A stretch of DNA of 64,000 nt, taken from NCBI RefSeq assembly GCF_040448675.1, contig NZ_CP159289.1, positions 6,307,001 through 6,371,000 on the forward strand, in the 5' to 3' direction. The notes beneath the pieces are model-generated. The model saw nothing but the letters and a program-made list of their open reading frames with translations. It made no database searches and was not told the origin of the DNA. A program made the position numbers and the translations under genes. This stretch comes from Dyadobacter sp. 676 (GTDB lineage: Bacteria > Bacteroidota > Bacteroidia > Cytophagales > Spirosomataceae). How positions within the stretch are numbered: position 1 is the first letter of the stretch; every line of letters starts with the position of its first letter. Positions 1-64,000 of the stretch are shown here, one piece after another.

Positions 1-504
1 CTTTTTGGAAGCTTTCAGCGCGTTGGCCAGCACCTTATTGAAGTGTCGCTTACCGCTTTCACCTTTCACTTCCGATACAAACCTTTGCATATATACGCCG
101 TCGATACCATGTTCTTTCATCCACTTGAAATGCAAGTCCACACTTTCCTCGTCGTAGGGACTGTAAACCCTGGCCGGTTCACCATCGGCATGTTTGAATG
201 CGGTGTTATAAGTCGTGGTATATTCCGTCACATCCGGCCAGAAATCGATGGAAGCGAAGCCCGGCTCGAACTTGCCGGCTTTCTGATAATGGTGCCAGCC
301 CCGGCCCGCGCCATCACCTTCGGCCGTGAACCAGCCCTGGTAACCGGCCATGACGAGGCCTTTGTAACTTTTGAACAGCGAACGCGATTCGTCGTATGTA
401 ACCTCTTCAACAGGTTTCGGCTCTTGGCGCCCGGAATCCTCATCGCCGCCCTTGCAACCGAACGAGAGGATTGAAACGAAGAGTAGGAGATGGAGTAGTT
501 TCAT
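1..504 (-). CDS. GH71/GH99-like glycoside hydrolase lipoprotein (partial, C-terminus beyond window)
   Basis: The first 168 codons of a gene running leftward off the window edge. The ATG at 504 opens a lipoprotein signal (MKLLHLLLFVSILSFGCK), with the lipid-acceptor Cys at residue 17 followed by an acidic linker. From about residue 48 the text 'KGLVMAGYQGWF' followed by 'GRGWHHY' is the characteristic start of the GH71/GH99-like family (often named xylosidase/arabinosidase; true GH99 enzymes are endo-alpha-mannanases). It is the last visible member of the SusC-SusD-DUF3823 group to its right, so I infer a surface lipoprotein acting on the same glycan. The catalytic part lies outside the window, so substrate cannot be stated. 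Confidence 0.85.
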   Translation of the reverse strand, partial: MKLLHLLLFVSILSFGCKGGDEDSGRQEPKPVEEVTYDESRSLFKSYKGLVMAGYQGWFTAEGDGAGRGWHHYQKAGKFEPGFASIDFWPDVTEYTTTYNTAFKHADGEPARVYSPYDEESVDLHFKWMKEHGIDGVYMQRFVSEVKGESGKRHFNKVLANALKASKK

Positions 505-622
505 AAATGGCTGTATGCTTTAAGCTGTATGCAGTAGGTTTAGATAATGTTTTTAATATTTACAGCCGTAAGTCTGTGACAAAAAGCCTATGGCTTAAAG
601 CTTACGGCCTACGGCAATTCAC
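505..622. repeat. Intergenic AGCTTA/GGCTTA-rich repeat
   Basis: The gap between the GH71/99-like gene and the DUF3823 gene is made of the same words seen at 1331-1573: 'ctttaagctgtatgcag', 'agccgtaag' and 'cctatggcttaaagcttacgg'. It has partly palindromic arms (taagctt / aagctta), so both strands could fold. It appears to be a diverged copy of the same intergenic repeat family. I see no gene in it. Confidence 0.55.
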
Positions 623-1313
623 TCACAATTCCACCCTAACCGCCTTCGCGTAGTTAAACTTCGATTCCGGCGCGTCGATAAGGGCTCCGGCGCGGAAGAA
701 ATACTGATTTCCGGCTTTCAGCACATTGCTGTTCGAAGGCAGGTCGATTTCGAGCTGGTATACCTTGTTCGGGTCGATTGCGCCATTGATTTCCTGTTCG
801 GCCATTGCTACGCGCATAGGCTCGCCTACGGACGGTTCCGGATGGGCGTACAATCCGATTTTTCTTACATTGTTCATCACAGTCTGCTGCAATTTGAATT
901 TGGCAATCACTTTCGTTCCCACCTTTTCGATGCTGGCGTCCTTCACACGAATGTAAGGCTGCACCTTGAAATCCAGTTTCGTTTCACCTTTAATGGTCAC
1001 CTCCTGGGGGGGCCATCGGTACGAAATTCCCGCGTACGGGCGCGATCGTATACGTATTCGCGAAGATCAGGTTGTTGCGGTAGGTGCCGTCGTTTTTAAC
1101 GATCATCGTCTGCTTGGTCTGCGAAGCGTAACCATGTTCGATGTACTCGATGGTACTGCCCCGGATAATGTCCTGCTCAACAGGCTCGTTGGTCTCGATA
1201 TCGAGAAATGTGCCGTATAATTGCGAATCGGGCGCCGGGTAGTTGTCGACGCTGCACGCCGTCACGCCGAAAAACAGCAGCAGGGCGGAGGTGTAGGGGA
1301 GTATGCGGTTCAT
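623..1313 (-). pseudogene. DUF3823 SusD-associated lipoprotein, frameshifted at a G7 run
   Basis: The N-terminal part (from ATG 1313) has a lipoprotein signal with Cys20 (LLFFGVTAC) and reads to 'RGNFVPMAP', then shifts frame. The C-terminal part resumes with 'VTIKGETKLDFKVQPYIRV', a typical mid-domain DUF3823 sequence. The break is the G7 run at 1006-1012; one G fewer gives an uninterrupted 229-residue protein reading 'VPMAPQEVTIKGET'. DUF3823 proteins are predicted surface lipoproteins encoded beside SusC/SusD pairs, and this one follows SusD in the same direction. The protein is probably intact in the living cell and the extra G a sequencing error, but a real disruption cannot be excluded from this sequence. 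Confidence 0.85.
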
Positions 1314-1350
1314 TGTTGAATTGTTTTGCTTTAAGCTATAAGCTGTAAGC

Positions 1351-1573
1351 TTTAAGCTCTTTAGATCTCCGAAAATGAGCATATGGCTTACGAGCTTACA
1401 GCTTATAGCCGTTTAATGTTATCGTTTTGTTTTAAGCTCTTCGCGTCTCAGGAAATGAGCATATAACCTATGGCTTACAGCTTATGGCCATTTAATATTA
1501 TCGTTTTGCTTTAAGCTTTTCGTGTCTCTGGAAAAGGCATATAGCCTATGGCTTACAGCTTATAGCCGTTTAA
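1351..1573. repeat. Three tandem copies of an ~80-bp intergenic repeat
   Basis: Copies begin near 1351, 1431 and 1511. Each reads roughly 'tttaagctct', a variable 'cg-gtctc-ggaaatgagc' core, 'atat-gcttacagcttat' and 'gcc-tttaat-ttatcgttttg'. The third copy is shorter and runs into the stop codon of the SusD gene at 1570. A further partial copy (1331-1350) precedes the first. The words are self-complementary (agctta/taagct), so transcripts could form hairpins between SusD and the DUF3823 gene. The 505-622 gap carries relatives. Confidence 0.75.
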
Positions 1574-3465
1574 TACTGCGGATTCTGCACCAGTCCGTTC
1601 GCTCCGATGCCGGGGATATAGCGGTAGTACTGGCGGTAATCGAAGGTGGCCGGGTTGCTGCGGGGCACATTGACGCGTACGAAAATATATTTCGCGGGCG
1701 TAACGCGCAGGTCCAGAATCGGGAGCAACGCGTGGCGCATGGTGTTGTTGAATACCGTGTGGTATTCGCGACGGCGGATCAGGTCCCAGAAACGTTTGTT
1801 CTCAAAAGCCAGCTCGACCCTTCTTTCGCGGATCACGTTGTTGACCGTAAGGGGGATTTCGGTTTTGTGGCCGGCCCGTCGGCGAATGTCGTTCAATGCT
1901 TTTGCCCCTTTTACCTTGTCGCCGGTTCCGCTCTCCGCAATGGCCTCGGCATAGTTGAGCAGGACCTCGGCGTAGCGGAAATCGGCGAAATCGGTCGTGC
2001 ATTGGTTCCAGCCCGGCGGGATGTTCAGGCCTTCATTCAAAAACTTCTTGAAACTCACGCCCGTGCGGGTATTGTTGCCGCCCCAGGTATCGAAGCCGGA
2101 GTACTGGGTACGATCGGCTGCGCCGTAGGTGTAATAGGTCTTGCCGGCATGGGTGAACGGGTCGCCGCCCATGATCTGCGCGGAGCCGTCGGGTTTGATG
2201 AAGCCGGCCTGAATCACGATTTTCTGGCCCTTCCACGCTGTGCCGGGCAGGATCATCGTCGCCCACATGCGCGCGTCTTTGCCTTTAAAGATATCGTTCT
2301 CGGTATCAAATCTTTTGTATTGTTTGGACGCATTGAAACCCGTGTAGTCGGTCAGGTCGTTGGCTGCTGCCGACGTAGCGAGAGGGGCATTTTCGCCGGG
2401 CTTGTCGTAATTTTCGTAGATATCCATCAGTTCGAGCGTCGGGTTCATACGGCCGGGGTGCGGCCATCCGTTGGCGGTCTGGTTGGGCTGGTACCAGATG
2501 CCATAGTTGTGGCCCGTGCCGGAGCCTGGTCTCGCGTAACCTTTGATAAAAATGGCCTCTTCCGGTGCATTGTTCGGGTCTTCGAAAAGCAGACGGTAAT
2601 TGGTCGCCGCTTCTTCGGGTGTGGCCGGCGAAGGCTTGTACAGCCCGAATTTGCCGGAATTGATGACCGCTTCCGATGCGTCGATGGCTGCTTTGTAAAA
2701 TTCGGCTGCGGTTGCTTTATCCAGCCCGACCAGCTTCTGGTCCACAGCGGTGCCGGAAATAGGCGCGCGGTCGCCGTATTTCGCGAGCGACGCGGCATGC
2801 AGCGCGGCACGCGATTTCAATGCATAGGCTACCCATTTGGTGGCGCGCCGTTCGCCGCCGGGCCACGAATCGCCCAGGTTCCCGATGGCGGTATCGCATT
2901 CTTTCAATACAAAATCCCAGGTATCCTTCTCGGTGCTGCGGGGCACTTTGAGCGTTTCCACATCACCCTCATACTTTTGTACGGAGGTGATCAGCGGCAC
3001 GCCGCCGTAGCGTTTGGCCAATGCGAAATAGGCATAGGCGCGGATGAATGCGCTTTCGCCGATCAACGCTTTACGTTCGTCGTCGGTAATGTCCAGCGTC
3101 GGAATGATGTCGATCAGGATATTTACGTCGCGGATCAGTTTATAACCCTGGTCCCACCATTGAAAATCATCGTTACCGATGAAATCGCCGAATTCGGTAT
3201 GCACGGCTTCGTCGGTCGACATAGCAGGCGCGAAGCCGCCGTTATTCGGGTCGCCGGTGTTCCAGTTGAAGCCCTGACGAAAGAATGTAAAATCCTCGAT
3301 CGGAAGCTGGTAATAGAGGTTGGCCATGTACAGTTTTACACCTTCCGGGTTCGAAAAGAGGCTCTCGCCCTGCAACTTGTCGAGCGGCTGCTTGTCGAGT
3401 ACATTGCCGCAGCTCATCGCGAGGCAGACGATCAGCAGGGTAATGGTATGTTTTAAATATTTCAT
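1570..3465 (-). CDS. SusD/RagB family nutrient-binding outer-membrane lipoprotein
   Basis: 631 residues, usual for the family. A lipoprotein signal ends at Cys19 (LIVCLAMSC), followed by the family opening 'LDKQPLDKL'. The C-terminal quarter has the conserved 'NDIRRRAG' and 'RERRVELAFENKRFWDLIRR' blocks of SusD/RagB proteins. SusD proteins sit on the SusC barrel at the cell surface and close over a bound glycan before import. It follows the SusC gene after 12 bases in the same direction, so both are probably on one transcript. The final codons overlap the third copy of the intergenic repeat. The substrate is not readable from sequence; the GH71/99-like neighbour hints at a plant or fungal/yeast polysaccharide. 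Confidence 0.93.
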   Translation of the reverse strand: MKYLKHTITLLIVCLAMSCGNVLDKQPLDKLQGESLFSNPEGVKLYMANLYYQLPIEDFTFFRQGFNWNTGDPNNGGFAPAMSTDEAVHTEFGDFIGNDDFQWWDQGYKLIRDVNILIDIIPTLDITDDERKALIGESAFIRAYAYFALAKRYGGVPLITSVQKYEGDVETLKVPRSTEKDTWDFVLKECDTAIGNLGDSWPGGERRATKWVAYALKSRAALHAASLAKYGDRAPISGTAVDQKLVGLDKATAAEFYKAAIDASEAVINSGKFGLYKPSPATPEEAATNYRLLFEDPNNAPEEAIFIKGYARPGSGTGHNYGIWYQPNQTANGWPHPGRMNPTLELMDIYENYDKPGENAPLATSAAANDLTDYTGFNASKQYKRFDTENDIFKGKDARMWATMILPGTAWKGQKIVIQAGFIKPDGSAQIMGGDPFTHAGKTYYTYGAADRTQYSGFDTWGGNNTRTGVSFKKFLNEGLNIPPGWNQCTTDFADFRYAEVLLNYAEAIAESGTGDKVKGAKALNDIRRRAGHKTEIPLTVNNVIRERRVELAFENKRFWDLIRRREYHTVFNNTMRHALLPILDLRVTPAKYIFVRVNVPRSNPATFDYRQYYRYIPGIGANGLVQNPQY

Positions 3466-3477
3466 TATCAGCTAATA

Positions 3478-6400
3478 TTAGAATTTGACGTTGATCCCGA
3501 AATTGTAGCTCCGCGTAACCGGATAGGTAAGTCCCGCCCCGAACAGGCCCTCCACTTTCTCAGGATCGAAGGGTTTCACGAATGAATCGGCCCAGGTGAA
3601 GATGTTGTGTGCATTGGCATACACACGGACATCGTTGATACCGATCTTTTTCAGCCAGCCGAGGTTGAAAGTATAGCCGAGTTGTGCGCTTTTGAAGCGG
3701 AGGTAGGACGCGTCCTTGCGCCATGCGCCGCTTTCCGCGTACATCGCGCCCACATTGTAATTGAAGCGCGAAGCCGGCCAGGTGCCGGGTATCCATTGCC
3801 CGTCGTCCGACAAGTGCCATCTGTCATAGAAATATTCGGGCGTATTGCCGCGGAATGCGAACACTTCGGCATAAACCTCGCGGAAACGCACGCTGTACTT
3901 GCCCGAGCCCTGAAACAATGCGGTGAAATCGAATCCCTTCCAGGAAGCGTTCAGCGTCACGCCGTAATATATTTTCGGGTCGCCACCGAAGAACAGCGGT
4001 ACGGCATCGTTACCGTCGATAACGCCGTTTCCATCCACATCTTTGTATTTGAAGTCACCAGGCAACTCGCGGGTATTGCCCAGGTCGCCGTTCTGAATGG
4101 GCGCATAAATGACTTCGTCCTTGCTCTGGAACTGGCCTTCGAGCTGATAGGCCCACACCACGTCGTTCCAGCGGTTGGCAGCGCCGTTCCGCCATTTGTC
4201 CATGCTGCTCAGGAACTCGCCGCGTTCCACATAGCGGTTTTGCGTGCGTGCGAAGTTGAAGTTACCCGAAATGCCATATTTGAAATCGCGGATCTGCCCG
4301 TTATAGCCCGCCGAAAACTCGATCCCCCGCACGCGGTCGCTGTTCAGGTTTTCTTCGGGCAATGTACCGCCGAAGGTGTTGGGCAAAGAAACGTTTCTGC
4401 GTGCCAGCAGGCCCTTCCGGTCGCGCTGGTAAATATCGAAGGTGAAATCAATTTTGTTGTCCCAAAGCCCCAGGTCGATACCGATATCCTTGATAGTCGA
4501 TTTGAACCACGTGAGCTTCTCGTTCACGATCGCCGGAGAAGCGGCGCCGGTGGTATAGTTGCCGTTGGTAAACTCATACCCGCCTCCGCCCGTGAGCGAG
4601 AAGCCCGGTACATACTGGAACGGTGCGCCCGCGTCCGCGCCCACAAGACCGTACGACCCTCTCAGTTTCAGCATCGAAACAAACGGAATGCGTTTCATAA
4701 AACCTTCCTCCGAAACCCGCCAGCCGGCCGATACCACCGGGAACAGGCCCCAGCGGCGGTCGGGATGATAGCGGTACGAACCATCGTAGCGCGCAGCTAC
4801 TTCCAGCAGGTATTTTTCTTTGAAATCGTAGTTCAAACGACCCACATAAGACTGGCTCGCGTACTCAGCCTCCGAGCCGCTGGTGGTCTGATTGTTCAGC
4901 CCCGCCTGATCGATCTGGTCGTTGGTGTAGAACGCATATTCCCGCCCGAGTCCCGCCCAGCGGTTATGCGATTCCTGCTGCTCATACACGAGCGTCGCGC
5001 CGAGGTTATGGTGTTTGGCGATTACGGTATTGTAAAGCAATTGTCCCTGGAAAGTGATGCGGTTGTTATCGGTGAAGTTGTTGCCGATCCGCGACGGGTT
5101 CCGTTGCGCGTGTGCCGTGTATTTGTCGGTCGCGGCGTCGTAGGTATAAAGGTTATAGGCTTTCGAGACCGATTTGGCGCGGTAGTTGTTACTGTCGTAG
5201 GCCACCAAGCCTTTGATACGCAGCCCCGGAACGAATGGAACGGTGTAGGTCAATGCGAATGTCGACTGGAAAAATTTGTTGACTTCCTGCGTATAGCCTG
5301 TCAGGTCTTTGTCGGCCAGCGCCACCGGGTTATAACCGCCACTCAGCAATGCGGGATATTTGGGGTTGTCGTTGGCATAGGGACGCTCGGTGGGCAACGC
5401 AATGCGGGTTCCTTTATAGATGTTAAAAAAAGTTATCACCCGGTTGGTCGCGTTTATCGAACAGCCCCGAGAGGATCAGGTCCGCTTTCAGGTTTTTGGT
5501 TAAATCAATGCCGATATTGGACCGGAACGTGTATTTCTGATAGCCCATATCGCCGCTTTTGAGCAGGCCGTTCTCCTTCTGGTAGCCGAAACTGGTGAAG
5601 TAGTTCACGACGCCTTCACCCCCCGAGGCAGAGATAAAATGTTGCTGCTGTCCGGACGATTTGTTCAAAGTCTCTTTATACCAGTCGGTACCCTGGTAAC
5701 CCGGCGCGCCGCTGCGGAACTTCTCGATTTCCTCCGGGGAAAATACCGGGTTCTCGCCCAGGTTCTTCGCCGCGTCGTTCCGCATTTCGGCCCATTGCAA
5801 GGCACTGGTCATTTTGGGGACGTCGGTGGGGCTCTGGCGGCCGTATACCACATTGTAGCTGAACTGCGGCTTGCCCTGTTTGCCTTTCTTCGTAGTGACA
5901 ATCACCACGCCGTTTCCCGCACGGATACCGAAAATCGCCGCGGAAGCATCTTTCAGCACCGAAATGCTCTCGATATCGTCCGGATTGATCTTCTGAAACT
6001 CGTACCCGCCATCACGCGCCACGCCATCGACCACGTACAACGGCTCTCCAAAGCCCCGTATGTTGATATTGGTGCTGAAAGATCCCGGTTCGCCGGAATT
6101 CTGGCGGATCTGCACGCCGGCGACTTTGCCTTGCAGGCTCTGGGCCAAACTGGTATGCGTGGTCGTCTTAATTTGCTCCGAAACAATGTTCGAAATAGCG
6201 CCGGTAAGTGTCTGCTTGCGTTGTGTGCCGTAGCCTACCACCACCACTTCCTGCAATTCGTCGCTGCTCGGTTCGAGCTGCACATCGAAAGTCGTGCGGT
6301 TACCGACGGCGATTTCCTGTCTTTTGTAGCCCAAAAAGCTGACAATAATGACCGATCCCGATCTAGGGACGGAGAGCGAAAATTTTCCATTGGCGTCGGT

Positions 6401-6622
6401 GGTAGTGCCCTTCGTGGTGCCCTGCAATACGATGCTGGCACCCGGAATGGCGCTGTTTTTTTCATCTTTTACTTCGCCGCTGATGAGCGTTTCATCCGCG
6501 CCCGATTGCGCCAGCGCGCCCGCTTGCATGAGCAGCGTTACGCATAATGCCAGGCACACGCGCCAGAATATCGTCCGGCGGCGAGGCCTGGGTAAAGGTT
6601 TTGATAGAAGTTGTTTGTTCAT
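3478..6622 (-). pseudogene. SusC/RagA TonB-linked outer-membrane transporter, frameshifted at an A7 run
   Basis: The N-terminal 399 codons hold a signal peptide, a carboxypeptidase-regulatory-like domain ('ISGEVKDEKNSAIPGASIVL', about residues 47-125), the SusC signature 'LQEVVVVGYGTQRK' and the plug ('LYVVDGV', 'IESISVLKDASAAIFG', 'NGVVIVTTKKG'). The reading stops after 'DQPGDNFF'. The remaining ~650 codons (barrel, ending 'RSYNFGINVKF') are one frame over. The break is the A7 run at 5425-5431; one base fewer reads 'GDNFFNIYKGTR' and gives a continuous 1047-residue protein, normal for SusC. There is no STN domain, so no FecR-type signalling is expected. It imports the glycan captured by the adjoining SusD. 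Confidence 0.92.
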
Positions 6623-6968
6623 ACCGTAGGGTTAAGTTCCTGTTCGTTTAAATGCGTTCATGACGTTCGTTCTGTTTCGCCGCCCGGCGGGCTTCGGAAT
6701 ATATTCAGCATGGTTTTTCACCCCTGCCCGCACCGGTGCAGGGCTCTATCATATTTGGATTTTGAATGAAACAGATGATGAAACGGTCGGCCGAACCGTG
6801 GGGTCAAAGTAATCGGGGGTTGATTAAGAATTGGTTAATAAACCATTAACGCCCCGCTTAATCCGGCTGATTTTTACATTATCCCGGTAAAATATTGGGG
6901 AATTTCAGGGAAAAGCATAAAAAAACGCCTCACATGGCTGCGAGGCGTTGGGGTTAATCGTGGTCGTT
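6623..6968. promoter_or_regulatory. Leader and promoter region upstream of the SusC gene
   Basis: This gap holds the 5' region of the SusC gene on the minus strand and, at 6917-6950, the terminator of the preceding group. On the minus strand 6812-6805 reads TTACTTTG, one base from the Bacteroidota -7 consensus TAnnTTTG, but no -33 TTG lies at the right distance, so the promoter call is weak. If it is used, the leader would be about 175 bases. The segment 6825-6850 is AT-rich (ttaagaattggttaataaacc). Confidence 0.3.
6917..6950 (-). terminator. Rho-independent terminator after the His-rich membrane peptide gene
   Basis: On the minus strand an 8-bp perfect stem (aacgcctc at 6924-6931 pairing with gaggcgtt at 6942-6949) is followed by a run of seven T. 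It closes the leftward group 12270-6969 and separates it from the SusC locus. Confidence 0.85.
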
Positions 6969-7232
6969 TTAATGCTTCATTTCTACATGCTCGCGGGGAT
7001 GATCATGATCGCATGCGTCCCAATGCCCGCGGTGTTGCCACGGCCCGCGGGGGCCGCCGCGGAATGCAAAAATGTTCATCATGATGAAGGCGAGAATGAT
7101 CGCGATCGAGGCGATTCGGGCGGCTATCGTAAGGCCGCGGCGCTTGGAGAACGGTCCGAAAATATAGCCGATGATAAATACCATACAGGCCACAAAAAGA
7201 ATTCGTGCGAAAATCAATAATCCGAAAAACAT
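6969..7232 (-). CDS. Small membrane protein with a His-rich tail
   Basis: 87 residues. Two hydrophobic segments (about 2-26 and 40-56) flank a basic turn (FSKRRG). The last ~30 residues are hydrophilic and carry seven His and one Cys (WQHRGHWDACDHDHPREH), resembling a metal-binding tail. I do not recognise a family. It lies 68 bases after the TPR-like gene in the same direction and is followed by a strong terminator, which supports it being a real last gene of that group. The opposite-strand reading frame over the same bases looks like a shadow. Confidence 0.65.
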   Translation of the reverse strand: MFFGLLIFARILFVACMVFIIGYIFGPFSKRRGLTIAARIASIAIILAFIMMNIFAFRGGPRGPWQHRGHWDACDHDHPREHVEMKH

Positions 7233-7300
7233 GGTTTTTTAAAATTTAAGTGAAACAATGAAGTGTAACTGACTATCGGGCATTGCCCGCCGCGCAGTGC

Positions 7301-7939
7301 CTACCTTAGGAGGGCTTCGCTTTCAGCTTTTCCCCAATGTGGTGCTACGCTGAACGTCGTCGGGCCGAGCTTCCGGATCGCTTTGCCGGCGAGCTCTTTG
7401 GCCAGGTCCTTGTCGCCGCCCCATAATTTGGGCGTGTAGTATTTCATCCAGGCTTCCAGGTAAATGGCGCGCGGGTTTTCGGGGTCCAGATTTTGTGCTT
7501 TCTTTAAAAATTGGTCGGAAAGCGGACCGTATTGCCTGCCCATGGTCATCGGACTGATGAAAACTTTGGTGCGGTAGATCATGGCTTGTACTACGTAAAC
7601 TTCCGCCAATGCGTTGTTGTCGCCTTTTACGAGCGATTCGCTTTTCTTGATCTGCGCCTCGCCGCGTACGCTGTACGGCTCGATCTTTTCGCCGTCGTCT
7701 TGCAGCAGAAATCCGATTTTAGCATTGCAAAAAGCGGCATAGTAATACGGCAGCCATTCGGTTTTTTGCGTATTGCCGAGCTGGACGAATGCTTTTTCGA
7801 GGTTTTCGAAGTCCCCGACAGACTTCGCCTGGTCCAGTTTCTTTACCGAGGCCTCTAACCGGGCCGAATAATCTCCGTTTTGCGCAAATGCGAATACAAC
7901 GGTACAAATAAGCAGGATGGTGGTGATGAGACGTTTCAT
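7301..7939 (-). CDS. Exported TPR-like hypothetical protein
   Basis: 212 residues with a clear signal peptide (MKRLITTILLICTVVFAFAQ). The mature part is helical: 'ARLEASVKKLDQAKSVGDFENLEKAFVQLG', 'LPYYYAAFCNAKIGFL' and 'FLKKAQNLDPENPRAIYLEAWMKYY' have TPR spacing, the last being a typical TPR helix pair. Proteins of this layout are common near outer-membrane receptors in Bacteroidota, function unknown. It lies downstream of the TonB-dependent receptor on the same strand, separated by a repeat-rich 250-base gap. A periplasmic scaffold role is only a guess. Confidence 0.8.
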   Translation of the reverse strand: MKRLITTILLICTVVFAFAQNGDYSARLEASVKKLDQAKSVGDFENLEKAFVQLGNTQKTEWLPYYYAAFCNAKIGFLLQDDGEKIEPYSVRGEAQIKKSESLVKGDNNALAEVYVVQAMIYRTKVFISPMTMGRQYGPLSDQFLKKAQNLDPENPRAIYLEAWMKYYTPKLWGGDKDLAKELAGKAIRKLGPTTFSVAPHWGKAESEALLR

Positions 7940-7942
7940 GAT

Positions 7943-8015
7943 GGTTGAATTTTGAATGATTGAATGATTGAATGATTGAATGATTGAATGATTGAATGAA
8001 TGAATGGGTGAATGA
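7943..8015. repeat. Tandem 8-mer repeat (TTGAATGA)n
   Basis: About seven units of TTGAATGA in an unbroken array, decaying into 'atgaatgg gtgaatga' at the right end. It begins just upstream of the start codon of the TPR-like gene (7939), so it may lie in that gene's leader. Related 8-mers form a large inverted repeat at 38291-38378. Confidence 0.85.
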
Positions 8016-8075
8016 GCCGCCGTGGAACGGGGAATGAGTGAATTGCGAATGAGCCACCGTGGAACGGGGAGTGAG
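8010..8075. repeat. 29-bp direct repeat, two copies
   Basis: The 29-base unit starting 'gaatgagccgccgtggaacg' at 8010-8038 recurs at 8047-8075 with two differences, 37 bases apart. The next segment (about 8121-8166) carries a short array of 'actttaa'. The three adjacent simple repeats suggest a slippage-prone intergenic zone; I see no gene in 7940-8189. Confidence 0.75.
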
Positions 8076-8189
8076 GTCAGGTGTTGTCAGGTATTGCCTT
8101 TGCCAGGGTCATTCCCAACTTTGAGCCCTTAACTCTGAACTTTAAACTTTAAACTTTAAACTCTGAATTCAACTCCCGAACGCTCGACT

Positions 8190-10433
8190 TTATCCGCTTC
8201 CGTCCAGCAGGTCTTCGGTGCGGTCTATGCCGAGGCTCATAAAGACGCCTATGAAATAGAAACGGGGGGGCGGGGAGAGTGACAGGGGTCTTGAACTGGC
8301 CGTTGTAGGCGTAGTGGTACCCGAATATTTGTTTAGTTCCGAGCAAGTTGTTGGCCCCGAATGCGAATCCCGAATAGTCTTTGAATTTCGATTTTTTGAA
8401 AAAGGTCATCATTTTCGACACGTGCAGGTTAAGCACATTATAAGGGCGGGTGGTACCGGAATCGTAAACGCGGGTGCCTGCTTCACCGCCCGGGCGGATG
8501 TCATAATACGGCCGGCCGGCGGCATAGGAGTACGAAACATTGACATTGGTGCTGATTCCCTGGAAAAAGCGTTTGACTGCGACCGTGAACGTGTGCGGAC
8601 TCGTGAATGAAGGCCTGATCCTTTGCGGATAATCCAGGTAGTCGCGCTTCGTGTCGAGGTAGGTGTAAGTCAGCCAGTAATCCAGGTTGCGCACGGTCTT
8701 TTTTGTCGCGCCAGAAAAGCTCCAGTCCCTTCGCATAGCCGTCGCCTCCCATCGAGGTTTCGGGAAATGTCCGCACGAGGTCCCTGTATTTCTTGTAATA
8801 AACCTCCGTCCTGAAAAACCGGTTGTTAGCCTTTTTGGAATAATTCAGCACATAATGCTCCGATTGCGAAAACCCTAAGTGCCGATTTTGGAAAAGGTAC
8901 CTGTTTTCGGGTTTTTGGTAAAAAATACCATAGGCCAGATTCAGCTGACTGCCGGCACCGAGGCGGTATCCCAGGCTCGCCCGCGGGGCTATCACCGCTT
9001 TGCGCAGAAGGGTCGAATACTCGCCCCGTAACCCCGGCCGGAATGCAACGTGCTCGCCGATGTGCAAGTCGCTCTCGATAAAAATAGCCGATAGCTGGTC
9101 GCGGAGAGACTTTTTTGTCGCCATTGTAGTTCTGAATGTCGTGGAAATAAAAAGTTTCGCCGCCGAAACGCAACGCCTGGTTGCGGTCGAAGCCGCGGGT
9201 GAGCACCGCCCGCGCCTGCGCGAAATGCGACCGGACGGTTATATCGCTGTTTTTAGCTGAAAATGGTGCGCGGGGAATGGCTATGGGCTCGTTGTCTCCG
9301 GTCAGAAGGCGGTTGAGGATACTGTTTTTGTCAAGAGTATAGGCAAGGCCCGCGTCCAAGCGCCAGTTTGCCCCTAAATCCGTCCGGTAGCTGGTGGTCC
9401 CGTAAAAGTTGGGGTTTTTCAACCTGAAATCGGAGCGGAGCGACGCGCTGTCGACATCGGCATTGCGCATTCCGATATTGCTTTCGGCGTAGGCGGCGTA
9501 TGCTTTCAGCATTCCCGTTTTTCCGGTTTTGAGGCGAATGTTGGCATTGGCGCTGGTATATTCCGGGCCCCGGTAGTAGTCGGGGCGCTGCCGCACGACT
9601 TTGTTGTATAACCTCTGATTGCTGTAAGCGAGCCCGCCGCCGTAACTGCTCCGGCCCGACCTGGACAAATGCTGGAAGCCCGCTCCGAGGTTCGACGGAA
9701 ATACGCTGAAATTGGCGGAGCTCTTTTCCGGCAGATCGATGCTTTCCAGGATCAGCGCGCTGCTCATGGCCTGCCCGTACAATGCCGAATAACCACCGGT
9801 GTTGAACAGTACGCCTTTAAAAAGAAACAGATTAACGCGTGCCGGCTGCATAATGCCCGGCACAGAAGCATAGTTGGGGTTCTTCATCAGCGTACCGTCC
9901 ACGAACATCTTCGTTTCGTCGTTGGTACCACCACGTACAAACAGCCCCTCGCGCTCGCCTACCTGCTGTGCACCCGGGAGCGCCCGCAACGCATTGGAAA
10001 TGTCGCCGCCATTGCCGGCCACGGTATACGCGTCGATAGGCGTGAGCGAAGCGCCCTTGGCCTTGTCGCTGGCCTCGAAACTGCCGGCGCTGACGGTGAC
10101 TACCTCGAGGGTATTGGCAGCGTCATCGAGGACAATGGAGAGTGTAAGCGAACTGTCGGTGAGCGTTATCGTTTGCTGGTGCGTTTTGAAGCCGACCGAC
10201 GAGACCAGGAGCGTCTGGGTACCACGCCGGGTTGTCGTGAATTCAAATTTGCCCAGCGAGTCGGCCACGGTGCCTGTGCGTGAGCCTTTGAAGCGGATAT
10301 GGGCACCGGGAATGGCTTCGCCGAGCGGGCCGGTCACTTCGCCGTTGATGCGCGTCTGCGCCCCGGCTGTGAGGGCCAACACCAGGCCGGTCGCCGTTAC
10401 GATGAGTTTGGTTGTAAATGCATTGGAAATCAT
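8190..10433 (-). pseudogene. TonB-dependent receptor, broken by three homopolymer frameshifts
   Basis: From ATG 10433 there is a signal peptide ending 'ALTAGAQ', a carboxypeptidase-regulatory-like domain ('INGEVTGPLGEAIPGAHI') and a TonB-receptor plug ('ISNALRALPGAQQVG', 'GLFVRGGTNDETKMFVDGTL'). The barrel is split over three frames. Breaks are T6 at 9111-9116, T6 at 8699-8704 and G7 at 8264-8270. Removing one base from each gives one 746-residue protein ending in a normal last strand, 'FYFIGVFMSLGIDRTEDLLDG', with the stop at 8190. It follows a LytS/LytTR pair on the same strand (gap 107 bases), so that pair may control it. The protein is not SusC-like: it is shorter and has no SusD partner. 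An upstream start at 10475 is possible, but 10433 gives the better signal peptide. Confidence 0.88.
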
Positions 10434-10540
10434 GCCTTTGTTTGTTTTTTTGACCAAAGCTATATGATGTACCAATGCGTTTCAGGGCGAGTAGACGAGC
10501 CGGTCAATGCCCGCGACGAAGCGGTGAAATCCTGCGACGA

Positions 10541-11257
10541 CTATTCGCCGGAGATATTTAGGATTTTGCGAAGATTGTCTTTATAATGCTCGCTGACGGG
10601 AATTTCGGTAGTGCCGATCATGACAAAGTCACGCTTCACGGCCGTAATTTTTTGAGCGGCCACCAGGTATGATTTGTGGGTACGGACGAATCCCGGCTCC
10701 GGCAGCTTTTCCTCCAATGCTTTGAAAGTCATGCGGGTAATAACAGGCTTCGGTGCCGAAGAGAGGTAGATTTTTACATAATCCTTTAATCCCTCGACCC
10801 AGGCGACATCGGCGGCCATTATTTTAACCAATGAATATTCGACATTCACGAAAAAATCGGGTAATGCCTTCGGCGGATTGGAATCCGGCGTTTTCTGTTT
10901 GAGTTGAAACAGTTCGTAGGCACGGTTGCAGGCTTTCAGAAAGCGCTCCATACTCACGGGTTTGAGCAGATAATCGACTACATTCAGCTCGAAACCTTCC
11001 AATGCATATTTGTCATAGGCCGTAACGAGGATCACCAGGGGAGGGTCGGGGAGGCTTTTCAGGAACTGCAGACCGCTGAGCCGCGGCATTTGGATATCGA
11101 GAAAGAGGAGGTCGATAGGCTCATTTTGTAATATTTCAATGGCTTCCATCGCATTGCGCGCCGTTTTGACCAGGGTGAGGTAGGGCACCTGCCGGATATT
11201 ATCGATCAGGAGGTCGAGCACGAGTTTTTCATCATCAACGGCCAGACATCGCATCAT
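10541..11257 (-). CDS. LytTR-family response regulator
   Basis: 238 residues: receiver domain 3-125 with acidic pair D8/D9, phospho-acceptor D54 in 'LLFLDIQMP', T79 and K99 ('DYLLKPVS'), then a LytTR DNA-binding domain from about 140 ('VEYSLVKIMAADVAWVEGLKDYVKI', 'VRTHKSYLVAAQKI'). LytTR regulators bind direct repeats near promoters. The start codon overlaps the kinase stop as ATGA (11257-11254), which signals translational coupling, so this kinase is its expected partner. It lies directly upstream of the TonB-dependent receptor gene. Confidence 0.95.
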   Translation of the reverse strand: MMRCLAVDDEKLVLDLLIDNIRQVPYLTLVKTARNAMEAIEILQNEPIDLLFLDIQMPRLSGLQFLKSLPDPPLVILVTAYDKYALEGFELNVVDYLLKPVSMERFLKACNRAYELFQLKQKTPDSNPPKALPDFFVNVEYSLVKIMAADVAWVEGLKDYVKIYLSSAPKPVITRMTFKALEEKLPEPGFVRTHKSYLVAAQKITAVKRDFVMIGTTEIPVSEHYKDNLRKILNISGE

Positions 11258-12270
11258 AATAAGTTCAGATTCAGGGTTATTGTAAAAATATTATTGCGAT
11301 CGTCGATAACCAGGCTGTGTTTGTCGGGGTAGATAAGTTTCAGCCTTGTACGTACATTTTCCAAGCCTATACCCGAGTGGTCGTCCTTCGCGGCGTCGGG
11401 ATGGGAATCGTAGGGATTTTCAACCCTGAGCGCGAGAAGCCCGCCGGCTACCTTGAGATCGATTGAAACATAAGGTTCGTCGAGCCAGGAGGCACCATGC
11501 TTGAAGGCATTTTCCACAAAAGGGATCAGCACCATCGGTTCAATGGGCAAACCGTCGGCGTCTGTTTGAATAGCCAGCTCGATGCGCATAGCGTCCGAAA
11601 AACGCAGCTTTTGCAGTTCAATGTAACTTTTGAGATAATCCGTTTCCTGTTGCAGGGTTACCTGCGTCGCCTGGGTGTCGTACGTCATGTACCGCATGAG
11701 GTCGGCCAGGCGGATGAGCGCCCCTTCGAGCCGGTCGGACTTCTGCCTTGCCAGTGCGACCATGTTCGTCAGCACGTTGAAAAGAAAATGCGGGTTAACT
11801 TGCGACCGCAGCAATTTCAGTTCGGCGGCCACTTGTTGCGCTTCGTATTCTTTCCGTGCACGTTCTTTGCGTATTCCGTCGGTGATTCGTCGGTAGGCAA
11901 TGCTCGCCGCGAAAACAAATATGGAAGGACCAAACACCAGCCCGCCCGAATTTTTCAGCATTATTTCGGGAAATAACCGGACAATGAGCTGGTATTTAAC
12001 GGCGAACGAAGCCGCGATCAACGCGGCCGCGCAGGGCACATACAGCCACCAGCGCCTGCTATTGGCCAATTCGGGATAGAGATAAAATGCATTGAAATAA
12101 AAAATGGCCGCATGGATTATTCCCGCCATCACAAAAAACGCAGCCGGCAGGCCACCGATCTTGTACCCTTCACCGGCCGACGACACCAGATAAGGCAGGA
12201 GCAGAATAGTGGCCCATATGCCGATATGGACTGCAACCTCCCGTTTCTGCCGCGTGTTTAAAGATGCCAT
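11254..12270 (-). CDS. LytS/YehU-type sensor histidine kinase
   Basis: 338 residues from ATG 12270, chosen because it opens a normal N-terminus (MASLNTRQKREVAVH) just before the first of about four membrane helices (15-32, 42-64, 76-94, 112-127). The His_kinase domain has His161 in 'LRSQVNPHFLFN', and the ATPase domain has 'PIEPMVLIPFVENAFKHG' and 'GIGLENVRTRL'. There is no extracellular sensor domain, so any signal would be sensed in or near the membrane. Partner of the overlapping LytTR regulator. Confidence 0.94.
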   Translation of the reverse strand: MASLNTRQKREVAVHIGIWATILLLPYLVSSAGEGYKIGGLPAAFFVMAGIIHAAIFYFNAFYLYPELANSRRWWLYVPCAAALIAASFAVKYQLIVRLFPEIMLKNSGGLVFGPSIFVFAASIAYRRITDGIRKERARKEYEAQQVAAELKLLRSQVNPHFLFNVLTNMVALARQKSDRLEGALIRLADLMRYMTYDTQATQVTLQQETDYLKSYIELQKLRFSDAMRIELAIQTDADGLPIEPMVLIPFVENAFKHGASWLDEPYVSIDLKVAGGLLALRVENPYDSHPDAAKDDHSGIGLENVRTRLKLIYPDKHSLVIDDRNNIFTITLNLNLL

Positions 12271-12330
12271 CTGAGCGTAAATCCAAATTTGCAGGAAATT
12301 GTCTGCTAATAAAAGAAATGGGCAGCTATA

Positions 12331-12363
12331 TAAAAAACCAGGCGGAGAGAAGCTCCCCGCCTG
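12331..12363 (-). terminator. Rho-independent terminator after the T9SS surface-protein gene
   Basis: On the minus strand, caggcgg (12339-12345) pairs with ccgcctg (12357-12363), with further pairing inside, followed by TTTTTT. It is placed to end the 19902-12410 group before the kinase gene. Confidence 0.85.
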
Positions 12364-12409
12364 ATTCATTAATTCAAACGATATATCAGCAGTGCGTTCG
12401 GTGCCGTAA

Positions 12410-15400
12410 TTATCGGTTGATAAGCACTTTACGGTTGACCACCCCGCCGTTTTTATGCGTGATCGTGAGGATGTACATGCCCACCGGCAGATTTTTTACA
12501 TCGATGCTCTTGGACGCGGTGTTACCCGATTTGTAAACCGAAAGCCCTGTCATGCTATGCATTTCCACCGATTTAACCTGGTTCCAATCCGTGCTTTTCA
12601 GGTTCAGAACGTCTGAAACCGGGTTGGGGTAAAATTCAGATTTCAGGGCGTCTTCGCCGTAGCGGACATTGATGATCTTGCTGTATGCGAAGGTTTTGTC
12701 CGTGTCGACCATTTTCAGGCGGTAGAAGTTGTCGCCCTGGCCCGGATTCTTGTCCACAAATGTGTAGTTCACCACGGTATAGCTTTCGCCATGCGACTTT
12801 TCGGTGCCGATCGTTCTCCATTTTTTGCCGTCGGCGCTGCGCTGGACTTCGAAATGGTCGCTGTTCATTTCCTCGGCGGTGCGCCATTTCAGGGAAACTG
12901 TGTTCTCCACTTTTTCACCTGAAAAATCAATTAATGTTACCGGGAGCGAGCAGTCTTTGTAAGCGGTGAGCGTGTCCGTGCAATTGTTAAGCGTCGCCAC
13001 AATGGTCGCAGTTTGCTTGCTCGGTACGCCCACAACGGTGTTCCCATTGACAGTTCCCTTGTCGGTGGTAATCACGGCCCCCGGAGTAGCTGTAAAGAAA
13101 ACGGTATAAGTTTGCGGATCGGTCGAATAATCGCACTGGTACTCGGCACCGGTCAATGCGATTGTCGGTTTTGCATTGACAGTAACGGTCGCCGTCTGTC
13201 CGGAAACCGGCGTCGAAGCGCCGCCTGCTCCGCTCACCTGAGTGAGTGTGTAAACGAATGATCCCGTGGCGGCTGTCGGCACATTCACGGTTGCCGAGGT
13301 GTTGGAGCCGGTCGTGGTGACCTGCTGGTCGGGGCCGCCATTGATCTGGTACGTGAATGTGAACGGGGCTACGCCATTCACGGCCGTAAAGGTAATCACC
13401 GGCTCGGTTTCGTTTTCGCAGGCGTCGGTGCTGCCGGAGATGGTCGCCGAGAGGTTGTTGCTGACGGTTATCGTGGCGGTCTGGGACGGAGACGGCGTAA
13501 GTGTACAGCCCTGCGCGTCCGTTACCGTCACCAGCTCATACGTGAACGTGCCGATGGCAGCCGTCGATTGGCTCACGGTAGCCGTGGTGTTGACCCCGGT
13601 TGTGCTCACGGTCTGGTTCGATCCGTTGTTGACCTTGTAAGTAAATATGTAAGGCAAAGTACCGCCGGTAGCGCCGAAAGTAACCAAGGGAGCCGGTGCG
13701 CCCTGATCGACCGTCGCGCTTCCGGTCAAGGTGGAACCGGTAATCTGGTTCACTGTGAGCACGGCGGATGCCGAAGTACTATCGTTACAAGGATTTGAAA
13801 CGATACAACGGTATTCGGCGAGGTTGTCGGTGGCGGGGACATTGGTCAGCGTCAGTGTCGGATCGTCGGCGGTGGGGTTTTCAGCGGTAGTGATGTCCGC
13901 AAATGAGCCGCCTGATGGTTTTTTCTGCCATTGATAAGTCGCGCCCGATTGCGAGGTGGCGACGGTAAACGAAGCGCTTGCACCTGCGCAGATGGTTTGC
14001 GCGTCGGGCTCGTCCGTGATAGGCGGCGCCGGGGTAGGGGTTACGGTTACAGTGAACGAACACGTTGGCGCCGTGCCGATCCCGTTGGAAGCCGTTACGA
14101 GCACCGTTGTCGTGCCCGCGGGAAATGCGTACGGGAACGTAATCGGATTTCCGTCGACGGTATAGGTAATGGTCGCGGCCGGACATGCGTCGGCGGTTGC
14201 TGCGAACGTCTGTGTGGACGTACAGGTACCCGCGTCGGGTGAGAAAGTCTGGTTACCCGGGCAGAAAGTGATCACCGGCGTGGAGACAACCGGGGTAATG
14301 GTCGGGTTGTTCGTGCCCGGGGTGTTCGGATCGTCGGTCAGCACACTGGCGAAGTTGCTGCCGCTGACGGTACCCTGGGTGGAGAGCTGGCAAACAGACG
14401 CCGGGATATTGTTATTGATCGTAACCCGGAATTTGATGGTCGTATTCTTGCCGGCGGGCAAGGTGAAACCGCTGCCGGTTCCGTTGACGGTCACAGTCTC
14501 TCCGGCTTGCGCGGCTTCTGTTCTGGCTGGGTTTGGTGCTGTTGCCGCCGCGGTTTCGGAAACTGCTTCCTTTTCCGGTCCGGACGACGGAATCGTCGTC
14601 GCTGCTTTGGGCGCTTCCTGTACGGGCGCTTCCATGGCAGCGATGTTTTCCAGCGAAGGTTCTTCTATAATGCCTTCGCGCAAGGTGCCGACATTGGGAA
14701 CCGCGCAAGTCTGTCCGAACAGATAAGGATTGGCCGAGCCGCTCTGAACGGCACTGCCGGCAGGGGTATTTCCGCCGTTGTTCCACACATCCACAATAGT
14801 GCCGCCGGTTCCCTGCACCAGTATCGTCGTGGTGGAAGTACCCGATCGGGTGCGGTAGGCAGTAATGGCGGCAGGCTTGCTAACAGTGTTGCTGGTGACA
14901 TTGGTACAGAGTTTGGAATTGTTGCCTATTGCGCCGGTTGTCACCATATCCATACCGAAGTAAATATCTCCCGAACCGGAGTCCGTCACCGTAATATTGT
15001 TGTTTTTGACATTCATATTGCTCTGTGCGCCGGAAGTGGAGGTCGTCGTCACCGCAATACCGGGAGAGTCCACGCTGGTGAGCGTATTGTTCTGGATCAG
15101 GAAAGTACCCCTCGCACCGACACCCTCGGCGGAGTGCACGATTGCCGAAACGCCCGAAGAGCCGGTTTTGTTAATCAGCGTGTTGCCGGTTACATTGCCC
15201 TCGAGGTATCCGTTCTGATAGGCGAACATGTTGAGGCCGATACCTCCGAAAAAATTACCGGTATTGCTCAGGATGTTAAACTTCAGGGTGGACGACCCAG
15301 CGGCTGCCATGTCAAAAACCCGCCCGACGCCATTGCCGACATCGACGCTGGAATTTTTGATATCCGCCTGCATTTGCGCATTTTCGTTAGCGCCCACATA

Positions 15401-17364
15401 CACACCCACGGTGGAGTTTCTCAAGAACTTGGAATTGTTCTGTACCTTAAGTTTCATATCCGAAGTGCCGTACCCGAAAAATTGAAGCCCTGAGTTGCTT
15501 GCATCCTGAAATGTAGAGTTGTCGACCGTCAGCAGTGCCATATTGGTGTTGGTATTGCTGAAATATGCCGCCCGGCCGCCCGGATCGGTGAAGGTGGAGT
15601 TTACGATGGAGTTGGTACCGCCCGTGTTGATCGCGTAGATACAACCCTCCTCGCTCGTTTGCCCCGACGAGCCGATTGACCCGTTGGTGAAATTGAAATT
15701 GCTGCTGTTTCTCAGGTTGATTCCCTCTTGCGCCACTGTTCCGCTGATTGCTATGCGGTCCATGGTCAGGCCGTTTACATTGAAAGCATGTACGGCAGCA
15801 TTGGCATTGGAGTTGTCCTGGTTGGTGGGCGTGATCCCGTCGACAGTGTTGGCGTTCGACAGGTTAATATTTTTGAGCGTGATATTCGTTGCATTGAGCA
15901 ATTCGATACCACGTTGCGCGATATTCTGGATGGTTCCACCGGAACCAGGCGTCGTTCCAGCTCCTGTTACCTGAAATGTTCCGGTCGTGTTCGACAGGAT
16001 CATTCCCTTGTTGCCGCCGTTGGCGTTTACGGCATTCAACGTAACCGCCAGGGCGATTCCGCCCCCAGTGCCGGCGACATCCAGCGCAGGTAGGCCCGAG
16101 GCGGTGAGCGTACCCGAGGAAATAGTCAGGTTTCCGCTGCCGGACGTAATTTTGACCGGACTGACACCGGAGCCAATACTGGAAGACACCTCGTCGAACG
16201 AAGCGGCCAGGACTTTGCCGGAGAGATTGAGTGCCGTTCCGGTGCCCGTCAGGCTGATATGGCTCGTCGTCAATGTTCCGGCGCCTGTCCCCGCGATTTT
16301 CGCACCGGCGCTGTTTCCGATGTTGATTCCGCGAATGGTGGCGGTACCCGTTGCATTGAGGACATCGCCCGAGCTACTGGTAAGGACCGGTCTTGCGCCG
16401 CCCGTCGCAGGCAGCAGGTTGGTGCCGCTCGGCGCGGGAAAGCCGGTGAGCGCAAGCAGCGATTCCGCAGCGCCTTGCCCGAAAAGTTTCTGATTATTGC
16501 GCAAGGTAATGTTGCCGTTGTAGTTCCCGCTGTACAAGAAAATGACATGTCCGTCCTTGGGCCGGTTGACTCCTCCATCGTTAATATTCTGGAATGCGGT
16601 CATCGTGTTGAACGGGCTGGCAAGTGTACCGTTTCCGCCACCGGGTGCGCTGGTATTGATGAACCATATCGCATTGTTGGCACCGTTTCCGATGGTGATC
16701 GAAACGGTAGCGGTAGAAGTCATGCCGGAGCCGTTCTGGATATCGTAAGTAAACGTGTCGGTTCCGATATAGCCGGCCGCCGGCTGGTATGTAAATGCGC
16801 CCGTCGCAGCTGCGATGGTTACCGCTCCGCCGTTGGCGGTTGTGAAATTGGAAGCGCTGCTCACGCTAAGCGCCGTGCCGGCCGGACTGACGTCGTTGGC
16901 CAGTAACCCCTGGCCGGCGGGAATGTCGATCGTGACGTTGCCAATCGTGGAATAACTGTCGTTTTGGGCGATCGGGCTGGCTTTGACGGAACCTGCCACC
17001 AGTGTCGTATTGACGTCGATGGTTTCGGTAAAAGTGGTGCCGTTGGCCGGATCAGGGCCGCTGTTGGTAATTACCACGGTGTATTCCAGTTCGTCACCGG
17101 CAGACGCACCGGCAGGACCGGTATTATTGGTGATCGCGTAGGTATTGGTAGCACTGATACCGGGTGCGAGAAGTGCCTTCGTACCCGTTTTTTTTGCGTA
17201 CGGGCAAAGGGGACCCTCTCCTGCTTTTTTCTATCGGACGGATTTTCCTTTTTCGCCAGCCACTTCACTTGCGGGGCGGCGGCGTCATCAGAAATTTTGC
17301 TGACTATTTCAGCGCCGGACGCCAGCAGGACAATCCCCGTCAGGTATACGTAGAAATTTCTCAT
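12410..17364 (-). pseudogene. Giant T9SS-secreted surface protein (beta-helix, Ig/HYR-type domains), frameshifted at a T8 run
   Basis: An open frame of 1555 codons starts inside the gene at 17077. Upstream in another frame, ATG 17364 gives a possible signal segment (MRNFYVYLTGIVLLASGAE). Changing the T8 run at 17188-17195 by one base joins them as 'KKTGTKALLAPGISATNTYAITNN' into 1651 residues. Visible order: DUF11-like repeat (to ~17000), cadherin/Ig-like module (~16990-16690), a long Asn/Thr/Gly-rich right-handed beta-helix (~16680-14790), an Ala/Glu/Pro linker (~14680-14520), an HYR module (~14290-14040), an Ig-like module with Cys pair (~14035-13745), two ~90-residue PKD-like repeats (~13740-13180), and a C-terminal T9SS type A sorting domain ('FYPNPVSDVLNL', 'LPVGMYILTI'). 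It should be exported and anchored or shed at the surface. It ends the tail-collar operon. Confidence 0.85.
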
Positions 17365-17433
17365 GGTTTCAGTTTGATGGGAAAAGATTGAGTCATAGGA
17401 TTTTTGAGGATAATTGATCCGGCACGGGCCGGC

Positions 17434-17742
17434 TTACGAGAAAACTGCTTCATAGCGCGCACCATTGGAATCCGGTGCGATCGGCACAAGAAAAATGTCC
17501 ATGTATTTGCCGATGGGATGTACAACCCGGTAAATCCCCTGGGCGATGGCCCGGTTCTCGCCGGTAGTCTGAAACTCCACCGAAAATGCGCCCCGTTCCA
17601 GAGGGGTGTAGCTATTCAATTCCGTTACTTTCAGAATGGTCGACGGCAGCGAAAAATCCCGGGCAAACTGAATAGTTACCGGTTGCCCCACGTACGGCAG
17701 AAAATCTGCTGCGGCTATCTGGCTTAAATCGTATGCTTCCAT
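17434..17742 (-). CDS. DUF6916-like small protein
   Basis: 102 residues, no signal peptide or membrane segment. The sequence is strand-rich ('QPVTIQFARDF', 'YTPLERGAFSVEFQT', 'MDIFLVPIAP') and matches my recollection of the DUF6916 family, small proteins encoded next to tail-collar genes; no function is known to me. Its start lies inside the GNAT gene (19-base overlap, 17724-17742), so the two are likely co-translated. Confidence 0.7.
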   Translation of the reverse strand: MEAYDLSQIAAADFLPYVGQPVTIQFARDFSLPSTILKVTELNSYTPLERGAFSVEFQTTGENRAIAQGIYRVVHPIGKYMDIFLVPIAPDSNGARYEAVFS

Positions 17743-18227
17743 TCCATTAAATGATAAACTCCATTGGTTTCACTGATTGTTTTAAATCCAAGGCGGGTAT
17801 ACAGATTTTTGGCGGGATTGAAAGTTTCCACATGAATGCTGAGTGGCCGCCGAAGTTCGGCGGCCTTGTTCATGAGGTCTTTGAAAATACCCTGGCCTAG
17901 TCCCTGGTTCCGGTATTCCGGCAGGATACTGATGTCGATAATCCGGATACCCTTGCCCTGGAAATTTTCGTGGAGGTAAAGCCTCCCGATGGTTTTCTTC
18001 CCGGACTCGATTACCCAGAAATCGGCGCCGGCGTAGTTTTTCTGATAGTATTCATGCTGCGCATTGAACTGGCTTGAAACGAATTCCTTTTTCATTAAAT
18101 CCGTCCAGTGAGGTACCCGTTCCAGTTCCTTTTCCCGTGTGCTGGAATAAATTTCCAAAAGGGCGGGGAGGTCTCGGGAGGTAACAGGCCTGAGCGTAAG
18201 AGTGGTATTGGTAAGCGTGAATTTCAT
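17724..18227 (-). CDS. GNAT-family N-acetyltransferase
   Basis: 167 residues, the size of a single GNAT domain. The acetyl-CoA loop is 'ILPEYRNQGLGQGIFKDL' (R/QxxGxG/A pattern, about residues 103-120), followed by the beta5/alpha4 segment 'FNPAKNLYTRLGF'. The protein is cytoplasmic. It sits between three tail-collar genes and the DUF6916-like gene, overlapping the latter, so I infer that it modifies a component of that set, for instance an N-terminus or lysine of a fibre protein. An unrelated small-molecule substrate is also possible. Confidence 0.88.
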   Translation of the reverse strand: MKFTLTNTTLTLRPVTSRDLPALLEIYSSTREKELERVPHWTDLMKKEFVSSQFNAQHEYYQKNYAGADFWVIESGKKTIGRLYLHENFQGKGIRIIDISILPEYRNQGLGQGIFKDLMNKAAELRRPLSIHVETFNPAKNLYTRLGFKTISETNGVYHLMEWKHTI

Positions 18228-18266
18228 TGATTTTCAGAAAACATCGGCAATTTCGATTCCGGTTTG

Positions 18267-18782
18267 TCAGCCGCGCGGCGGGAACACCCCTTGCAACGCG
18301 ATGCAAAAATAGACCGTCAGGTATGGCATCATATTGTTGTGCGGCAGGCTTCCGCCGGCCGGCGCGATCTGGTTTGGCGCCATTTGCGTATTGGGCGCTC
18401 CGGAGGCGTATACTTTGCCTTGTGTCGACGCGGCCAGCGAGTAGCCGCCAGGGGTTTTCAGGTCGGCTGGTTCCGCCACGGCCCGGATCTGATGGTTGTG
18501 AAAGGGAATTTCGCTGTTGATCAACGACACTGTTTCAGAACCGCCCGCTTCGCCCAGGTCGTGAAGCGAAAGGCCGGGCCCTTGCCCCGGGTGCATAGGA
18601 GCGGACCCCTGTAAATCCGGCAATGCAAAGGTGGATTTGCCATTGCCTCCGTAGGTTGTGCCGAGAAGTGAAAACAATGCGGTGTTTTGCGAAAGCGGCA
18701 AAATCTGCCCATCGCACCAGGCCCAGCCTTTGGGCGCAAAATTGAACGGGAATATTCTTATTTCTGCTACGAAAGGATCCAT
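18267..18782 (-). CDS. Tail-collar domain protein (copy C)
   Basis: 171 residues. The N-terminal half is the phage tail-collar fold: 'FVAEIRIFPFNFAPKGWAWCDGQ', 'LLGTTYGGNGKSTFALPDLQG'. A central block, 'IPFHNHQ', and the C-terminal 'MMPYLTVYFCIALQGVFPPRG' are shared with the two neighbouring copies. There is no signal peptide. Such MdpB/microcystin-dependent-type proteins resemble tail-fibre tips, but no phage genes are nearby. Third of three tandem paralogues, 39 bases before the GNAT gene. Confidence 0.9.
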   Translation of the reverse strand: MDPFVAEIRIFPFNFAPKGWAWCDGQILPLSQNTALFSLLGTTYGGNGKSTFALPDLQGSAPMHPGQGPGLSLHDLGEAGGSETVSLINSEIPFHNHQIRAVAEPADLKTPGGYSLAASTQGKVYASGAPNTQMAPNQIAPAGGSLPHNNMMPYLTVYFCIALQGVFPPRG

Positions 18783-18824
18783 GATAGTCGATTGAGGTTT
18801 AACGGTTCGGGTTTCATTTACGGA

Positions 18825-19341
18825 CTAGGTCTGAGACGGGTAGATCCCGAATAGCGAAATGATGAAATTGATACAGAGATAAGGCTGAAAATTGGTGTGA
18901 GGCTGGCTTCCGCCGTTTCCGGATACGCTATTGGTGGCCATCAGCGCCGACGGCGGATCGGAGAAAAAGACGTTGGTGGTAGTGGAAACGCCCAGTATCG
19001 CATTGGCCGGACTCGGGACGTCGGCAAGGTTGTTGGACGCCACGAAACCGTGCGAGTGGCTGGGAATTTGCTGGACCGTCAGGGTTACTTCCTCTACACC
19101 GCCGGTTTCTGCCAGTATATAATTGCCGCCCCCGCCTGTTCCCTGGTGAATGGGAATACGCCCCCCGGAGGTCCGGAAGTGCAAAAGTGCTTTGTCCGTC
19201 CCCGCCGTAAGTAGTGCCGATCAGGTTAAAAAGCGTGTCGTTCTCGGATATGGGGAGCAGTTGTCCCTCGCAGAACATCCACCCCGCGGGGGCGAAATTC
19301 CCTGCAAACATCCTGATTTCTCCCACGTATGGTTGTGCCAT
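18825..19341 (-). pseudogene. Tail-collar domain protein (copy B), frameshifted at a C6 run
   Basis: The first part (ATG 19341) reads 'YVGEIRMFAGNFAPAGWMFCEGQ' to 'STFALPDLRG' and then shifts frame. The rest resumes with 'RIPIHQGTGGGGNYILAETGG' and ends 'CINFIISLFGIYPSQT'. Taking one base from the C6 run at 19161-19166 (G6 in the coding strand) gives 171 residues, the same length as copies A (170) and C (171). The exact match in length and the intact flanks make a sequencing or slippage indel far more likely than decay. Confidence 0.9.
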
Positions 19342-19389
19342 ATTGATTAATATTTCAGGTTAAAAAAGAATAGAAAACGGGCCGGACGG

Positions 19390-19902
19390 CTAGTTCGCGC
19401 TTGGAAAAATCCCTTGCAATGCAATGCAGAAGCTGAGGGTAAGGAACGGCTGCATGTTTATGTGGGGCTGGCTTCCTCCGACATTCGCCACTGTCGCCGG
19501 ATTGAGCGTCACCAGATTGCTGTTGCTGCTCGTGTAGAGGAAGTTAGGCTGCGTGTTGGAAAAGTAGTTGCTCGTCGGGTTATTGCTGTTCGTAACCGAT
19601 GTATTATCTATGGCTGAAACGAAGTGAGTGTGCAACGGTAACTCCTGAATATTAAGGGTGTGCGCCGCTTCGCCGGCACGTTGCCCCAGGGTGTGGCCGT
19701 TGCCTACATGAATGGGCGTTCTTCCCCTGAAATCGGGCAATGCAAAATTGGATCTGCCATCGCCGCCGAAGGTTGTGCCAAGCAGAGAAAACAATGCCTG
19801 GTTTTGACCAATGGGTAAAAGCTGTCCATTGGTGAATGCCCAGCCCTTGGGAGGGAAGTTGAAACTGACCATTCGGATTTCTGCTAGAAATGGTTCTGCC
19901 AT
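19390..19902 (-). CDS. Tail-collar domain protein (copy A)
   Basis: 170 residues, first of three tandem paralogues. It starts 'FLAEIRMVSFNFPPKGWAF' and has the collar core 'LLGTTFGGDGRSNFALPDFRGR', the 'LPLHTH' motif, a Ser/Asn-rich middle (residues ~105-135) that differs most between copies, and the shared tail 'QPFLTLSFCIALQGIFPSAN'. Only the middle varies while both ends are conserved, as in trimeric fibre tips with a variable binding surface. The next copy starts 48 bases downstream. A 538-base non-coding region lies upstream. Confidence 0.9.
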   Translation of the reverse strand: MAEPFLAEIRMVSFNFPPKGWAFTNGQLLPIGQNQALFSLLGTTFGGDGRSNFALPDFRGRTPIHVGNGHTLGQRAGEAAHTLNIQELPLHTHFVSAIDNTSVTNSNNPTSNYFSNTQPNFLYTSSNSNLVTLNPATVANVGGSQPHINMQPFLTLSFCIALQGIFPSAN

Positions 19903-20440
19903 AGAAGAAATAGTTTAGATTGATGGATGGATTATTACAGATCGGCAAATAGCAGCCGGAGCCGCCCCATGCCGGGTAAGTAGCGGAAAATCAGCTTTGC
20001 GGAGAAAGCGGCCCGTGCGTCACGAATGCGAGACCAGGAAAGTGAGTGTAGAGCGGCAGAATAAAAAGCGTAGAAGTTCTTTTCATGTTCGGAGGTGCGT
20101 TTAGGTTAGGTTTTTGTAAAATTAGTACTTCAATATTAGCGATATATCATCATTTATATGAGATATATTACGATTTAAATGAAAGAAATTACTAAACGGT
20201 AATAGTTATTCTACGTATAGCGCTATTCAGCGATACACTGATTTTCTAGTAATAGGTTGGTACTGAATATAGTGGGACGGGTTTAGCTGGGAAAAAAAAG
20301 TTATTAAGGGAAGAGCCGCGCAGAACCGGCGGCCATTAGCCCCGCGACTCATTTTTTTGTGAGATATTCAAATACCGCATGTTAAGAATGAGGGCCGTGT
20401 GCCTTTATTGGCTGATCACACTTTCCTAATCCCGGTATTT
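19903..20440. promoter_or_regulatory. AT-rich non-coding region upstream of the tail-collar operon and GH140-like gene
   Basis: This divergent intergenic region (538 bases) carries the 5' signals of the leftward tail-collar operon and the rightward glycosidase gene. No TAnnTTTG element is visible in either direction. The part at 20110-20240 is very AT-rich and has a short inverted repeat (atatatca ... tgagatatat, about 20140-20170), a possible regulator site. A 31-codon reading frame lies at 19991-20086 on the minus strand. Confidence 0.4.
19991..20086 (-). CDS. Possible 31-residue peptide upstream of the tail-collar operon
   Basis: An ATG at 20086 opens 'MKRTSTLFILPLYTHF' and stops at 19991 after 31 codons. 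The start looks like a signal peptide (basic then hydrophobic) but the rest has no recognisable content. It could be a leader peptide, the remnant of a broken exported protein, or chance. It is too short for any composition test. Confidence 0.25.
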   Translation of the reverse strand: MKRTSTLFILPLYTHFPGLAFVTHGPLSPQS

Positions 20441-21808
20441 ATGAGTCCACGCAGGCTACTTTTTCCCGCAATTCTTGCATGTTCGCTCACGATTGCACGC
20501 GCCCAGCACTATGTGGTAAGCGAAAACAAACATTTCCTGCTTAAAGACGGCAAACCGTTTTGCTGGCTCGGCGACACCGCCTGGGAGCTTTTTCACCGCC
20601 TCAGCCGTCCCGATGCCGATTATTATCTCCAAAAAAGGGCCGAACAGGGCTTTACGGTAATCCAGGCGGTGGTCCTCGCCGAGTTCGACGGCTTGGAGGT
20701 ACCGAATGCGTATGGCGAAAAACCGCTGATCGGCAACGATCCCGCCCGGCCGAACGAACGCTATTTCACACACGTAGACTATATTATCGACAAAGCGGCA
20801 TCCTACGGGCTCACGATTGCGCTACTGCCCACATGGGGCGACAAGGTTTTTAAAAACACCTGGGGTAAAGGCCCGGAAATATTCAACGAAAGCAATGCCG
20901 GGACCTACGGTAAATGGCTCGGCAACCGCTATAAATCGAGGCCGAACCTGATATGGGTGCTGGGAGGCGATCGCCAGCCGCGGAAAGACAGCCGGGACGT
21001 CGAAATATGGCGGGCAATGGCGGACGGTATCGCCGAAGGGGTTGGCGGCCACGACAAGGCGCTGATAACCTATCACCCGCAGCCCAACAGAGAAGGTTCC
21101 AGCGAGTGGTTCCACAGCGACGAGTGGTTCGATTTCAATATGTTCCAGACCGGCCATTGCCGCGATACACCTGTTTACGAATACATTCAGCGGGCTTATA
21201 ATCGTATGCCTGCCAAGCCGGTTATCGACGGGGAGCCCATTTACGAGGATCATCCGGTTTGTTTCAACTCAAAGGAAAACGGCACGTCCAGCGCATACGA
21301 CGTCCGAAAGTCGGCCTATCTCGATCTTCTCGCCGGGGCATTCGGGCATACATACGGCTGTCATGACATCTGGCAAATGTATGCGCCGGACCGGGAAGCC
21401 GTGAATGGCCCGCACGTATTCTGGCAGCAAGCCCTCGACCTTCCGGGGGCCCTGGAAATGAAGTATGTCCGCAGGCTCATCGAATCCCGCCCTATGATAG
21501 ACCGCGTTCCCGACCAGTCGGTGGTTGCCGAAAACGCGTTGCCCGCCGCCGACCGCGTGCAGGCCGCGCGCGGCAAGGATTACCTCTTCATTTATACGGC
21601 CTCGGGGAAACCGTTTTCGGTGAATCCCGGAAAAATTTCGGGCACCAGCCTCGATGCGTTCTGGTACGACCCCCGTACAGGGAAAGTCAGGGATGCGGGG
21701 AAGTTCGATAACAAATCGGTAAACCGGTTTATTCCGCCTACTTCGGGTTACGGGCACGACTGGGTGCTTGTCGTGGATGACGAGGCGAAACGTTACCCCA
21801 GGCCGTGA
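20441..21808 (+). CDS. GH140-like glycoside hydrolase (DUF4038, apiosidase-like)
   Basis: 455 residues from ATG 20441, which opens a signal peptide (MSPRRLLFPAILACSLTIARA); an upstream in-frame ATG at 20399 would bury it. The DUF4038 TIM barrel begins 'FLLKDGKPFCWLGDTAWELFHRL' and continues 'GFTVIQAVVLAEFDGL', 'LIWVLGGDRQP' and 'KPVIDGEPIYED'. The C-terminal ~85 residues ('YLFIYTASGKPF', 'FWYDPRTGKV') match the putative collagen-binding domain usual in this family. Characterised GH140 enzymes release apiose-capped side chains of rhamnogalacturonan II. The protein is exported, probably periplasmic. It stands alone on its strand, 99 bases before the sigma-factor gene. Confidence 0.87.
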   Translation: MSPRRLLFPAILACSLTIARAQHYVVSENKHFLLKDGKPFCWLGDTAWELFHRLSRPDADYYLQKRAEQGFTVIQAVVLAEFDGLEVPNAYGEKPLIGNDPARPNERYFTHVDYIIDKAASYGLTIALLPTWGDKVFKNTWGKGPEIFNESNAGTYGKWLGNRYKSRPNLIWVLGGDRQPRKDSRDVEIWRAMADGIAEGVGGHDKALITYHPQPNREGSSEWFHSDEWFDFNMFQTGHCRDTPVYEYIQRAYNRMPAKPVIDGEPIYEDHPVCFNSKENGTSSAYDVRKSAYLDLLAGAFGHTYGCHDIWQMYAPDREAVNGPHVFWQQALDLPGALEMKYVRRLIESRPMIDRVPDQSVVAENALPAADRVQAARGKDYLFIYTASGKPFSVNPGKISGTSLDAFWYDPRTGKVRDAGKFDNKSVNRFIPPTSGYGHDWVLVVDDEAKRYPRP

Positions 21809-21906
21809 CCGTCATTATTTTGGGCTATTGCAGTAATTCATGTTTAAATTTTACTTAATAAAGAAATTCGATCATTCTTAGCACTCATTTGTACATTGGC
21901 TAACCG

Positions 21907-22479
21907 ATGGAGCAGGAACTGGAACTTTGGAAAAAATTCAAGAATGGCGACGCGGCCGCTTTTGAAGAGATGATCCGGGGGGAGTTCCGTGCGTTGTTCG
22001 AATATGGCTCGCGTTTTATCCACGATCGCGACACGTTGAACGACTGCATTCACGACCTTTTCGCCTCGCTCTGGGACCGCCGGCGTTTTCTGGCCGATAC
22101 CGACAGGATCAGGCCCTATTTGCTGAAAAGCCTCCGGAACCGCCTGCTGAAAGAGATCGATCGGGCGCATTCGCTGACACCCTTCGAGAGCTGGCACGAG
22201 AGCGGCCATGTCGAAGAGGATACCGAAAGCAGGCTGATCTCCACCGAAACCGACGAACGTCGCCGGCGGCAGATCGGCATGGTACTGCATTCGCTGACGC
22301 CCAGGCAGCGCGAAATTATCCATCTCAAATTTTTTGAAAATCTTTCTCACGAGCAGATCGCCGGGGTACTCGATATCTCGCGACCGGCCGTCGCCAATCT
22401 CCTTTCTCAGGCATTGCGGCTCTTCCGCGACAAATGGCAAACCATCCTGTCGTCCTTTTTAATTGTACTAATATTCTGA
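21907..22479 (+). CDS. FecI-type RNA polymerase sigma factor
   Basis: 190 residues. Sigma region 2 is at about 25-90 ('ALFEYGSRFIHDRDTLNDCIHDLFASLW') and region 4 at about 130-180 ('LTPRQREIIHLKFFENLSHEQIAGVLDISRPAVANLLSQAL'). Followed by a FecR anti-sigma and an STN-bearing SusC, the standard three-part trans-envelope switch: substrate on SusC is sensed by FecR, which frees the sigma factor to transcribe the transport genes. The hydrophobic C-terminal tail (LSSFLIVLIF) is unusual but short. Confidence 0.94.
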   Translation: MEQELELWKKFKNGDAAAFEEMIRGEFRALFEYGSRFIHDRDTLNDCIHDLFASLWDRRRFLADTDRIRPYLLKSLRNRLLKEIDRAHSLTPFESWHESGHVEEDTESRLISTETDERRRRQIGMVLHSLTPRQREIIHLKFFENLSHEQIAGVLDISRPAVANLLSQALRLFRDKWQTILSSFLIVLIF

Positions 22480-22512
22480 TTATCAGATATTTATATATAT
22501 TAATGTAAATAT

Positions 22513-22536
22513 CCGGAAAGAATCTTCGGTTTTTTC
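22513..22536 (+). terminator. Weak terminator between sigma and anti-sigma genes
   Basis: 'ccggaa' and 'ttcgg' can pair over a short loop and are followed by TTTTTT. The stem is only about five base pairs with a wobble, so it may be partial, allowing some read-through into the FecR gene. Confidence 0.4.
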
Positions 22537-22596
22537 GATGATGATTCGGGCATTTGCCGATTATCTTTTTGTAAATACGCCAAATGGTGTTTTTGT

Positions 22597-23676
22597 ATGA
22601 AATATTATAAAGATTACGATCTGGAAGACTTCCTGCAAGACGAGAGCTTCCGTCGCTGGGTAACCGGAGAGGCGGAGGCTACGGAGGGTCTTTGGGAAGA
22701 GATCGTTCGCCTCTATCCGGATAAAAGGGTGATTATGCGGCAAGCCCGGGAGCTCATTCTCGCGTGGCAGGAGCCTGTTGCAATCGTCACTGACCAACAG
22801 TTGGAAGATCAGGTACAACGCATTCTGCATACCACCCGCACGAAGCGGCCCACCGGGCAGCTAAGGTTGCGGAGGTGGTTGTCGGTAGCGGCGGTAGTAA
22901 CCCTGATTGCCGGTTTTGGGGGCGCTTTTTTCTGGAAACAATACCGAGGAACCGACACGCCGGGTGGAAGCGCGGCATATGTGCCGCCGACATCCGGAGC
23001 GCTGAAAGAGGTTGCCAACACAGGGAAAAAGCCCATGAAAGTTGCATTGCCCGACGGCAGCAGGGTAAGCCTGGCGCCTTCGGCAAGGATCAGCTACGCA
23101 AGCCGGTTCGTACGTGAGAAAAAGCGCGAAGTATATCTTTCGGGAGAAGCGTTTTTTGAAGTGACCAAGGACCCGCAGAATCCTTTCTTTGTGTATGCCA
23201 ACGGGCTCGTAACGCGCGTGCTGGGCACCAGTTTCGTTGTCAGGGCCACCGATACGAACGTAGAGGTGCTCGTGCGGAGCGGGAGGGTATCGGTACTGCC
23301 GTTGAAAGACCTGGAAAACCCCGGGGAACGCAATACCGAACTGCTGCTGACGCCCAACCAGCAGGCGATTTTTTCCGTGAAAGACAACCTGGTTTCCAAA
23401 TCCATCACCCATATGCCGCTGGAACTGATCAAGCCGGACCAGGACGCGGGGTTTGTATTTGAGAACCAGCCCGTAAGCAAGGTTTTCTCGGTATTGGAGA
23501 AAGTTTACGGGATTCCGATTGTGTACGACGCCGCGGTGATGGAGAAATGCTCGCTCCGTGTCGAACTCAGCAACGAACCTTTTTTTACCAAACTCGATAT
23601 CATCACGCAAACCCTGGGGGCCACCTACCGCGTCAGCGACGGACAGGTGGTGATTTCCAGCGAAGGTTGCAGATAA
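22597..23676 (+). CDS. FecR-family anti-sigma factor
   Basis: 359 residues. There is a cytoplasmic anti-sigma segment (1-94), one membrane helix (about 95-114, 'WLSVAAVVTLIAGFGGAFFW'), then a periplasmic FecR domain ('VALPDGSRVSLAPSARISYAS', 'LSGEAFFEVTKDPQNPFFVYA', 'VLGTSFVVRA') and a C-terminal DUF4974 (STN-like) domain ('FENQPVSKVFSVLEKVYGIPI'). It holds the preceding sigma factor and is predicted to contact the STN domain of the next gene. The gap from the sigma gene is 117 bases. Confidence 0.95.
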   Translation: MKYYKDYDLEDFLQDESFRRWVTGEAEATEGLWEEIVRLYPDKRVIMRQARELILAWQEPVAIVTDQQLEDQVQRILHTTRTKRPTGQLRLRRWLSVAAVVTLIAGFGGAFFWKQYRGTDTPGGSAAYVPPTSGALKEVANTGKKPMKVALPDGSRVSLAPSARISYASRFVREKKREVYLSGEAFFEVTKDPQNPFFVYANGLVTRVLGTSFVVRATDTNVEVLVRSGRVSVLPLKDLENPGERNTELLLTPNQQAIFSVKDNLVSKSITHMPLELIKPDQDAGFVFENQPVSKVFSVLEKVYGIPIVYDAAVMEKCSLRVELSNEPFFTKLDIITQTLGATYRVSDGQVVISSEGCR

Positions 23677-23747
23677 CATTCATTTTTGACTTGACCCATT
23701 CATCCTAAACCCTTACCGCATGATTAAATACCGATTATAACAAGCAA

Positions 23748-23829
23748 AAAGCCGGGAACGGGTCCAGCGTTTCCGGCTTTGAAAATTCCCCTTGATTTAA
23801 GCGAAACTTAAAGCTCCCGCTATGGGAGC
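23748..23829 (+). terminator. Two hairpins between the FecR and SusC genes
   Basis: A 12-bp stem (23748-23759 with 23769-23780, one G-T wobble) is followed only by TTT then 'gaaaa', so it is a weak terminator on this strand but a better one on the other (five T). A second hairpin, gctccc/gggagc, lies at 23813-23829, 49 bases before the SusC start. Placement fits partial termination or attenuation separating regulators from the highly expressed transporter. Which strand is used is not known. Confidence 0.5.
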
Positions 23830-23877
23830 GAGGAAGGTCTTTGTCGTTTGTGAACACTCAAAAACCATCGTAAAAGT

Positions 23878-26800
23878 ATGAAAAAAAATAGTTTACCATT
23901 TAAATATTTGGTAGCTGCGATGAAAGTTACATGCATACCATTTCTGGTGTCCCTCTTTTTTCAGAGCCTGGCCCTGGCCAATGACGGCGTAGCCCAGGAA
24001 ATCCTGAACCGGGAGGTGACGCTGCAAGCGAAGCAACAGGACCTGAAACAGGTGCTGACAACGCTTGAAAAGAATGCCAAAGTGAAGTTTTCATACATTC
24101 CGTCCCTGATTTCCAACCAGAAAGTAAGTATTGAAGCATCCAACGAAAAGCTGAGCAAGGTTTTGAAAGACCTGCTTGCGCCCCTGCAAATCCATTACTC
24201 GGTGTCGGGCAATTACATTATACTGATCCGCAAGCCCGACGAATCGTTTTCCGAATCCCCCAAGTTGTTTGAACCGGTGCCCTTGCCTTACCTGCATCGG
24301 GTGGATATTGCCGTTAAAGGAAAGGTGACAGGCTCCGATAACGCGGCAGGGCTGCCCGGCGTGAGCGTGGTGGTGAAGGGGACGCAACAAGGGGCCATCA
24401 CCGGCGGCGACGGTAGTTTCGAACTGGTCGTACCCGACGACAAAGCGGTGCTGGTGTTCAGTTTTGTAGGCTATATTTCGCAGGAAATCCCGGTGAGCAA
24501 CCGGTCGGTGATCAATGTAGCGCTCGATCCGGATATCAAGGCGTTGAGCGAAGTGGTGGTGACCGGCTATACCACGCAGTCGAGAAGGGACATTACCGGT
24601 TCTGTAAGCGTGATCGACGCGGAAAAACTGCTCTCGGTGCCAGCTACCAACCTCGCGCAGCAGTTGCAGGGGCGTGCGGCGGGCGTGACCGTAGGCACGG
24701 ACAATACGCCCGGCGGCGGTGTGGCCGTGCGTGTGCGCGGGTACGGAACCCTGGGTAACAACGACCCGCTCTACATTATCGACGGCGTTCCGACGAAGGG
24801 TAACCTCAATACGATCAATCAGAACGACATCGAGTCGATCCAGATACTGAAAGATGCTTCCTCGGCTTCCATTTACGGCTCGCGGGCAGCGAACGGGGTG
24901 GTGATCATCACGACCAAAAGAGGGAAGTCGGGCGTGCCGAAACTGACGTTCGACGCCTATTTCGGTGTGCAGAAACTGGCCAAAACGATGGATTTGCTGA
25001 ACACCCGCGAATATGGCGAATATCTCTGGCGCAGTAAAAAGAATGCGAACGTTGTGAACCCGGCGACCGGCAACCCCGAGCATTCGCAATACGGCAACGG
25101 GCCGGAGCCGGTTATTCCCGACTACATCATCCCCGACGGCGCCTCGGAAGGCGATCCGCGCGTAAACCCGGCCAATTACAGCTACGACCGCTATACCGAC
25201 CCGCAGTTCGGAAAAACCAAATTTTCCATCACGAAAGCCAACAAGCAGGGCACCGACTGGATGCGCGAGGTTTTCGACGACGCGCCTATTCAGAACTACC
25301 AGTTGGGCGTTTCGGGGGGCTCGGAAGTGAGCCGCTACTCGTTTTCGGCCAATTATTTCAATCAGGCGGGCATTTTGCTTTACAATGGTTATCAGCGCTA
25401 TTCGGTCCGGGCCAATACCGAGTTTACCATCAAAAAGAAACTCCGCATAGGGGAAAATTTACAGGTTGCCTATGGAAAACGGCAGGGTAACTATGGCAAT
25501 AACAGCGAAACAAGCCAGGTTTCGAATACTTACCGTGCGCAGCCGATCATTCCGGTGTACGACATCGGAGGCAATTTCGCGGGCACGCTCGGAAGCAATC
25601 TCGGCAATGCGAACAACCCCGTGGGGCAGCTGGTACGCAACAAAAACAATGGTTACAAGGACCTCAGGCTTTTCGGTAATGCCTATGCGGAGTTCGACAT
25701 CCTTAAAAACCTTACCGCAAAGACCAGCTTCGGCCTCGACCTGACCGCTTCCGCCGGAAAATATTACACCCCGGTAGAAATCGAACTCGCGCACGGGACC
25801 AATGTGAACAGCCTGAGCGAAAACAGGAGCTACGGCTATTCCTGGACCTGGACCAACACCCTTACTTATGATAAAACCTTCGGCGAGTCGCACCATTTGA
25901 ATGCATTCGTCGGCCTGGAATCGATTGATTCCTACGGCGATTTCGTGAATGCCTATCGCCAGGGCTTTTTCTCCAACAATATCGACCTGCGCTATATCGA
26001 CGCGGGTAACCCTGCAACGGCAACCAACAGCGGGTACGCCTCGTCATCGTGGTCGTTGTTCTCGTATTTCGGTCGGGTAGACTACGCATTTGACGACAAA
26101 TACCTCGTTCAGGCTACTTTGCGGCGGGATGCTTCCTCCCGTTTTCAGGCGGCATCGCGCTATGCGACATTTCCGGCGGCGAGCATAGGCTGGCGTATCT
26201 CGAAAGAGAGTTTTATGTCCGGCGTCGATTTTGTGAGCGACTTGAAAATCCGTGCGGGCTGGGGACAAACGGGTAACCAGGAAATTGGAGATTTCAATGC
26301 CTATTCCACCTACCAAAGCAATCCGAACAGCAGCGGCTACGGGCTGGGCAGCAGTCCGATCGGGTATATGCAGGGCTTCGACCTCGGGCGTTTCGGCAAT
26401 CCCAACGCTAAATGGGAGACGACTACGACGGTCAACGTGGGTATCGACGCCAATTTGTTCAAGGGAAAGTTTGACCTCAGTCTGGACGTGTTCGACCGGC
26501 AAACCAGGGATTTGCTGTATACCAAAGCATACGACCCCAGGCTCGGCGACGCCGCCATTCCTGCCCAGAATATCGCTTCCATGCAAAACAGGGGCGTCGA
26601 CCTGGGCCTGAATTATCAGGACCACGCATTGGACGGCAGGCTTACTTACAGCATCGGCGTGAACTTCTCGACTTACCGGAACAAGATCGTCGCCCTCGAC
26701 CCGCAGAATCCCGACGATTTCCTTCCCGGTTTCTCGCTGCGGACGCCGCCCGTTACCCGCTCCATTGCCGGACGGCCCATCTCGTCGTTTTACGGCTACA

Positions 26801-27495
26801 TCATCGACGGTATTATGCAGAACGAGGAAGAAGTGCAAAACCATGCGAAATTCCCTGGCTACTACGATTCCAACATTTACATCGACGGCAAGCGTACACA
26901 GGGCGTGGGCAAGTTCAAATACCGCGATGTGAACGGCGATGGAATTATCAACGCTCAGGACCAGACTTACATCGGCAACCCGCATCCCGATTTTACCTAT
27001 GGGGTGAACCTGAATGTGGGGTATAAGAACTTCGATCTGGCCATTTTCGCGCAGGGGGTACAGGGCAACGACATTTTCAACCATGTGCGTTACTGGACGG
27101 ATTTCGAAGTGTTCCAGGGAAACCGCTCGAAAAGAATGCTCTACGATTCGTGGCGGCCCGATAACCCGGATGCCAAACTGCCGATTCTGGACGCGAACGA
27201 TGCCCAAAGCGGCGAGCCTTCGACCTATTTTGTGGAGGATGGCTCTTACCTGCGCTTCAAGAACATTCAGTTGGGGTACACGCTGCCCAAATCGGTTTTA
27301 TCCAAAATCGGGGCCGATCATCTGCGGATATACATTCAGGGACAGAATCTGCTGACTTTCACCAAATATACCGGCCTGGACCCCGAGATTAACCTCCGCA
27401 ACTTCAACAGCGGCTCCGACCGCCAGATTGGCGTGGATGAGGGTGTTTATCCCACTCCCAAATCGTTCATCGTTGGTATTAGTCTTGGTTTTTAA
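23878..27495 (+). CDS. SusC/RagA TonB-linked transporter with STN signalling domain
   Basis: 1205 residues. Signal peptide to about 35; STN (secretin/TonB short N-terminal) domain about 55-118 ('LKQVLTTLEKNAKVKFSY', 'IHYSVSGNYIILI'); carboxypeptidase-regulatory-like domain about 148-225; SusC signature 'LSEVVVTGYTTQSRRDITG'; plug with 'LYIIDGVPTKGN', 'IESIQILKDASSASIYGSRA' and 'NGVVIITTKRGKSG'; barrel to the C-terminal Phe. The STN domain links it to the FecI/FecR pair directly upstream. It imports the ligand bound by the following SusD (gap 11 bases). Confidence 0.96.
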   Translation: MKKNSLPFKYLVAAMKVTCIPFLVSLFFQSLALANDGVAQEILNREVTLQAKQQDLKQVLTTLEKNAKVKFSYIPSLISNQKVSIEASNEKLSKVLKDLLAPLQIHYSVSGNYIILIRKPDESFSESPKLFEPVPLPYLHRVDIAVKGKVTGSDNAAGLPGVSVVVKGTQQGAITGGDGSFELVVPDDKAVLVFSFVGYISQEIPVSNRSVINVALDPDIKALSEVVVTGYTTQSRRDITGSVSVIDAEKLLSVPATNLAQQLQGRAAGVTVGTDNTPGGGVAVRVRGYGTLGNNDPLYIIDGVPTKGNLNTINQNDIESIQILKDASSASIYGSRAANGVVIITTKRGKSGVPKLTFDAYFGVQKLAKTMDLLNTREYGEYLWRSKKNANVVNPATGNPEHSQYGNGPEPVIPDYIIPDGASEGDPRVNPANYSYDRYTDPQFGKTKFSITKANKQGTDWMREVFDDAPIQNYQLGVSGGSEVSRYSFSANYFNQAGILLYNGYQRYSVRANTEFTIKKKLRIGENLQVAYGKRQGNYGNNSETSQVSNTYRAQPIIPVYDIGGNFAGTLGSNLGNANNPVGQLVRNKNNGYKDLRLFGNAYAEFDILKNLTAKTSFGLDLTASAGKYYTPVEIELAHGTNVNSLSENRSYGYSWTWTNTLTYDKTFGESHHLNAFVGLESIDSYGDFVNAYRQGFFSNNIDLRYIDAGNPATATNSGYASSSWSLFSYFGRVDYAFDDKYLVQATLRRDASSRFQAASRYATFPAASIGWRISKESFMSGVDFVSDLKIRAGWGQTGNQEIGDFNAYSTYQSNPNSSGYGLGSSPIGYMQGFDLGRFGNPNAKWETTTTVNVGIDANLFKGKFDLSLDVFDRQTRDLLYTKAYDPRLGDAAIPAQNIASMQNRGVDLGLNYQDHALDGRLTYSIGVNFSTYRNKIVALDPQNPDDFLPGFSLRTPPVTRSIAGRPISSFYGYIIDGIMQNEEEVQNHAKFPGYYDSNIYIDGKRTQGVGKFKYRDVNGDGIINAQDQTYIGNPHPDFTYGVNLNVGYKNFDLAIFAQGVQGNDIFNHVRYWTDFEVFQGNRSKRMLYDSWRPDNPDAKLPILDANDAQSGEPSTYFVEDGSYLRFKNIQLGYTLPKSVLSKIGADHLRIYIQGQNLLTFTKYTGLDPEINLRNFNSGSDRQIGVDEGVYPTPKSFIVGISLGF

Positions 27496-27506
27496 AATCG
27501 ATTCAT

Positions 27507-29225
27507 ATGAAAAAGATATTCATACCGGTCCTGTTGCTCATTGCTACTTCCTGCGGGGACGATTTTCTGGAAAAAAGGCCGCAGGGGCAGTATAGTCCCG
27601 ACATTATTCTTACCACTTCGGGCATCGAAGGCGCACTCGTGGGCGCGTATGCGTTGCTCGACGGCATCGGCACGAGCGGCGTCACCTCGTGGCACGGCGC
27701 GGTTTCCAACTGGATATTCGGAAGCGTCGTGTCGGACGACGCCTATAAAGGTTCCGACGCCGGCGACCAGCCGGAGCAGACGTTCCTGGAACGTTACGTC
27801 TGGCTTTCGACCAACACCCATATTTACGGCAAATGGCGCACATTGTACGACGGCATTGCCCGTGCGAACGACGTCTTGAAATCATTGCCCAAAGTGCAGG
27901 GCCTTTCCGACGCCCGCAAAACACAGATCATGGCCGAGGCCCGGTTCCTGCGCGGTCATTACCATTTCGAGGCCAAGAAGATGTGGGGCAATATTTCGTA
28001 CCTCGACGAGCAGACCTGGGACCCGGAAAATCCCGAAAGTGTGCTCGTGCCGAATACCGAAGACGCCTGGCCGAAGATCGAGGCGGATTTTCAGTTCGCG
28101 GCGGAAAACCTGCCGATAGCGCAAACCGAACCGGGCCGTCCGACCAAATACGCGGCTTATGCCTACCTGGGGAAATGCCACATGTACCAGGGTTTCCCGA
28201 AGGGCCAGCCCAATATCCAACACCTCACTGCCGCGAAAGAAGCGTTGTTGCAGGTCGTCAACAGTGGAAAATACAAGCTGGTGGACCGTTTCCATGACAA
28301 CTTCGCCGCCGAAACCCGGAACAATGCCGAATCGGTTTTTGAAGTACAATATACCGTCACGGCGGCCGACGGTTCGGGCGGGAATGCGGGCGATGAGCTT
28401 ACCTATATGTACCCGAATGGGCCGGGAGGCTGCTGTGGCTTTTTCCAGGCGTCGCAAAATCTGGTAAACGCCTACAAAACCGATGATAAGGGCCTGCCGC
28501 TGATCAAGAGTTTTAATGATTCGAATGTCAAAAACGACGAAGGCTTGCTGTCCTCCGCACCATTCGAGCCTTATACCGGCCGATTGGACGCGCGCCTCGA
28601 CTGGACTGTGGGCCGCCGGGGTATTCCCTATATCGACTGGGGCATTCACCCCGGGCGGTTCTGGATCCGCGACCAGTCGTACGCGGGGCCTTATTCATCC
28701 AAAAAGCAGATCGTAAGCAAGGCGGAATCGGGCAAGACCGGTAATCCGCGCCTGAGCACCAATAACTATCGCCTGATGCGCTACGACCATGTATTATTGT
28801 GGCTCGCCGAATGCGAGGTGGAGCTTGGTAACCTCGAAAAAGCCCGGGAATATGTGAATATGATCCGCAAGCGCGCCGCGAACCCGGACGGTTTTGTGAA
28901 AACCGACGACGGAAAACCTGCGGCGAATTATGTGGTAGGGGTTTACAATGAACCCTGGAAAGACGCAACCGCCGCGCGCGATGCGGTGCGCTTCGAAACG
29001 CGCCTGGAATTTGCGATGGAAGGCCACCGGTTCTTCGACCTCGTTCGCTGGGGAATCGCGGCGCAGGTGCTGAATGCCTATCTCGAAAAAGAAAAAAATC
29101 TCCGCACCTATCTCAGCGGCGCCAAATTCGAAGAAAAGCACCAATACTATCCGATTCCCCAGCAAGCCATTGTGTACAGCACAAAAAATGGCAAAGCCAC
29201 ATTGACACAAAACACAGGCTATTAG
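27507..29225 (+). CDS. SusD/RagB family nutrient-binding lipoprotein
   Basis: 572 residues. Lipoprotein signal with Cys16 (LLLIATSC), then 'GDDFLEKRPQGQYS'. TPR-like helices include 'MAEARFLRGHYHFEAKKMWG' and 'AYAYLGKCHMYQGF'. The C-terminal SusD blocks are 'REYVNMIRKRAANPDG' and 'RFETRLEFAMEGHRFFDLVRWG'. Partner of the preceding SusC. The genes that follow (cytochrome/DUF1553 and DUF1501 proteins) suggest that the ligand is not an ordinary starch-like glycan. Confidence 0.95.
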   Translation: MKKIFIPVLLLIATSCGDDFLEKRPQGQYSPDIILTTSGIEGALVGAYALLDGIGTSGVTSWHGAVSNWIFGSVVSDDAYKGSDAGDQPEQTFLERYVWLSTNTHIYGKWRTLYDGIARANDVLKSLPKVQGLSDARKTQIMAEARFLRGHYHFEAKKMWGNISYLDEQTWDPENPESVLVPNTEDAWPKIEADFQFAAENLPIAQTEPGRPTKYAAYAYLGKCHMYQGFPKGQPNIQHLTAAKEALLQVVNSGKYKLVDRFHDNFAAETRNNAESVFEVQYTVTAADGSGGNAGDELTYMYPNGPGGCCGFFQASQNLVNAYKTDDKGLPLIKSFNDSNVKNDEGLLSSAPFEPYTGRLDARLDWTVGRRGIPYIDWGIHPGRFWIRDQSYAGPYSSKKQIVSKAESGKTGNPRLSTNNYRLMRYDHVLLWLAECEVELGNLEKAREYVNMIRKRAANPDGFVKTDDGKPAANYVVGVYNEPWKDATAARDAVRFETRLEFAMEGHRFFDLVRWGIAAQVLNAYLEKEKNLRTYLSGAKFEEKHQYYPIPQQAIVYSTKNGKATLTQNTGY

Positions 29226-29234
29226 CCATTTACA

Positions 29235-29272
29235 TCCCCTTGCCGTCGACTTAAGTCGACGGCAATAGGGGG
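29235..29272. terminator. Long palindromic hairpin after the SusD gene
   Basis: A perfect 26-base palindrome (29240-29265: ttgccgtcgac, centre ttaa, gtcgacggcaa) extends outward through cccc/gggg with a two-base bulge. It lies ten bases after the SusD stop and 100 before the next gene. It lacks a T-run, so it may be a transcript stabiliser or processing site that sets SusCD above the downstream genes, or a protein-binding palindrome. Confidence 0.6.
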
Positions 29273-29372
29273 AAATTTATTAAATTAGGATTAAGAAAAT
29301 GGAAAATAGGACTGATTTGTGCTTTTTAAGTTGTTATTCGCCGAAATTTGCCCGTTAGTATAAGATTCTTGA

Positions 29373-32300
29373 ATGATGTTGAATTCGTGGTTTAAATATT
29401 CTTCGCTGGTCGCTGTCACCGGGTTCTTTTTCATGTCGTGTGAAAAAAGGGTCGATTTGCCGGACGACGTAGCCGCCGAAATGAACACGCTGGTGGCGCC
29501 TGTCGACTATACTTACGATGTGAAACCGATCCTTTCCGACCGTTGTTTCGCCTGTCACGGGCCCGATGCCAATCACCAGAAGGCGGGTTTGCGCCTCGAC
29601 GTGGCCGAAGTGGCTTATAAAAAGGAAGCGGAAAGCGGTTTGAAGGCCATTAAGCCAGGCAAACCCGGCAATAGCGAGCTGGTGCACCGGATTCTCTCCG
29701 CCGATCCGGATATCGTCATGCCAACGCCGGAGTCGCATTTGTCGCTTACGGCACGCGAGAAGGCTATTCTAATCCGCTGGGTGGAAGAAGGGGCCGAGTA
29801 CAAACCGCATTGGGCATTTACCAAAGTGGAAAAACCCGCAGTGCCCAGGGTTAAGAACGAGGCGTGGGTACGTAACGACATCGACCGGTTTATTCTTAAA
29901 AAACTGGAAGACAAGAATATCAGGCCTTCACCGGAAGCCGCTAAAACTACCTTGTTGCGTCGCGTTTCGTTGGACCTGACCGGCTTGCCGCCGACACCGG
30001 AAGAAGTGAAAGCCTTTGTGAACGATAAATCGCCGAATGCCTACGAAAAGGTTGTCGATCGCTTGCTGGCGTCGCCGCATTACGGAGAGCATATGGCAGT
30101 GCCCTGGCTGGACGCCGCGCGCTACGCGGATACGCACGGGTACCAGGACGACGGCCTGCGCACCGCCTGGCCGTTCCGCGACTGGGTGATCAATTCGTTC
30201 AATAAAAATCAGCCTTACGACCAGTTTGTAACCTGGCAACTGGCGGGCGACTTGTTACCCAACCCCACGCGCGACATGATGGTAGCAACCGCATTCAACC
30301 GTATGCACCAGCAGAGCCAGGAAGGAGGCATTATTCCCGAAGAATATCGCACCGCCTACGTTTCGGACCGCGTAGATACATTTGGCAAAACATTCCTCGG
30401 CCTGACGGTCGAATGTGCCCGCTGCCACGACCACAAGTACGACCCGATCAGCCATAAGGATTACTATTCATTGTACGCATTTTTTAACAACAATGACGAA
30501 AACGGCCAGATCCCGTACAATGGCGAGGCGAGCCCGGCTATCACGCTGCCGACGCCGGAGGCCGAAGCGAAATTGAAATACATTCACGACAATCTGGCAA
30601 AAGAGCGATCGGCCATGACGGCCAATGCGGCCAGTTACGAACGCAGTTTCCAGCAATGGCTGACAACTGCCCGGATGGCGCCGGAAAAGGCATTACTTCC
30701 CGAGAAAACCGATTTGCTGGGCCATTTTACGTTTGACGAACCGGCCGGAAAGGAGTTTGCGAATCTCGCCAATCCGAAACATAAAGCGACTGCCGAAGGA
30801 GACGATAGCCTGTCGAATATGGCTTCCCGCAACGGCCGTATCGGCAAGGCGCGGTATATTTTCGGGGAGAATGCCGTGAGTTTCGGGGACAACTTCGCAT
30901 TCTTCGAGCGTAACCAGCCTTTCAGCATCAGTATCTGGCTTAATCTGCACGATCCGGCGGTGAGCGGTTCGCTGGTGCATAAGTCGAACGGGGTAATGAA
31001 CGGCTATCGCGGATGGAATGTGTTCCGGGAAAAGGATGGTCGCATCCGGTTGACGATCAGCCATGTGTGGCCGGAGAACGCCATTGAAATACAAACCGTC
31101 GACAAGTTCCCGATGAACAAATGGACGCAGCTGGGCTTCACCTATGACGGTATGAGCAGGGCAGCGGGGCTTAAACTTTATGTTAACGGCCAGCAGGCGA
31201 AGGTTACCGTGCATAACGACCACCTGACGGAAAGTATATTGTATGGAAAGAATAAAACCAACTGGTACGTCGACCGGCTGAATATCGGGCGGCTGTCGGA
31301 CCAGCGGACTAAGAATTTCGAGGTCGACGAATTCCGTATTTACACCCGTGCGATCAGTCCGCTAGAAATGCAGGGGCTTTTCACATTGAAAAACGAACTG
31401 CTGGCCGCATTGAAAACGCCCGCGGCGCAGTTAAAGCCCGCACAGCTCGCTTCATTGAGGGATTATTATCTCACCAACATCGATGCCGGCTACAAAAAGC
31501 AGATTGCCGCAAGTCTGGCGTTGATCGGAGAGGAGACGGAAATCATGGACAAGCAGATAGACGTGATGGTCATGAAGGAGCGCAAATATCCCCGCAAGAC
31601 CTTCATCCTCAACCGGGGAGCCTATGATGCACCGGGCAAGCCGGTCACGATGGATACACCGGATGCATTCTTCAAGATACCGAAAGAATACCCCCGCAAC
31701 CGCCTTGGACTGGCTAAATGGTTGCTCGATAAGGACCATCCGCTGTTTACCCGCGTGACCGTGAACCGCTTCTGGATGATGTATTTTGGTAAAGGGATTG
31801 TCATTTCGAGCGACGATTATGGTAACCAGGGCGAATTGCCGACGCACCCCGAACTGCTGGATTACCTTGCGGCGCGTTTCCGGGAATCGGGCTGGAATGT
31901 GAAAGCGATGCAAAAGCTGATCGTAACGTCGGCCACTTACCGCCAATCGTCCAGGATCGATCCGGACAACAAAGATCTGGACCCTGACAACCGGTTATAC
32001 GCGCGAGGCCCAAGCTACCGCATGAGTGCGGAGCAGATTCGTGACAATGCATTGGCATCCAGTGGCTTGCTCACACGCAGGATCGGGGGCAAGAGCGCCT
32101 ACCCGTACCAGCCTGCGGGGCTATGGGAAGCGCTGGCGACGCGTAACGAGGTGACTTACAAGCAGCAGCACGGCGATTCACTTTACCGGCGGAGCCTCTA
32201 CACAATCTGGAAACGCAGTTCGCCGCCGCCGATGATGCTCAACTTCGACGCCGCCGAACGGCATTTCTGCATCACGAAAAGGCAGAAAACCAGCACGCCG

Positions 32301-32639
32301 TTGCAGGCGTTGGTAGTGATGAACGACCCGCAATTCGTGGAAGCGTCGCGCGTGCTGGCACAGCATATGCTGAAAAACGGCCGGACCATCGACGAGCAGA
32401 TCGACTACGCGTTCACCGCATTGACGAGCCGCCTGCCCGATCCGAAGGAAAAAATGGTGCTGAAAGAGTTGTACGACGAAGAATTGAAGGATTTCAGCCA
32501 CAATCCGAAACGAATGAAGTCGATTCTGGCAGTCGGCGAATATCCTGTCGACAAAGCCCTCAACCCGGCGCAGTTAGCCGCCGGCACCATCGTGGCCAGC
32601 ACGGTGATGAATTTCGACGAATTTTTGATCAAGCGATAA
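29373..32639 (+). CDS. PSD1 lipoprotein: planctomycete-type cytochrome c, DUF1549, LamG and DUF1553 domains
   Basis: 1088 residues. Lipoprotein signal with Cys23 (FFFMSC). A planctomycete-type cytochrome c domain has the haem motif C58-F-A-C61-H62 ('SDRCFACHGPDA'). Next come DUF1549 (about 165-375: 'RRVSLDLTGLPPTPEEV', 'WLDAARYADTHGYQ', 'CARCHDHKYDPI'), a LamG/concanavalin-type insert (about 450-620: 'GHFTFDEPAGKEF', 'PFSISIWLNLHDP'), and DUF1553 (about 760-1050: 'NRLGLAKWLLDKDHPLFTRVTVNRFWMMYFG', 'RQTSTPLQAL'-like 'KTSTPLQALVVMNDPQFVEA'). Such proteins nearly always pair with DUF1501 proteins, as here. The function is not established; an envelope redox or glycan-handling role is inferred. 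Confidence 0.93.
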   Translation: MMLNSWFKYSSLVAVTGFFFMSCEKRVDLPDDVAAEMNTLVAPVDYTYDVKPILSDRCFACHGPDANHQKAGLRLDVAEVAYKKEAESGLKAIKPGKPGNSELVHRILSADPDIVMPTPESHLSLTAREKAILIRWVEEGAEYKPHWAFTKVEKPAVPRVKNEAWVRNDIDRFILKKLEDKNIRPSPEAAKTTLLRRVSLDLTGLPPTPEEVKAFVNDKSPNAYEKVVDRLLASPHYGEHMAVPWLDAARYADTHGYQDDGLRTAWPFRDWVINSFNKNQPYDQFVTWQLAGDLLPNPTRDMMVATAFNRMHQQSQEGGIIPEEYRTAYVSDRVDTFGKTFLGLTVECARCHDHKYDPISHKDYYSLYAFFNNNDENGQIPYNGEASPAITLPTPEAEAKLKYIHDNLAKERSAMTANAASYERSFQQWLTTARMAPEKALLPEKTDLLGHFTFDEPAGKEFANLANPKHKATAEGDDSLSNMASRNGRIGKARYIFGENAVSFGDNFAFFERNQPFSISIWLNLHDPAVSGSLVHKSNGVMNGYRGWNVFREKDGRIRLTISHVWPENAIEIQTVDKFPMNKWTQLGFTYDGMSRAAGLKLYVNGQQAKVTVHNDHLTESILYGKNKTNWYVDRLNIGRLSDQRTKNFEVDEFRIYTRAISPLEMQGLFTLKNELLAALKTPAAQLKPAQLASLRDYYLTNIDAGYKKQIAASLALIGEETEIMDKQIDVMVMKERKYPRKTFILNRGAYDAPGKPVTMDTPDAFFKIPKEYPRNRLGLAKWLLDKDHPLFTRVTVNRFWMMYFGKGIVISSDDYGNQGELPTHPELLDYLAARFRESGWNVKAMQKLIVTSATYRQSSRIDPDNKDLDPDNRLYARGPSYRMSAEQIRDNALASSGLLTRRIGGKSAYPYQPAGLWEALATRNEVTYKQQHGDSLYRRSLYTIWKRSSPPPMMLNFDAAERHFCITKRQKTSTPLQALVVMNDPQFVEASRVLAQHMLKNGRTIDEQIDYAFTALTSRLPDPKEKMVLKELYDEELKDFSHNPKRMKSILAVGEYPVDKALNPAQLAAGTIVASTVMNFDEFLIKR

Positions 32640-32650
32640 AAATCAAAGCA

Positions 32651-34129
32651 ATGAGCCTATACAGAGAACTTGAAAACCACGTTCACGAGCAATTGAGCAG
32701 GCGTAATTTCCTCTCGAAAACGAGCCTTGGACTAGGTGCGGCAGCGATGGCGTCGCTTTTGAATGCAGACAATTCGCTGGCCAAAAAAGCAGGGGAGAAA
32801 ATCCCCGAGGCCGCCGGGTTGCCGGTCGGCCACCCGCATTTCGCCCCGAAAGCCAAACGGGTAATCTATTTGTTTCAAAGTGGCGCCCCGTCGCAACTGG
32901 AACTGTTCGACTACAAGCCCAAACTGGAAGAAATGTGGGGCAAGGACCTGCCCGAGTCGGTGCGGAAAGGCCAGCGCCTTACCGGCATGACGGCCGGGCA
33001 AAGCAGCTTTCCGCTGGCCGCTTCGAAATACAAATTCCAGCGGTATGGGGATAATGATATGATGATCAGTGAGTTGATGCCGTACACATCAGGCATCGTG
33101 AACGACGTCACATTTATTCGCTCCATGTTTACGGAGGCCATCAACCACGATCCGGCCGTTACGTTTTTCCAAACGGGCAGCCAGCAGGGTGGCCGGCCTT
33201 CCTGGGGCTCGTGGGTAAGCTACGGGCTCGGCTCGGACAACCAGAATATGCCGGCGTTCGTGGTACTGCTTTCCAAAGGCCGCAGCGGCGACCAGCCTCT
33301 GTACGCCAAACTCTGGAGTAATGGTTTTTTGCCGTCCATCCATCAGGGGGTGGTATTCCGCTCCGGCCCCGACCCGGTTTTTTACCTCAACAACCCCGAA
33401 GGGATCGACCGCACAAGCCGCCGCAGAATGCTTAATTCATTGGCCAAATTGCAACAGGGGCAATTCGAAAAGCTGCTCGACCCGGAGATCAATTACCGGA
33501 TGGCGCAATATGAAATGGCGTACCGCATGCAAACCGCCGTGCCGGAGACGATGGATATTTCCAAAGAACCGGACTATATTTTCGATATGTATGGTGAAGA
33601 TTCGCGCAAGCCCGGCACATTTGCGGCCAACTGCGTGCTGGCGCGCAAACTGATCGAAAAGGACGTGAAATTCGTGCAGTTGTACCACCAGGGCTGGGAC
33701 CAGCACGGTAACCTGCCCAACGATATCAAGATTATGGCCAAAAGCGTCGATCAGGCATCGGCCGCATTGATCAATGATCTGAAACAACGCGGGCTATTGG
33801 ATGAAACGCTGGTAGTTTGGGGCGGCGAATTCGGTCGGGGCGCGTATTCGCAAGGTAAACTCACGCGTGACAACTACGGCCGTGACCATCACCCGAGAAG
33901 TTTCACGATCTGGATGGCCGGTGCCGGTGTCAAAAAAGGATTCGTGTACGGGCAGACCGACGATTTTGGTTATAATATCATCAAAGACCCGGTGCATGTG
34001 CATGATTTTCAGGCTACCGTGATGTATTTGATGGGCATCGACCACGAGCAGCTCGTATTTAAGCATCAGGGGCGGCGATACCGCCTCACGGACGTGCACG
34101 GCAAGGTTGTGAAGCCGCTTTTGGCTTGA
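32651..34129 (+). CDS. DUF1501 family protein with Tat-type signal
   Basis: 492 residues. The N-terminus has a twin-arginine signature (R17-R18 in 'LSRRNFLSKTSLGLGAAAMAS'), so it is probably exported folded. DUF1501 proteins belong to the alkaline-phosphatase/sulfatase fold. Visible blocks are 'KRVIYLFQSGAPSQLELFDYKP', 'QLYHQGWDQHGNLPND', 'LVVWGGEFGR' and 'RDHHPRSFTIWMAGAG'. It lies 11 bases after the PSD1 gene and is its usual partner. Hydrolytic activity has not been shown for the family to my knowledge. Confidence 0.94.
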   Translation: MSLYRELENHVHEQLSRRNFLSKTSLGLGAAAMASLLNADNSLAKKAGEKIPEAAGLPVGHPHFAPKAKRVIYLFQSGAPSQLELFDYKPKLEEMWGKDLPESVRKGQRLTGMTAGQSSFPLAASKYKFQRYGDNDMMISELMPYTSGIVNDVTFIRSMFTEAINHDPAVTFFQTGSQQGGRPSWGSWVSYGLGSDNQNMPAFVVLLSKGRSGDQPLYAKLWSNGFLPSIHQGVVFRSGPDPVFYLNNPEGIDRTSRRRMLNSLAKLQQGQFEKLLDPEINYRMAQYEMAYRMQTAVPETMDISKEPDYIFDMYGEDSRKPGTFAANCVLARKLIEKDVKFVQLYHQGWDQHGNLPNDIKIMAKSVDQASAALINDLKQRGLLDETLVVWGGEFGRGAYSQGKLTRDNYGRDHHPRSFTIWMAGAGVKKGFVYGQTDDFGYNIIKDPVHVHDFQATVMYLMGIDHEQLVFKHQGRRYRLTDVHGKVVKPLLA

Positions 34130-34141
34130 TATGGAGAAATG

Positions 34142-34175
34142 AAAGGACGCTCGCTCGGACGTCCTTTTGTTTTAA
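34142..34175 (+). terminator. Rho-independent terminator at the end of the SusCD-PSD1-DUF1501 group
   Basis: aaaggacg (34142-34149) pairs with cgtccttt (34160-34167) over a ten-base loop, followed by tttgtttt. It lies 13 bases after the DUF1501 stop and just before the converging DUF3592 gene, which it may also serve. Confidence 0.85.
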
Positions 34176-34177
34176 CA

Positions 34178-34621
34178 TCAACCAGCGAGCCATTGAAACA
34201 CCGCTTTTACCGCCGAACTGATGTTCCATATCGAAAACAGCCAGAACATGGCGGCCATTCCGGCAAAGACATAAACAAACAGGTAATTGCCTTGCAGGTG
34301 CACATTGTCGGGGTCATTGGGATCATAATAAAGTGTCACTTCTTCGCCGACCTGGTAGGCGGGCGGGTTACGGGCTTCCGAACTGTGAAAGACATGCCAC
34401 GTGCCGTCCTTTTTTATATAACGGATCGAAGGCGCCAGCGGATATTCGCGCGGCTTCAGACGATGCAGGTCGATTACGACGCCTTTGGTTTCGATGCCAT
34501 TTTCAACCAGGTTACGGTTGTTACGGTAAATAGTATACGAAATGATCGCAAACACTGCCCCGATTGTGAAAAACAAAAGAATGAACAGCGCGAAGCCCGG
34601 TACTTCCTTACTCGTTTCCAT
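34178..34621 (-). CDS. DUF3592 membrane protein
   Basis: 147 residues from ATG 34621. Two membrane helices (about 9-29 and 112-134) flank a soluble strand-rich domain containing 'GIETKGVVIDL', 'YPLAPSIRYIKKDG' and 'YQVGEEVTLYYDPNDPDN', the DUF3592 pattern. Function unknown. An in-frame ATG at 34645 would overlap the stop of the upstream gene and is also possible. Last of four leftward genes. Confidence 0.8.
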   Translation of the reverse strand: METSKEVPGFALFILLFFTIGAVFAIISYTIYRNNRNLVENGIETKGVVIDLHRLKPREYPLAPSIRYIKKDGTWHVFHSSEARNPPAYQVGEEVTLYYDPNDPDNVHLQGNYLFVYVFAGMAAMFWLFSIWNISSAVKAVFQWLAG

Positions 34622-34635
34622 TGTTGTTCCGCGGG

Positions 34636-34986
34636 TTAAAGCCATTGGTAAATCTCCTTCAATGTGCCTTCGAATTGCCTGGGCGGCGTGCCGGAGGAAT
34701 TAGCGAACGGATAAGTGCCGCGGACCGCGGTGCCGGCGCCTGTTTTCAGGTTTAGGCGGAGGTGACAATACTCCCGGCCCGGATAGAGCCGCGTTTTCAT
34801 TTCAACGGTCGAATCGTCGATCCAGTTGACCTCGTCGGCACTCCACGTGGACGGCATATCAAAAATCAACTGGTTGTCGGAAACCCGGTAAATACCCGGC
34901 TCGGTGACCCAATGGCTCATGCGCACTTCATAGGCGCCGAAACGGACAGTGTAAGTGTTTTGCGGTGATGGGACTTCGTCGGTCAT
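34636..34986 (-). CDS. Hypothetical 116-residue soluble protein
   Basis: No signal peptide, membrane segment or family that I recognise. Alternating strands ('YTVRFGAYEVRMSHW', 'GIYRVSDNQLIFDMP', 'STVEMKTRLYPG', 'CHLRLNLKTG') suggest a small beta-sandwich or lipocalin-like fold that reports an equilibrium or weight value, but this is speculation. It sits between two membrane-protein genes in a tight leftward group (gap 14 to DUF3592, 38 from the upstream gene), which supports it being real. Confidence 0.65.
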   Translation of the reverse strand: MTDEVPSPQNTYTVRFGAYEVRMSHWVTEPGIYRVSDNQLIFDMPSTWSADEVNWIDDSTVEMKTRLYPGREYCHLRLNLKTGAGTAVRGTYPFANSSGTPPRQFEGTLKEIYQWL

Positions 34987-35024
34987 GAACAGAGGAAATA
35001 ACGAGTATGCTTGATATCTGTAAG

Positions 35025-35519
35025 TTACCTGGCCCTGGCGAGCAGGTTAATGATGATCCAGAAAATGAGCAGCACACCGGCCACGATTCCGGCCCATTTG
35101 AGAACCGGCACGGCATACGTTCTGAATTTGATAAACAGCGTTGTCCCGATCATGCCCAAAAACAGGAAGAACGCGCCAAAGATAACCATCATCATGAACA
35201 TCGTTCCGACCCCCGAATTGCGGGAATCTTGGTAGTCGATAGCAACGCAGAAACGGTTGCTGACCGACACGATGCCGATCAGACCGGCAACGCCTATACG
35301 CAGCATCCACCAGCCGAGGCCGCCGTGCGACCAATACAATGGCACAAAGGAAAGGATGATAGCGGAAAAAAGGATATACCAGGCAAGGCTTTCCAGGCGT
35401 GCATTGCCGGCCTCGGTAGGAGGCTGGTTGGGCGCCACCAGCAGCAGCGTAACGGTGTACATTAAAAGCCAGGAAAGTTCAGGACCGAGGAGAAACGTTG
35501 TAATGCGGTTAATATGCAT
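35025..35519 (-). CDS. Hypothetical four-to-five-helix membrane protein
   Basis: 164 residues with hydrophobic segments at about 12-29, 46-62, 70-88, 105-128 and 140-160. No motif that I recognise; 'WSHGGLGWWMLRIGVAGLIG' is the most distinctive stretch. It starts two bases after the stop of the DUF4468-like gene, so they are almost certainly co-transcribed. Confidence 0.7.
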   Translation of the reverse strand: MHINRITTFLLGPELSWLLMYTVTLLLVAPNQPPTEAGNARLESLAWYILFSAIILSFVPLYWSHGGLGWWMLRIGVAGLIGIVSVSNRFCVAIDYQDSRNSGVGTMFMMMVIFGAFFLFLGMIGTTLFIKFRTYAVPVLKWAGIVAGVLLIFWIIINLLARAR

Positions 35520-35521
35520 GG

Positions 35522-36022
35522 TCAGAACGGCTTGTAATCCTTCACGCCGGTTTGAAGATCCGCCAGCAGTGCTTTGAGTTTGGCGTCGAGCTCGGCGGCA
35601 GTGGCCTTATGCTCGTTTTTCTGGCTGAAAATTTCCAGAGATACCGGGCGGCCGCCATTCCCGTCCAGATATTCCACATTGGCCAGCGATGCGCGGTATT
35701 TGCGGTTGGCGCATTCGACGGACAGCACGTAGGCAAATTTGTACACACCGCCTGCGCTGTTTTCCGATCTCGGGACAACGACCGTGATGTAGCCCTGCGT
35801 TACGAGGTCGCCGGTTTCCTTATCGTCGACGAGCGTCTTATTGTCCGGCGCCGACTGGCTTACCCACAGGCGGGCGCGTCTGAAAATATCGGTCAGGGAA
35901 ACGCTGCCGCAATCGACCGTTTCGGTGTAGGCAATTTTACCGTTTATAGCTGGCAGGATGGAAAAAGCGTGCGAGATGCCTGTCATGCATGCGAGCACGA
36001 CGATCAAAATGGATTTTGACAT
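35522..36022 (-). CDS. Exported DUF4468-like protein
   Basis: 166 residues with a signal peptide (MSKSILIVVLACMTGISHA). The mature part fits the DUF4468 pattern: 'NGKIAYTETVDCGSVSLTDIFRRARLWV' followed by strands and 'YKFAYVLSVECANRKYRASLANVEYL'. Members are predicted to have a TBP-like fold and are secreted or periplasmic, function unknown. First gene of the leftward four-gene group, with a promoter-like element just upstream. Confidence 0.75.
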   Translation of the reverse strand: MSKSILIVVLACMTGISHAFSILPAINGKIAYTETVDCGSVSLTDIFRRARLWVSQSAPDNKTLVDDKETGDLVTQGYITVVVPRSENSAGGVYKFAYVLSVECANRKYRASLANVEYLDGNGGRPVSLEIFSQKNEHKATAAELDAKLKALLADLQTGVKDYKPF

Positions 36023-36055
36023 GATGATAAATTGGTTCGATTTTTAAAATTGGCG

Positions 36056-36090
36056 GTGCAAAATTGCACACTGGAAAGAGAGGGAGCAAA
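36056..36090 (-). promoter_or_regulatory. Putative promoter and palindrome for the four-gene small-protein group
   Basis: On the minus strand TTTG (36090-36087) and CAATTTTG (36066-36059) are 20 bases apart, one base off the TTTG/TAnnTTTG pattern. The -7 element lies within a perfect inverted repeat, gtgcaa-aa-ttgcac (36056-36069), which could be an operator. Confidence 0.4.
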
Positions 36091-36156
36091 TAAAATGAGC
36101 TACCGGTAAATCATTGCTTTTCTTTGAAAAACAATCGGTTAGCGCAATACCATTCA

Positions 36157-36182
36157 ATAAAAAAGTGGCTTGGAGGCCACTT
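36157..36182 (-). terminator. Rho-independent terminator of the GlxA-type regulator gene
   Basis: On the minus strand aagtggc and gccactt (36176-36182 with 36163-36169) form a seven-base-pair stem over a six-base loop and are followed by a T-run. It begins directly after the stop codon. Confidence 0.85.
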
Positions 36183-37154
36183 CTAGTTCTCTTTGCTATA
36201 CTTGTTCCGGTATTCGATGGGCGTAAGGCCCGTGACTTTTTTAAAAACGTCCCTGAATGCCTTGGTATCGGTATAACCCACGTCGTACATTACCTCGGTT
36301 ACGTTCTTTCGCGACACTTCGAAGCTTCGTTTGGCGGCTTCCACGCGCACTCGGCGCACGTATTCGTTGATCGTGTTGTTGGTTGCATTCTTGAAACGCC
36401 GTTCGAAACTCCTCCGGCTCACGCTTGCAATATCGGCAAGTTCCACGATCGTCAGCTTTTCGGTGTAGTTCTTTTCGATGTAATCCTGCGCGGCGAGGAT
36501 GCCGTCGTCGTTGTGGTTTTTCTGGCCTTTGAAAATCGTGAATGCGCGCTGATTATCGCGGTCGATGTCTATGGCGAAATATTTAGCGGCCAGGATCGCG
36601 ATGTCGCGGCTGGTGTATTTTTCGAGAATATAAATCAGCAGGTTCCAGATCGAATTGGCGCCGCCGCTGGAATAGATTTTCCCTTCATCCGTGATAATGG
36701 TGCCGTCTACCACCTCGACCTGCGGATAAATTTCCTTGAACTCGTCGTAGTAAGCCCAATGTGTCGAACATTTTTTACCGTCCAGCAAACCTGTTGCGCC
36801 CAACAGGAATGCGCCGAGGCAAAGGGAAGCGATTTCGGAACCTTTCCCGCGCATTTCGAGCATCCACGGAATGGCCGGCCGGTCGCGCTCGACCGATTCG
36901 CGGAGATTGCCGCACAAAGCGGGGATTATGACGAGGTCGGTTTGGGTGACTTCATTGAGCAGCTTATCGATGCGGATCGTGTATTCGCCGTCCTGCGCCT
37001 TGATATCGTGGTTGAGGCCCACGAATTCAACTTTGAATTTCGGATCTTTCCCCGACGCTTTCAGAAAGTCGTTGGCCGTGTTGAAAAGCCGGTAGGCAGG
37101 GGAAACCGCTTCGATGTAGGAGCATTGGGGGACGTATACCGAAATATGTTTCAT
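36183..37154 (-). CDS. GlxA-family transcriptional regulator (DJ-1/PfpI plus AraC HTH)
   Basis: 323 residues from ATG 37154 (an upstream start at 37205 would add an unlikely tail). The N-terminal DJ-1/PfpI domain (1-190) contains 'IASLCLGAFLLGATGLLDGKK' with the nucleophile-elbow Cys and 'CSTHW'. The C-terminal AraC HTH (about 225-318) has 'LTIVELADIASVSRRSFERRFKNAT' and 'EVMYDVGYTDTKAFRDVFKKVTGLTPIEYRNKY'. It is divergent from the two VOC genes across 179 bases, so I infer control of that rightward group. Confidence 0.93.
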   Translation of the reverse strand: MKHISVYVPQCSYIEAVSPAYRLFNTANDFLKASGKDPKFKVEFVGLNHDIKAQDGEYTIRIDKLLNEVTQTDLVIIPALCGNLRESVERDRPAIPWMLEMRGKGSEIASLCLGAFLLGATGLLDGKKCSTHWAYYDEFKEIYPQVEVVDGTIITDEGKIYSSGGANSIWNLLIYILEKYTSRDIAILAAKYFAIDIDRDNQRAFTIFKGQKNHNDDGILAAQDYIEKNYTEKLTIVELADIASVSRRSFERRFKNATNNTINEYVRRVRVEAAKRSFEVSRKNVTEVMYDVGYTDTKAFRDVFKKVTGLTPIEYRNKYSKEN

Positions 37155-37239
37155 GACGATTTTGGATTTAGAAGATGTAAATATAGAAAAATATTCACTT
37201 GGCATTTTTACCCCTCGGGATCGACGTATTTACACCCTG

Positions 37240-37267
37240 TTTGTTTAGAAACAACCTGCCAAATTTG
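37240..37267 (+). promoter_or_regulatory. Putative promoter of the VOC genes
   Basis: TTTG (37240-37243) and CAAATTTG (37260-37267) stand 16 bases apart, close to the Bacteroidota promoter form, about 66 bases before the first VOC start. The -33 part lies in a perfect inverted repeat, ttgttt-ag-aaacaa (37241-37254), a possible site for the divergent AraC-type regulator. Confidence 0.5.
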
Positions 37268-37333
37268 TAATGTCGATCATCAGCCAACCAGGAACCATTT
37301 TTATCCAACCATTCACCTTCAACAATCAAAACA

Positions 37334-37825
37334 ATGAGCGAATTGTCAACCACACAAGGCATTACCCCGTTTCTCTGGTACAACGGCCAGGCAGAGGAAG
37401 CGATGAACCTTTACACCGGCCTTTTCCCGAATTCACGGATCAAATTGCTGAAAAAATGGGGCGAAGGCAGCCATATGCCAGCCGATCAGGTGATGATGGG
37501 CGTCATCGAGATCAACGGACTGACATTACATCTGTTCGACGCCGGGCCGATGTTCAAGTTCACGGAGGCGATTTCCTTTTTCGTTTCCTGCAAAGACCAG
37601 CAGGAAATCGACTATTACTGGAACTCGCTCACCGCCGACGGCGGTCAGGAAAGCCAATGCGGCTGGCTGAAAGACAAATTCGGGTTGTCGTGGCAGATCG
37701 TACCCGCGATGCTCAACGAACGGCTGGCCAATGGCGACCCGAAACGGGCGGGACAGATGTTCCAGGCGGTGATGGGCATGAAAAAGCTCGATATTGCCGA
37801 AATGGAACGCGCTTACAATCAATAA
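37334..37825 (+). CDS. VOC-superfamily protein (PhnB / 3-dmu-9_3-mt type), copy 1
   Basis: 163 residues. It opens 'GITPFLWYNGQAEEAMNLYTGLFPNSRI', the usual start of the PhnB/3-demethylubiquinone-methyltransferase-like VOC group, and has 'INGLTLHLFDAGPMFKFTEAISFFVSC', 'DYYWNSLTADGGQESQCGWLKDKFGLSWQIVP' and 'DPKRAGQMFQAVMGMKKLDI'. Cytoplasmic. VOC proteins include dioxygenases, isomerases and drug-binding resistance proteins; no substrate can be assigned. Eight bases before copy 2. Confidence 0.92.
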   Translation: MSELSTTQGITPFLWYNGQAEEAMNLYTGLFPNSRIKLLKKWGEGSHMPADQVMMGVIEINGLTLHLFDAGPMFKFTEAISFFVSCKDQQEIDYYWNSLTADGGQESQCGWLKDKFGLSWQIVPAMLNERLANGDPKRAGQMFQAVMGMKKLDIAEMERAYNQ

Positions 37826-37833
37826 GTGATAAA

Positions 37834-38244
37834 ATGGCTATTTACCCCTTCCTTACATTCAACGGCAATTGCAAAGAGGCGATGCGATTTTACCAGTCGT
37901 GCTTCGGGGGCGACCTGCATTTTACGTACCTGGGCGATACGCCCGGCGGAAAGCAGTTCCCGCTGGAAATCAGGCAGCTGGTATTGCATGCAAGCCTGGT
38001 GTCGGAGCATGTCCGGCTCTTTGCGTCCGACCTGGGAGGTGAGGAAGGGGTCGCATCGGGTAACAGTATTTCGCTGTGGATCAGCATTACAACGCCCGAA
38101 CAATTGCAATCGGTGTTTCAAAAACTGGCCAGGGAAGGGGAAATTACCGCCCCGCTTTCGCCCGGCATCCTCAAAGGCCAATGGGCCACGCTCACAGACC
38201 GTTACGCGGTTCAATGGATTTTTTCGGCAGCGAGTGCTTCGTGA
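37834..38244 (+). CDS. VOC-superfamily protein (PhnB-like), copy 2
   Basis: 136 residues from ATG 37834, eight bases after copy 1. 'AIYPFLTFNGNCKEAMRFYQSCFGGDLHFTYLGDTP' and 'VLHASLVSEHVRLFASDLGG' match PhnB-like VOC proteins, ending 'GQWATLTDRYAVQWIFSAASAS'. It is shorter than copy 1 and belongs to a different subgroup. A longer in-frame opening from 37270 runs antisense-like over copy 1 and is not credible. Probably co-transcribed with copy 1. Confidence 0.9.
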   Translation: MAIYPFLTFNGNCKEAMRFYQSCFGGDLHFTYLGDTPGGKQFPLEIRQLVLHASLVSEHVRLFASDLGGEEGVASGNSISLWISITTPEQLQSVFQKLAREGEITAPLSPGILKGQWATLTDRYAVQWIFSAASAS

Positions 38245-38290
38245 AAGTTGCGGTTTTGGTTATGTTTGTAACCTTGACGGACACTTATTT

Positions 38291-38378
38291 TGAATGATTG
38301 AATGACTGAATGACTGAATGACTGAATATTCGCTATTCAATCATTCGATCATTCAATCATTCAATCATTCAATCATTT
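38291..38378. repeat. Large inverted repeat built from TGAATGAT-type 8-mers
   Basis: The left arm (38291-38327) is four tandem units of tgaatga(t/c) plus a half unit. The right arm carries the complementary (tcattcaa)n units to 38378. About 37 bases pair, with a few C/T differences that would be G-U wobbles in RNA, over a short loop. It ends 'atcatttt', so it may end transcripts of the VOC genes. It shares its unit with the array at 7943. Confidence 0.8.
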
Positions 38379-38420
38379 TGCTCCTTCCGTTACCTATTAG
38401 CCAACTTCAAACCAACCATC

Positions 38421-40676
38421 ATGAGCCAACAGGAGTACATCCGCATTCGCGGTGCAAGGGAAAACAATCTCAAAAATGTTTCACTCGACATTCCTAAACG
38501 TAAGATTACCATTTTCACCGGCGTTTCCGGTTCAGGCAAATCGTCCATTGTTTTCGACACCATCGGCGCCGAAGCACAACGCCAGCTGAACGAAACTTTC
38601 AGCATGTTTATCCGCAACCGGTTGCCACGCATCAGTCAGCCGGAGGCCGATGCCATTGAAAATCTTTCCACTTCCATTGTGATCGACCAGAAACGGCTTG
38701 GCGGTAACTCCCGCTCCACGATGGGTACCATCACCGACATATCGGCGGTGTTGCGGTTGCTATTCTCGCGCCTTGGCCAACCACACGCCGGTTTTTCGAA
38801 TGCGTTCTCTTTCAACGACCCGGCCGGAATGTGCCCCGAATGCAATGGTTTGGGTAAAAAAGTAGAACTCGACCTCGACAAGTTTCTCGACCGTACCAAA
38901 TCGCTCAACGAAGGGGCGATCCTATTCCCGGTTTTTGCCGTCGGAACCTGGTATTGGAAGGCCTACACCTTTTCCGGTATGCTGGACAATGACAAAAAGC
39001 TGCAAGATTATTCCGACGAAGAAATGCACACCCTGCTGTATGGAAAGGGGACATACGAGTCCAATTACAATGGCATGACGTTCGATACGAAGTACGAAGG
39101 GTTGGTCGACAAGTTCAACCGGTTGTACATTCAGAAGGACAGCAGCGAGATTTCGGAAAAGACAGTCAAAAAAGTCGAGCGGTTCCTGAAAATGGGCGAT
39201 TGTCCGCAGTGTAAGGGCACGCGTTTGAACGAAAAGGCGCTTGCATGCCGAATCAATGGGCTGAATATTGCCGAAATGTCGGCGATGGAAGTGTCGGAAC
39301 TGGTAAAAATTATACGCGAAATCCACGATCCGGTTTCGAAACCGATGATCGACACCCTGACAGAGCGTTTGCAACATCTGGTGGATATCGGTCTGGGTTA
39401 CCTCAGCCTCGACCGTGAAACGGGCACGTTATCCGGCGGAGAATCGCAGCGGATCAAGATGGTAAAGCACCTCAACAGCAGCCTGATCGATATCACCTAC
39501 ATTTTCGACGAACCCAGTATCGGCCTGCACCCGCGCGACGTCCACCGGTTGAACGAGCTTTTGCAAAAGCTGCGTGACAAGGGAAATACCATTCTCGTCG
39601 TCGAACACGACCCGGACGTCATCCGCGTAGCCGATTATATTGTAGACGTCGGGCCAAAAGCCGGAAGCGGCGGTGGCGAGATTGTCTATTCAGGCGATTA
39701 TAAGGGGCTCCTTCAAGCGCAAACGCTTACCGGCAAGTTCATCAACCGCGATTTAAAGGTAAAACCTGCGTTCCGACAACCCACCGGAGCGTTGAAAGTA
39801 AGGAATGCCAATCTGCATAACCTCAAAAATGTATCGGTAGATATTCCTACGGGCGTTTTTACGGTCGTGACGGGCGTAGCCGGCTCGGGCAAAAGCTCGC
39901 TGATCAATGGCGTATTTCTCTCGCAGCACCCGGAGGCCGTCGTAATCGACCAGTCGGCGGTAGGTACTTCCATTCGCTCGAACCCAGCGACTTATACCGG
40001 CATTATGGACGACATCCGCAAGCTGTTTGGCAAAACCAATAAAGTAAGTGCGTCGCTGTTCAGTTTCAACTCGGACGGCGCTTGCCCGGAATGTCAGGGG
40101 TTGGGGTTTATTTTTACAGATCTGGCATTTCTCGAACCCGTCAAAACGGTTTGTGAAACTTGCGAGGGCAAGCGCTTCAAACCGGAGGTACTGGAGTATA
40201 AAGTCAATGGCAAATCGATTACCGATGTGCTGGATATGCCGGTAGAAGAAGCGTTGACGTTTTTTAAAACCCGGGACATTATTCACAAGCTGACTGCGAT
40301 GAACCAGGTGGGGCTCAACTATCTTACGCTCGGCCAGCCGCTAAGCACATTGTCGGGCGGTGAGTGCCAGCGTATTAAACTGGCCGGAGAACTGCATAAA
40401 AATGGCACGATTTACGTCATGGACGAGCCTACGACCGGCCTGCACATGTCGGATACCGGCCATTTGCTGGAAATCATCGACCATTTGGTCGACCAGGGCA
40501 ACTCAGTAATCGTCATCGAGCACAATACCGAAGTGATGAAGCATGCCGACTGGATCATCGACCTGGGGCCGGAAGGCGGGCACAAGGGAGGCCAGATATT
40601 GTTCGAAGGAACGCCGGCCGACTTGCTGAAATCGAAGGAATCGCTGACGGCGGCGTATTTGCGGGGTGTTCATTAA
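38421..40676 (+). CDS. Short UvrA-type ABC protein (UvrA2/DrrC-like)
   Basis: 751 residues, about 190 shorter than canonical UvrA, consistent with lack of the UvrB-binding insert. It has two ABC modules with Walker A 'GVSGSGKSS' (about 34) and 'GVAGSGKSS' (about 490), signature motifs 'TLSGGESQRIKM' and 'TLSGGECQRIKL', and Walker B 'TYIFDEPSIGLHPRD' and 'IYVMDEPTTGLHMSD'. Zinc Cys pairs are 'CPECNGLG'/'CPQCKGTR' and 'CPECQGLG'/'CETCEGKR'. This architecture is known for UvrA2-class proteins linked to tolerance of DNA-binding drugs; the housekeeping uvrA should be elsewhere. The VOC and SRPBCC neighbours fit a stress or detoxification group, an inference. Confidence 0.93.
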   Translation: MSQQEYIRIRGARENNLKNVSLDIPKRKITIFTGVSGSGKSSIVFDTIGAEAQRQLNETFSMFIRNRLPRISQPEADAIENLSTSIVIDQKRLGGNSRSTMGTITDISAVLRLLFSRLGQPHAGFSNAFSFNDPAGMCPECNGLGKKVELDLDKFLDRTKSLNEGAILFPVFAVGTWYWKAYTFSGMLDNDKKLQDYSDEEMHTLLYGKGTYESNYNGMTFDTKYEGLVDKFNRLYIQKDSSEISEKTVKKVERFLKMGDCPQCKGTRLNEKALACRINGLNIAEMSAMEVSELVKIIREIHDPVSKPMIDTLTERLQHLVDIGLGYLSLDRETGTLSGGESQRIKMVKHLNSSLIDITYIFDEPSIGLHPRDVHRLNELLQKLRDKGNTILVVEHDPDVIRVADYIVDVGPKAGSGGGEIVYSGDYKGLLQAQTLTGKFINRDLKVKPAFRQPTGALKVRNANLHNLKNVSVDIPTGVFTVVTGVAGSGKSSLINGVFLSQHPEAVVIDQSAVGTSIRSNPATYTGIMDDIRKLFGKTNKVSASLFSFNSDGACPECQGLGFIFTDLAFLEPVKTVCETCEGKRFKPEVLEYKVNGKSITDVLDMPVEEALTFFKTRDIIHKLTAMNQVGLNYLTLGQPLSTLSGGECQRIKLAGELHKNGTIYVMDEPTTGLHMSDTGHLLEIIDHLVDQGNSVIVIEHNTEVMKHADWIIDLGPEGGHKGGQILFEGTPADLLKSKESLTAAYLRGVH

Positions 40677-40687
40677 TGTCAATGATA

Positions 40688-40730
40688 GACATTCGGGGAG
40701 TTGATTGTCCTGCTTAACCCCCCGAATGTC
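40688..40730. terminator. Strong hairpin after the UvrA-like gene
   Basis: gacattcgggg (40688-40698) pairs perfectly with ccccgaatgtc (40720-40730), extended inward by gtt/aac across one mismatch. It has no T-run, so factor-independent termination is uncertain, but position (11 bases after the stop, upstream of a good promoter) fits a transcript boundary. Confidence 0.55.
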
Positions 40731-40742
40731 GCATTTCCCCAA

Positions 40743-40772
40743 CTTGCCGGTTACTTGCCGTGGCTAGATTTG
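40743..40772 (+). promoter_or_regulatory. Bacteroidota-type promoter of the SRPBCC gene
   Basis: TTG (40744-40746), 18 bases, then TAGATTTG (40765-40772), an exact TAnnTTTG -7 element. The expected start site near 40779 gives a leader of about 22 bases. It is the best consensus match that I found in the window. Confidence 0.7.
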
Positions 40773-40800
40773 CCGTCATCAACCACTCAATATCAAGACC

Positions 40801-41232
40801 ATGGAAAAGATCGAGCATATCAACTACATTAAGGCTCCCGTTTCCAAAGTATATGAGGCATTAACTACGCAGGAAGGGCTCGGCAGCGTCTGGACTACCG
40901 ATTTGGCCGTCCAAAACGAGGTCGGTGCCATCAGCGATTTCGGCTTCGGCGACGACGACCGGGTTTTAATGCAAATTGTGGAACTTACCGAAAACAAACG
41001 CATTGAATGGCTTTGTACCCATTCCGATCCCGAATGGGTCGGTACCGGCGTGTCATTCGAGCTTTTTGAGCGGAAAAACGGCGTAACGGCCATTGTTTTA
41101 AAGCATTTCAGCTGGCGGGAGCTCACTGAATTTTATCAGTGGTGCAACTACAACTGGGCCATGTTCCTGCTTAGTTTGAAGAATTATTGCGAGAAAGGGA
41201 AGGGGCAGCCGTATCAGGAGCGGGAGTTCTAG
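40801..41232 (+). CDS. SRPBCC/AHSA1-like domain protein
   Basis: 143 residues, one START-like fold: 'INYIKAPVSKVYEALTTQEGLGSVWT' (first strand and helix), 'IVELTENKRIEWLC', 'GTGVSFELFERKNGVTAIVLKHFSWRE' and 'WAMFLLSLKNYCEKGKGQPY'. Cytoplasmic. These proteins bind hydrophobic small molecules or act as stress-response or toxin-resistance factors; no ligand can be named. It has its own promoter after the UvrA-like gene. Confidence 0.92.
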   Translation: MEKIEHINYIKAPVSKVYEALTTQEGLGSVWTTDLAVQNEVGAISDFGFGDDDRVLMQIVELTENKRIEWLCTHSDPEWVGTGVSFELFERKNGVTAIVLKHFSWRELTEFYQWCNYNWAMFLLSLKNYCEKGKGQPYQEREF

Positions 41233-41421
41233 CTAAGCTGCCCGGCCGCGGTACTGTATCGAATTGACTGTCAATCCATTCGAGGATTTGATCGTGCTCC
41301 GCTTCGTTTTTTTATCGGTTCCATCAGAAGAATAGTTTTCTATTGTATTGGACTGTTTGGCATTAATGCGGGCATATTCCGAATGTGTTCCAAACCATTT
41401 GATCTGGATCGCGGGCTTGGT

Positions 41422-41877
41422 TCATTCACTGAAATTATCGTAGTAGGTGAAATCTCCGGTAATCTTGCCGCTTTCGATTGTAAAAATGGTACAAATTGGC
41501 AGCGCAAACCTTGATTTGTCCGGAGCGGTGCCGGTTGAAATGAATTCGACGATCATGTGCTTGTCGCTCGATGGGTAAATGGCAACGACGCTGTCCCGGA
41601 CGTCGGGGATCATTTGCTGCAACTCGCCGTACTTCCTGATGATCTGCTCATGTGTTTGATCAACGATGCCCTCGCCAAGCGACGGGTCCTTAAACTTCGC
41701 AGTGTCGGAATACATTGCCGCCATTTGTCGCCAATCGTGCTTATTGAAATGTTCGAAGTATTGCTTGACGAGCTTTTCATTTCCGGAATTCGTCGTTGCC
41801 GGCTCCCGGCGGTTGGTTTCTTTTGGTTGGCAGGCCAATGTGAGTAGCGTAATAATGAAAATAAAGAGGTGTTTCAT
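41422..41877 (-). CDS. NTF2-like (SnoaL-type) lipoprotein
   Basis: 151 residues from ATG 41877. Lipoprotein signal with Cys16 (FIFIITLLTLAC). The NTF2-like cone follows: 'LVKQYFEHFNKHDWRQMAAMYSDTAKFKDPSLG', 'IRKYGELQQMIPDVRDSVVAIYP', 'HMIVEFISTGTA' and 'CTIFTIESGKITGDFTYYD'. Likely periplasmic or outer-membrane anchored. The fold covers enzymes and binding proteins, so no role is assigned. A farther upstream start (41985) would precede the signal peptide and is rejected. Confidence 0.88.
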   Translation of the reverse strand: MKHLFIFIITLLTLACQPKETNRREPATTNSGNEKLVKQYFEHFNKHDWRQMAAMYSDTAKFKDPSLGEGIVDQTHEQIIRKYGELQQMIPDVRDSVVAIYPSSDKHMIVEFISTGTAPDKSRFALPICTIFTIESGKITGDFTYYDNFSE

Positions 41878-41986
41878 GGGTTCAATTGAGTTAAAGATGA
41901 TTCGCGAAAAACCTATACATCCGACCGGTCGCATTGGCGATCCGTTTCGCTTGGGGCGGGATATGGTGTAGCCGGCGGCTTTCATG

Positions 41987-42010
41987 GCATTCCTATCTTA
42001 TTTGGAATGC
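41987..42010. terminator. Hairpin between the outer-membrane gene pair and the NTF2-like gene
   Basis: gcattcc (41987-41993) pairs with ggaatgc (42004-42010). There is no T-run in either direction. It lies 35 bases after the stop of the leftward 413-residue gene and may mark the end of that operon. Confidence 0.35.
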
Positions 42011-42044
42011 AAGATAGCATTAGTCCGGCAATGCATGCGCAAAT

Positions 42045-43286
42045 TCAGAAAGCGAAGCCGATTGAGAATCTAGAATGGAAAGCGCCGATTCTGTGCGGTG
42101 CTCCTGCGTTTGTCCATTTACGTGTCGGATACGACTCCCGGTAAAGAACCGAGCCGTCGAAAAAGACCTTGCGAAAAAGGCGTTGCTGGTAGCCGAGACC
42201 CAACTTCGCGGCAGGCTGGTTGTAAAAGTGCCTATTGGTCAGCGCAAAGGCTTTCTGCCCGTTCCAGCTCAGGTAGTGCTCACCCGAACACGAGAGATAC
42301 AGACCGGAAAAATTGTAGCCGCCTGCGCCTTTGTTTATTTTAATGTTTTGAAGGAAGTAATACCTCAATTGCAGGCTGGTTGACAATTCTCCGCGCAGTG
42401 TATTCTTGCTAAATCGGAAGAAGGAAGTTTCGTTCATAGCCTGAATGGAGGAAGGTGTTTTTCCTATCCTCATTTCATACGCGGCCGACATGCTGGCCAT
42501 CTGGTTCAGAAGCCCAACGGAAATTTCGGGGAGTCCGATTTTCCACTGGCTTGCTATCGTCTCATCGCAAACCAGAACATCGCAAAGCGCCGGATTGGGA
42601 TTACGTTTCCAATCGCCGAATGCAATTCCAAACGTTTTTTGAGTAGATAATACAAAGTGCTTGGGCGTAAAAACTCCCTGACGTTCGCCCCGGTAGGAGG
42701 CCCCCAGGCCAAGTTGCCGGTTATATAAGTTGAGGCTGATATCCATATATCCATGGTGCAGGAACCGGCTTTTGAATCCGAAGGCGAGTCCGGTAATATG
42801 GCTGGAGACGCCTTTCGAAATGCCGTCTTTAAAAAGGTACTCGTGGCTCATGCCGAGATACATACCTGTAAAATTGTTGCTGTTCAGTCCGGATTTTATC
42901 CGCTTTTGCATATTGAGATACCAGCGCGCTTTCAAGATAGCCCAATAGGCCACATGCAAGGGGTGTAACCTGCTTGTTTCAGGATACAACGATCGGGGAA
43001 GCCGGTCGATCTGGCCATATACACCTGCTTCCAGCGACAGTGCCGGGCGGACTTTGTATTCATAACCGGCGTATGCGCCGATGCCTGCGAAGTGCGAGCT
43101 AACGGCCGAAAGCTTGAACATGTTCCTCGTCGGCACCTTGGTCATGAAGATATTTTCATATCGGTCGACAAAATGCTGCTTGCTCAATGTGTCTCGCTCC
43201 TCCGAAAAATTGACGACGATGGTGTCCTGGCCGAGCGCTGCGTTGCAAATCACCAGCAGCCAGAAGGTGAGTAGTTCAACTTTCAT
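42045..43286 (-). CDS. Outer-membrane protein of an unrecognised paralogous pair (copy 2)
   Basis: 413 residues with a signal peptide (MKVELLTFWLLVICNAALG). Strand-rich throughout, ending in an aromatic C-terminal strand (FHSRFSIGFAF) as in outer-membrane barrels. It shares with the preceding gene an N-terminal block 'FSEERDTLSKQHFVDRYEN' / 'FMTKVPT', the segment 'RIKSGLNSNNFTGMYLG', a 'CDVLVCDE' motif and 'LGYQQRLFRKVFFDGS'. I do not recognise a family. The start codon overlaps the stop of copy 1 by four bases (ATGA), so they are coupled. Confidence 0.8.
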   Translation of the reverse strand: MKVELLTFWLLVICNAALGQDTIVVNFSEERDTLSKQHFVDRYENIFMTKVPTRNMFKLSAVSSHFAGIGAYAGYEYKVRPALSLEAGVYGQIDRLPRSLYPETSRLHPLHVAYWAILKARWYLNMQKRIKSGLNSNNFTGMYLGMSHEYLFKDGISKGVSSHITGLAFGFKSRFLHHGYMDISLNLYNRQLGLGASYRGERQGVFTPKHFVLSTQKTFGIAFGDWKRNPNPALCDVLVCDETIASQWKIGLPEISVGLLNQMASMSAAYEMRIGKTPSSIQAMNETSFFRFSKNTLRGELSTSLQLRYYFLQNIKINKGAGGYNFSGLYLSCSGEHYLSWNGQKAFALTNRHFYNQPAAKLGLGYQQRLFRKVFFDGSVLYRESYPTRKWTNAGAPHRIGAFHSRFSIGFAF

Positions 43287-44581
43287 AACGTTAATCCGAT
43301 ACCGGTACTTACATTAAATGCATCATAGGCCGCCGGATAGTTGCCGCCTTTTATAGAGCTGCGGGTCTGCAGTTTCTGGCGGACGGGGAAATGCCAACTG
43401 TAACCATAGGAGACATCGATAAATAACCTGCCAAAAAGGCGTTGTTGGTAGCCTATCTTAACCCCGATATCGGCGTATTCGCATTCGTCGTGGTACCTGT
43501 TTCTGAATTCGTAGTTCGGGCCTGTCGTGGCAATGCCCCTGACGTCAAATCTGGTGTAATTACCTGCAAGTGCTGCATACAGTCCTGAAAGACTGCTTCC
43601 TCCCGAACCGTTCCTAATCTGACGTTTTTTCAAAAAATACGACCGGAACTGGATGCCGGGAATTAGGGTAAGCCGCGAAACAGGCCCATAGTTTGTCTGA
43701 TTCCAGAAATTGCCTTCCAATTGAAATTGAACCGAAAAAGGGCTTTTTGAAATTTGTGTCTCATACATGACTGCGGCCAACGCTCTTTGATATCTCAATC
43801 CGACAGATATGTCGGGAAAGAGTAGCTTCCAGTGCGACTTGATGCGCTCATCGCATACCAGTATGTCGCAGATTTGCACCCGCTTTTGTTTCTTCCAGTC
43901 ACCTAGCGCAAAGCCCAGGCTTATTTGGGTTCCGAAAGTGAGCTCGGCTAGCTTGAAGAATTGTCGCGACTGGCCGATGCGCATTTCACTTCCTATCTGT
44001 CTGTTAAACATGCCAATAGAAAAGTCGAAGTGGCCATTTTGCAGGAACCGGCCCTGATGTCCGATGATCAACCCCAGTCGGCCCAGCATGGCATTGTGAT
44101 TGGGATGAAAGTAATCGAGACTTATCGGGTGGTCGTAGTTAATGCCGGCGTAGCTGCCGGTAAAGTTGTTTGCGCTCAGCCCGCTGCGTATCCTGCGATT
44201 CATATTGTAATACCACCGGAGCCGGCCGGACGCCCAAAGGCTAGGATTGTTGAGCTGGAAAATGATCGTTTCGTCCCAACGATTTGGGTCGAAATTGCTC
44301 GCCTGGGCAAAAAGGCCTGCCTCTACCGAAAGAAATGGCAACGGTTTATATTCATAACCCAAGTATATACCCTTACCGCTCATCTCCGAGCTCGTCATGT
44401 CGGTTTTCAGGATATGCTTCGTCGGAACCTTGGTCATGAAAACATTTTCATATCGGTCGACAAAATGCTGCTTCATCAACGTATCCGTTTCTTCCGAGAA
44501 GCTGACAGCCAGGCTGTCCTGCGCCGATGCCGGGCCCCAAACGGAGCCCAGCACACACACTGCAAGTAATTTTACTTTCAT
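43283..44581 (-). CDS. Outer-membrane protein of an unrecognised paralogous pair (copy 1)
   Basis: 432 residues with a signal peptide (MKVKLLAVCVLGSVWGPASA). Same layout as copy 2: 'FSEETDTLMKQHFVDRYEN' right after the signal, 'RRIRSGLSANNFTGSYAG', 'CDILVCDE' near the middle, 'IGYQQRLFGRLFIDVSYGYS' and a barrel-like C-terminus (STGIGLTL). The Cys pair in CDxLVCDE could form a disulfide. It follows the DUF4097 gene by 24 bases, inside the sigma/anti-sigma operon, so it is a likely target or partner of that envelope-stress type system. Function unknown. Confidence 0.8.
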   Translation of the reverse strand: MKVKLLAVCVLGSVWGPASAQDSLAVSFSEETDTLMKQHFVDRYENVFMTKVPTKHILKTDMTSSEMSGKGIYLGYEYKPLPFLSVEAGLFAQASNFDPNRWDETIIFQLNNPSLWASGRLRWYYNMNRRIRSGLSANNFTGSYAGINYDHPISLDYFHPNHNAMLGRLGLIIGHQGRFLQNGHFDFSIGMFNRQIGSEMRIGQSRQFFKLAELTFGTQISLGFALGDWKKQKRVQICDILVCDERIKSHWKLLFPDISVGLRYQRALAAVMYETQISKSPFSVQFQLEGNFWNQTNYGPVSRLTLIPGIQFRSYFLKKRQIRNGSGGSSLSGLYAALAGNYTRFDVRGIATTGPNYEFRNRYHDECEYADIGVKIGYQQRLFGRLFIDVSYGYSWHFPVRQKLQTRSSIKGGNYPAAYDAFNVSTGIGLTL

Positions 44582-44605
44582 GACTAATATTTAAAGCACC
44601 CGTAA

Positions 44606-45499
44606 TTACTTGATGGTCACCTTTCCGAACTCGGCGTTGATGTCGACGCTGGCGAGCTGGTTTCGGGAGAAAAATGCTTCCTTGAAATCGGCGGTATTCC
44701 GTTTCCACTTGAAACCGTTGGGCAGTTTCATGGTGGCGTAGGCGCCATTGATGGTGTAGTCGAAATGCTGCCAGTTTTTGGCAAGGAGGGTTACTTCGGC
44801 TTTTTTGGAATGGATACCCAGGCTTGTTAGTCCCACGGTCGGGTAAATTTCCACATTGCCGTACTCGGCATCGATGCGGACAGCCCCGGCGATCTGTTCC
44901 AGGCGGACGTTGGTATGGTCGCTCGAAAACGTAAAGGTGCCGGCCAGTTCACTGCCCGAAAGTTCGCCGAAAGTAGTTTGGAGGGCTCCTTTGCCGCTTA
45001 ATCCTGTCAGGCTTGTCGTACAGAAATCCGCTTTTAAATTGAGCTGGTTGGTCAGGCCGCGCAGTGTGATGGTACCGAACGAATTTTTGAGGTCGACGGC
45101 GCAGGACGCAGGCAAATGGATCGTGTAGCGCGCTTTCAGGTTTGAAACAGGCTTGTTTTCGCCATTTTTGAGTACGATATAATTGCGCAGGAAATAGTCT
45201 TTGCCATTACGGTCGGCAATATACTGCAACTTTGAGAGGTCTTCGGTGGCGGTTGCGCGGTCGGGATGGCGGGCCGAGAGTTCCATGGTGAACGTAATAT
45301 CAGAATGATCCCAGGTCACGATCTCGATATCGGCCTTCTCCGCGCTGATGTAGAGCGTGCGAATGGTCGGCGCGCTGATCGTCTTTTCGATCTTTTTCGT
45401 AGCGACCTGTAACTTCCCCTGCGCGAGAGCGCCCGTAAGCGGCCACGCGAAAAGCGCGACAAGTGGCAGTCTGTAAATGTTTTTGAGGTATTTTTTCAT
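44606..45499 (-). CDS. DUF4097 beta-strand-repeat exported protein
   Basis: 297 residues with a signal peptide (LPLVALFAWPLTGALAQ). The mature protein is a run of regular strands: 'TLYISAEKADIEIVTWDHSDITFTMELS', 'LKNSFGTITLRGLTNQLNLKADFCTTSLTGLSG', 'VRIDAEYGNVEIYP' and 'ASVDINAEFGKVTI', typical of DUF4097/adhesin-like right-handed beta solenoids. It belongs to the sigma-led operon, 11 bases after the anti-sigma-like gene. DUF4097 genes commonly sit next to ECF sigma and anti-sigma genes in this phylum. Confidence 0.88.
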   Translation of the reverse strand: MKKYLKNIYRLPLVALFAWPLTGALAQGKLQVATKKIEKTISAPTIRTLYISAEKADIEIVTWDHSDITFTMELSARHPDRATATEDLSKLQYIADRNGKDYFLRNYIVLKNGENKPVSNLKARYTIHLPASCAVDLKNSFGTITLRGLTNQLNLKADFCTTSLTGLSGKGALQTTFGELSGSELAGTFTFSSDHTNVRLEQIAGAVRIDAEYGNVEIYPTVGLTSLGIHSKKAEVTLLAKNWQHFDYTINGAYATMKLPNGFKWKRNTADFKEAFFSRNQLASVDINAEFGKVTIK

Positions 45500-45510
45500 C
45501 GTTCCGGTGC

Positions 45511-46077
45511 TTAAATCATTTTGGCCATTGCGTTCAGAATGTCCGCTTTTTGTCGTTCAATATCGTTGTATTGCCTGAGCAGCTCCGGTTCAGTATTGAA
45601 ACTGCCGATGGCTTGCTGCAATTGCCCGGAGGCCGAGCTGAGTCGTACATATTCTTCCTGTAATGTCTTGTACTGCGGGCTGTTGCAAACCAATGTTTCG
45701 GTTTCGCAATAGGCTTTCAATACCTGGTACTGCTGATCGGTCTTGAGCGTGCCTTCCACCTGCAGGCGCTGGTCGACCACCTCCTGCGAGTAGGCGATGC
45801 GGGGTGCTTGCCGGGGCCACATAAACCAGGCCAGGCCAGTCAGGAGCAGGGCCGCGGCTGCGGCATACCACCATTTAACACGCCCTTTCCGTACATTTTT
45901 CCGTTCAATCAGCTCCCAGAGTTTATCGTCCGGTCCGTACTCGGGCATCCGGGAGAGGGCCTGCCGTAGCGGAGCGGCTTGCAGTTCCGTCAGGATCGCG
46001 TCCCAAACCTCGTCTTCCGGCTCGTACGACGGGAAGCGACGAATCGCGTTTTGCAGGTTATTATGGTTCTTTTCCAT
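45511..46077 (-). CDS. Anti-sigma-factor-like membrane protein
   Basis: 188 residues from ATG 46077. A cytoplasmic N-terminal part has two related repeats ('AIRRFPSYEPEDEVWDAIL' and 'ALSRMPEYGPDDKLWELIE'), then a membrane helix at about 83-101 ('WWYAAAAALLLTGLAWFMWP'), then a periplasmic helical, coiled-coil-like tail ('YKTLQEEYVRLSSASGQLQQAIGSFN'). It lies 11 bases after the restored end of the sigma gene. In the given sequence a C6 indel at 46107-46112 fuses the sigma C-terminus in frame to this protein; the fusion is almost certainly artificial. The duplicated PEYxPDDxxW motif is a plausible sigma-binding site. Confidence 0.8.
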   Translation of the reverse strand: MEKNHNNLQNAIRRFPSYEPEDEVWDAILTELQAAPLRQALSRMPEYGPDDKLWELIERKNVRKGRVKWWYAAAAALLLTGLAWFMWPRQAPRIAYSQEVVDQRLQVEGTLKTDQQYQVLKAYCETETLVCNSPQYKTLQEEYVRLSSASGQLQQAIGSFNTEPELLRQYNDIERQKADILNAMAKMI

Positions 46078-46088
46078 GATTGTCGATG

Positions 46089-46598
46089 TCAATTGGAGGC
46101 GAGCATCCCCCCGGAGTTTTCTTTTGGCGTGAAACAATTGCGATTTCGAAGTTCCTTCCGATATATTCAGCATGACGGCGATTTCGCGGTGGGTGTAACC
46201 TTCAATTTCCGCGAGCACAAAAATCGTCCTGAAACCGTCAGGCAACGATAGCACCGCCGTTTCCAGGTGTGCCGTATTGATTTCCGATTCGCCCCAGTCG
46301 ACAGGCTCGCCGACGCAGTCCTCCACATTTTGCCACATCACCAGTCTTTTTTCTTTGTCGATTTCCGCACGATAATCTGCTTGATCCACGCCCCGAGCGT
46401 CGACTCCCCGCGGAATTGCTTCAGGTGCTTGAAAACTTCGAGGAAAGAATCCTGCAAAACGTCGTTGGCATCGTCAAAATCACCGGTAATGCGATAGGCG
46501 AGGGTATACATCGCTTTTTTGTAGCGGTCGTACAGCTGCCGCTGGGCAATGCGGTCGTTTAAAAGGCAACCAGAAATCAAATCGGCTTCCGAAGTCAT
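46089..46598 (-). pseudogene. ECF RNA polymerase sigma factor, two homopolymer frameshifts
   Basis: Region 2 (ATG 46598: 'LLNDRIAQRQLYDRYKKAMYTLAYRITGDFDDANDVLQDSFLEVF') breaks after 'VRKSTKKK'. Region 4 ('LSLPDGFRTIFVLAEIEGYTHREIAVMLNISEGTSKSQLFHAKRKLRG') is in another frame. One base more (or two fewer) in the T6 run at 46347-46352 and one base fewer in the C6 run at 46107-46112 give a 169-residue protein ending 'KRKLRGMLASN' with a stop at 46089, the normal end for the family, just before the anti-sigma start. It would drive its own operon (anti-sigma, DUF4097, two outer-membrane proteins). Confidence 0.87.
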
Positions 46599-46803
46599 GC
46601 GGCGGTGTTTAGCGTATTCGGGTTAAAGAGGCCGCAAGATGTGAAAATGGTTGTATGAAAAGGAAGAAAACGTAACCCGAGGTTCTTGTTTTATTTCAAT
46701 GCATTAATTATCAATAAGTTGATGTTTCCTTGGGTCAGGCCAAACATGACTGCAAATGACAAAACCGACAATCCCTGGCAACATCCGACAGCATCATCCA
46801 CCC

Positions 46804-48354
46804 TTATTTGTACCCCACGCCGGTTGCATTCCTTAGCCTGTAAACAAACCAATACCGGGCCACCCGGCCGTTGCGCCGCTGTGTAATCGTCGCGGCTTTT
46901 TCGAAGCGCTCGAACCGGCCTGCATATTGCTCTGCCGGATCGGTAAAGTTGTTGGATGGCGTTATGTACCAGGCATCCGAGCCGGGCGCTATCTGCCCGT
47001 AAAGCGCATTGAGCCATGCAAAATGATGAAGATCTTCCAATTGGCCCATACCCACCGTGCGCATTCCGAGCGGGTACACGACATAATAATACATGTGCGA
47101 GCCGGGAAACCATTTATGGACGACCATAGGAGCCTCGCGGGCCATCCTGCCGCTGGCGATATCGTCGTTGCGTAATTTTTCAAAGGCCGGTAACAGCTGC
47201 TCCCAACCTGTAATGTCCAGTGTGGCGTCGCCTGCGCCGGTGTGGGGAAACGACTTCCGGCTCATCGTGCCCGGGTAACAACGGACGAGCACCGGACCCG
47301 CCGTGAATACGAACAGGATCAGCCCTGCCGAGCCGGCCAGCAACTTTCGGGGGACGGTACGGCCGGAGGAAGAAAGCTGTGCATCGGTCCAGGCGGCACC
47401 GACAAGCATCAGCCCGATGAAGCCCGGCCCACTCCAATGCGGCAGGGTATCGCGGAACAGCGACACCAGTATCGTGGCGATAATAATCGGCAGGCCGCAC
47501 CACAGTAGCAATACGACGGAGGCCGCATCGGCGAATACTTTTTTCCGCACCAGTTCCCTTCCCATTAATATGAATAGTATGATCTGGAACGGGTTGGCGT
47601 AGAGGATTTGCCCGATGGTTGTCCGCAAAAAAGATTTCAGGTTAATGCCTTCGCCGGTTACCGTCACGCGCTCGCTATGGAAACGCCAGGTAATGAAGTC
47701 GTTGCCGATGTTCCAGAACAGGATCGGGGAAGCCAGCACGGCGGTTACGGCAAGCGACACATATAAATACGGGCTTTTCAGCAATCCGGGATGTTCGAAG
47801 CAAATAAAGCCCAGGAACCCGAACCAGAGAAACACACCGTGCACTTTGCTCATGGTCGCCAATCCGATCCACAGTCCGATGAGCAGCAGATGGCGGTTAA
47901 TGTATTTCGGGCTGGTGGCCTTGATGCAACGAAGCATCGAATGCAATGCGGCCAGCCAGGATGTGAGCTGTACCGAATCCGGGAGGATAAAGACCCCTGA
48001 AATAATGCTTGCGTACACCGAGGAGTTGTAAAGCACCGCGGCAATCGAGCCGGTATTTTTGTTTTTGACAAGTTGTCCGCAGCGCGCGATGAGCCAGGTG
48101 TTGACGGCGGCCCCGACAATGCCAGGCATTCGCACGAAAACTTCGGAATTGCAATTCAGGTTGAAGGTGAAAAGGCGGATGAAAATGCCCACCAGCGGCG
48201 GGTGGTCGAAATGGTTCCATTCGGGCAGGACGGCGTAAGTGAAGTAGTAAACCTCGTCGTTGCCGAGATCGATGAGGTTGGCGACGAGGAGGCGGATGAC
48301 CGTAAAAACGACGATCAGGATTGTGACGGGATATTTCGTAATGTCTATCGCCAT
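46804..48354 (-). CDS. GT39-family (ArnT/PMT-like) membrane glycosyltransferase
   Basis: 516 residues from ATG 48354. At least ten membrane helices. The first periplasmic loop has the catalytic acidic pair D33-E34 in 'LGNDEVYYFTYAVLPEWNHFDHPPLVGIFIRLF', the GT39 pattern. The C-terminal periplasmic part includes 'WYITPSNNFTDPAEQYAGRFERFEKA'. These enzymes move a sugar from a polyprenyl-phosphate donor to lipid, glycan or protein in the periplasm; the acceptor is unknown. The start lies inside the end of the PHP-type gene (10-base overlap), indicating coupled expression. Confidence 0.9.
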   Translation of the reverse strand: MAIDITKYPVTILIVVFTVIRLLVANLIDLGNDEVYYFTYAVLPEWNHFDHPPLVGIFIRLFTFNLNCNSEVFVRMPGIVGAAVNTWLIARCGQLVKNKNTGSIAAVLYNSSVYASIISGVFILPDSVQLTSWLAALHSMLRCIKATSPKYINRHLLLIGLWIGLATMSKVHGVFLWFGFLGFICFEHPGLLKSPYLYVSLAVTAVLASPILFWNIGNDFITWRFHSERVTVTGEGINLKSFLRTTIGQILYANPFQIILFILMGRELVRKKVFADAASVVLLLWCGLPIIIATILVSLFRDTLPHWSGPGFIGLMLVGAAWTDAQLSSSGRTVPRKLLAGSAGLILFVFTAGPVLVRCYPGTMSRKSFPHTGAGDATLDITGWEQLLPAFEKLRNDDIASGRMAREAPMVVHKWFPGSHMYYYVVYPLGMRTVGMGQLEDLHHFAWLNALYGQIAPGSDAWYITPSNNFTDPAEQYAGRFERFEKAATITQRRNGRVARYWFVYRLRNATGVGYK

Positions 48355-49529
48355 GATAACCTGCGTCGCCCGTAGCTTTGAGGTGGTTGCCCGGTTATCA
48401 GCCGGGCTATCAGTAGTAACCAGCCACCGAGAATGCACGTCCCGACGCTGCGGAAGAACATTGTTTCGTTAAAATCCTCATAAACCGGCATAGGTCGGTA
48501 CCCGCTACGGGGCGTAAAGAACACCGGGTTGAGCAGCACCTCCGTTCCGTTGGGATATTTGAATGTCAACCGTGCGTAACGGTCCTCCGGAAGGACGCGG
48601 TAGCTGATACTGTCCGTTCCGCGGGCCGTCGCAAGCACTTTGCCGATCTGCCCCGTGACCGTCACCTCGCTGGCCGCCCGCGACATTACCGCGCGTATCG
48701 TGTCGTGCGTCACTGTAAAGTCCTGGAGCTGTGGAATGGAGTCGTGCCGTTCGTTTTCGCCGACAATGACCCCGTAGCTAAGCCCGGTTTTCAATGCTGC
48801 CAATACAGCCTCCGGCGAGTTGGTTCCGACATTCACGAATGTGCATCGGGTGCCGAGGCGCTTTCGGGAGATCACATCGTGGAGATCGTCGTCGCCCACG
48901 ATAAAGACACGCTTGCCGGCAGATAATGCAGCGTCCCATTGCGCGGTGGATGTTACCGAAGGGTTGAGCACCTCCATGCAGTCGTAATGTGCCAACTGCG
49001 CGAGGTCTTCAGATGTGTAGCCATTTTTAAGTGCCGGGTGGTTCAGTACGACCACATTGCCCGGTTCGGAAAGATGGCTCAGTACGTGTTGTTTGTTGTG
49101 GGTTGTCTGGGCGAAGAGATAGTCGAGCCATTGCACCCGGAAGCTGCCCAATACGAGCTGATGCGTTTTCCGGATATTGTAACCATGTTCGTACGCCGGA
49201 AGATAATTGGCACGGGTAGAATGGGTGGTGTCGATATGATGATAGTTCGATACACAATGTACGCCGTAATGCAGGGCTTTGTAGGCATTGTGGATGTCGT
49301 GCGCGGTCCCGTGTCCGTTTGTAACACCTTCCCACGCCCGCGTATGAGCGTGGAAGTTGCATTTGACCCACTGCGCGGGATTCATGGAGCCATAGGGGTT
49401 ATAGAGGACCGGGCCCTCGAACGGGATCGGCGTGTTGAACTGGTAGCGCGGGCATAAAAAGAACTGGGACACCAGAAGCCATATTACCCACGAGGAAAAG
49501 ACGAGCAATGCAATGCGAAGTATCTTCAT
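48345..49529 (-). CDS. Membrane-anchored PHP-domain-like phosphoesterase
   Basis: 394 residues. N-terminal membrane anchor (about 5-24) and a C-terminal one (about 362-382). The extracytoplasmic domain resembles PHP metallo-esterases: H60-x-H62 in 'KCNFHAHTRAWEG', 'HYGVHCVSNYHHID', 'VVVLNHPALKNGYTSEDLAQL' and 'FIVGDDDLHD'. PHP proteins usually bind two or three metals and hydrolyse phosphoesters; an outward-facing copy is less common. Overlap with the GT39 gene suggests that both act on the same lipid-linked or surface glycan, an inference. Confidence 0.82.
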   Translation of the reverse strand: MKILRIALLVFSSWVIWLLVSQFFLCPRYQFNTPIPFEGPVLYNPYGSMNPAQWVKCNFHAHTRAWEGVTNGHGTAHDIHNAYKALHYGVHCVSNYHHIDTTHSTRANYLPAYEHGYNIRKTHQLVLGSFRVQWLDYLFAQTTHNKQHVLSHLSEPGNVVVLNHPALKNGYTSEDLAQLAHYDCMEVLNPSVTSTAQWDAALSAGKRVFIVGDDDLHDVISRKRLGTRCTFVNVGTNSPEAVLAALKTGLSYGVIVGENERHDSIPQLQDFTVTHDTIRAVMSRAASEVTVTGQIGKVLATARGTDSISYRVLPEDRYARLTFKYPNGTEVLLNPVFFTPRSGYRPMPVYEDFNETMFFRSVGTCILGGWLLLIARLITGQPPQSYGRRRLSWR

Positions 49530-50091
49530 AAGTACCGCAAAGATGCTTCCCCGCTGTTAAGGGATTATTAGCGGAATGAAAAGTTTCGGTCCGTTCTTCA
49601 ATATTTAACAATCGAATGCGTCAGGAATACTTCCCGCGTTGCCTGGCCAGTATTTTCATCGGCTGTTTAAAGTTAAATATTAATTAACATTTGCATAAAT
49701 TGTTTTCAAGATTCACAACTTACCTTTGCAGGGTAGTTTATGAAAATGCAATATTTATAAACTTTTGAGTTCTATTTAATGATATTTTTTCGTGTTTTGC
49801 GGAAAATAGTCGCACCGGATTTTTTATTTGTTAACTTATATTTTACTTTTAGTTCTTAACAATGACGTGTTTGGCGGCGGTGTTATTCTGAAATTGTTCA
49901 GTATTTATTCACAAACCGGACTTTTCATGGAATGATCCGGGACTTTTTCTCATTTGGCCTGCCGGCAATGGGTACAGGCGTCAGATAGTGACGCAAGTGC
50001 TTGCGCCCTGTGTGTATACCCCGCAAGACGGTCCGCCGACCTTCTATGAACCCTTATTGACCTTGGAATACCAGCTAATTAACAATCACTT
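49530..50091. promoter_or_regulatory. Long AT-rich intergenic region upstream of the third SusC gene
   Basis: 562 bases without a gene. It holds the upstream region of the leftward PHP-type gene and a promoter at 49700-49728 pointing right. Between that promoter and the SusC start (~360 bases) are two abutting hairpins that share bases: gcgtca/tgacgc (49978-49994) and gcaag/cttgc (49993-50004), so they may be alternatives. Upstream of them is a weaker ccgga/tccgg hairpin followed by 'actttttc'. This could be a structured leader or a small RNA upstream of SusC. Confidence 0.45.
49700..49728 (+). promoter_or_regulatory. Putative promoter for the third SusC/SusD pair or a leader RNA
   Basis: TTG (49700-49702), 18 bases, then TACCTTTG (49721-49728), an exact TAnnTTTG element. 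The expected start near 49735 leaves about 357 bases before the SusC start codon. Confidence 0.6.
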
Positions 50092-53000
50092 ATGAAAAAA
50101 ATGATTACGTTATTTGAGCGGACGGGCCCTGGCGGGTGCCGGTCGGCTTTTTTCATGCTCTGCCTGGGAGTTACGGCAATACTGCCGGCTGGCGCCTACA
50201 CGGCCACCGCTGCCAAACGCGGCAACGTGCCGCAAAAGTGGGTTACGTATAAAGCACTGCGTTCGGAAACCAATATGGCTGCGGGCAGTGAAATCACGGT
50301 AAGCGGTAAAGTGACCGACGGCGCCGGAAAAGAAGGGCTTGTAGGCGTCAACATCCTCATTAAAGGGGCCTCGCGCGGCACAGTGACCGATGCGACAGGC
50401 AGTTACGTGCTCCGTGTCGATCATGAACGCGATACCTTGGTGTTCTCGTTCCTGGGTTTTCTGTCGCAGGAAATAGCAGTGGGAAACAGAACGGTCATCG
50501 ACATCGCGCTGAATGCCGACCAGCGGCAGCTCAACGAGGTGGTAGTGACGGCTTTGGGTATTAAAAAGGAGAAAAAGGCGGTTGGTTATGCGGTCTCGGA
50601 AGTGAAAGGCGCTACGATGGTGAAGGCCAGGGAGCCGAATGCGATCAGCTCGCTTACCGGCAAGGTGGCCGGTCTAACGATTGCACAGAGCCCCGACTTG
50701 CTTTCGAGCCCGCAGGTATCATTGCGCGGCCGCGACAGGGTTTTGTATGTAGTCGACGGCGTGCCCGTTAATACCGATTCCTGGAACCTTAGCCCCGACG
50801 ACATCGAAACTTACTCGGTACTCAAAGGAGCTAGTGCGGCGGCTTTGTACGGCAACCGCGGACAAAACGGCGCGATTATCATCACCACAAAAAAGGGGAG
50901 CGGCGCGAAAAAAGGCTTTACGGTCGATTTCAATTCAAGCACCCAGTTGCAGACGGGCTTCAACGCCATTCCGAAATACCAGACGGAATATGGCCCTGGC
51001 AGCGATTACGAATATGCTTTTAAGGACGGTCGCGGCGGTGGTATCAACGACAACGACTACAATATATGGGGCCCGCGGTTCGAGGGGCAGCTAATCACGC
51101 AGTACAACAGTCCGAAAGACCCAGCCACGGGCGAGCTGGTTCCCATTCCGTGGCTGGCGAGGGGGAAGGATAACCTCAAAAACTTCCTGCGCAACGGCTT
51201 GCTGAGCACCAATAACCTTGCGATTTCAAGCAGGAACGACTTCGGTGACTTCCGTCTCTCGGTCTCACAAATGTTCCAGCGCGGGCAGATGCCCAACACC
51301 AGGCTGGGCGGCACGAACGTAAATATTTCCGGTGGTATCAACGCGGGCAAAAAAGTACGTTTCGATGCGAGCATCAATTATAACCGCCAGTATTCGCCCA
51401 ACTACCCGACGCTGGACTACGGCCCCGCCAGCCCGATTTATATTTTTACCGTATGGGGCGGGGTGGATTACGACGTGAAAGACCTGCGCAACTACTGGCA
51501 ACCGGGCAAGGAGGACGCCCAGCAGTACAACCGCGAATACACCATTTATGATAACCCGTGGATGACCGCCTACGAGGCACTGAAAACTTACTATAAAAAC
51601 GATGTGTACGGTTTTGTCCAGATGAATTACAAGATCGGCGACAAGCTGTCCTTCAATGCCCGTACCAGCGTGAGCACCTGGAACCGTAACCGCAGCACAC
51701 GTGCCCCTATTTCGTCCAACTTGTACAACTTCGGCTTTCCCAACCAGGCTGGCGGGTATTCGGAAACTTATGACACGTTCTGGGAGAACAATACAGAGGC
51801 TTCTTTGAAATACCAGGACCGCCTTACGGATGATTTCGGTCTGAATGCGTCGCTCTACGGAAACCTCCGGTCCGTGAAATTGACATCGCTGACGGGTACC
51901 ACTTCAAAAGGCCTTATTGTGCCGGGCGTTTACGATCTTTCGAATTCCGTCCAACCGGCAACGTCGTCCAATGACTTTGCCAAACGCTGGGTAGGAAGTG
52001 TTTACGGGTTCGTGGATATGGACTACAAAGATTTTCTCTTCCTGAGCCTGACCGGCCGTGTCGACCGGTCGAGCACGATGCCGAAGAAGAATAACACCTA
52101 TTTCTATCCGTCGGCGTCGTTAAGCGCGGTGCTGTCGGAGGTGATCGATCTGCCCGGGGCCATTTCGTTCGCCAAACTGCGCGGGGCATATGCGAATGTG
52201 GCGAGCGACTTCGTGGACGAAAACTACCAGTATGATATTTATAAATTATTGCCAACCTACACGAGTTCAACACGTTGGAACAACTCATACACGGGCGTAA
52301 GCTATACGGGAACGCTTTACAGCGACGATTTGCTCGCAGCCCGCGTGAAAACGCTTGAATTGGGTCTGGAAATGCGTTTTCTGCATAACCGGCTGGGATT
52401 CGACGCGGCAGTATTCCGGAATGTCGAAGGGCCTGGCATTGTGAGCGTACCCGCCTCTGTCACCTCGGGTGTTTCGGGGGTGCAGCGCAACGCGTTCACT
52501 TATGTAAGAAAGGGTATCGAACTGAGCCTCGACGGAACGGCGGTGAAAAACGAAAACTTTGGCTGGAATGTCTCTGCCAACTGGTCGGCTAACCACAAAT
52601 GGCTCGACAGGATCGACGGCGTACAACAGCGCGACGGCAATATCCACGTCGGCGAACGCGCGGATGCCTATTATATCAAGGATTTCCAGCGTGACGAAAC
52701 CGGCGGGATCATCGTAGGCTCGAACGGCATGCCCGCCTACAATCCTTACAACTCGCGGATCGGCTATTACGACAACAACTTTACGGCTGGTATCAGTAAC
52801 ACATTCACGCACAAGTCGTTCACGCTGAGTTTTCAGGTGGATGGACGGTTTGGTGGAAAGGTTAATAACTATATGTATACCAAGCAGTTCGGTAGCGGAA
52901 CGGCGCCTGAATCGGCGAATGGATACCGCCTGAAAGACTGGCAAAACCGTGACAATCCCGACTACAAGGGCTCGGTGATGACCACGGGCAAACGGATTGT

Positions 53001-53370
53001 AAAAGGACAGCTGAATACCGATCAGGACGGCAATGTGATCTCGGATACACGGGAGTTTGCGCCAAACGACGTGCCGGTATTGTGGCAGGCGTGGGCTACG
53101 AACTATTACCAGTCGGGCTACATCGCCGCCAAGAACCGCACCTATGTAAAGCTCCGCGAAGTGGTCCTGACCTACAACTTCCCTGCGAAGCTGCTTGCCA
53201 AAACGCGTTTCGCCAATGCAGCCAGCATTTCGCTCGTGGGGCGCAACCTGCTTTATTTCACGGGAAAATACACCAGAAACATCGATCTCGACCAGTTCAC
53301 CGGCACGACTACCAGCTTCCAGACGCCCTCCGTCAAGAGCTTCGGTGCTAACCTGAATGTGACCTTTTAA
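50092..53370 (+). CDS. SusC/RagA TonB-linked outer-membrane transporter
   Basis: 1092 residues. Signal peptide ending near 'AGAYTATA', carboxypeptidase-regulatory-like domain (about 65-150: 'VSGKVTDGAGKEGLVGVNILI'), 'LNEVVVTALGIKKEKKAVGYAV', plug with 'RVLYVVDGVPVNTDSWNL', 'IETYSVLKGASAAALYGNRG' and 'NGAIIITTKKGSG', barrel to the C-terminal Phe. No STN domain and no sigma/anti-sigma genes nearby, so regulation differs from the 23878 locus. It is followed after 12 bases by its SusD. Confidence 0.95.
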   Translation: MKKMITLFERTGPGGCRSAFFMLCLGVTAILPAGAYTATAAKRGNVPQKWVTYKALRSETNMAAGSEITVSGKVTDGAGKEGLVGVNILIKGASRGTVTDATGSYVLRVDHERDTLVFSFLGFLSQEIAVGNRTVIDIALNADQRQLNEVVVTALGIKKEKKAVGYAVSEVKGATMVKAREPNAISSLTGKVAGLTIAQSPDLLSSPQVSLRGRDRVLYVVDGVPVNTDSWNLSPDDIETYSVLKGASAAALYGNRGQNGAIIITTKKGSGAKKGFTVDFNSSTQLQTGFNAIPKYQTEYGPGSDYEYAFKDGRGGGINDNDYNIWGPRFEGQLITQYNSPKDPATGELVPIPWLARGKDNLKNFLRNGLLSTNNLAISSRNDFGDFRLSVSQMFQRGQMPNTRLGGTNVNISGGINAGKKVRFDASINYNRQYSPNYPTLDYGPASPIYIFTVWGGVDYDVKDLRNYWQPGKEDAQQYNREYTIYDNPWMTAYEALKTYYKNDVYGFVQMNYKIGDKLSFNARTSVSTWNRNRSTRAPISSNLYNFGFPNQAGGYSETYDTFWENNTEASLKYQDRLTDDFGLNASLYGNLRSVKLTSLTGTTSKGLIVPGVYDLSNSVQPATSSNDFAKRWVGSVYGFVDMDYKDFLFLSLTGRVDRSSTMPKKNNTYFYPSASLSAVLSEVIDLPGAISFAKLRGAYANVASDFVDENYQYDIYKLLPTYTSSTRWNNSYTGVSYTGTLYSDDLLAARVKTLELGLEMRFLHNRLGFDAAVFRNVEGPGIVSVPASVTSGVSGVQRNAFTYVRKGIELSLDGTAVKNENFGWNVSANWSANHKWLDRIDGVQQRDGNIHVGERADAYYIKDFQRDETGGIIVGSNGMPAYNPYNSRIGYYDNNFTAGISNTFTHKSFTLSFQVDGRFGGKVNNYMYTKQFGSGTAPESANGYRLKDWQNRDNPDYKGSVMTTGKRIVKGQLNTDQDGNVISDTREFAPNDVPVLWQAWATNYYQSGYIAAKNRTYVKLREVVLTYNFPAKLLAKTRFANAASISLVGRNLLYFTGKYTRNIDLDQFTGTTTSFQTPSVKSFGANLNVTF

Positions 53371-53382
53371 CCGAAATTACCA

Positions 53383-54861
53383 ATGAAAAAAATCAAATAC
53401 ATCCTATTGTCGCTGGGGCTGGGCCTGGGTAGCTGCCAGGAAATCGACAGTTTGCAAAAGGACCCCGGGGCGATCACGAACCCGTCGGCGGACCTGATCC
53501 TCACGGGCATTCTGGCTAACGCCTGGGACGCCCCGTGGAGTGCCGATCACCGCCATAACCAGTTTATGACACAAAACGAGGCCTATTACGACGGCCAGGC
53601 TTATGGATGGACCACCGGTTCCTACGACGTTTTCTATACCTCGCTCCGGAATGTGGCGCGCATGGAAACGGTGGCAACCCAAGCCGGCGATGTGGGTGCG
53701 CATTACCTCACGCTCGCGAAGTTTTTCAAAGCCTACTTTTATAGCCGCGCTACCGAAATGTTCGGCGATGTGCCGATGTCGGAAGCGATCAGGGGCGTGA
53801 GTGAGGGAAACTTCAAGCCCAAATACGACAGCCAGAAGGACATTTATGTTCAGGTGTTGAAATGGCTGGAAGAGGCGAATGCCGAAATGCCGGCGCTGAT
53901 TGCCCGAAAGCCGGCGATTTCCGGTGATTACCTCTATGAAGGCGACCTTGTAAAATGGCGGAAACTGATCAATTCGTATCGTTTGCGCGTGCTTATCAGC
54001 CTCAGCAAACGTGCCGACGACACCCCGGAGCTGAACGTGAAACAACAGTTTGCGGCTATCGTGAATGATCCGGCCAAATACCCCCTCATTACCACGAATG
54101 CGGATAATTTTCGGGTGGTTTACAATACCGTTAACACCTATCCGCTATGGCCGAGCAACGGGGTAGTGGTGAAAAACGACAAACGTAATACGCTGGGCGC
54201 CACCTTTGCGGATATCGCCAGGGCGACCCGGGACCCGCGCCTGCTGGTAGTTGCGCTGCCTGCCGATGCATTGAAAGGCAATCAGGACCAGTACCAGCGC
54301 TATGGCGGCGGCAAAACCGGTGACCTGCAATCGACTTTGCTCGAACAAGCGGGAAAAGGGTTGCTTTCGATGATCAATTTCGATTTCTGGGAGGCTTCGG
54401 CCGCCGGTGTGCCGGCGGTTCAGCTTGGTGCACACGAGGTGCATTTCAGCATCGCCGAGGCTATCAACCGCGGTTGGGTCACAGGCAATGCAGCCGATTA
54501 CTATGCTAAGGGCATTACCGAATCGATGAAATTTTACAATATTGCACAGCAGGAAATCGACAAGTTCATCGCCGCGAACCCTTATCCCGGAAATACGGAA
54601 AAAGGCTTGCAAAAGATACTTGAACAGAAATACATGGCATTCTTTGAGAATTCGGGCCGGCAGGCGTATTACAATTTCCGTCGCACGGGGATCCCGGTAT
54701 TCGATATTGGCCAGTCCAACGCGAACAATAATCAGATTCCGATCCGCTGGGCTTATCCGACTTCGGAATACACCACCAACGAGGCAAATCTGAAAGCCTC
54801 GCTGAAAACGCAATTCAACGGGGCCGACACGCAAAACAGCGTGATGTGGCTCATCCGATAA
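53383..54861 (+). CDS. SusD/RagB-like lipoprotein (SusD-like 2 type)
   Basis: 492 residues with lipoprotein Cys18 (LGLGLGSC). 'DSLQKDPGAITNPSADLILTGILANAW' and 'FFKAYFYSRATEMFGDVPMSEA' match the SusD/RagB group with the shorter architecture (PF12771-like). The C-terminal block 'ILEQKYMAFFENSGRQAYYNFRRTG' replaces the usual ERxxELxFE form. The partner SusC is directly upstream and a strong terminator follows. No enzyme gene shares the transcript, so the ligand cannot be guessed. Confidence 0.93.
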   Translation: MKKIKYILLSLGLGLGSCQEIDSLQKDPGAITNPSADLILTGILANAWDAPWSADHRHNQFMTQNEAYYDGQAYGWTTGSYDVFYTSLRNVARMETVATQAGDVGAHYLTLAKFFKAYFYSRATEMFGDVPMSEAIRGVSEGNFKPKYDSQKDIYVQVLKWLEEANAEMPALIARKPAISGDYLYEGDLVKWRKLINSYRLRVLISLSKRADDTPELNVKQQFAAIVNDPAKYPLITTNADNFRVVYNTVNTYPLWPSNGVVVKNDKRNTLGATFADIARATRDPRLLVVALPADALKGNQDQYQRYGGGKTGDLQSTLLEQAGKGLLSMINFDFWEASAAGVPAVQLGAHEVHFSIAEAINRGWVTGNAADYYAKGITESMKFYNIAQQEIDKFIAANPYPGNTEKGLQKILEQKYMAFFENSGRQAYYNFRRTGIPVFDIGQSNANNNQIPIRWAYPTSEYTTNEANLKASLKTQFNGADTQNSVMWLIR

Positions 54862-54868
54862 GCTTATG

Positions 54869-54902
54869 CTTCTCCTGCTCGTTTGGGCGGGGGAAGTTTT
54901 TT
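54869..54902 (+). terminator. Rho-independent terminator of the third SusC/SusD pair
   Basis: A 12-bp stem (54869-54880 with 54885-54896, three G-T wobbles) over a GTTT loop is followed by six T. It starts eight bases after the SusD stop. Confidence 0.9.
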
Positions 54903-55031
54903 GCTTTCCGGACGCCGGCTTTGCTCGGAAAACCCGTCTGAATTAATGCAAATTTTACACTTCCGAGCTGCTTTTTCGTTAGCTTGCCATCAATATGTTA
55001 CCAAAAGGCTGGTAAATGGCAGCCATCTATA

Positions 55032-56159
55032 ATGAAATCAGATTTTTCCAAGAAATTCTCAAAACCCGTTTTCAAAAGAGACGTTCCCGACGATTCCTAT
55101 AAGTACCAGCCCGCCCCGAAACCGTCGGGAAAATATCCCTACCACCTGGACCTCGAAACCATCGATTCCGTGCCCGACCGGAATAAACTGGCATTTCATA
55201 TGGTGGGCGACACCGGCAGTATCCGGACGCCCGATTTCCAGAAGCTGGTCGTGGGGGAGATGGTCAAGCAGTTCGAGGCGACGGAAAAAACCGGGTACGA
55301 GCCGCAGTTTTTGTTTCACCTCGGCGATGTAGTCTATAACTTCGGGGAAGCGAGCGAGTACCGGCGGCAGTTTTTCGAGCCTTATCAAAAATACCCGGGG
55401 CCTATTTTTGCTATTCCCGGAAATCACGACAGCGACATTAACCCCGACAGCCGGGTGCGGTACAATAGCCTGGATGCGTTCACCGCGGTGTTTTGTGATA
55501 CCGAACGTCGTACGGTGCCTTTTAGCGGTAACGCCGGGCGTAAAAGCATGGTGCAGCCCAACGTGTACTGGACCCTCCTGACACCGCTCGCGAATATCAT
55601 CGGCATGTATTCCAATGTGCCCAAATTCGGCGTGGTCGACGAAGCGCAACGCCAGTGGCTTGTGCAAGAGCTGAAAAGGGCCGATAGCGAACGTCCCGGC
55701 AAGGCGGTGATCCTTTGCCTGCACCACTCGCCCTACTCGGCAGATGTCAACCACGGTTCGAGCATTCCGATGATCGGGCTGCTCGAAGGGGTTTTTGAAG
55801 AAACCGGTATTTACCCCGACATCGTTTTCAACGGGCATGTGCATAATTACCAGCGTTTTAGCAGGCATTACCCCGACGGCCGGGTGCTGCCGTTTGTGGT
55901 GGCGGGCAGCGGTGGCTACGACGAACTACATCCGGTGGCCTATACGAGCGATTCCCGTTTTACCAGCGAGCTGCCCATCTTTCGGGGGGTAAACCTCGAA
56001 AACAGTTGCGATACCAGGCACGGTTTCCTGAAAGTGCTTCTGGAAAGGACTTCCGCCGGCATTACGATCACCGTCGAATTCTACACGCTCCCCCACGAGC
56101 GGCGCGCGGAGCCGGGAGTGAATGCGGCGATGGAAGACAGACTGGTGCTGAAAATCTAG
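55032..56159 (+). CDS. Calcineurin-like metallophosphoesterase
   Basis: 375 residues from ATG 55032; an in-frame ATG at 54984 would add an unlikely tail. All metal-binding motifs are present: 'MVGDTG' (D60), 'HLGDVVYN' (D99), 'GNHDSD' (N131, H132), 'LHHSPYS' and 'GHVHNYQR'. The order resembles purple acid phosphatase-type enzymes, but no signal peptide is visible, so it is probably cytoplasmic. It stands alone between the SusCD terminator and the converging LytTR regulator. The substrate is unknown. Confidence 0.92.
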   Translation: MKSDFSKKFSKPVFKRDVPDDSYKYQPAPKPSGKYPYHLDLETIDSVPDRNKLAFHMVGDTGSIRTPDFQKLVVGEMVKQFEATEKTGYEPQFLFHLGDVVYNFGEASEYRRQFFEPYQKYPGPIFAIPGNHDSDINPDSRVRYNSLDAFTAVFCDTERRTVPFSGNAGRKSMVQPNVYWTLLTPLANIIGMYSNVPKFGVVDEAQRQWLVQELKRADSERPGKAVILCLHHSPYSADVNHGSSIPMIGLLEGVFEETGIYPDIVFNGHVHNYQRFSRHYPDGRVLPFVVAGSGGYDELHPVAYTSDSRFTSELPIFRGVNLENSCDTRHGFLKVLLERTSAGITITVEFYTLPHERRAEPGVNAAMEDRLVLKI

Positions 56160-56170
56160 GAATTGCCGCT

Positions 56171-56956
56171 TTATTTTCCCATCCAGATCTTGAAATCGCT
56201 CACTTTTTCGCGGCTTACGAGCACCTCTTTGTTGTGTGCCGGCCGCAATGTGAGTGAAAGCCGGTTGCCGAAATAGGGGTCGATCTTGTCGACGCAACGG
56301 TGTGTGACCATCATGCCCCGGTTGATCCTGAAAAAACGTGAGGGATCGAGCGACTCGGCGAGTTCGTCGAGTGTGTAATCGACGAGCATTTTCTGGTTGG
56401 AGTCGGTCATGAAGAAGCTGTAACGGTCGTCGGTAAAGAAATAGGCGATTTCGCCGACTTCGACGGAAAGCATTTTTTGCCCCTGCTTCACGAGAAAACG
56501 TTGCCGGTATTCCACCGCCGAAGCTTTTTTGAAATCTTCCAGCAATTTCCGGATACCGGCCAGCGAGTGATCGGCAGCGGGCTGAGCTCTCATTCTTTCA
56601 TACTTTTGCAATGCGCGTTGAAGGTCGTCGCGGTGCACGGGTTTCAGCAGGTAGTCGATGCTGTTGTGCCTGAATGCCTGCAAGGCGTATTCGTCGTAGG
56701 AAGTCGTGAAGATGATCGCACTCGCAACCTCCACCCGGTTGAATATTTCGAAGCTCTGCCCGTCGGACAATTCAATGTCCAGGAAGATCAGGTCCGGATC
56801 GGGCCGGCCGGCGGCGCGGTTTTCGAGTACCCATTCCACGGTTTGCTCGATGCTGTCGGTGACACCCGCGATGTCCAGCGACGGCGCGACCTCACCAACC
56901 ATCTTTTTGAGTCGGCGGACCGACAGATCTTCGTCTTCAACGATAAGCGCATTCAT
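56171..56956 (-). CDS. LytTR-family response regulator
   Basis: 261 residues. Receiver domain 1-125 with E8/D9, phospho-acceptor D60 in 'DLIFLDIEL' and K106 in 'DYLLKPVH'. LytTR domain from about 150 ('FLVKQGQKMLSVEVGEIAYFFTDDRYSFF', 'FRINRGMMVTHRCVDKI'). It is third of three same-strand genes after two LytS-type kinases; the gap from the second kinase is four bases. Either or both kinases may phosphorylate it. Confidence 0.95.
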   Translation of the reverse strand: MNALIVEDEDLSVRRLKKMVGEVAPSLDIAGVTDSIEQTVEWVLENRAAGRPDPDLIFLDIELSDGQSFEIFNRVEVASAIIFTTSYDEYALQAFRHNSIDYLLKPVHRDDLQRALQKYERMRAQPAADHSLAGIRKLLEDFKKASAVEYRQRFLVKQGQKMLSVEVGEIAYFFTDDRYSFFMTDSNQKMLVDYTLDELAESLDPSRFFRINRGMMVTHRCVDKIDPYFGNRLSLTLRPAHNKEVLVSREKVSDFKIWMGK

Positions 56957-56960
56957 ATAT

Positions 56961-58070
56961 TCAGGAAATCAATGGTAAGGTTACGGTAAAAAACTCGTGA
57001 TTACTTTCGATCAGCGGCAGGGGAAGTCCGGGCCGGTATTCGGTTAGCAGCTTGTATTTGGTAACGATGTTATTGAGTCCCACATGCGTCGATTCGATGT
57101 TTTCGGCGCCGGTGGTCAGGTTTTTCTTTTGCAGGTTGTTTCTTATCATCAGTTTGCCCTCCACGGTACTCAATATAAAGATGGTGAGCGGCCTGCTGGC
57201 CCGGATCACATTGTGTTTCACCGCGTTTTCAACCAGCAATTGCAACGTAAGCGGCGGAATGAGGCTGTCCATAAAACAGTCTTCTACATGGATGTACAGC
57301 TTCATGCCATCGCCGTAGCGGGTTTTGAGCAAATGCCCGTAGGATTCGATGAACGACAATTCTTTTTTTAACGTCGTTAACTGCCCGAAATCGCCCTCAT
57401 TTACCGACGAATGGTTGGTCTGCAAAAGATACCGGTACACCCGCGCCATTTCGTCCACGAACTGCTCCGCCTTTTCAGGGTCCTCGCCGATCAGCGCCGA
57501 CAGCGAATTAAGGGTATTGAAAAGAAAATGGGGGCTGATCTGCGCTTTCAGGCTTTCGAGCTGGCCGTTGACATTCTCTTTCATCAGCCGCTCCGTATTA
57601 ATTTCGTGCTGTCGCCAGCGCCTGAGCGCGCGAAATGTTTCCCGCAGGCCGGTAGCCAATACCATGGCCCCCAGGTTGACAACGTAAACGATAACCAGGG
57701 TATGCACGGTCAGCGTGGAACCAAACAGCTTGTTGCCGATATAAATCCACGCAACGGCCAGCATAAACACCCCCGAAACTACCGCATGAGCGCAAATGGA
57801 CAACGCAACGCGCACCAGCGTTTGGCGTACGTCGCTGTAATGCCCGGCAATGTAACCTGCTACTTGCATTTGCACCCACACTACCAGGGCCAGCACCGAC
57901 CCATTCAACAGGGTTGCCTGGAAATATGAAGCGAGGTTGCCCGCCAACGGTTTGCCTACCGTGATATAGTTAAAAAGCATCAGAATAACCGCTGTGCCTG
58001 GCACATACGCCCACCGGTTTACCGAAGGGATCTTTTCGGGAATTCTCTCAAACAATGCTCTTTTTTTCAT
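56961..58070 (-). CDS. LytS-type sensor histidine kinase (second of two)
   Basis: 369 residues from ATG 58070. Four membrane helices (about 24-41, 52-70, 86-112, 124-142), then the His_kinase domain with His181 in 'LKAQISPHFLFNTLNSLSALIGEDPEKA' and ATPase motifs 'IPPLTLQLLVENAVKHN' and 'GLNNIVTKYKLL'. The frame is open further up to an ATG at 58181 that overlaps the previous stop as ATGA; that start would add 37 residues unlike family N-termini, but the overlap means it deserves a check. Confidence 0.93.
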   Translation of the reverse strand: MKKRALFERIPEKIPSVNRWAYVPGTAVILMLFNYITVGKPLAGNLASYFQATLLNGSVLALVVWVQMQVAGYIAGHYSDVRQTLVRVALSICAHAVVSGVFMLAVAWIYIGNKLFGSTLTVHTLVIVYVVNLGAMVLATGLRETFRALRRWRQHEINTERLMKENVNGQLESLKAQISPHFLFNTLNSLSALIGEDPEKAEQFVDEMARVYRYLLQTNHSSVNEGDFGQLTTLKKELSFIESYGHLLKTRYGDGMKLYIHVEDCFMDSLIPPLTLQLLVENAVKHNVIRASRPLTIFILSTVEGKLMIRNNLQKKNLTTGAENIESTHVGLNNIVTKYKLLTEYRPGLPLPLIESNHEFFTVTLPLIS

Positions 58071-58177
58071 GGTCAGGCAGTCGCCGGGCCGGCCGGGCGA
58101 TTGGTTCAAAAATAGGGTAATCCCGGGAAAAGCTGCGGGGCGAGTTGCATCAACTGTATTTTTATTGGCATGAATTG

Positions 58178-59227
58178 TCATTGCACCGTAACCGCCGTTG
58201 CATCCGGTAGGAGCGGTATGACTACGGAAAATGTGTCGCCGTTCTCACGCACCTCCAGCTTTCTGGAAGTAAAAATCAGCAGTTTGGTGGAAAGCCCGCG
58301 CAAGCCCACGCCCTTGGCACCGAGCGTGCGATGGCGCATCTGAACGTTGTTGGTAATCCGGATACTGCGGTCGTCGGTAAGGGCCACCGTAATCGTAAGC
58401 GGCCGGTTGGCCGACAGGACATTATGTTGAACGGCGTTATCGACCAGTATCTGCAGCATAAGTGGCGGGATCGTCAGGTCGGCGGGGCAGTGCTCCGGCA
58501 GTTGTACGAGCAGGGCGTCGTGGTACCGCACTTTCAGAAGCCGCACGTAAACTTCCATAAACCTCAGCTCGGATTGCAGGGGTACCAGGTCGGTCCGGGC
58601 GCCCTGAAGCATGTAACGGTAAATTCGCGCGAGATCCTCTACGAAGTCTTCCGCCTGTGCGGGATCGGCGCTGATCAGCGAAGAAAGCGTATTCAGGCTG
58701 TTGAACAGAAAATGTGGGTTTACCTGTCCTTTCAATGCGTCGAACTCGATTTCCGCTGATTGCCGCGCCGATTTTTCATCGTCGGCCTGGTCGTTTTTCC
58801 ATTGTTGCAAGGCGTAGAACAATCCCAGCAAAGCGCAGATAAAGGCATCGCAAACAAGGCCCAGCAAGGTCAGCGGCCAGATCATGGACCATTCGAAAGC
58901 CACACCGAGAGACGGGACCAGGCTGTAAACCCAGGTGTCGAAAACGGCGAGCAATGCCATAGCGGCGCCGAGTTTCCAAAACATGCCGAGCATTTGCCGG
59001 AGGATTTTCCCCTGCGCGGAACTGCCCGCGGTACGCCTGATGACGAGCGTGAGCGCGACCACCGAAAACCAGTAAACCGCGAAAGCGAGCGAAGTGGCCG
59101 TCAGGAACGTGGGAAGGTCGGTGAAATAGCGTTCCCCGATCAGGTAATAGTTGCCCAGCGCAAAGCAGATGGGCATCATCGCGAGATGATACCACCATTC
59201 GTACTTCGAAAAAAAGGCGGGTTTCAT
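58178..59227 (-). CDS. LytS-type sensor histidine kinase (first of two)
   Basis: 349 residues from ATG 59227. Four membrane helices (about 12-30, 42-62, 84-102, 115-140), His172 in 'LKGQVNPHFLFNSLNTLSSLISADPAQA', 'IPPLMLQILVDNAVQHNVLSA' and 'GVGLRGLSTKLLIF'. The second kinase gene follows. The two are clearly related but divergent, so they might form heterodimers. Confidence 0.93.
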   Translation of the reverse strand: MKPAFFSKYEWWYHLAMMPICFALGNYYLIGERYFTDLPTFLTATSLAFAVYWFSVVALTLVIRRTAGSSAQGKILRQMLGMFWKLGAAMALLAVFDTWVYSLVPSLGVAFEWSMIWPLTLLGLVCDAFICALLGLFYALQQWKNDQADDEKSARQSAEIEFDALKGQVNPHFLFNSLNTLSSLISADPAQAEDFVEDLARIYRYMLQGARTDLVPLQSELRFMEVYVRLLKVRYHDALLVQLPEHCPADLTIPPLMLQILVDNAVQHNVLSANRPLTITVALTDDRSIRITNNVQMRHRTLGAKGVGLRGLSTKLLIFTSRKLEVRENGDTFSVVIPLLPDATAVTVQ

Positions 59228-59261
59228 GAGGGTGCGTTTCGGATTCGGATGGAACAACCGA

Positions 59262-59269
59262 CAAAATTA
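59262..59269 (-). promoter_or_regulatory. Putative -7 element of the two-kinase operon
   Basis: The minus strand reads TAATTTTG, an exact TAnnTTTG, 35 bases before the kinase start. No TTG is seen at the expected -33 distance, so this is moderate evidence only. Confidence 0.4.
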
Positions 59270-59343
59270 AAACAAATCGCCAAGCGGTTGTTAATAACGA
59301 AGGCAGCTGCTATTTTCCGGTAAACATATTCAAACCGGAAACA

Positions 59344-59799
59344 ATGGCGGGACGTAGCGCGGGAATTTTGATGTTTCGGCGAAAAGTAAGTCTGGAAGTG
59401 CTGCTGGTACATCCGGGCGGACCGTTTTTTGCCCGTAAAGACCTGGGTGCCTGGTCTATTCCGAAAGGTGAGTACGAAGGCCCGGAAGACCCGCTGACGG
59501 CGGCCAGGCGCGAATTCGCGGAGGAAACCGGGCTGCCGGTCGACGGCGATTTTTTGCCATTGCAGCCCATTAAGCAAAAGGGTGGCAAGGAGGTGCTTGC
59601 ATGGGCGATCGAGGGGGATATCGATGCCGCGAAAGTCGTCAGTAATGTCTTCGAAATGGAATGGCCGCCGCGTTCGGGCAAAATGCGGCGGTTTCCCGAG
59701 ATCGACCGGGCGGAGTGGTTCGACCTCTCCACGGCCCGTAGTAAAATCAACGAGCGGCAACGCGGTTTCCTGGACGAATTGGAACAGTTGCTGGGGTAA
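59344..59799 (+). CDS. Nudix hydrolase
   Basis: 151 residues, starting ATG 59344. A complete Nudix box at about 42-64, 'GEYEGPEDPLTAARREFAEETGL' in GX5EX7REUXEEXGU form (G42, E48, R56 E57, E60 E61). 'GAWSIPKGEYEG' and 'DRAEWFDLSTARSKINERQRGFLDELEQLL' resemble the DR1025/NUDIX group with an AP4A-type 'WSIPKGE' motif. Cytoplasmic; it likely cleaves nucleoside-diphosphate-linked substrates. Divergent from the kinase operon. Confidence 0.94.
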   Translation: MAGRSAGILMFRRKVSLEVLLVHPGGPFFARKDLGAWSIPKGEYEGPEDPLTAARREFAEETGLPVDGDFLPLQPIKQKGGKEVLAWAIEGDIDAAKVVSNVFEMEWPPRSGKMRRFPEIDRAEWFDLSTARSKINERQRGFLDELEQLLG

Positions 59800-59942
59800 T
59801 GCTGCCCGATTTCGGGATGATCCGCAAAAAATCAGGTTCGCCGTGTTTATTAATTTGTAATTAAACTAAATACGGCATTTCTTTGCTCCCGAAGCATTCC
59901 GGCGCGTGGCGTCCGATGCGCAAATCAACTCAAATAGTATTC

Positions 59943-61202
59943 ATGTCTCAGAAAAAGACGGCCCTCGGCAAGTTCATCGGAACATTACACCTGTGGCTGG
60001 GATTGGCGACGGGCGCGGTGATCATGGTCATCGGTCTTACCGGCGCCATTTATGTTTTTACAGACGAGCTTAAACCGCTCGTTTATCGCGACCGTCTTTT
60101 CATCGAGCCAGAAAACAAACCGAAACTGCCGTTGAGCCGGCTACTTGAAGCAGCACAGCAGGCAGTAGGGGAAATGCGGCCGGTCACCCGGGCCGAAATC
60201 TCTTCCCGGCCCGACAGGACCTATATTTTCAGGGCATTGAAGGTCGATAAGGACGGTTTTTCGCATTGGGATTATTACAAATATTATTGGAGGGCGTATG
60301 TTAACCCTTACAATGGGAAGGTAGTCATGCTGGAAGACAGCCGTAATGAATTCTTTACCCTTGTGCTTGGGCTGCATATGCGGATGCTGTTTGGCGAAAA
60401 GATAGGCCACACCGTCGTAAGCTACGCCGTGCTGGCTTTTGTATTCATGCTGATTTCGGGGATTGTATTATGGTGGCCGGCGAAATGGGGCAAACCGAAT
60501 GTCGATAGGAGCTTTAAAATCAAATGGAATGCCAGATGGAAACGTCGTAATTACGACCTGCACAATGTGCTGGGCTTTTATGCCGGCGCTATCCTGATGA
60601 TGTGTGCGCTTACCGGACTTGTGTGGGCATTCGAGTGGTTTGAGAAAGGCGTGAAAACGGCGGTGGACGGCGGCAAGCTGGCGGAAGTGCCCGCGGTCTT
60701 TTCGGATACCACGCAAACAACGGACGCCGGGGCGATCGACCGGATTTTTACAGCAATGCAGCAAGAAAAGCCGCAGGCCTACGGGTATCTTATCAATTTT
60801 CCCGCAAAAGGCAAATTGCCCGTCAATACCTCTACTTACCTCAGCGAAAGCAACCGCTACGACCGCGTGCAGGGCCAGTACGATCAATTTACCGGCGCGC
60901 GGCTACGTTCGCGTTCCTTCGGGGAGCTCACCAACGGCGAGCAGCTGTATGCCCTGAACTTCGACCTGCATGTGGGCGCCTGGGCAGGGCTGCCGGGCAA
61001 AATCCTGACTTTTTTCGCGGGTTTGATATGTGCGAGCTTACCGGTTACCGGATTTGTGATCTGGTGGGGGCGGCGTAGAAAGTCGGCACGGGAAGCGAAA
61101 AAAGAAAAGAAACCGGCTACGCAGCGGAAAGCGGCCCGTCGGGTGATGGCGGTGCAAGGCTATACGCCCGGGTTATCCCGCTTGTCCGAGGAAGAAAAAT
61201 AA
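59943..61202 (+). CDS. PepSY-associated TM-helix protein
   Basis: 419 residues from ATG 59943 (an in-frame start at 59883 would precede a normal N-terminus). Four membrane helices: about 15-37 ('GTLHLWLGLATGAVIMVIGLTGAIYVF'), 150-175, 195-216 and 350-372, with PepSY domains between. The His of 'LHLWLGL' and the His of 'GLHMRMLFGEKIGHTVV' are conserved in the family and may hold haem. Members are commonly linked to reduction of ferric siderophores at the inner membrane. The basic tail (REAKKEKKPATQRKAARR) is unusual. The end overlaps the converging membrane-protein gene by 30 bases. Confidence 0.9.
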   Translation: MSQKKTALGKFIGTLHLWLGLATGAVIMVIGLTGAIYVFTDELKPLVYRDRLFIEPENKPKLPLSRLLEAAQQAVGEMRPVTRAEISSRPDRTYIFRALKVDKDGFSHWDYYKYYWRAYVNPYNGKVVMLEDSRNEFFTLVLGLHMRMLFGEKIGHTVVSYAVLAFVFMLISGIVLWWPAKWGKPNVDRSFKIKWNARWKRRNYDLHNVLGFYAGAILMMCALTGLVWAFEWFEKGVKTAVDGGKLAEVPAVFSDTTQTTDAGAIDRIFTAMQQEKPQAYGYLINFPAKGKLPVNTSTYLSESNRYDRVQGQYDQFTGARLRSRSFGELTNGEQLYALNFDLHVGAWAGLPGKILTFFAGLICASLPVTGFVIWWGRRRKSAREAKKEKKPATQRKAARRVMAVQGYTPGLSRLSEEEK

Positions 61203-61901
61203 CCCGATAACCGCCGAAAAAAATATCACCCAGCCCCAGAATATCCTCGCCGGAGGCATGTGGCCATATACGAGCACGCGGACTCCCAGCGGCAATAACG
61301 CGCTACAAAGGCAAGCCGTCGCAATTACAGACATGACCGTGCCGCCTTTCAGAACGCCGATCATCATGGCCGACATCATTGCCAACGCGACCACTTCCAC
61401 GGGCCGTAAGGTGCCTGAAAGCCACGCCCCGATGGCCAATACCGCCCAGCCAAATAAAATGGCGCCGGAGAGCGTCGAAACGATGTGAAAAGCCCCGTAC
61501 GACTGCGCCACCACTTCAGTGGCCCTGGGCAAGCCCAGGATGCCGACGAGTTGAAACGCCAGGTGGTTGATTCCCGAATGGAACGTCCGGGCAAAAAGTC
61601 CGAACATTACCAGGCTGCCGCCCCATACCGCCCACACCGGTTTCGTCCGCCCGATGAGATTGGCGAGCGTGACAATGGCCGGCCAAAGTAATATGTTCCC
61701 GGCCAGGAAAAGGCTGTAAGCCGTAAACATCAATGCGGGGTGTGATTGATAAGCCCGCAATTGCTCCGGAAAGAAAAAATCGAACCGGAGTTTCAGGATT
61801 TCTCCCAAAAGCAGCAATACCGGCGCCAGCACGAGCGATATGCCGCCCAGCCAGCGCCCGGGAAACGGAAAAGGGTCGAAATGGTTTTCAAAAGTTTTCA
61901 T
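61173..61901 (-). CDS. Hypothetical six-to-seven-helix membrane protein
   Basis: 242 residues from ATG 61901. Regularly spaced hydrophobic helices ('LGGISLVLAPVLLLLGEIL', 'ALMFTAYSLFLAGNILLWPAIVTLANLIG', 'AVWGGSLVMFGLFARTF', 'GAILFGWAVLAIGAWLSG' and others). I do not recognise a family. The C-terminal 30 bases overlap the end of the PepSY gene on the other strand. The promoter and a palindrome upstream suggest repressor control. Confidence 0.75.
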   Translation of the reverse strand: MKTFENHFDPFPFPGRWLGGISLVLAPVLLLLGEILKLRFDFFFPEQLRAYQSHPALMFTAYSLFLAGNILLWPAIVTLANLIGRTKPVWAVWGGSLVMFGLFARTFHSGINHLAFQLVGILGLPRATEVVAQSYGAFHIVSTLSGAILFGWAVLAIGAWLSGTLRPVEVVALAMMSAMMIGVLKGGTVMSVIATACLCSALLPLGVRVLVYGHMPPARIFWGWVIFFSAVIGLFFFLGQAG

Positions 61902-61916
61902 GGCTAATAGTTTATA

Positions 61917-61957
61917 CAAAACTATGTAATGTTAGGTACTATGCATTGCATACTACA
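61917..61957 (-). promoter_or_regulatory. Promoter with overlapping operator-like palindrome
   Basis: On the minus strand TAGTTTTG (61924-61917) is an exact TAnnTTTG -7 element 16 bases before the start codon. The -33 area is covered by gtactatgca/tgcatactac (61937-61957), ten-base arms with one mismatch; a related half 'actatgta' lies at 61921-61928. Such tactatgta-type palindromes resemble PadR-family operators, but no PadR gene is in the window. Confidence 0.5.
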
Positions 61958-62094
61958 CGACTGGTAATATCTGTGTTTGAATGGTCGGATGTGTTCCGCC
62001 TGCCCCCGGTTCTTGCCTTACAAAGCAAGCCCAATCGGGCCGGGTAGCCAAAAAAAGTAGCCCAACGACCCGGATTGTAGATTTCTGAATGCGG

Positions 62095-64000
62095 TTATCG
62101 CCGCCTGCGCAACCTCGCCATATAACCGCCACCGGCTGCCATCCGGATTTTCAGGCTGTCGCGCGAGGTGAGTGCCGCTTCGGAAAGGCGGTAATCGGCC
62201 GGGTAGCGGTCGGCATTTATGCCGTCTTCGCAAATCGTGGCCTCGTAAGTTGTTCCTGCGGTAAGAAAGGCGAGTGGAACGGTCAGTTCGCGGGCCGTGG
62301 AATCGTTGAGCGCGCCTATGTACCAGTCGGCACCCTTTTTGCGGACAGTGACGATGTACTCGCCCAGTTTCGCGTCGGGGATGCTGGTGGTGTCCCAAAC
62401 CGTCGGGATGCTGCCCAGAAGCTGCATGAATGCGGGTTCTTTCAGGCCTTGCGACGGGTTCCCGGCAAAGAACTGGACAGGACTTTCGTAAACCACGAAC
62501 ATGGCAAGCTGCTGCGTGCGCGTAGTGAGCGACATTACATTCTCCGGCATCGGGTGAAAGCCTTTCGGCGTCGCGTTGTTGAGCATGCCCGGCTCGTAAT
62601 CCAGGGGCCCGCCGAGCATCCGTATAAACGGGAGCAGTACATTATGCCCGGGCGTAGATTTGGCGCTCCACATATTATATTCCGAACCGAGCACTGCCTC
62701 GCGCGCGACCGCGTGCGGAAATGTCCGGTTAAAGCCCGCCGGCTTGAATGCGCCATGAAACATCAGCATGATCTTGTGCCGGGCACATGCTTCCGCGACT
62801 TTATAGAAGAATTGCACGGCCTTCTGGTCGTCGCGGTTGATGAAATCGGTCATGATAAAATCCACTCCCCATTTACTGAACTGTTCGAGCGCCGGTTCGA
62901 GTTGCTTTTCGAGTGTAAGTGCAAGCGTCCACATGCTTATGCCGATACCCTTACTTCTGGCATAGGCAACGATTTCCTCCATATCGATATCGGGATTGAT
63001 CCTGAACAGATCGTTGTTGTCGCTCCATCCGGCATCCATCATAATGCGTTCAAAACCGAATTGCCTGGCAAAATCGATATAGTATTTGTAAGTGGCGGTG
63101 TTGATACCGCTCTTGAAAGGCACATTGAAAATGTTGGAAGCGATAATCCATTCGTCGGTGGCCTTGCCGGGTTTGACCCACGACAGATCCGCCACGCGCG
63201 AGGGGCTCGCTAGCCGGTAAACGAGGTCGTTGCCGGGCAGGTCCCGGTCTTCGGAGGCGATAACGAGCACCCGCCATGGGAACGGCCGGGTGCCTTTTGT
63301 TTTGGCCAGAAAGTCGGCACGTCTGGAAACATACCGCGTTGAATACAGCTCTCTGGTTTCCGCTTCTTCCGCCGGGTAGGGGGCAAACCGGCCGAACAGC
63401 GCTTTTTCTTCGTTGCCCGTGAGGAACATGCCGGGGTAATCTTCAAGGTCCGATTCGGTAATCCCGATTTTGGGAGAGTCCCCGGGCGCGACAAGAACAG
63501 GGGAGAAGAAAAGGCTTTTGGAAGATATGCTTTCCAGTGGTTTCACCGTGTAAGGTTCTTCAAAACTGGTATGGTAAATGTCCATATTCGACGGAGGCGC
63601 GACTTCGGGATAATACACCGGGTGATTGGCCGGGAAGCGGAACGCGGCGGTTTCGGAGCGTACGGTGATGTCGGCAGGAAACGATGTGGCGATGCGGTAG
63701 GCCACGCCATCGTCATATACCCGGAAAACCACCGCGAACGCATTGCGAAGCGTGATTTTGAGCTCTCTGTAATGGTCGGGGATGTGCCTTCGCTTTTCCG
63801 GTACCGGCGATACGATCGTTTCGTTGACGTTCCGTTCAATGAATTTCGGTTTCGACAATCCGTCCGAAAGTTTTTTGCCGTCGGAAAGAACCATATCGAT
63901 TTCCGACGGCGACAAAAGCAGCTGGTTATTGAAATACACGCAATACCGTAGCTGGTCGTCGAGAAAGGCAACCAGCCGGATGGTTCCATTCGGGGAAACG
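62095..64000 (-). CDS. GH97-family glycoside hydrolase (partial, N-terminus beyond window)
   Basis: 635 codons enter from the right edge; the frame is open to base 64000, so the apparent GTG start near 63939 is internal. The N-terminal beta-sandwich reads 'VSPNGTIRLVAFLDDQLRY', 'DGVAYRIATSFP' and 'FRFPANHPVYYPEVAPPSNMD'. The TIM barrel has 'YIDFARQFGFERIMMDAGWSD', 'KWGVDFIMTDFINRDDQ', 'LMFHGAFKPAGFNRTFPHAVAREAVLGSEYN' and 'GGPLDYEPGML'. A C-terminal beta domain ends near 62095. The Asp pattern around 'VDFIMTDF' recalls the retaining (alpha-galactosidase-type) branch rather than SusB-type inverting alpha-glucosidase, but the subtype is an inference. Probably exported; signal not visible. Confidence 0.92.
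   Translation of the reverse strand, partial: VSPNGTIRLVAFLDDQLRYCVYFNNQLLLSPSEIDMVLSDGKKLSDGLSKPKFIERNVNETIVSPVPEKRRHIPDHYRELKITLRNAFAVVFRVYDDGVAYRIATSFPADITVRSETAAFRFPANHPVYYPEVAPPSNMDIYHTSFEEPYTVKPLESISSKSLFFSPVLVAPGDSPKIGITESDLEDYPGMFLTGNEEKALFGRFAPYPAEEAETRELYSTRYVSRRADFLAKTKGTRPFPWRVLVIASEDRDLPGNDLVYRLASPSRVADLSWVKPGKATDEWIIASNIFNVPFKSGINTATYKYYIDFARQFGFERIMMDAGWSDNNDLFRINPDIDMEEIVAYARSKGIGISMWTLALTLEKQLEPALEQFSKWGVDFIMTDFINRDDQKAVQFFYKVAEACARHKIMLMFHGAFKPAGFNRTFPHAVAREAVLGSEYNMWSAKSTPGHNVLLPFIRMLGGPLDYEPGMLNNATPKGFHPMPENVMSLTTRTQQLAMFVVYESPVQFFAGNPSQGLKEPAFMQLLGSIPTVWDTTSIPDAKLGEYIVTVRKKGADWYIGALNDSTARELTVPLAFLTAGTTYEATICEDGINADRYPADYRLSEAALTSRDSLKIRMAAGGGYMARLRRRR

Follow-up and report, generated by a model that had tools for sequence, protein, structure and literature searches.

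A set of bacterial genes, in which short tail-collar proteins, usually three, are accompanied by a GNAT acetyltransferase, a DUF6916 protein and a giant surface protein, recurs across at least eight phyla, plasmids counted in, and has the look of a contact or adhesion system, so far undescribed, that exists outside phages. Genes which are annotated singly, as 'tail fiber protein', 'GNAT', 'hypothetical protein' or 'Ig-like protein', are hereby joined into one conserved set, and DUF6916 is given a context. No published description of the set was found in the accessible part of the open-access literature, a scope that excludes bioRxiv and most subscription journals.

The set was analysed in the window, a stretch of 64,000 nucleotides from Dyadobacter sp. 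676. As the preliminary description had proposed, three collars, a GNAT, a DUF6916 protein and a giant with a T9SS tail follow each other on one strand and are succeeded by a terminator-like stem-loop (12335-19902, minus strand; Table 1), with Pfam matches above the curated cut-offs: 92-99 bits against 24 for Collar (E 2e-26 to 2e-28), 46.1 against 27 for the GNAT (Acetyltransf_7), and 73.1 against 27 for DUF6916 (PF21880). The T9SS tail of the giant scores 38 bits against 23 with TIGR04183, and PF18962 is above its cut-off too. The GNAT and DUF6916 genes overlap by 19 nt, and the remaining intergenic gaps measure 39-69 nt. In its longest reading, the next gene (11254-12369) has a 5' end that runs into the terminator-like stem; the whole region holds 13 terminator-like sites against a shuffle mean of 11.6, i.e. 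no excess, and three promoter-like sites against a shuffle mean of 6.1, i.e. fewer than shuffles. Across the whole 7.28 Mb genome, the trio of the locus are the only collar proteins found (E 0.001).

Table 1. Features of the collar locus, in positions of the window
Feature	Position	Strand	Matches and remarks
Collar 1, 170 aa	19390-19902	minus	Collar PF07484, E 1.9e-26; begins MAEPF, like clade 1
Collar 2	18825-19341	minus	Collar, E 1.9e-28 on the N-terminal piece; begins MAQPY, like clade 2
Collar 3, 171 aa	18267-18782	minus	Collar, E 2e-26; begins MDPF, like clade 3
GNAT acetyltransferase, 167 aa	17724-18227	minus	Acetyltransf_7 PF13508, E 6.5e-12
DUF6916 protein, 102 aa	17434-17742	minus	PF21880, E 2e-20
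Giant surface protein	12410-17364	minus	ORFs 17071-17364 and 12410-17077 (1555 aa)
Big_9 / cadherin-like domain of the giant	16694-16978	minus	PF17963, E 1.5e-16, residues 34-128
Giant aa 242-791, aligning to the cassette giant of Lysobacter sp. (L125)	14705-16354	minus	33.6% identity, E 3e-45
T9SS C-terminal sorting domain of the giant	12419-12631	minus	PF18962 (Por_Secre_tail), E 1.4e-11; TIGR04183
Terminator-like stem-loop downstream of the giant	12335-12367	minus	15 pairs, then a T run

Two corrections concern collar 2, read here in two overlapping frames (18928-19341 and 18825-19184), and the giant, also read in two. A relative has an intact collar 2 to which both pieces can be aligned, and the giant likewise aligns to that of a same-genus relative, where it is a single ORF; in all 11 same-genus relatives read, the three collars are intact as ORFs and the giant is a single ORF of 1387-1720 aa. 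Phase variation is possible, because a G6 run and an A8 run are located in the regions where the frames of collar 2 and the giant shift. However, a TonB-type receptor of the genome is also broken, into three frames as compared with an intact relative at 84-87% identity, and the gene of SprA, the sole component of the T9SS machinery searched for (found at 1901 bits), is split in the current assembly, with a stop. Since these genes are broken too, errors are the likelier cause, and the frameshifts in collar 2 and the giant are probably sequence or assembly errors.

In a genome scan, 61 of 80 collar loci were found to hold at least three collars together with a GNAT and DUF6916, which bears out the earlier claim of a coherent set whose collars travel with a GNAT, DUF6916 and a large surface protein. 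Among the loci uncut by contig ends (n=61, defined with a 3.5 kb margin), all four parts, namely at least three collars, GNAT, DUF6916 and an adjoining large ORF, are present in 42; the other 19 are without at least one part, and 12 loci are without DUF6916, five of them in Paenibacillus or Lysinibacillus. Beyond collars, GNAT, DUF6916 and giants, no neighbour cluster occurs in more than 7 of the 80 loci. On plasmids, collar trios with an adjoining DUF6916 were identified by Pfam in Ruegeria and Sinorhizobium. The order collar-collar-collar-GNAT-DUF6916-giant is kept in 11/11 same-genus loci read (at L053, the DUF6916 gene was placed from a separate search), whereas across phyla the giant lies upstream or downstream, and DUF6916 is sometimes found on the opposite strand or elsewhere in the set. 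Conserved gene order, which the preliminary description had singled out for checking, therefore stands within the genus; strict order is not general, given this varying placement of the giant and DUF6916, while the set itself persists across phyla.

The profile of collar clade 3 matches the fibre structures 8kec (E 5.9e-7) and T4 gp12 1ocy (E 1.9e-5), and a single-sequence collar search for gp12-like fibre structures gave no match at E 0.001. One PxHxH stretch does not vary across the clade alignment, and we take it to be linked to the HxH with which gp12 binds metal. Judged from their sequences, the collars belong to three old paralogue lines: in the collar tree, with clades chosen using position labels (support 0.54-0.77), 76 of 85 trios contain one of each clade, compared with a shuffle mean of 16.7 and a maximum of 29. 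Among label-free clusterings, complete linkage at k=4 (82/85) and Ward at k=3 (67/85) agree with the three lines, and complete linkage at k=3 (10/85) and average linkage (6/85) disagree; the latter was set aside, as three useful groups were not recovered. The tree leaves out 14/80 and 7/26 loci for which not exactly three collar ORFs were selected, several of them because of overlapping ORFs, and the window's own collars, lying outside it, were assigned to clades by best matches and position. In 56 collar-bearing genomes, the number of collars is one (26 genomes), two (5), three (22) or six (3), and never four or five. Over the first 60 columns, the commonest residue accounts for a mean share of mostly 0.7-0.9, against 0.27-0.47 in those central blocks that vary most, in agreement with the variable centre previously noted. 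With a pLDDT of 56, the AlphaFold monomer model of collar 3 is too poor for structure search and is uninformative on the trimer. The upstream extensions of trio collar ORFs contain no hydrophobic stretch (0/31 extended ORFs), so that no export signal is seen on trio collars, a point against the fibre-tip reading set out below. A collar-domain protein (YP_165745.1), at most a candidate for trio membership, is contained in the exoproteome of Ruegeria pomeroyi (PMC4949626).

DUF6916 is a dedicated partner of the collars, as seen from its neighbourhoods and fusions. In 200 genomes of Pseudomonadota, the phylum of G455 (Bradyrhizobium), 32 of 35 copies, in 29 of 31 genomes, are at most 5 kb from a collar (distances by eye), and in the window's phylum, sampled with 395 genomes, a collar adjoins every one of the 15 copies that are not the window's own. 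Three genomes encode a fusion of DUF6916, a twin-arginine segment and a collar, and one ORF joins a collar and DUF6916 in the reverse order; some other DUF6916 proteins have a Tat-like start of their own, which is absent from the window's. The model of the latter predicts a six-stranded beta barrel (pLDDT 90.6), and comparison with known folds, PilZ/YcgR-N barrels included, gave barrel matches at background level only (Foldseek, VIA-align). No papers on DUF6916 were found in the open-access literature.

The GNAT is similarly tied to the collars, with 75 of the 76 GNAT-profile matches in the 80 collar loci lying close to them. A loose R/QxxGxG/A acetyl-CoA motif pattern occurs in 73/75 cassette GNAT relatives, at least one match looking accidental, and for the window's GNAT the best NCBIfam model, RimI TIGR01575, scores 39.7 bits, below its equivalog cut-off of 86.4. 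At two loci, formyltransferases adjoin collars and a large protein. We infer that the collars are the target of acylation, with the N-termini as a likely site because the usual first residue after Met removal is Ala or Ser (residue 2 in 215/245 collars, after 10 of 255 were dropped as not fitting the start pattern). Collar 3 of the window starts with Met-Asp, which suits Ala/Ser N-acetylation poorly.

The giants bear surface anchors typical of their lineage, T9SS being the version of Bacteroidota only. T9SS tails were found in 21/21 giants scanned from the window's phylum, i.e. large ORFs adjoining collars in its loci, exclusive of the same-genus L047, L048, L053 and L054, of L077 (cut at the locus end) and of L075 and L081 (no clear giant). 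SLH domains occur in 4/22 giants scanned outside that group, all members of a giant cluster spanning 56/80 loci. Long stretches of the window's giant align to 12 of the 21, and the other nine show a match confined to the tail region or to a short stretch, or no match. In the L125 giant (1884 aa), the matching part is the C-terminal end, residues 1311-1876. The ORF at 17071-17364 has, by eye, a hydrophobic N-terminus.

We give an even chance to the reading that the set produces a domesticated surface fibre tip, probably heterotrimeric, acylated by the GNAT, assisted by DUF6916 and displayed with the giant adhesin. Three different gp12-like collars would fold in the cytoplasm and assemble into a mixed trimer, most likely with one copy of each, which the dedicated GNAT would N-acylate, most likely at the N-termini. 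The DUF6916 beta-barrel protein may serve as escort or adaptor in assembly or export, and the finished tip would function extracellularly alongside the giant, a cadherin/Ig/beta-helix protein exported and anchored in the window's case by T9SS. Contact would be made through the variable collar centres, with glycans, particles or other cells as the probable adhesion targets. If this reading is right, the fibre tip should prove heterotrimeric and carry an acyl modification. A more specific version is tentative and rather improbable: a 1:1:1 heterotrimer, N-acylated, would leave the cytoplasm already folded, through the Tat pathway and bound to DUF6916, and then be mounted on the giant adhesin, the anchor of which is swapped by lineage (T9SS, SLH, others). 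Were it true, a domesticated phage device without a contractile tail would be spread across much of the bacterial domain.

Phage collars are homotrimers, and those of the set may likewise form three separate homotrimers, lectin-like tips with different ligands, co-expressed with a giant that is an independent adhesin. One collar can indeed be enough, as 7 of 31 DUF6916-bearing genomes have a single one, and a heterotrimer is thus not a universal requirement. Nevertheless, separate homotrimers are somewhat unlikely, in that one collar of each line per trio fits one shared particle better and departures from the usual gene structure again total three: a single-collar gene accompanies a double-collar gene in three same-genus genomes (second cassettes, with GNAT and DUF6916 absent from the stretches read), and at L143 a single ORF fusing clade 2 and clade 1 precedes a third collar, which is of clade 3 type. 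It is unlikely, too, that the giant, or a glycan of the cell surface, is what GNAT and DUF6916 act upon in place of the collars; the fusions of DUF6916 to collars in both orders and the lack of further recurrent neighbours speak against it, even though a GNAT and a formyltransferase can substitute for each other in amino-sugar biosynthesis and both occur at such loci.

Phage-type receptor-binding folds with variable centres, together with a patchy occurrence (DUF6916 in 26/48 same-genus genomes), would also suit a receptor decoy or an anti-phage or anti-competitor device, whose surface or released tip mimics would block adsorption or bind rivals. This is quite improbable: PADLOC returned 0 families for four proteins (collar 2 and the giant left out), Pfam searches of the 10 flanking ORFs tested revealed no family linked to defence, and the giants resemble adhesins in their cadherin/Ig repeats and their S-layer or T9SS anchors. 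Those flanks comprise a histidine kinase, a LytTR regulator, an apiosidase-like protein, sigma-70 region 4, FecR, TonB receptor pieces, SusD, DUF1501 and one ORF without a match; no phage family is among them (Pfam). The tail sheath PF04984 has 0 matches in the genome (the control rings in 3/14 genomes). The absent sheath, the ordinary flanks and the wide occurrence of the same set outside phages, in many phyla, practically rule out a prophage or tailocin remnant or a phage-borne cassette, as the preliminary description had maintained. It remains that the Collar domain is of phage origin, and that 9/79 viral-contig collar loci hold at least three collars and two have a GNAT, most of the nine contigs being short and possibly misassigned. 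The related concern that collar genes might reside mainly in prophages was not borne out: all 263 phage records matching the collars are less than 60% identical (33.7-37.7% among the 30 listed), and DUF6916 is present at 0/79 viral-contig loci and has no match in PHROG. Its single query also found no match in 50,697 phage records, a result weak alone because the same query finds just six plasmid records and Pfam finds others.

The domesticated fibre tip which we favour has the Collar domain in common with gp12, the short tail fibre of T4, and with related tail fibres of phages (1ocy, 8kec). Unlike these, the cassette collars stand alone as proteins of some 170 aa, usually three together, on bacterial chromosomes or plasmids, and are accompanied by GNAT, DUF6916 and the giant. 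A collar protein outside phages, plasmid or chromosomal, is also a feature of RhiABC of Rhizobium, with no kinship to the cassette implied; in the available part of the source, RhiB has a collar domain and a suggested role in plant contact, and no Pfam domain is reported for RhiA and RhiC (PMC13133039). In Acaryochloris marina MBIC11017, AM1_3684 and AM1_3686 to AM1_3690 are among the genes most induced under low far-red light, four of them being induced also in strain MU13 (PMC11633204, available part). The tables of that source give three as 'phage tail collar', with a putative acetyltransferase and conserved hypotheticals with neighbouring tags; their assignment to the cassette is by annotation only. 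Tailocins, eCIS and T6SS resemble the set as phage tail parts in bacterial use, but the genome is without a sheath match and the cassette without a recognised tube, baseplate or spike gene (Pfam). With T9SS and SLH surface adhesins, the giant shares Ig/cadherin-type repeats and a lineage-typical anchor, and it differs from them in being linked to collars and to their putative modifying genes.

The collars, GNAT, DUF6916 gene and giant surface protein form a conserved set. In the window, which belongs to a genome of one contig (7.28 Mb), they are transcribed in the order collar 1, collar 2, collar 3, GNAT, DUF6916, giant, followed by a terminator-like stem. Divergent from this cassette, window:20399-21808 encodes an apiosidase-like enzyme with a collagen-binding-type domain, after which come a sigma factor, FecR, a TonB receptor and SusD.

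Features of the collar cassette, in window positions
Feature	Position	Strand	Evidence and remarks
Collar 1	19390-19902	minus	Pfam Collar
Collar 2	18825-19341	minus	Pfam Collar on N-terminal piece; split over two frames
Collar 3	18267-18782	minus	Pfam Collar
GNAT	17724-18227	minus	Pfam GNAT models
DUF6916 gene	17434-17742	minus	Pfam DUF6916; 19 nt overlap with GNAT gene
Giant surface protein	12410-17364	minus	Pfam Big_9 and Por_Secre_tail; split over two frames
Terminator-like stem	12367-12335	minus	past giant gene

The splits in collar 2 and the giant are read as assembly errors, because SprA (two frames and a stop, G000:C1:2349377-2356343, G000 being the window's genome) and a TonB-type receptor (window:8149-10475, in three frames; intact in a relative) are broken as well, and frameshift errors seem common in this genome. 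Each of the 11 relatives from the genus that were read has three unbroken collars. The operon proposed in the preliminary description proved constant in these relatives, as order and strand in all 11 match the window, with giants of 1387-1720 aa (in one locus, L053, the DUF6916 gene was dropped by the ORF filter and placed by a separate search). DUF6916 occurs in 26/48 genomes of the genus and in 13 of 395 sampled genomes of the phylum, one of which is the window's own; all 15 copies outside the window in the latter sample adjoin at least one collar.

On a broader scale, genome contigs were scanned with the collar alignment and the best 80 of 584 confirmed places were used. With our own profiles, at least three collars were found in 77/80 of these, a GNAT nearby in 74/80 and DUF6916 nearby in 63/80; all three were present in 61/80. 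Among the 61 of these best 80 loci uncut by contig ends, an ORF of 1000 aa or longer lies within 2.5 kb in 51, and all four parts are present in 42. Across the 1.36 Mb of the best 80 loci, GNAT-profile matches number 75 near collars and 1 elsewhere; of the ORFs that reach 1000 aa, 57 lie near collars and 12 far from them. Clustering of neighbours in the same 80 gave three common clusters: one of collars with GNATs, present in 80 loci, one of DUF6916, in 62, and one of giants, in 56. The fourth-commonest reached just 7. Titles place these loci in Bacteroidota, Pseudomonadota, Acidobacteriota, Chloroflexota, Actinomycetota, Verrucomicrobiota and Bacillota, and plasmids add Deinococcota; collars matched 70 plasmids, of which 61 were classed as non-mobilizable.

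Since similarity to the query had decided which 80 loci were kept, a second sample not so chosen was taken, comprising 200 genomes of Pseudomonadota (the phylum of G455, a Bradyrhizobium). DUF6916 was found in 31 and collars in 56, with a collar at most 5 kb from DUF6916 in 29/31 genomes and 32/35 copies (distances by eye). The exceptions are genome G514 (collar about 46 kb away), G534 (without a collar) and one of the two copies in G648. The 56 collar-bearing genomes hold one collar (26), two (5), three (22) or six (3), and none holds four or five; seven DUF6916 genomes have a single collar, so a one-collar form exists. Seven of the nine genomes of named loci carry exactly three collars, Edaphobacter one and Sulfidibacter 17. 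In Sulfidibacter corallicola (L116 genome, G458), these 17 appear by eye as five trios and two others.

A phage origin of the cassette was weighed against viral data. Collar 3 matched 263 phage records, all below 60% identity (33.7-37.7% among the 30 matches listed), and 46 other clade 3 collars, most from other phyla, align to it at 47-75%. At least three collars occur in 9/79 viral-contig collar loci and a GNAT in 2; DUF6916 occurs in none of the 79, has no PHROG and matched none of 50,697 phage records, the single-sequence query being of limited sensitivity. No tail sheath was matched in the window's genome. The distant phage collars, the lack of DUF6916 in phage data and the absence of a sheath match make a phage cassette very unlikely and uphold the view that the region is not a prophage.

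A tree built from the 255 collars of 85 trios contains three clades tracking gene position (chosen with position labels; support moderate, 0.54-0.77), and 76/85 trios hold one of each (shuffles: mean 16.7, maximum 29). Without labels, members were all different in 82/85 trios under complete linkage at k=4 (shuffle maximum 34) and in 67/85 under Ward at k=3 (maximum 30); complete linkage at k=3 separated only 10/85 and average linkage 6/85. By median, 205/244 collars are closer to same-clade collars elsewhere than to their best adjoining paralogue. The three collars represent three old lines, with which label-free clustering agrees in part. Natural fusions lend further support. Paenibacillus eucommiae (L143) has clade 2 and clade 1 collars joined within a single ORF, after which comes another collar. 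Three same-genus genomes have a second kind of cassette (L178 in G011, L179 in G018, L180 in G003) with a single-collar gene, a double-collar gene and a giant of 1271-1294 aa with a T9SS tail, so that the unit again totals three collar domains; one of the three genomes holds two such pairs, and neither GNAT nor DUF6916 was matched in these stretches. Such a pattern is the expected genomic trace of a heterotrimer, here suggested from genes. Short collar genes (100-125 aa) also occur in same-genus genomes (L181:4706-5083; L182:4934-5635, where they are paired), with a GEVED T9SS protein nearby in L181.

Ala and Ser N-termini are of the kind acetylated by RimI-like enzymes. RimI is the nearest model to the window's GNAT, with a score under that model's cut-off, and the residue after the initiator Met is Ala in 131 and Ser in 84 of 245 collars (215/245). 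A formyltransferase (PF00551/PF02911) accompanies collars and a large protein at L175:9545-10498 and L183:6105-7064, the loci being a Spirosoma plasmid (GNAT not annotated) and a second collar-bearing locus in a genome of the window's genus (GNAT unmatched); GNAT and formyltransferase both transfer an acyl group to an amine. In both loci it sits where the GNAT would be expected. Separately, a Peripla_BP_6 (periplasmic-binding-protein-like) gene lies within the cassette at L167:9608-10858, L137:11658-12794 and L140:11663-12802 (the last slightly under cut-off); in L137 and L140 the protein starts without an obvious leader and no GNAT is nearby.

DUF6916 is predicted to be a six-stranded barrel (pLDDT 90.6), with no significant match among known structures. 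Three genomes from a single family have ORFs in which DUF6916 leads, via a twin-arginine segment that includes a hydrophobic stretch, into a collar; in a separate ORF a collar precedes DUF6916. A simple pattern based on the Tat motif marked as Tat-like 12 of 73 DUF6916 ORFs from the best 80 of 584 loci, one call, at residue 47, being probably false; TatC is present in the window's genome. Proteins that have Tat-like N-termini and lack a Pfam match also adjoin the cassette at L049:12814-13458, L076:10867-11535 and L072:9758-10699.

A T9SS sorting domain is present in each of the 21 giants that were scanned for the window's phylum, and nine of these giants are unlike the window's giant apart from the tail or resemble it over a short stretch only; the anchor is thus kept where the body differs. 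Among 22 giants from other phyla, Big_9 was found in 15, cadherin-like domains in 13 and SLH in 4, these four agreeing with the four Paenibacillus members, judged by C-termini. Stretches of the window's giant, most of them inside aa 1-800, share 25-40% identity with those of Pseudomonadota, Acidobacteriota, Chloroflexota and others. From these partial alignments and the anchors, the giant is taken to be a homologue in many loci, its anchor swapped by lineage.

The conserved set, its non-phage context, the three collar lines, the DUF6916 and GNAT evidence and the anchored giants lead us to favour a surface-displayed, probably heterotrimeric collar tip, which would be N-acylated by the GNAT, helped by DUF6916 and work with the giant. 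No description of the set as a system was found in the open-access literature searched, preprints and most subscription journals lying outside this scope, nor is it so described in the excerpts of four related articles (PMC4949626, PMC11633204, PMC13133039, PMC3174227). According to these excerpts, RhiB of rhizobia has a collar domain (PMC13133039), some tail collar paralogues of Solibacter show signs of positive selection (PMC3174227), and the exoproteome of Ruegeria pomeroyi with Synechococcus contains a collar-domain protein (PMC4949626). In Acaryochloris, AM1_3684 and AM1_3686-3690 are induced in low far-red light, and the induced genes include three 'phage tail collar' genes and an acetyltransferase (PMC11633204).
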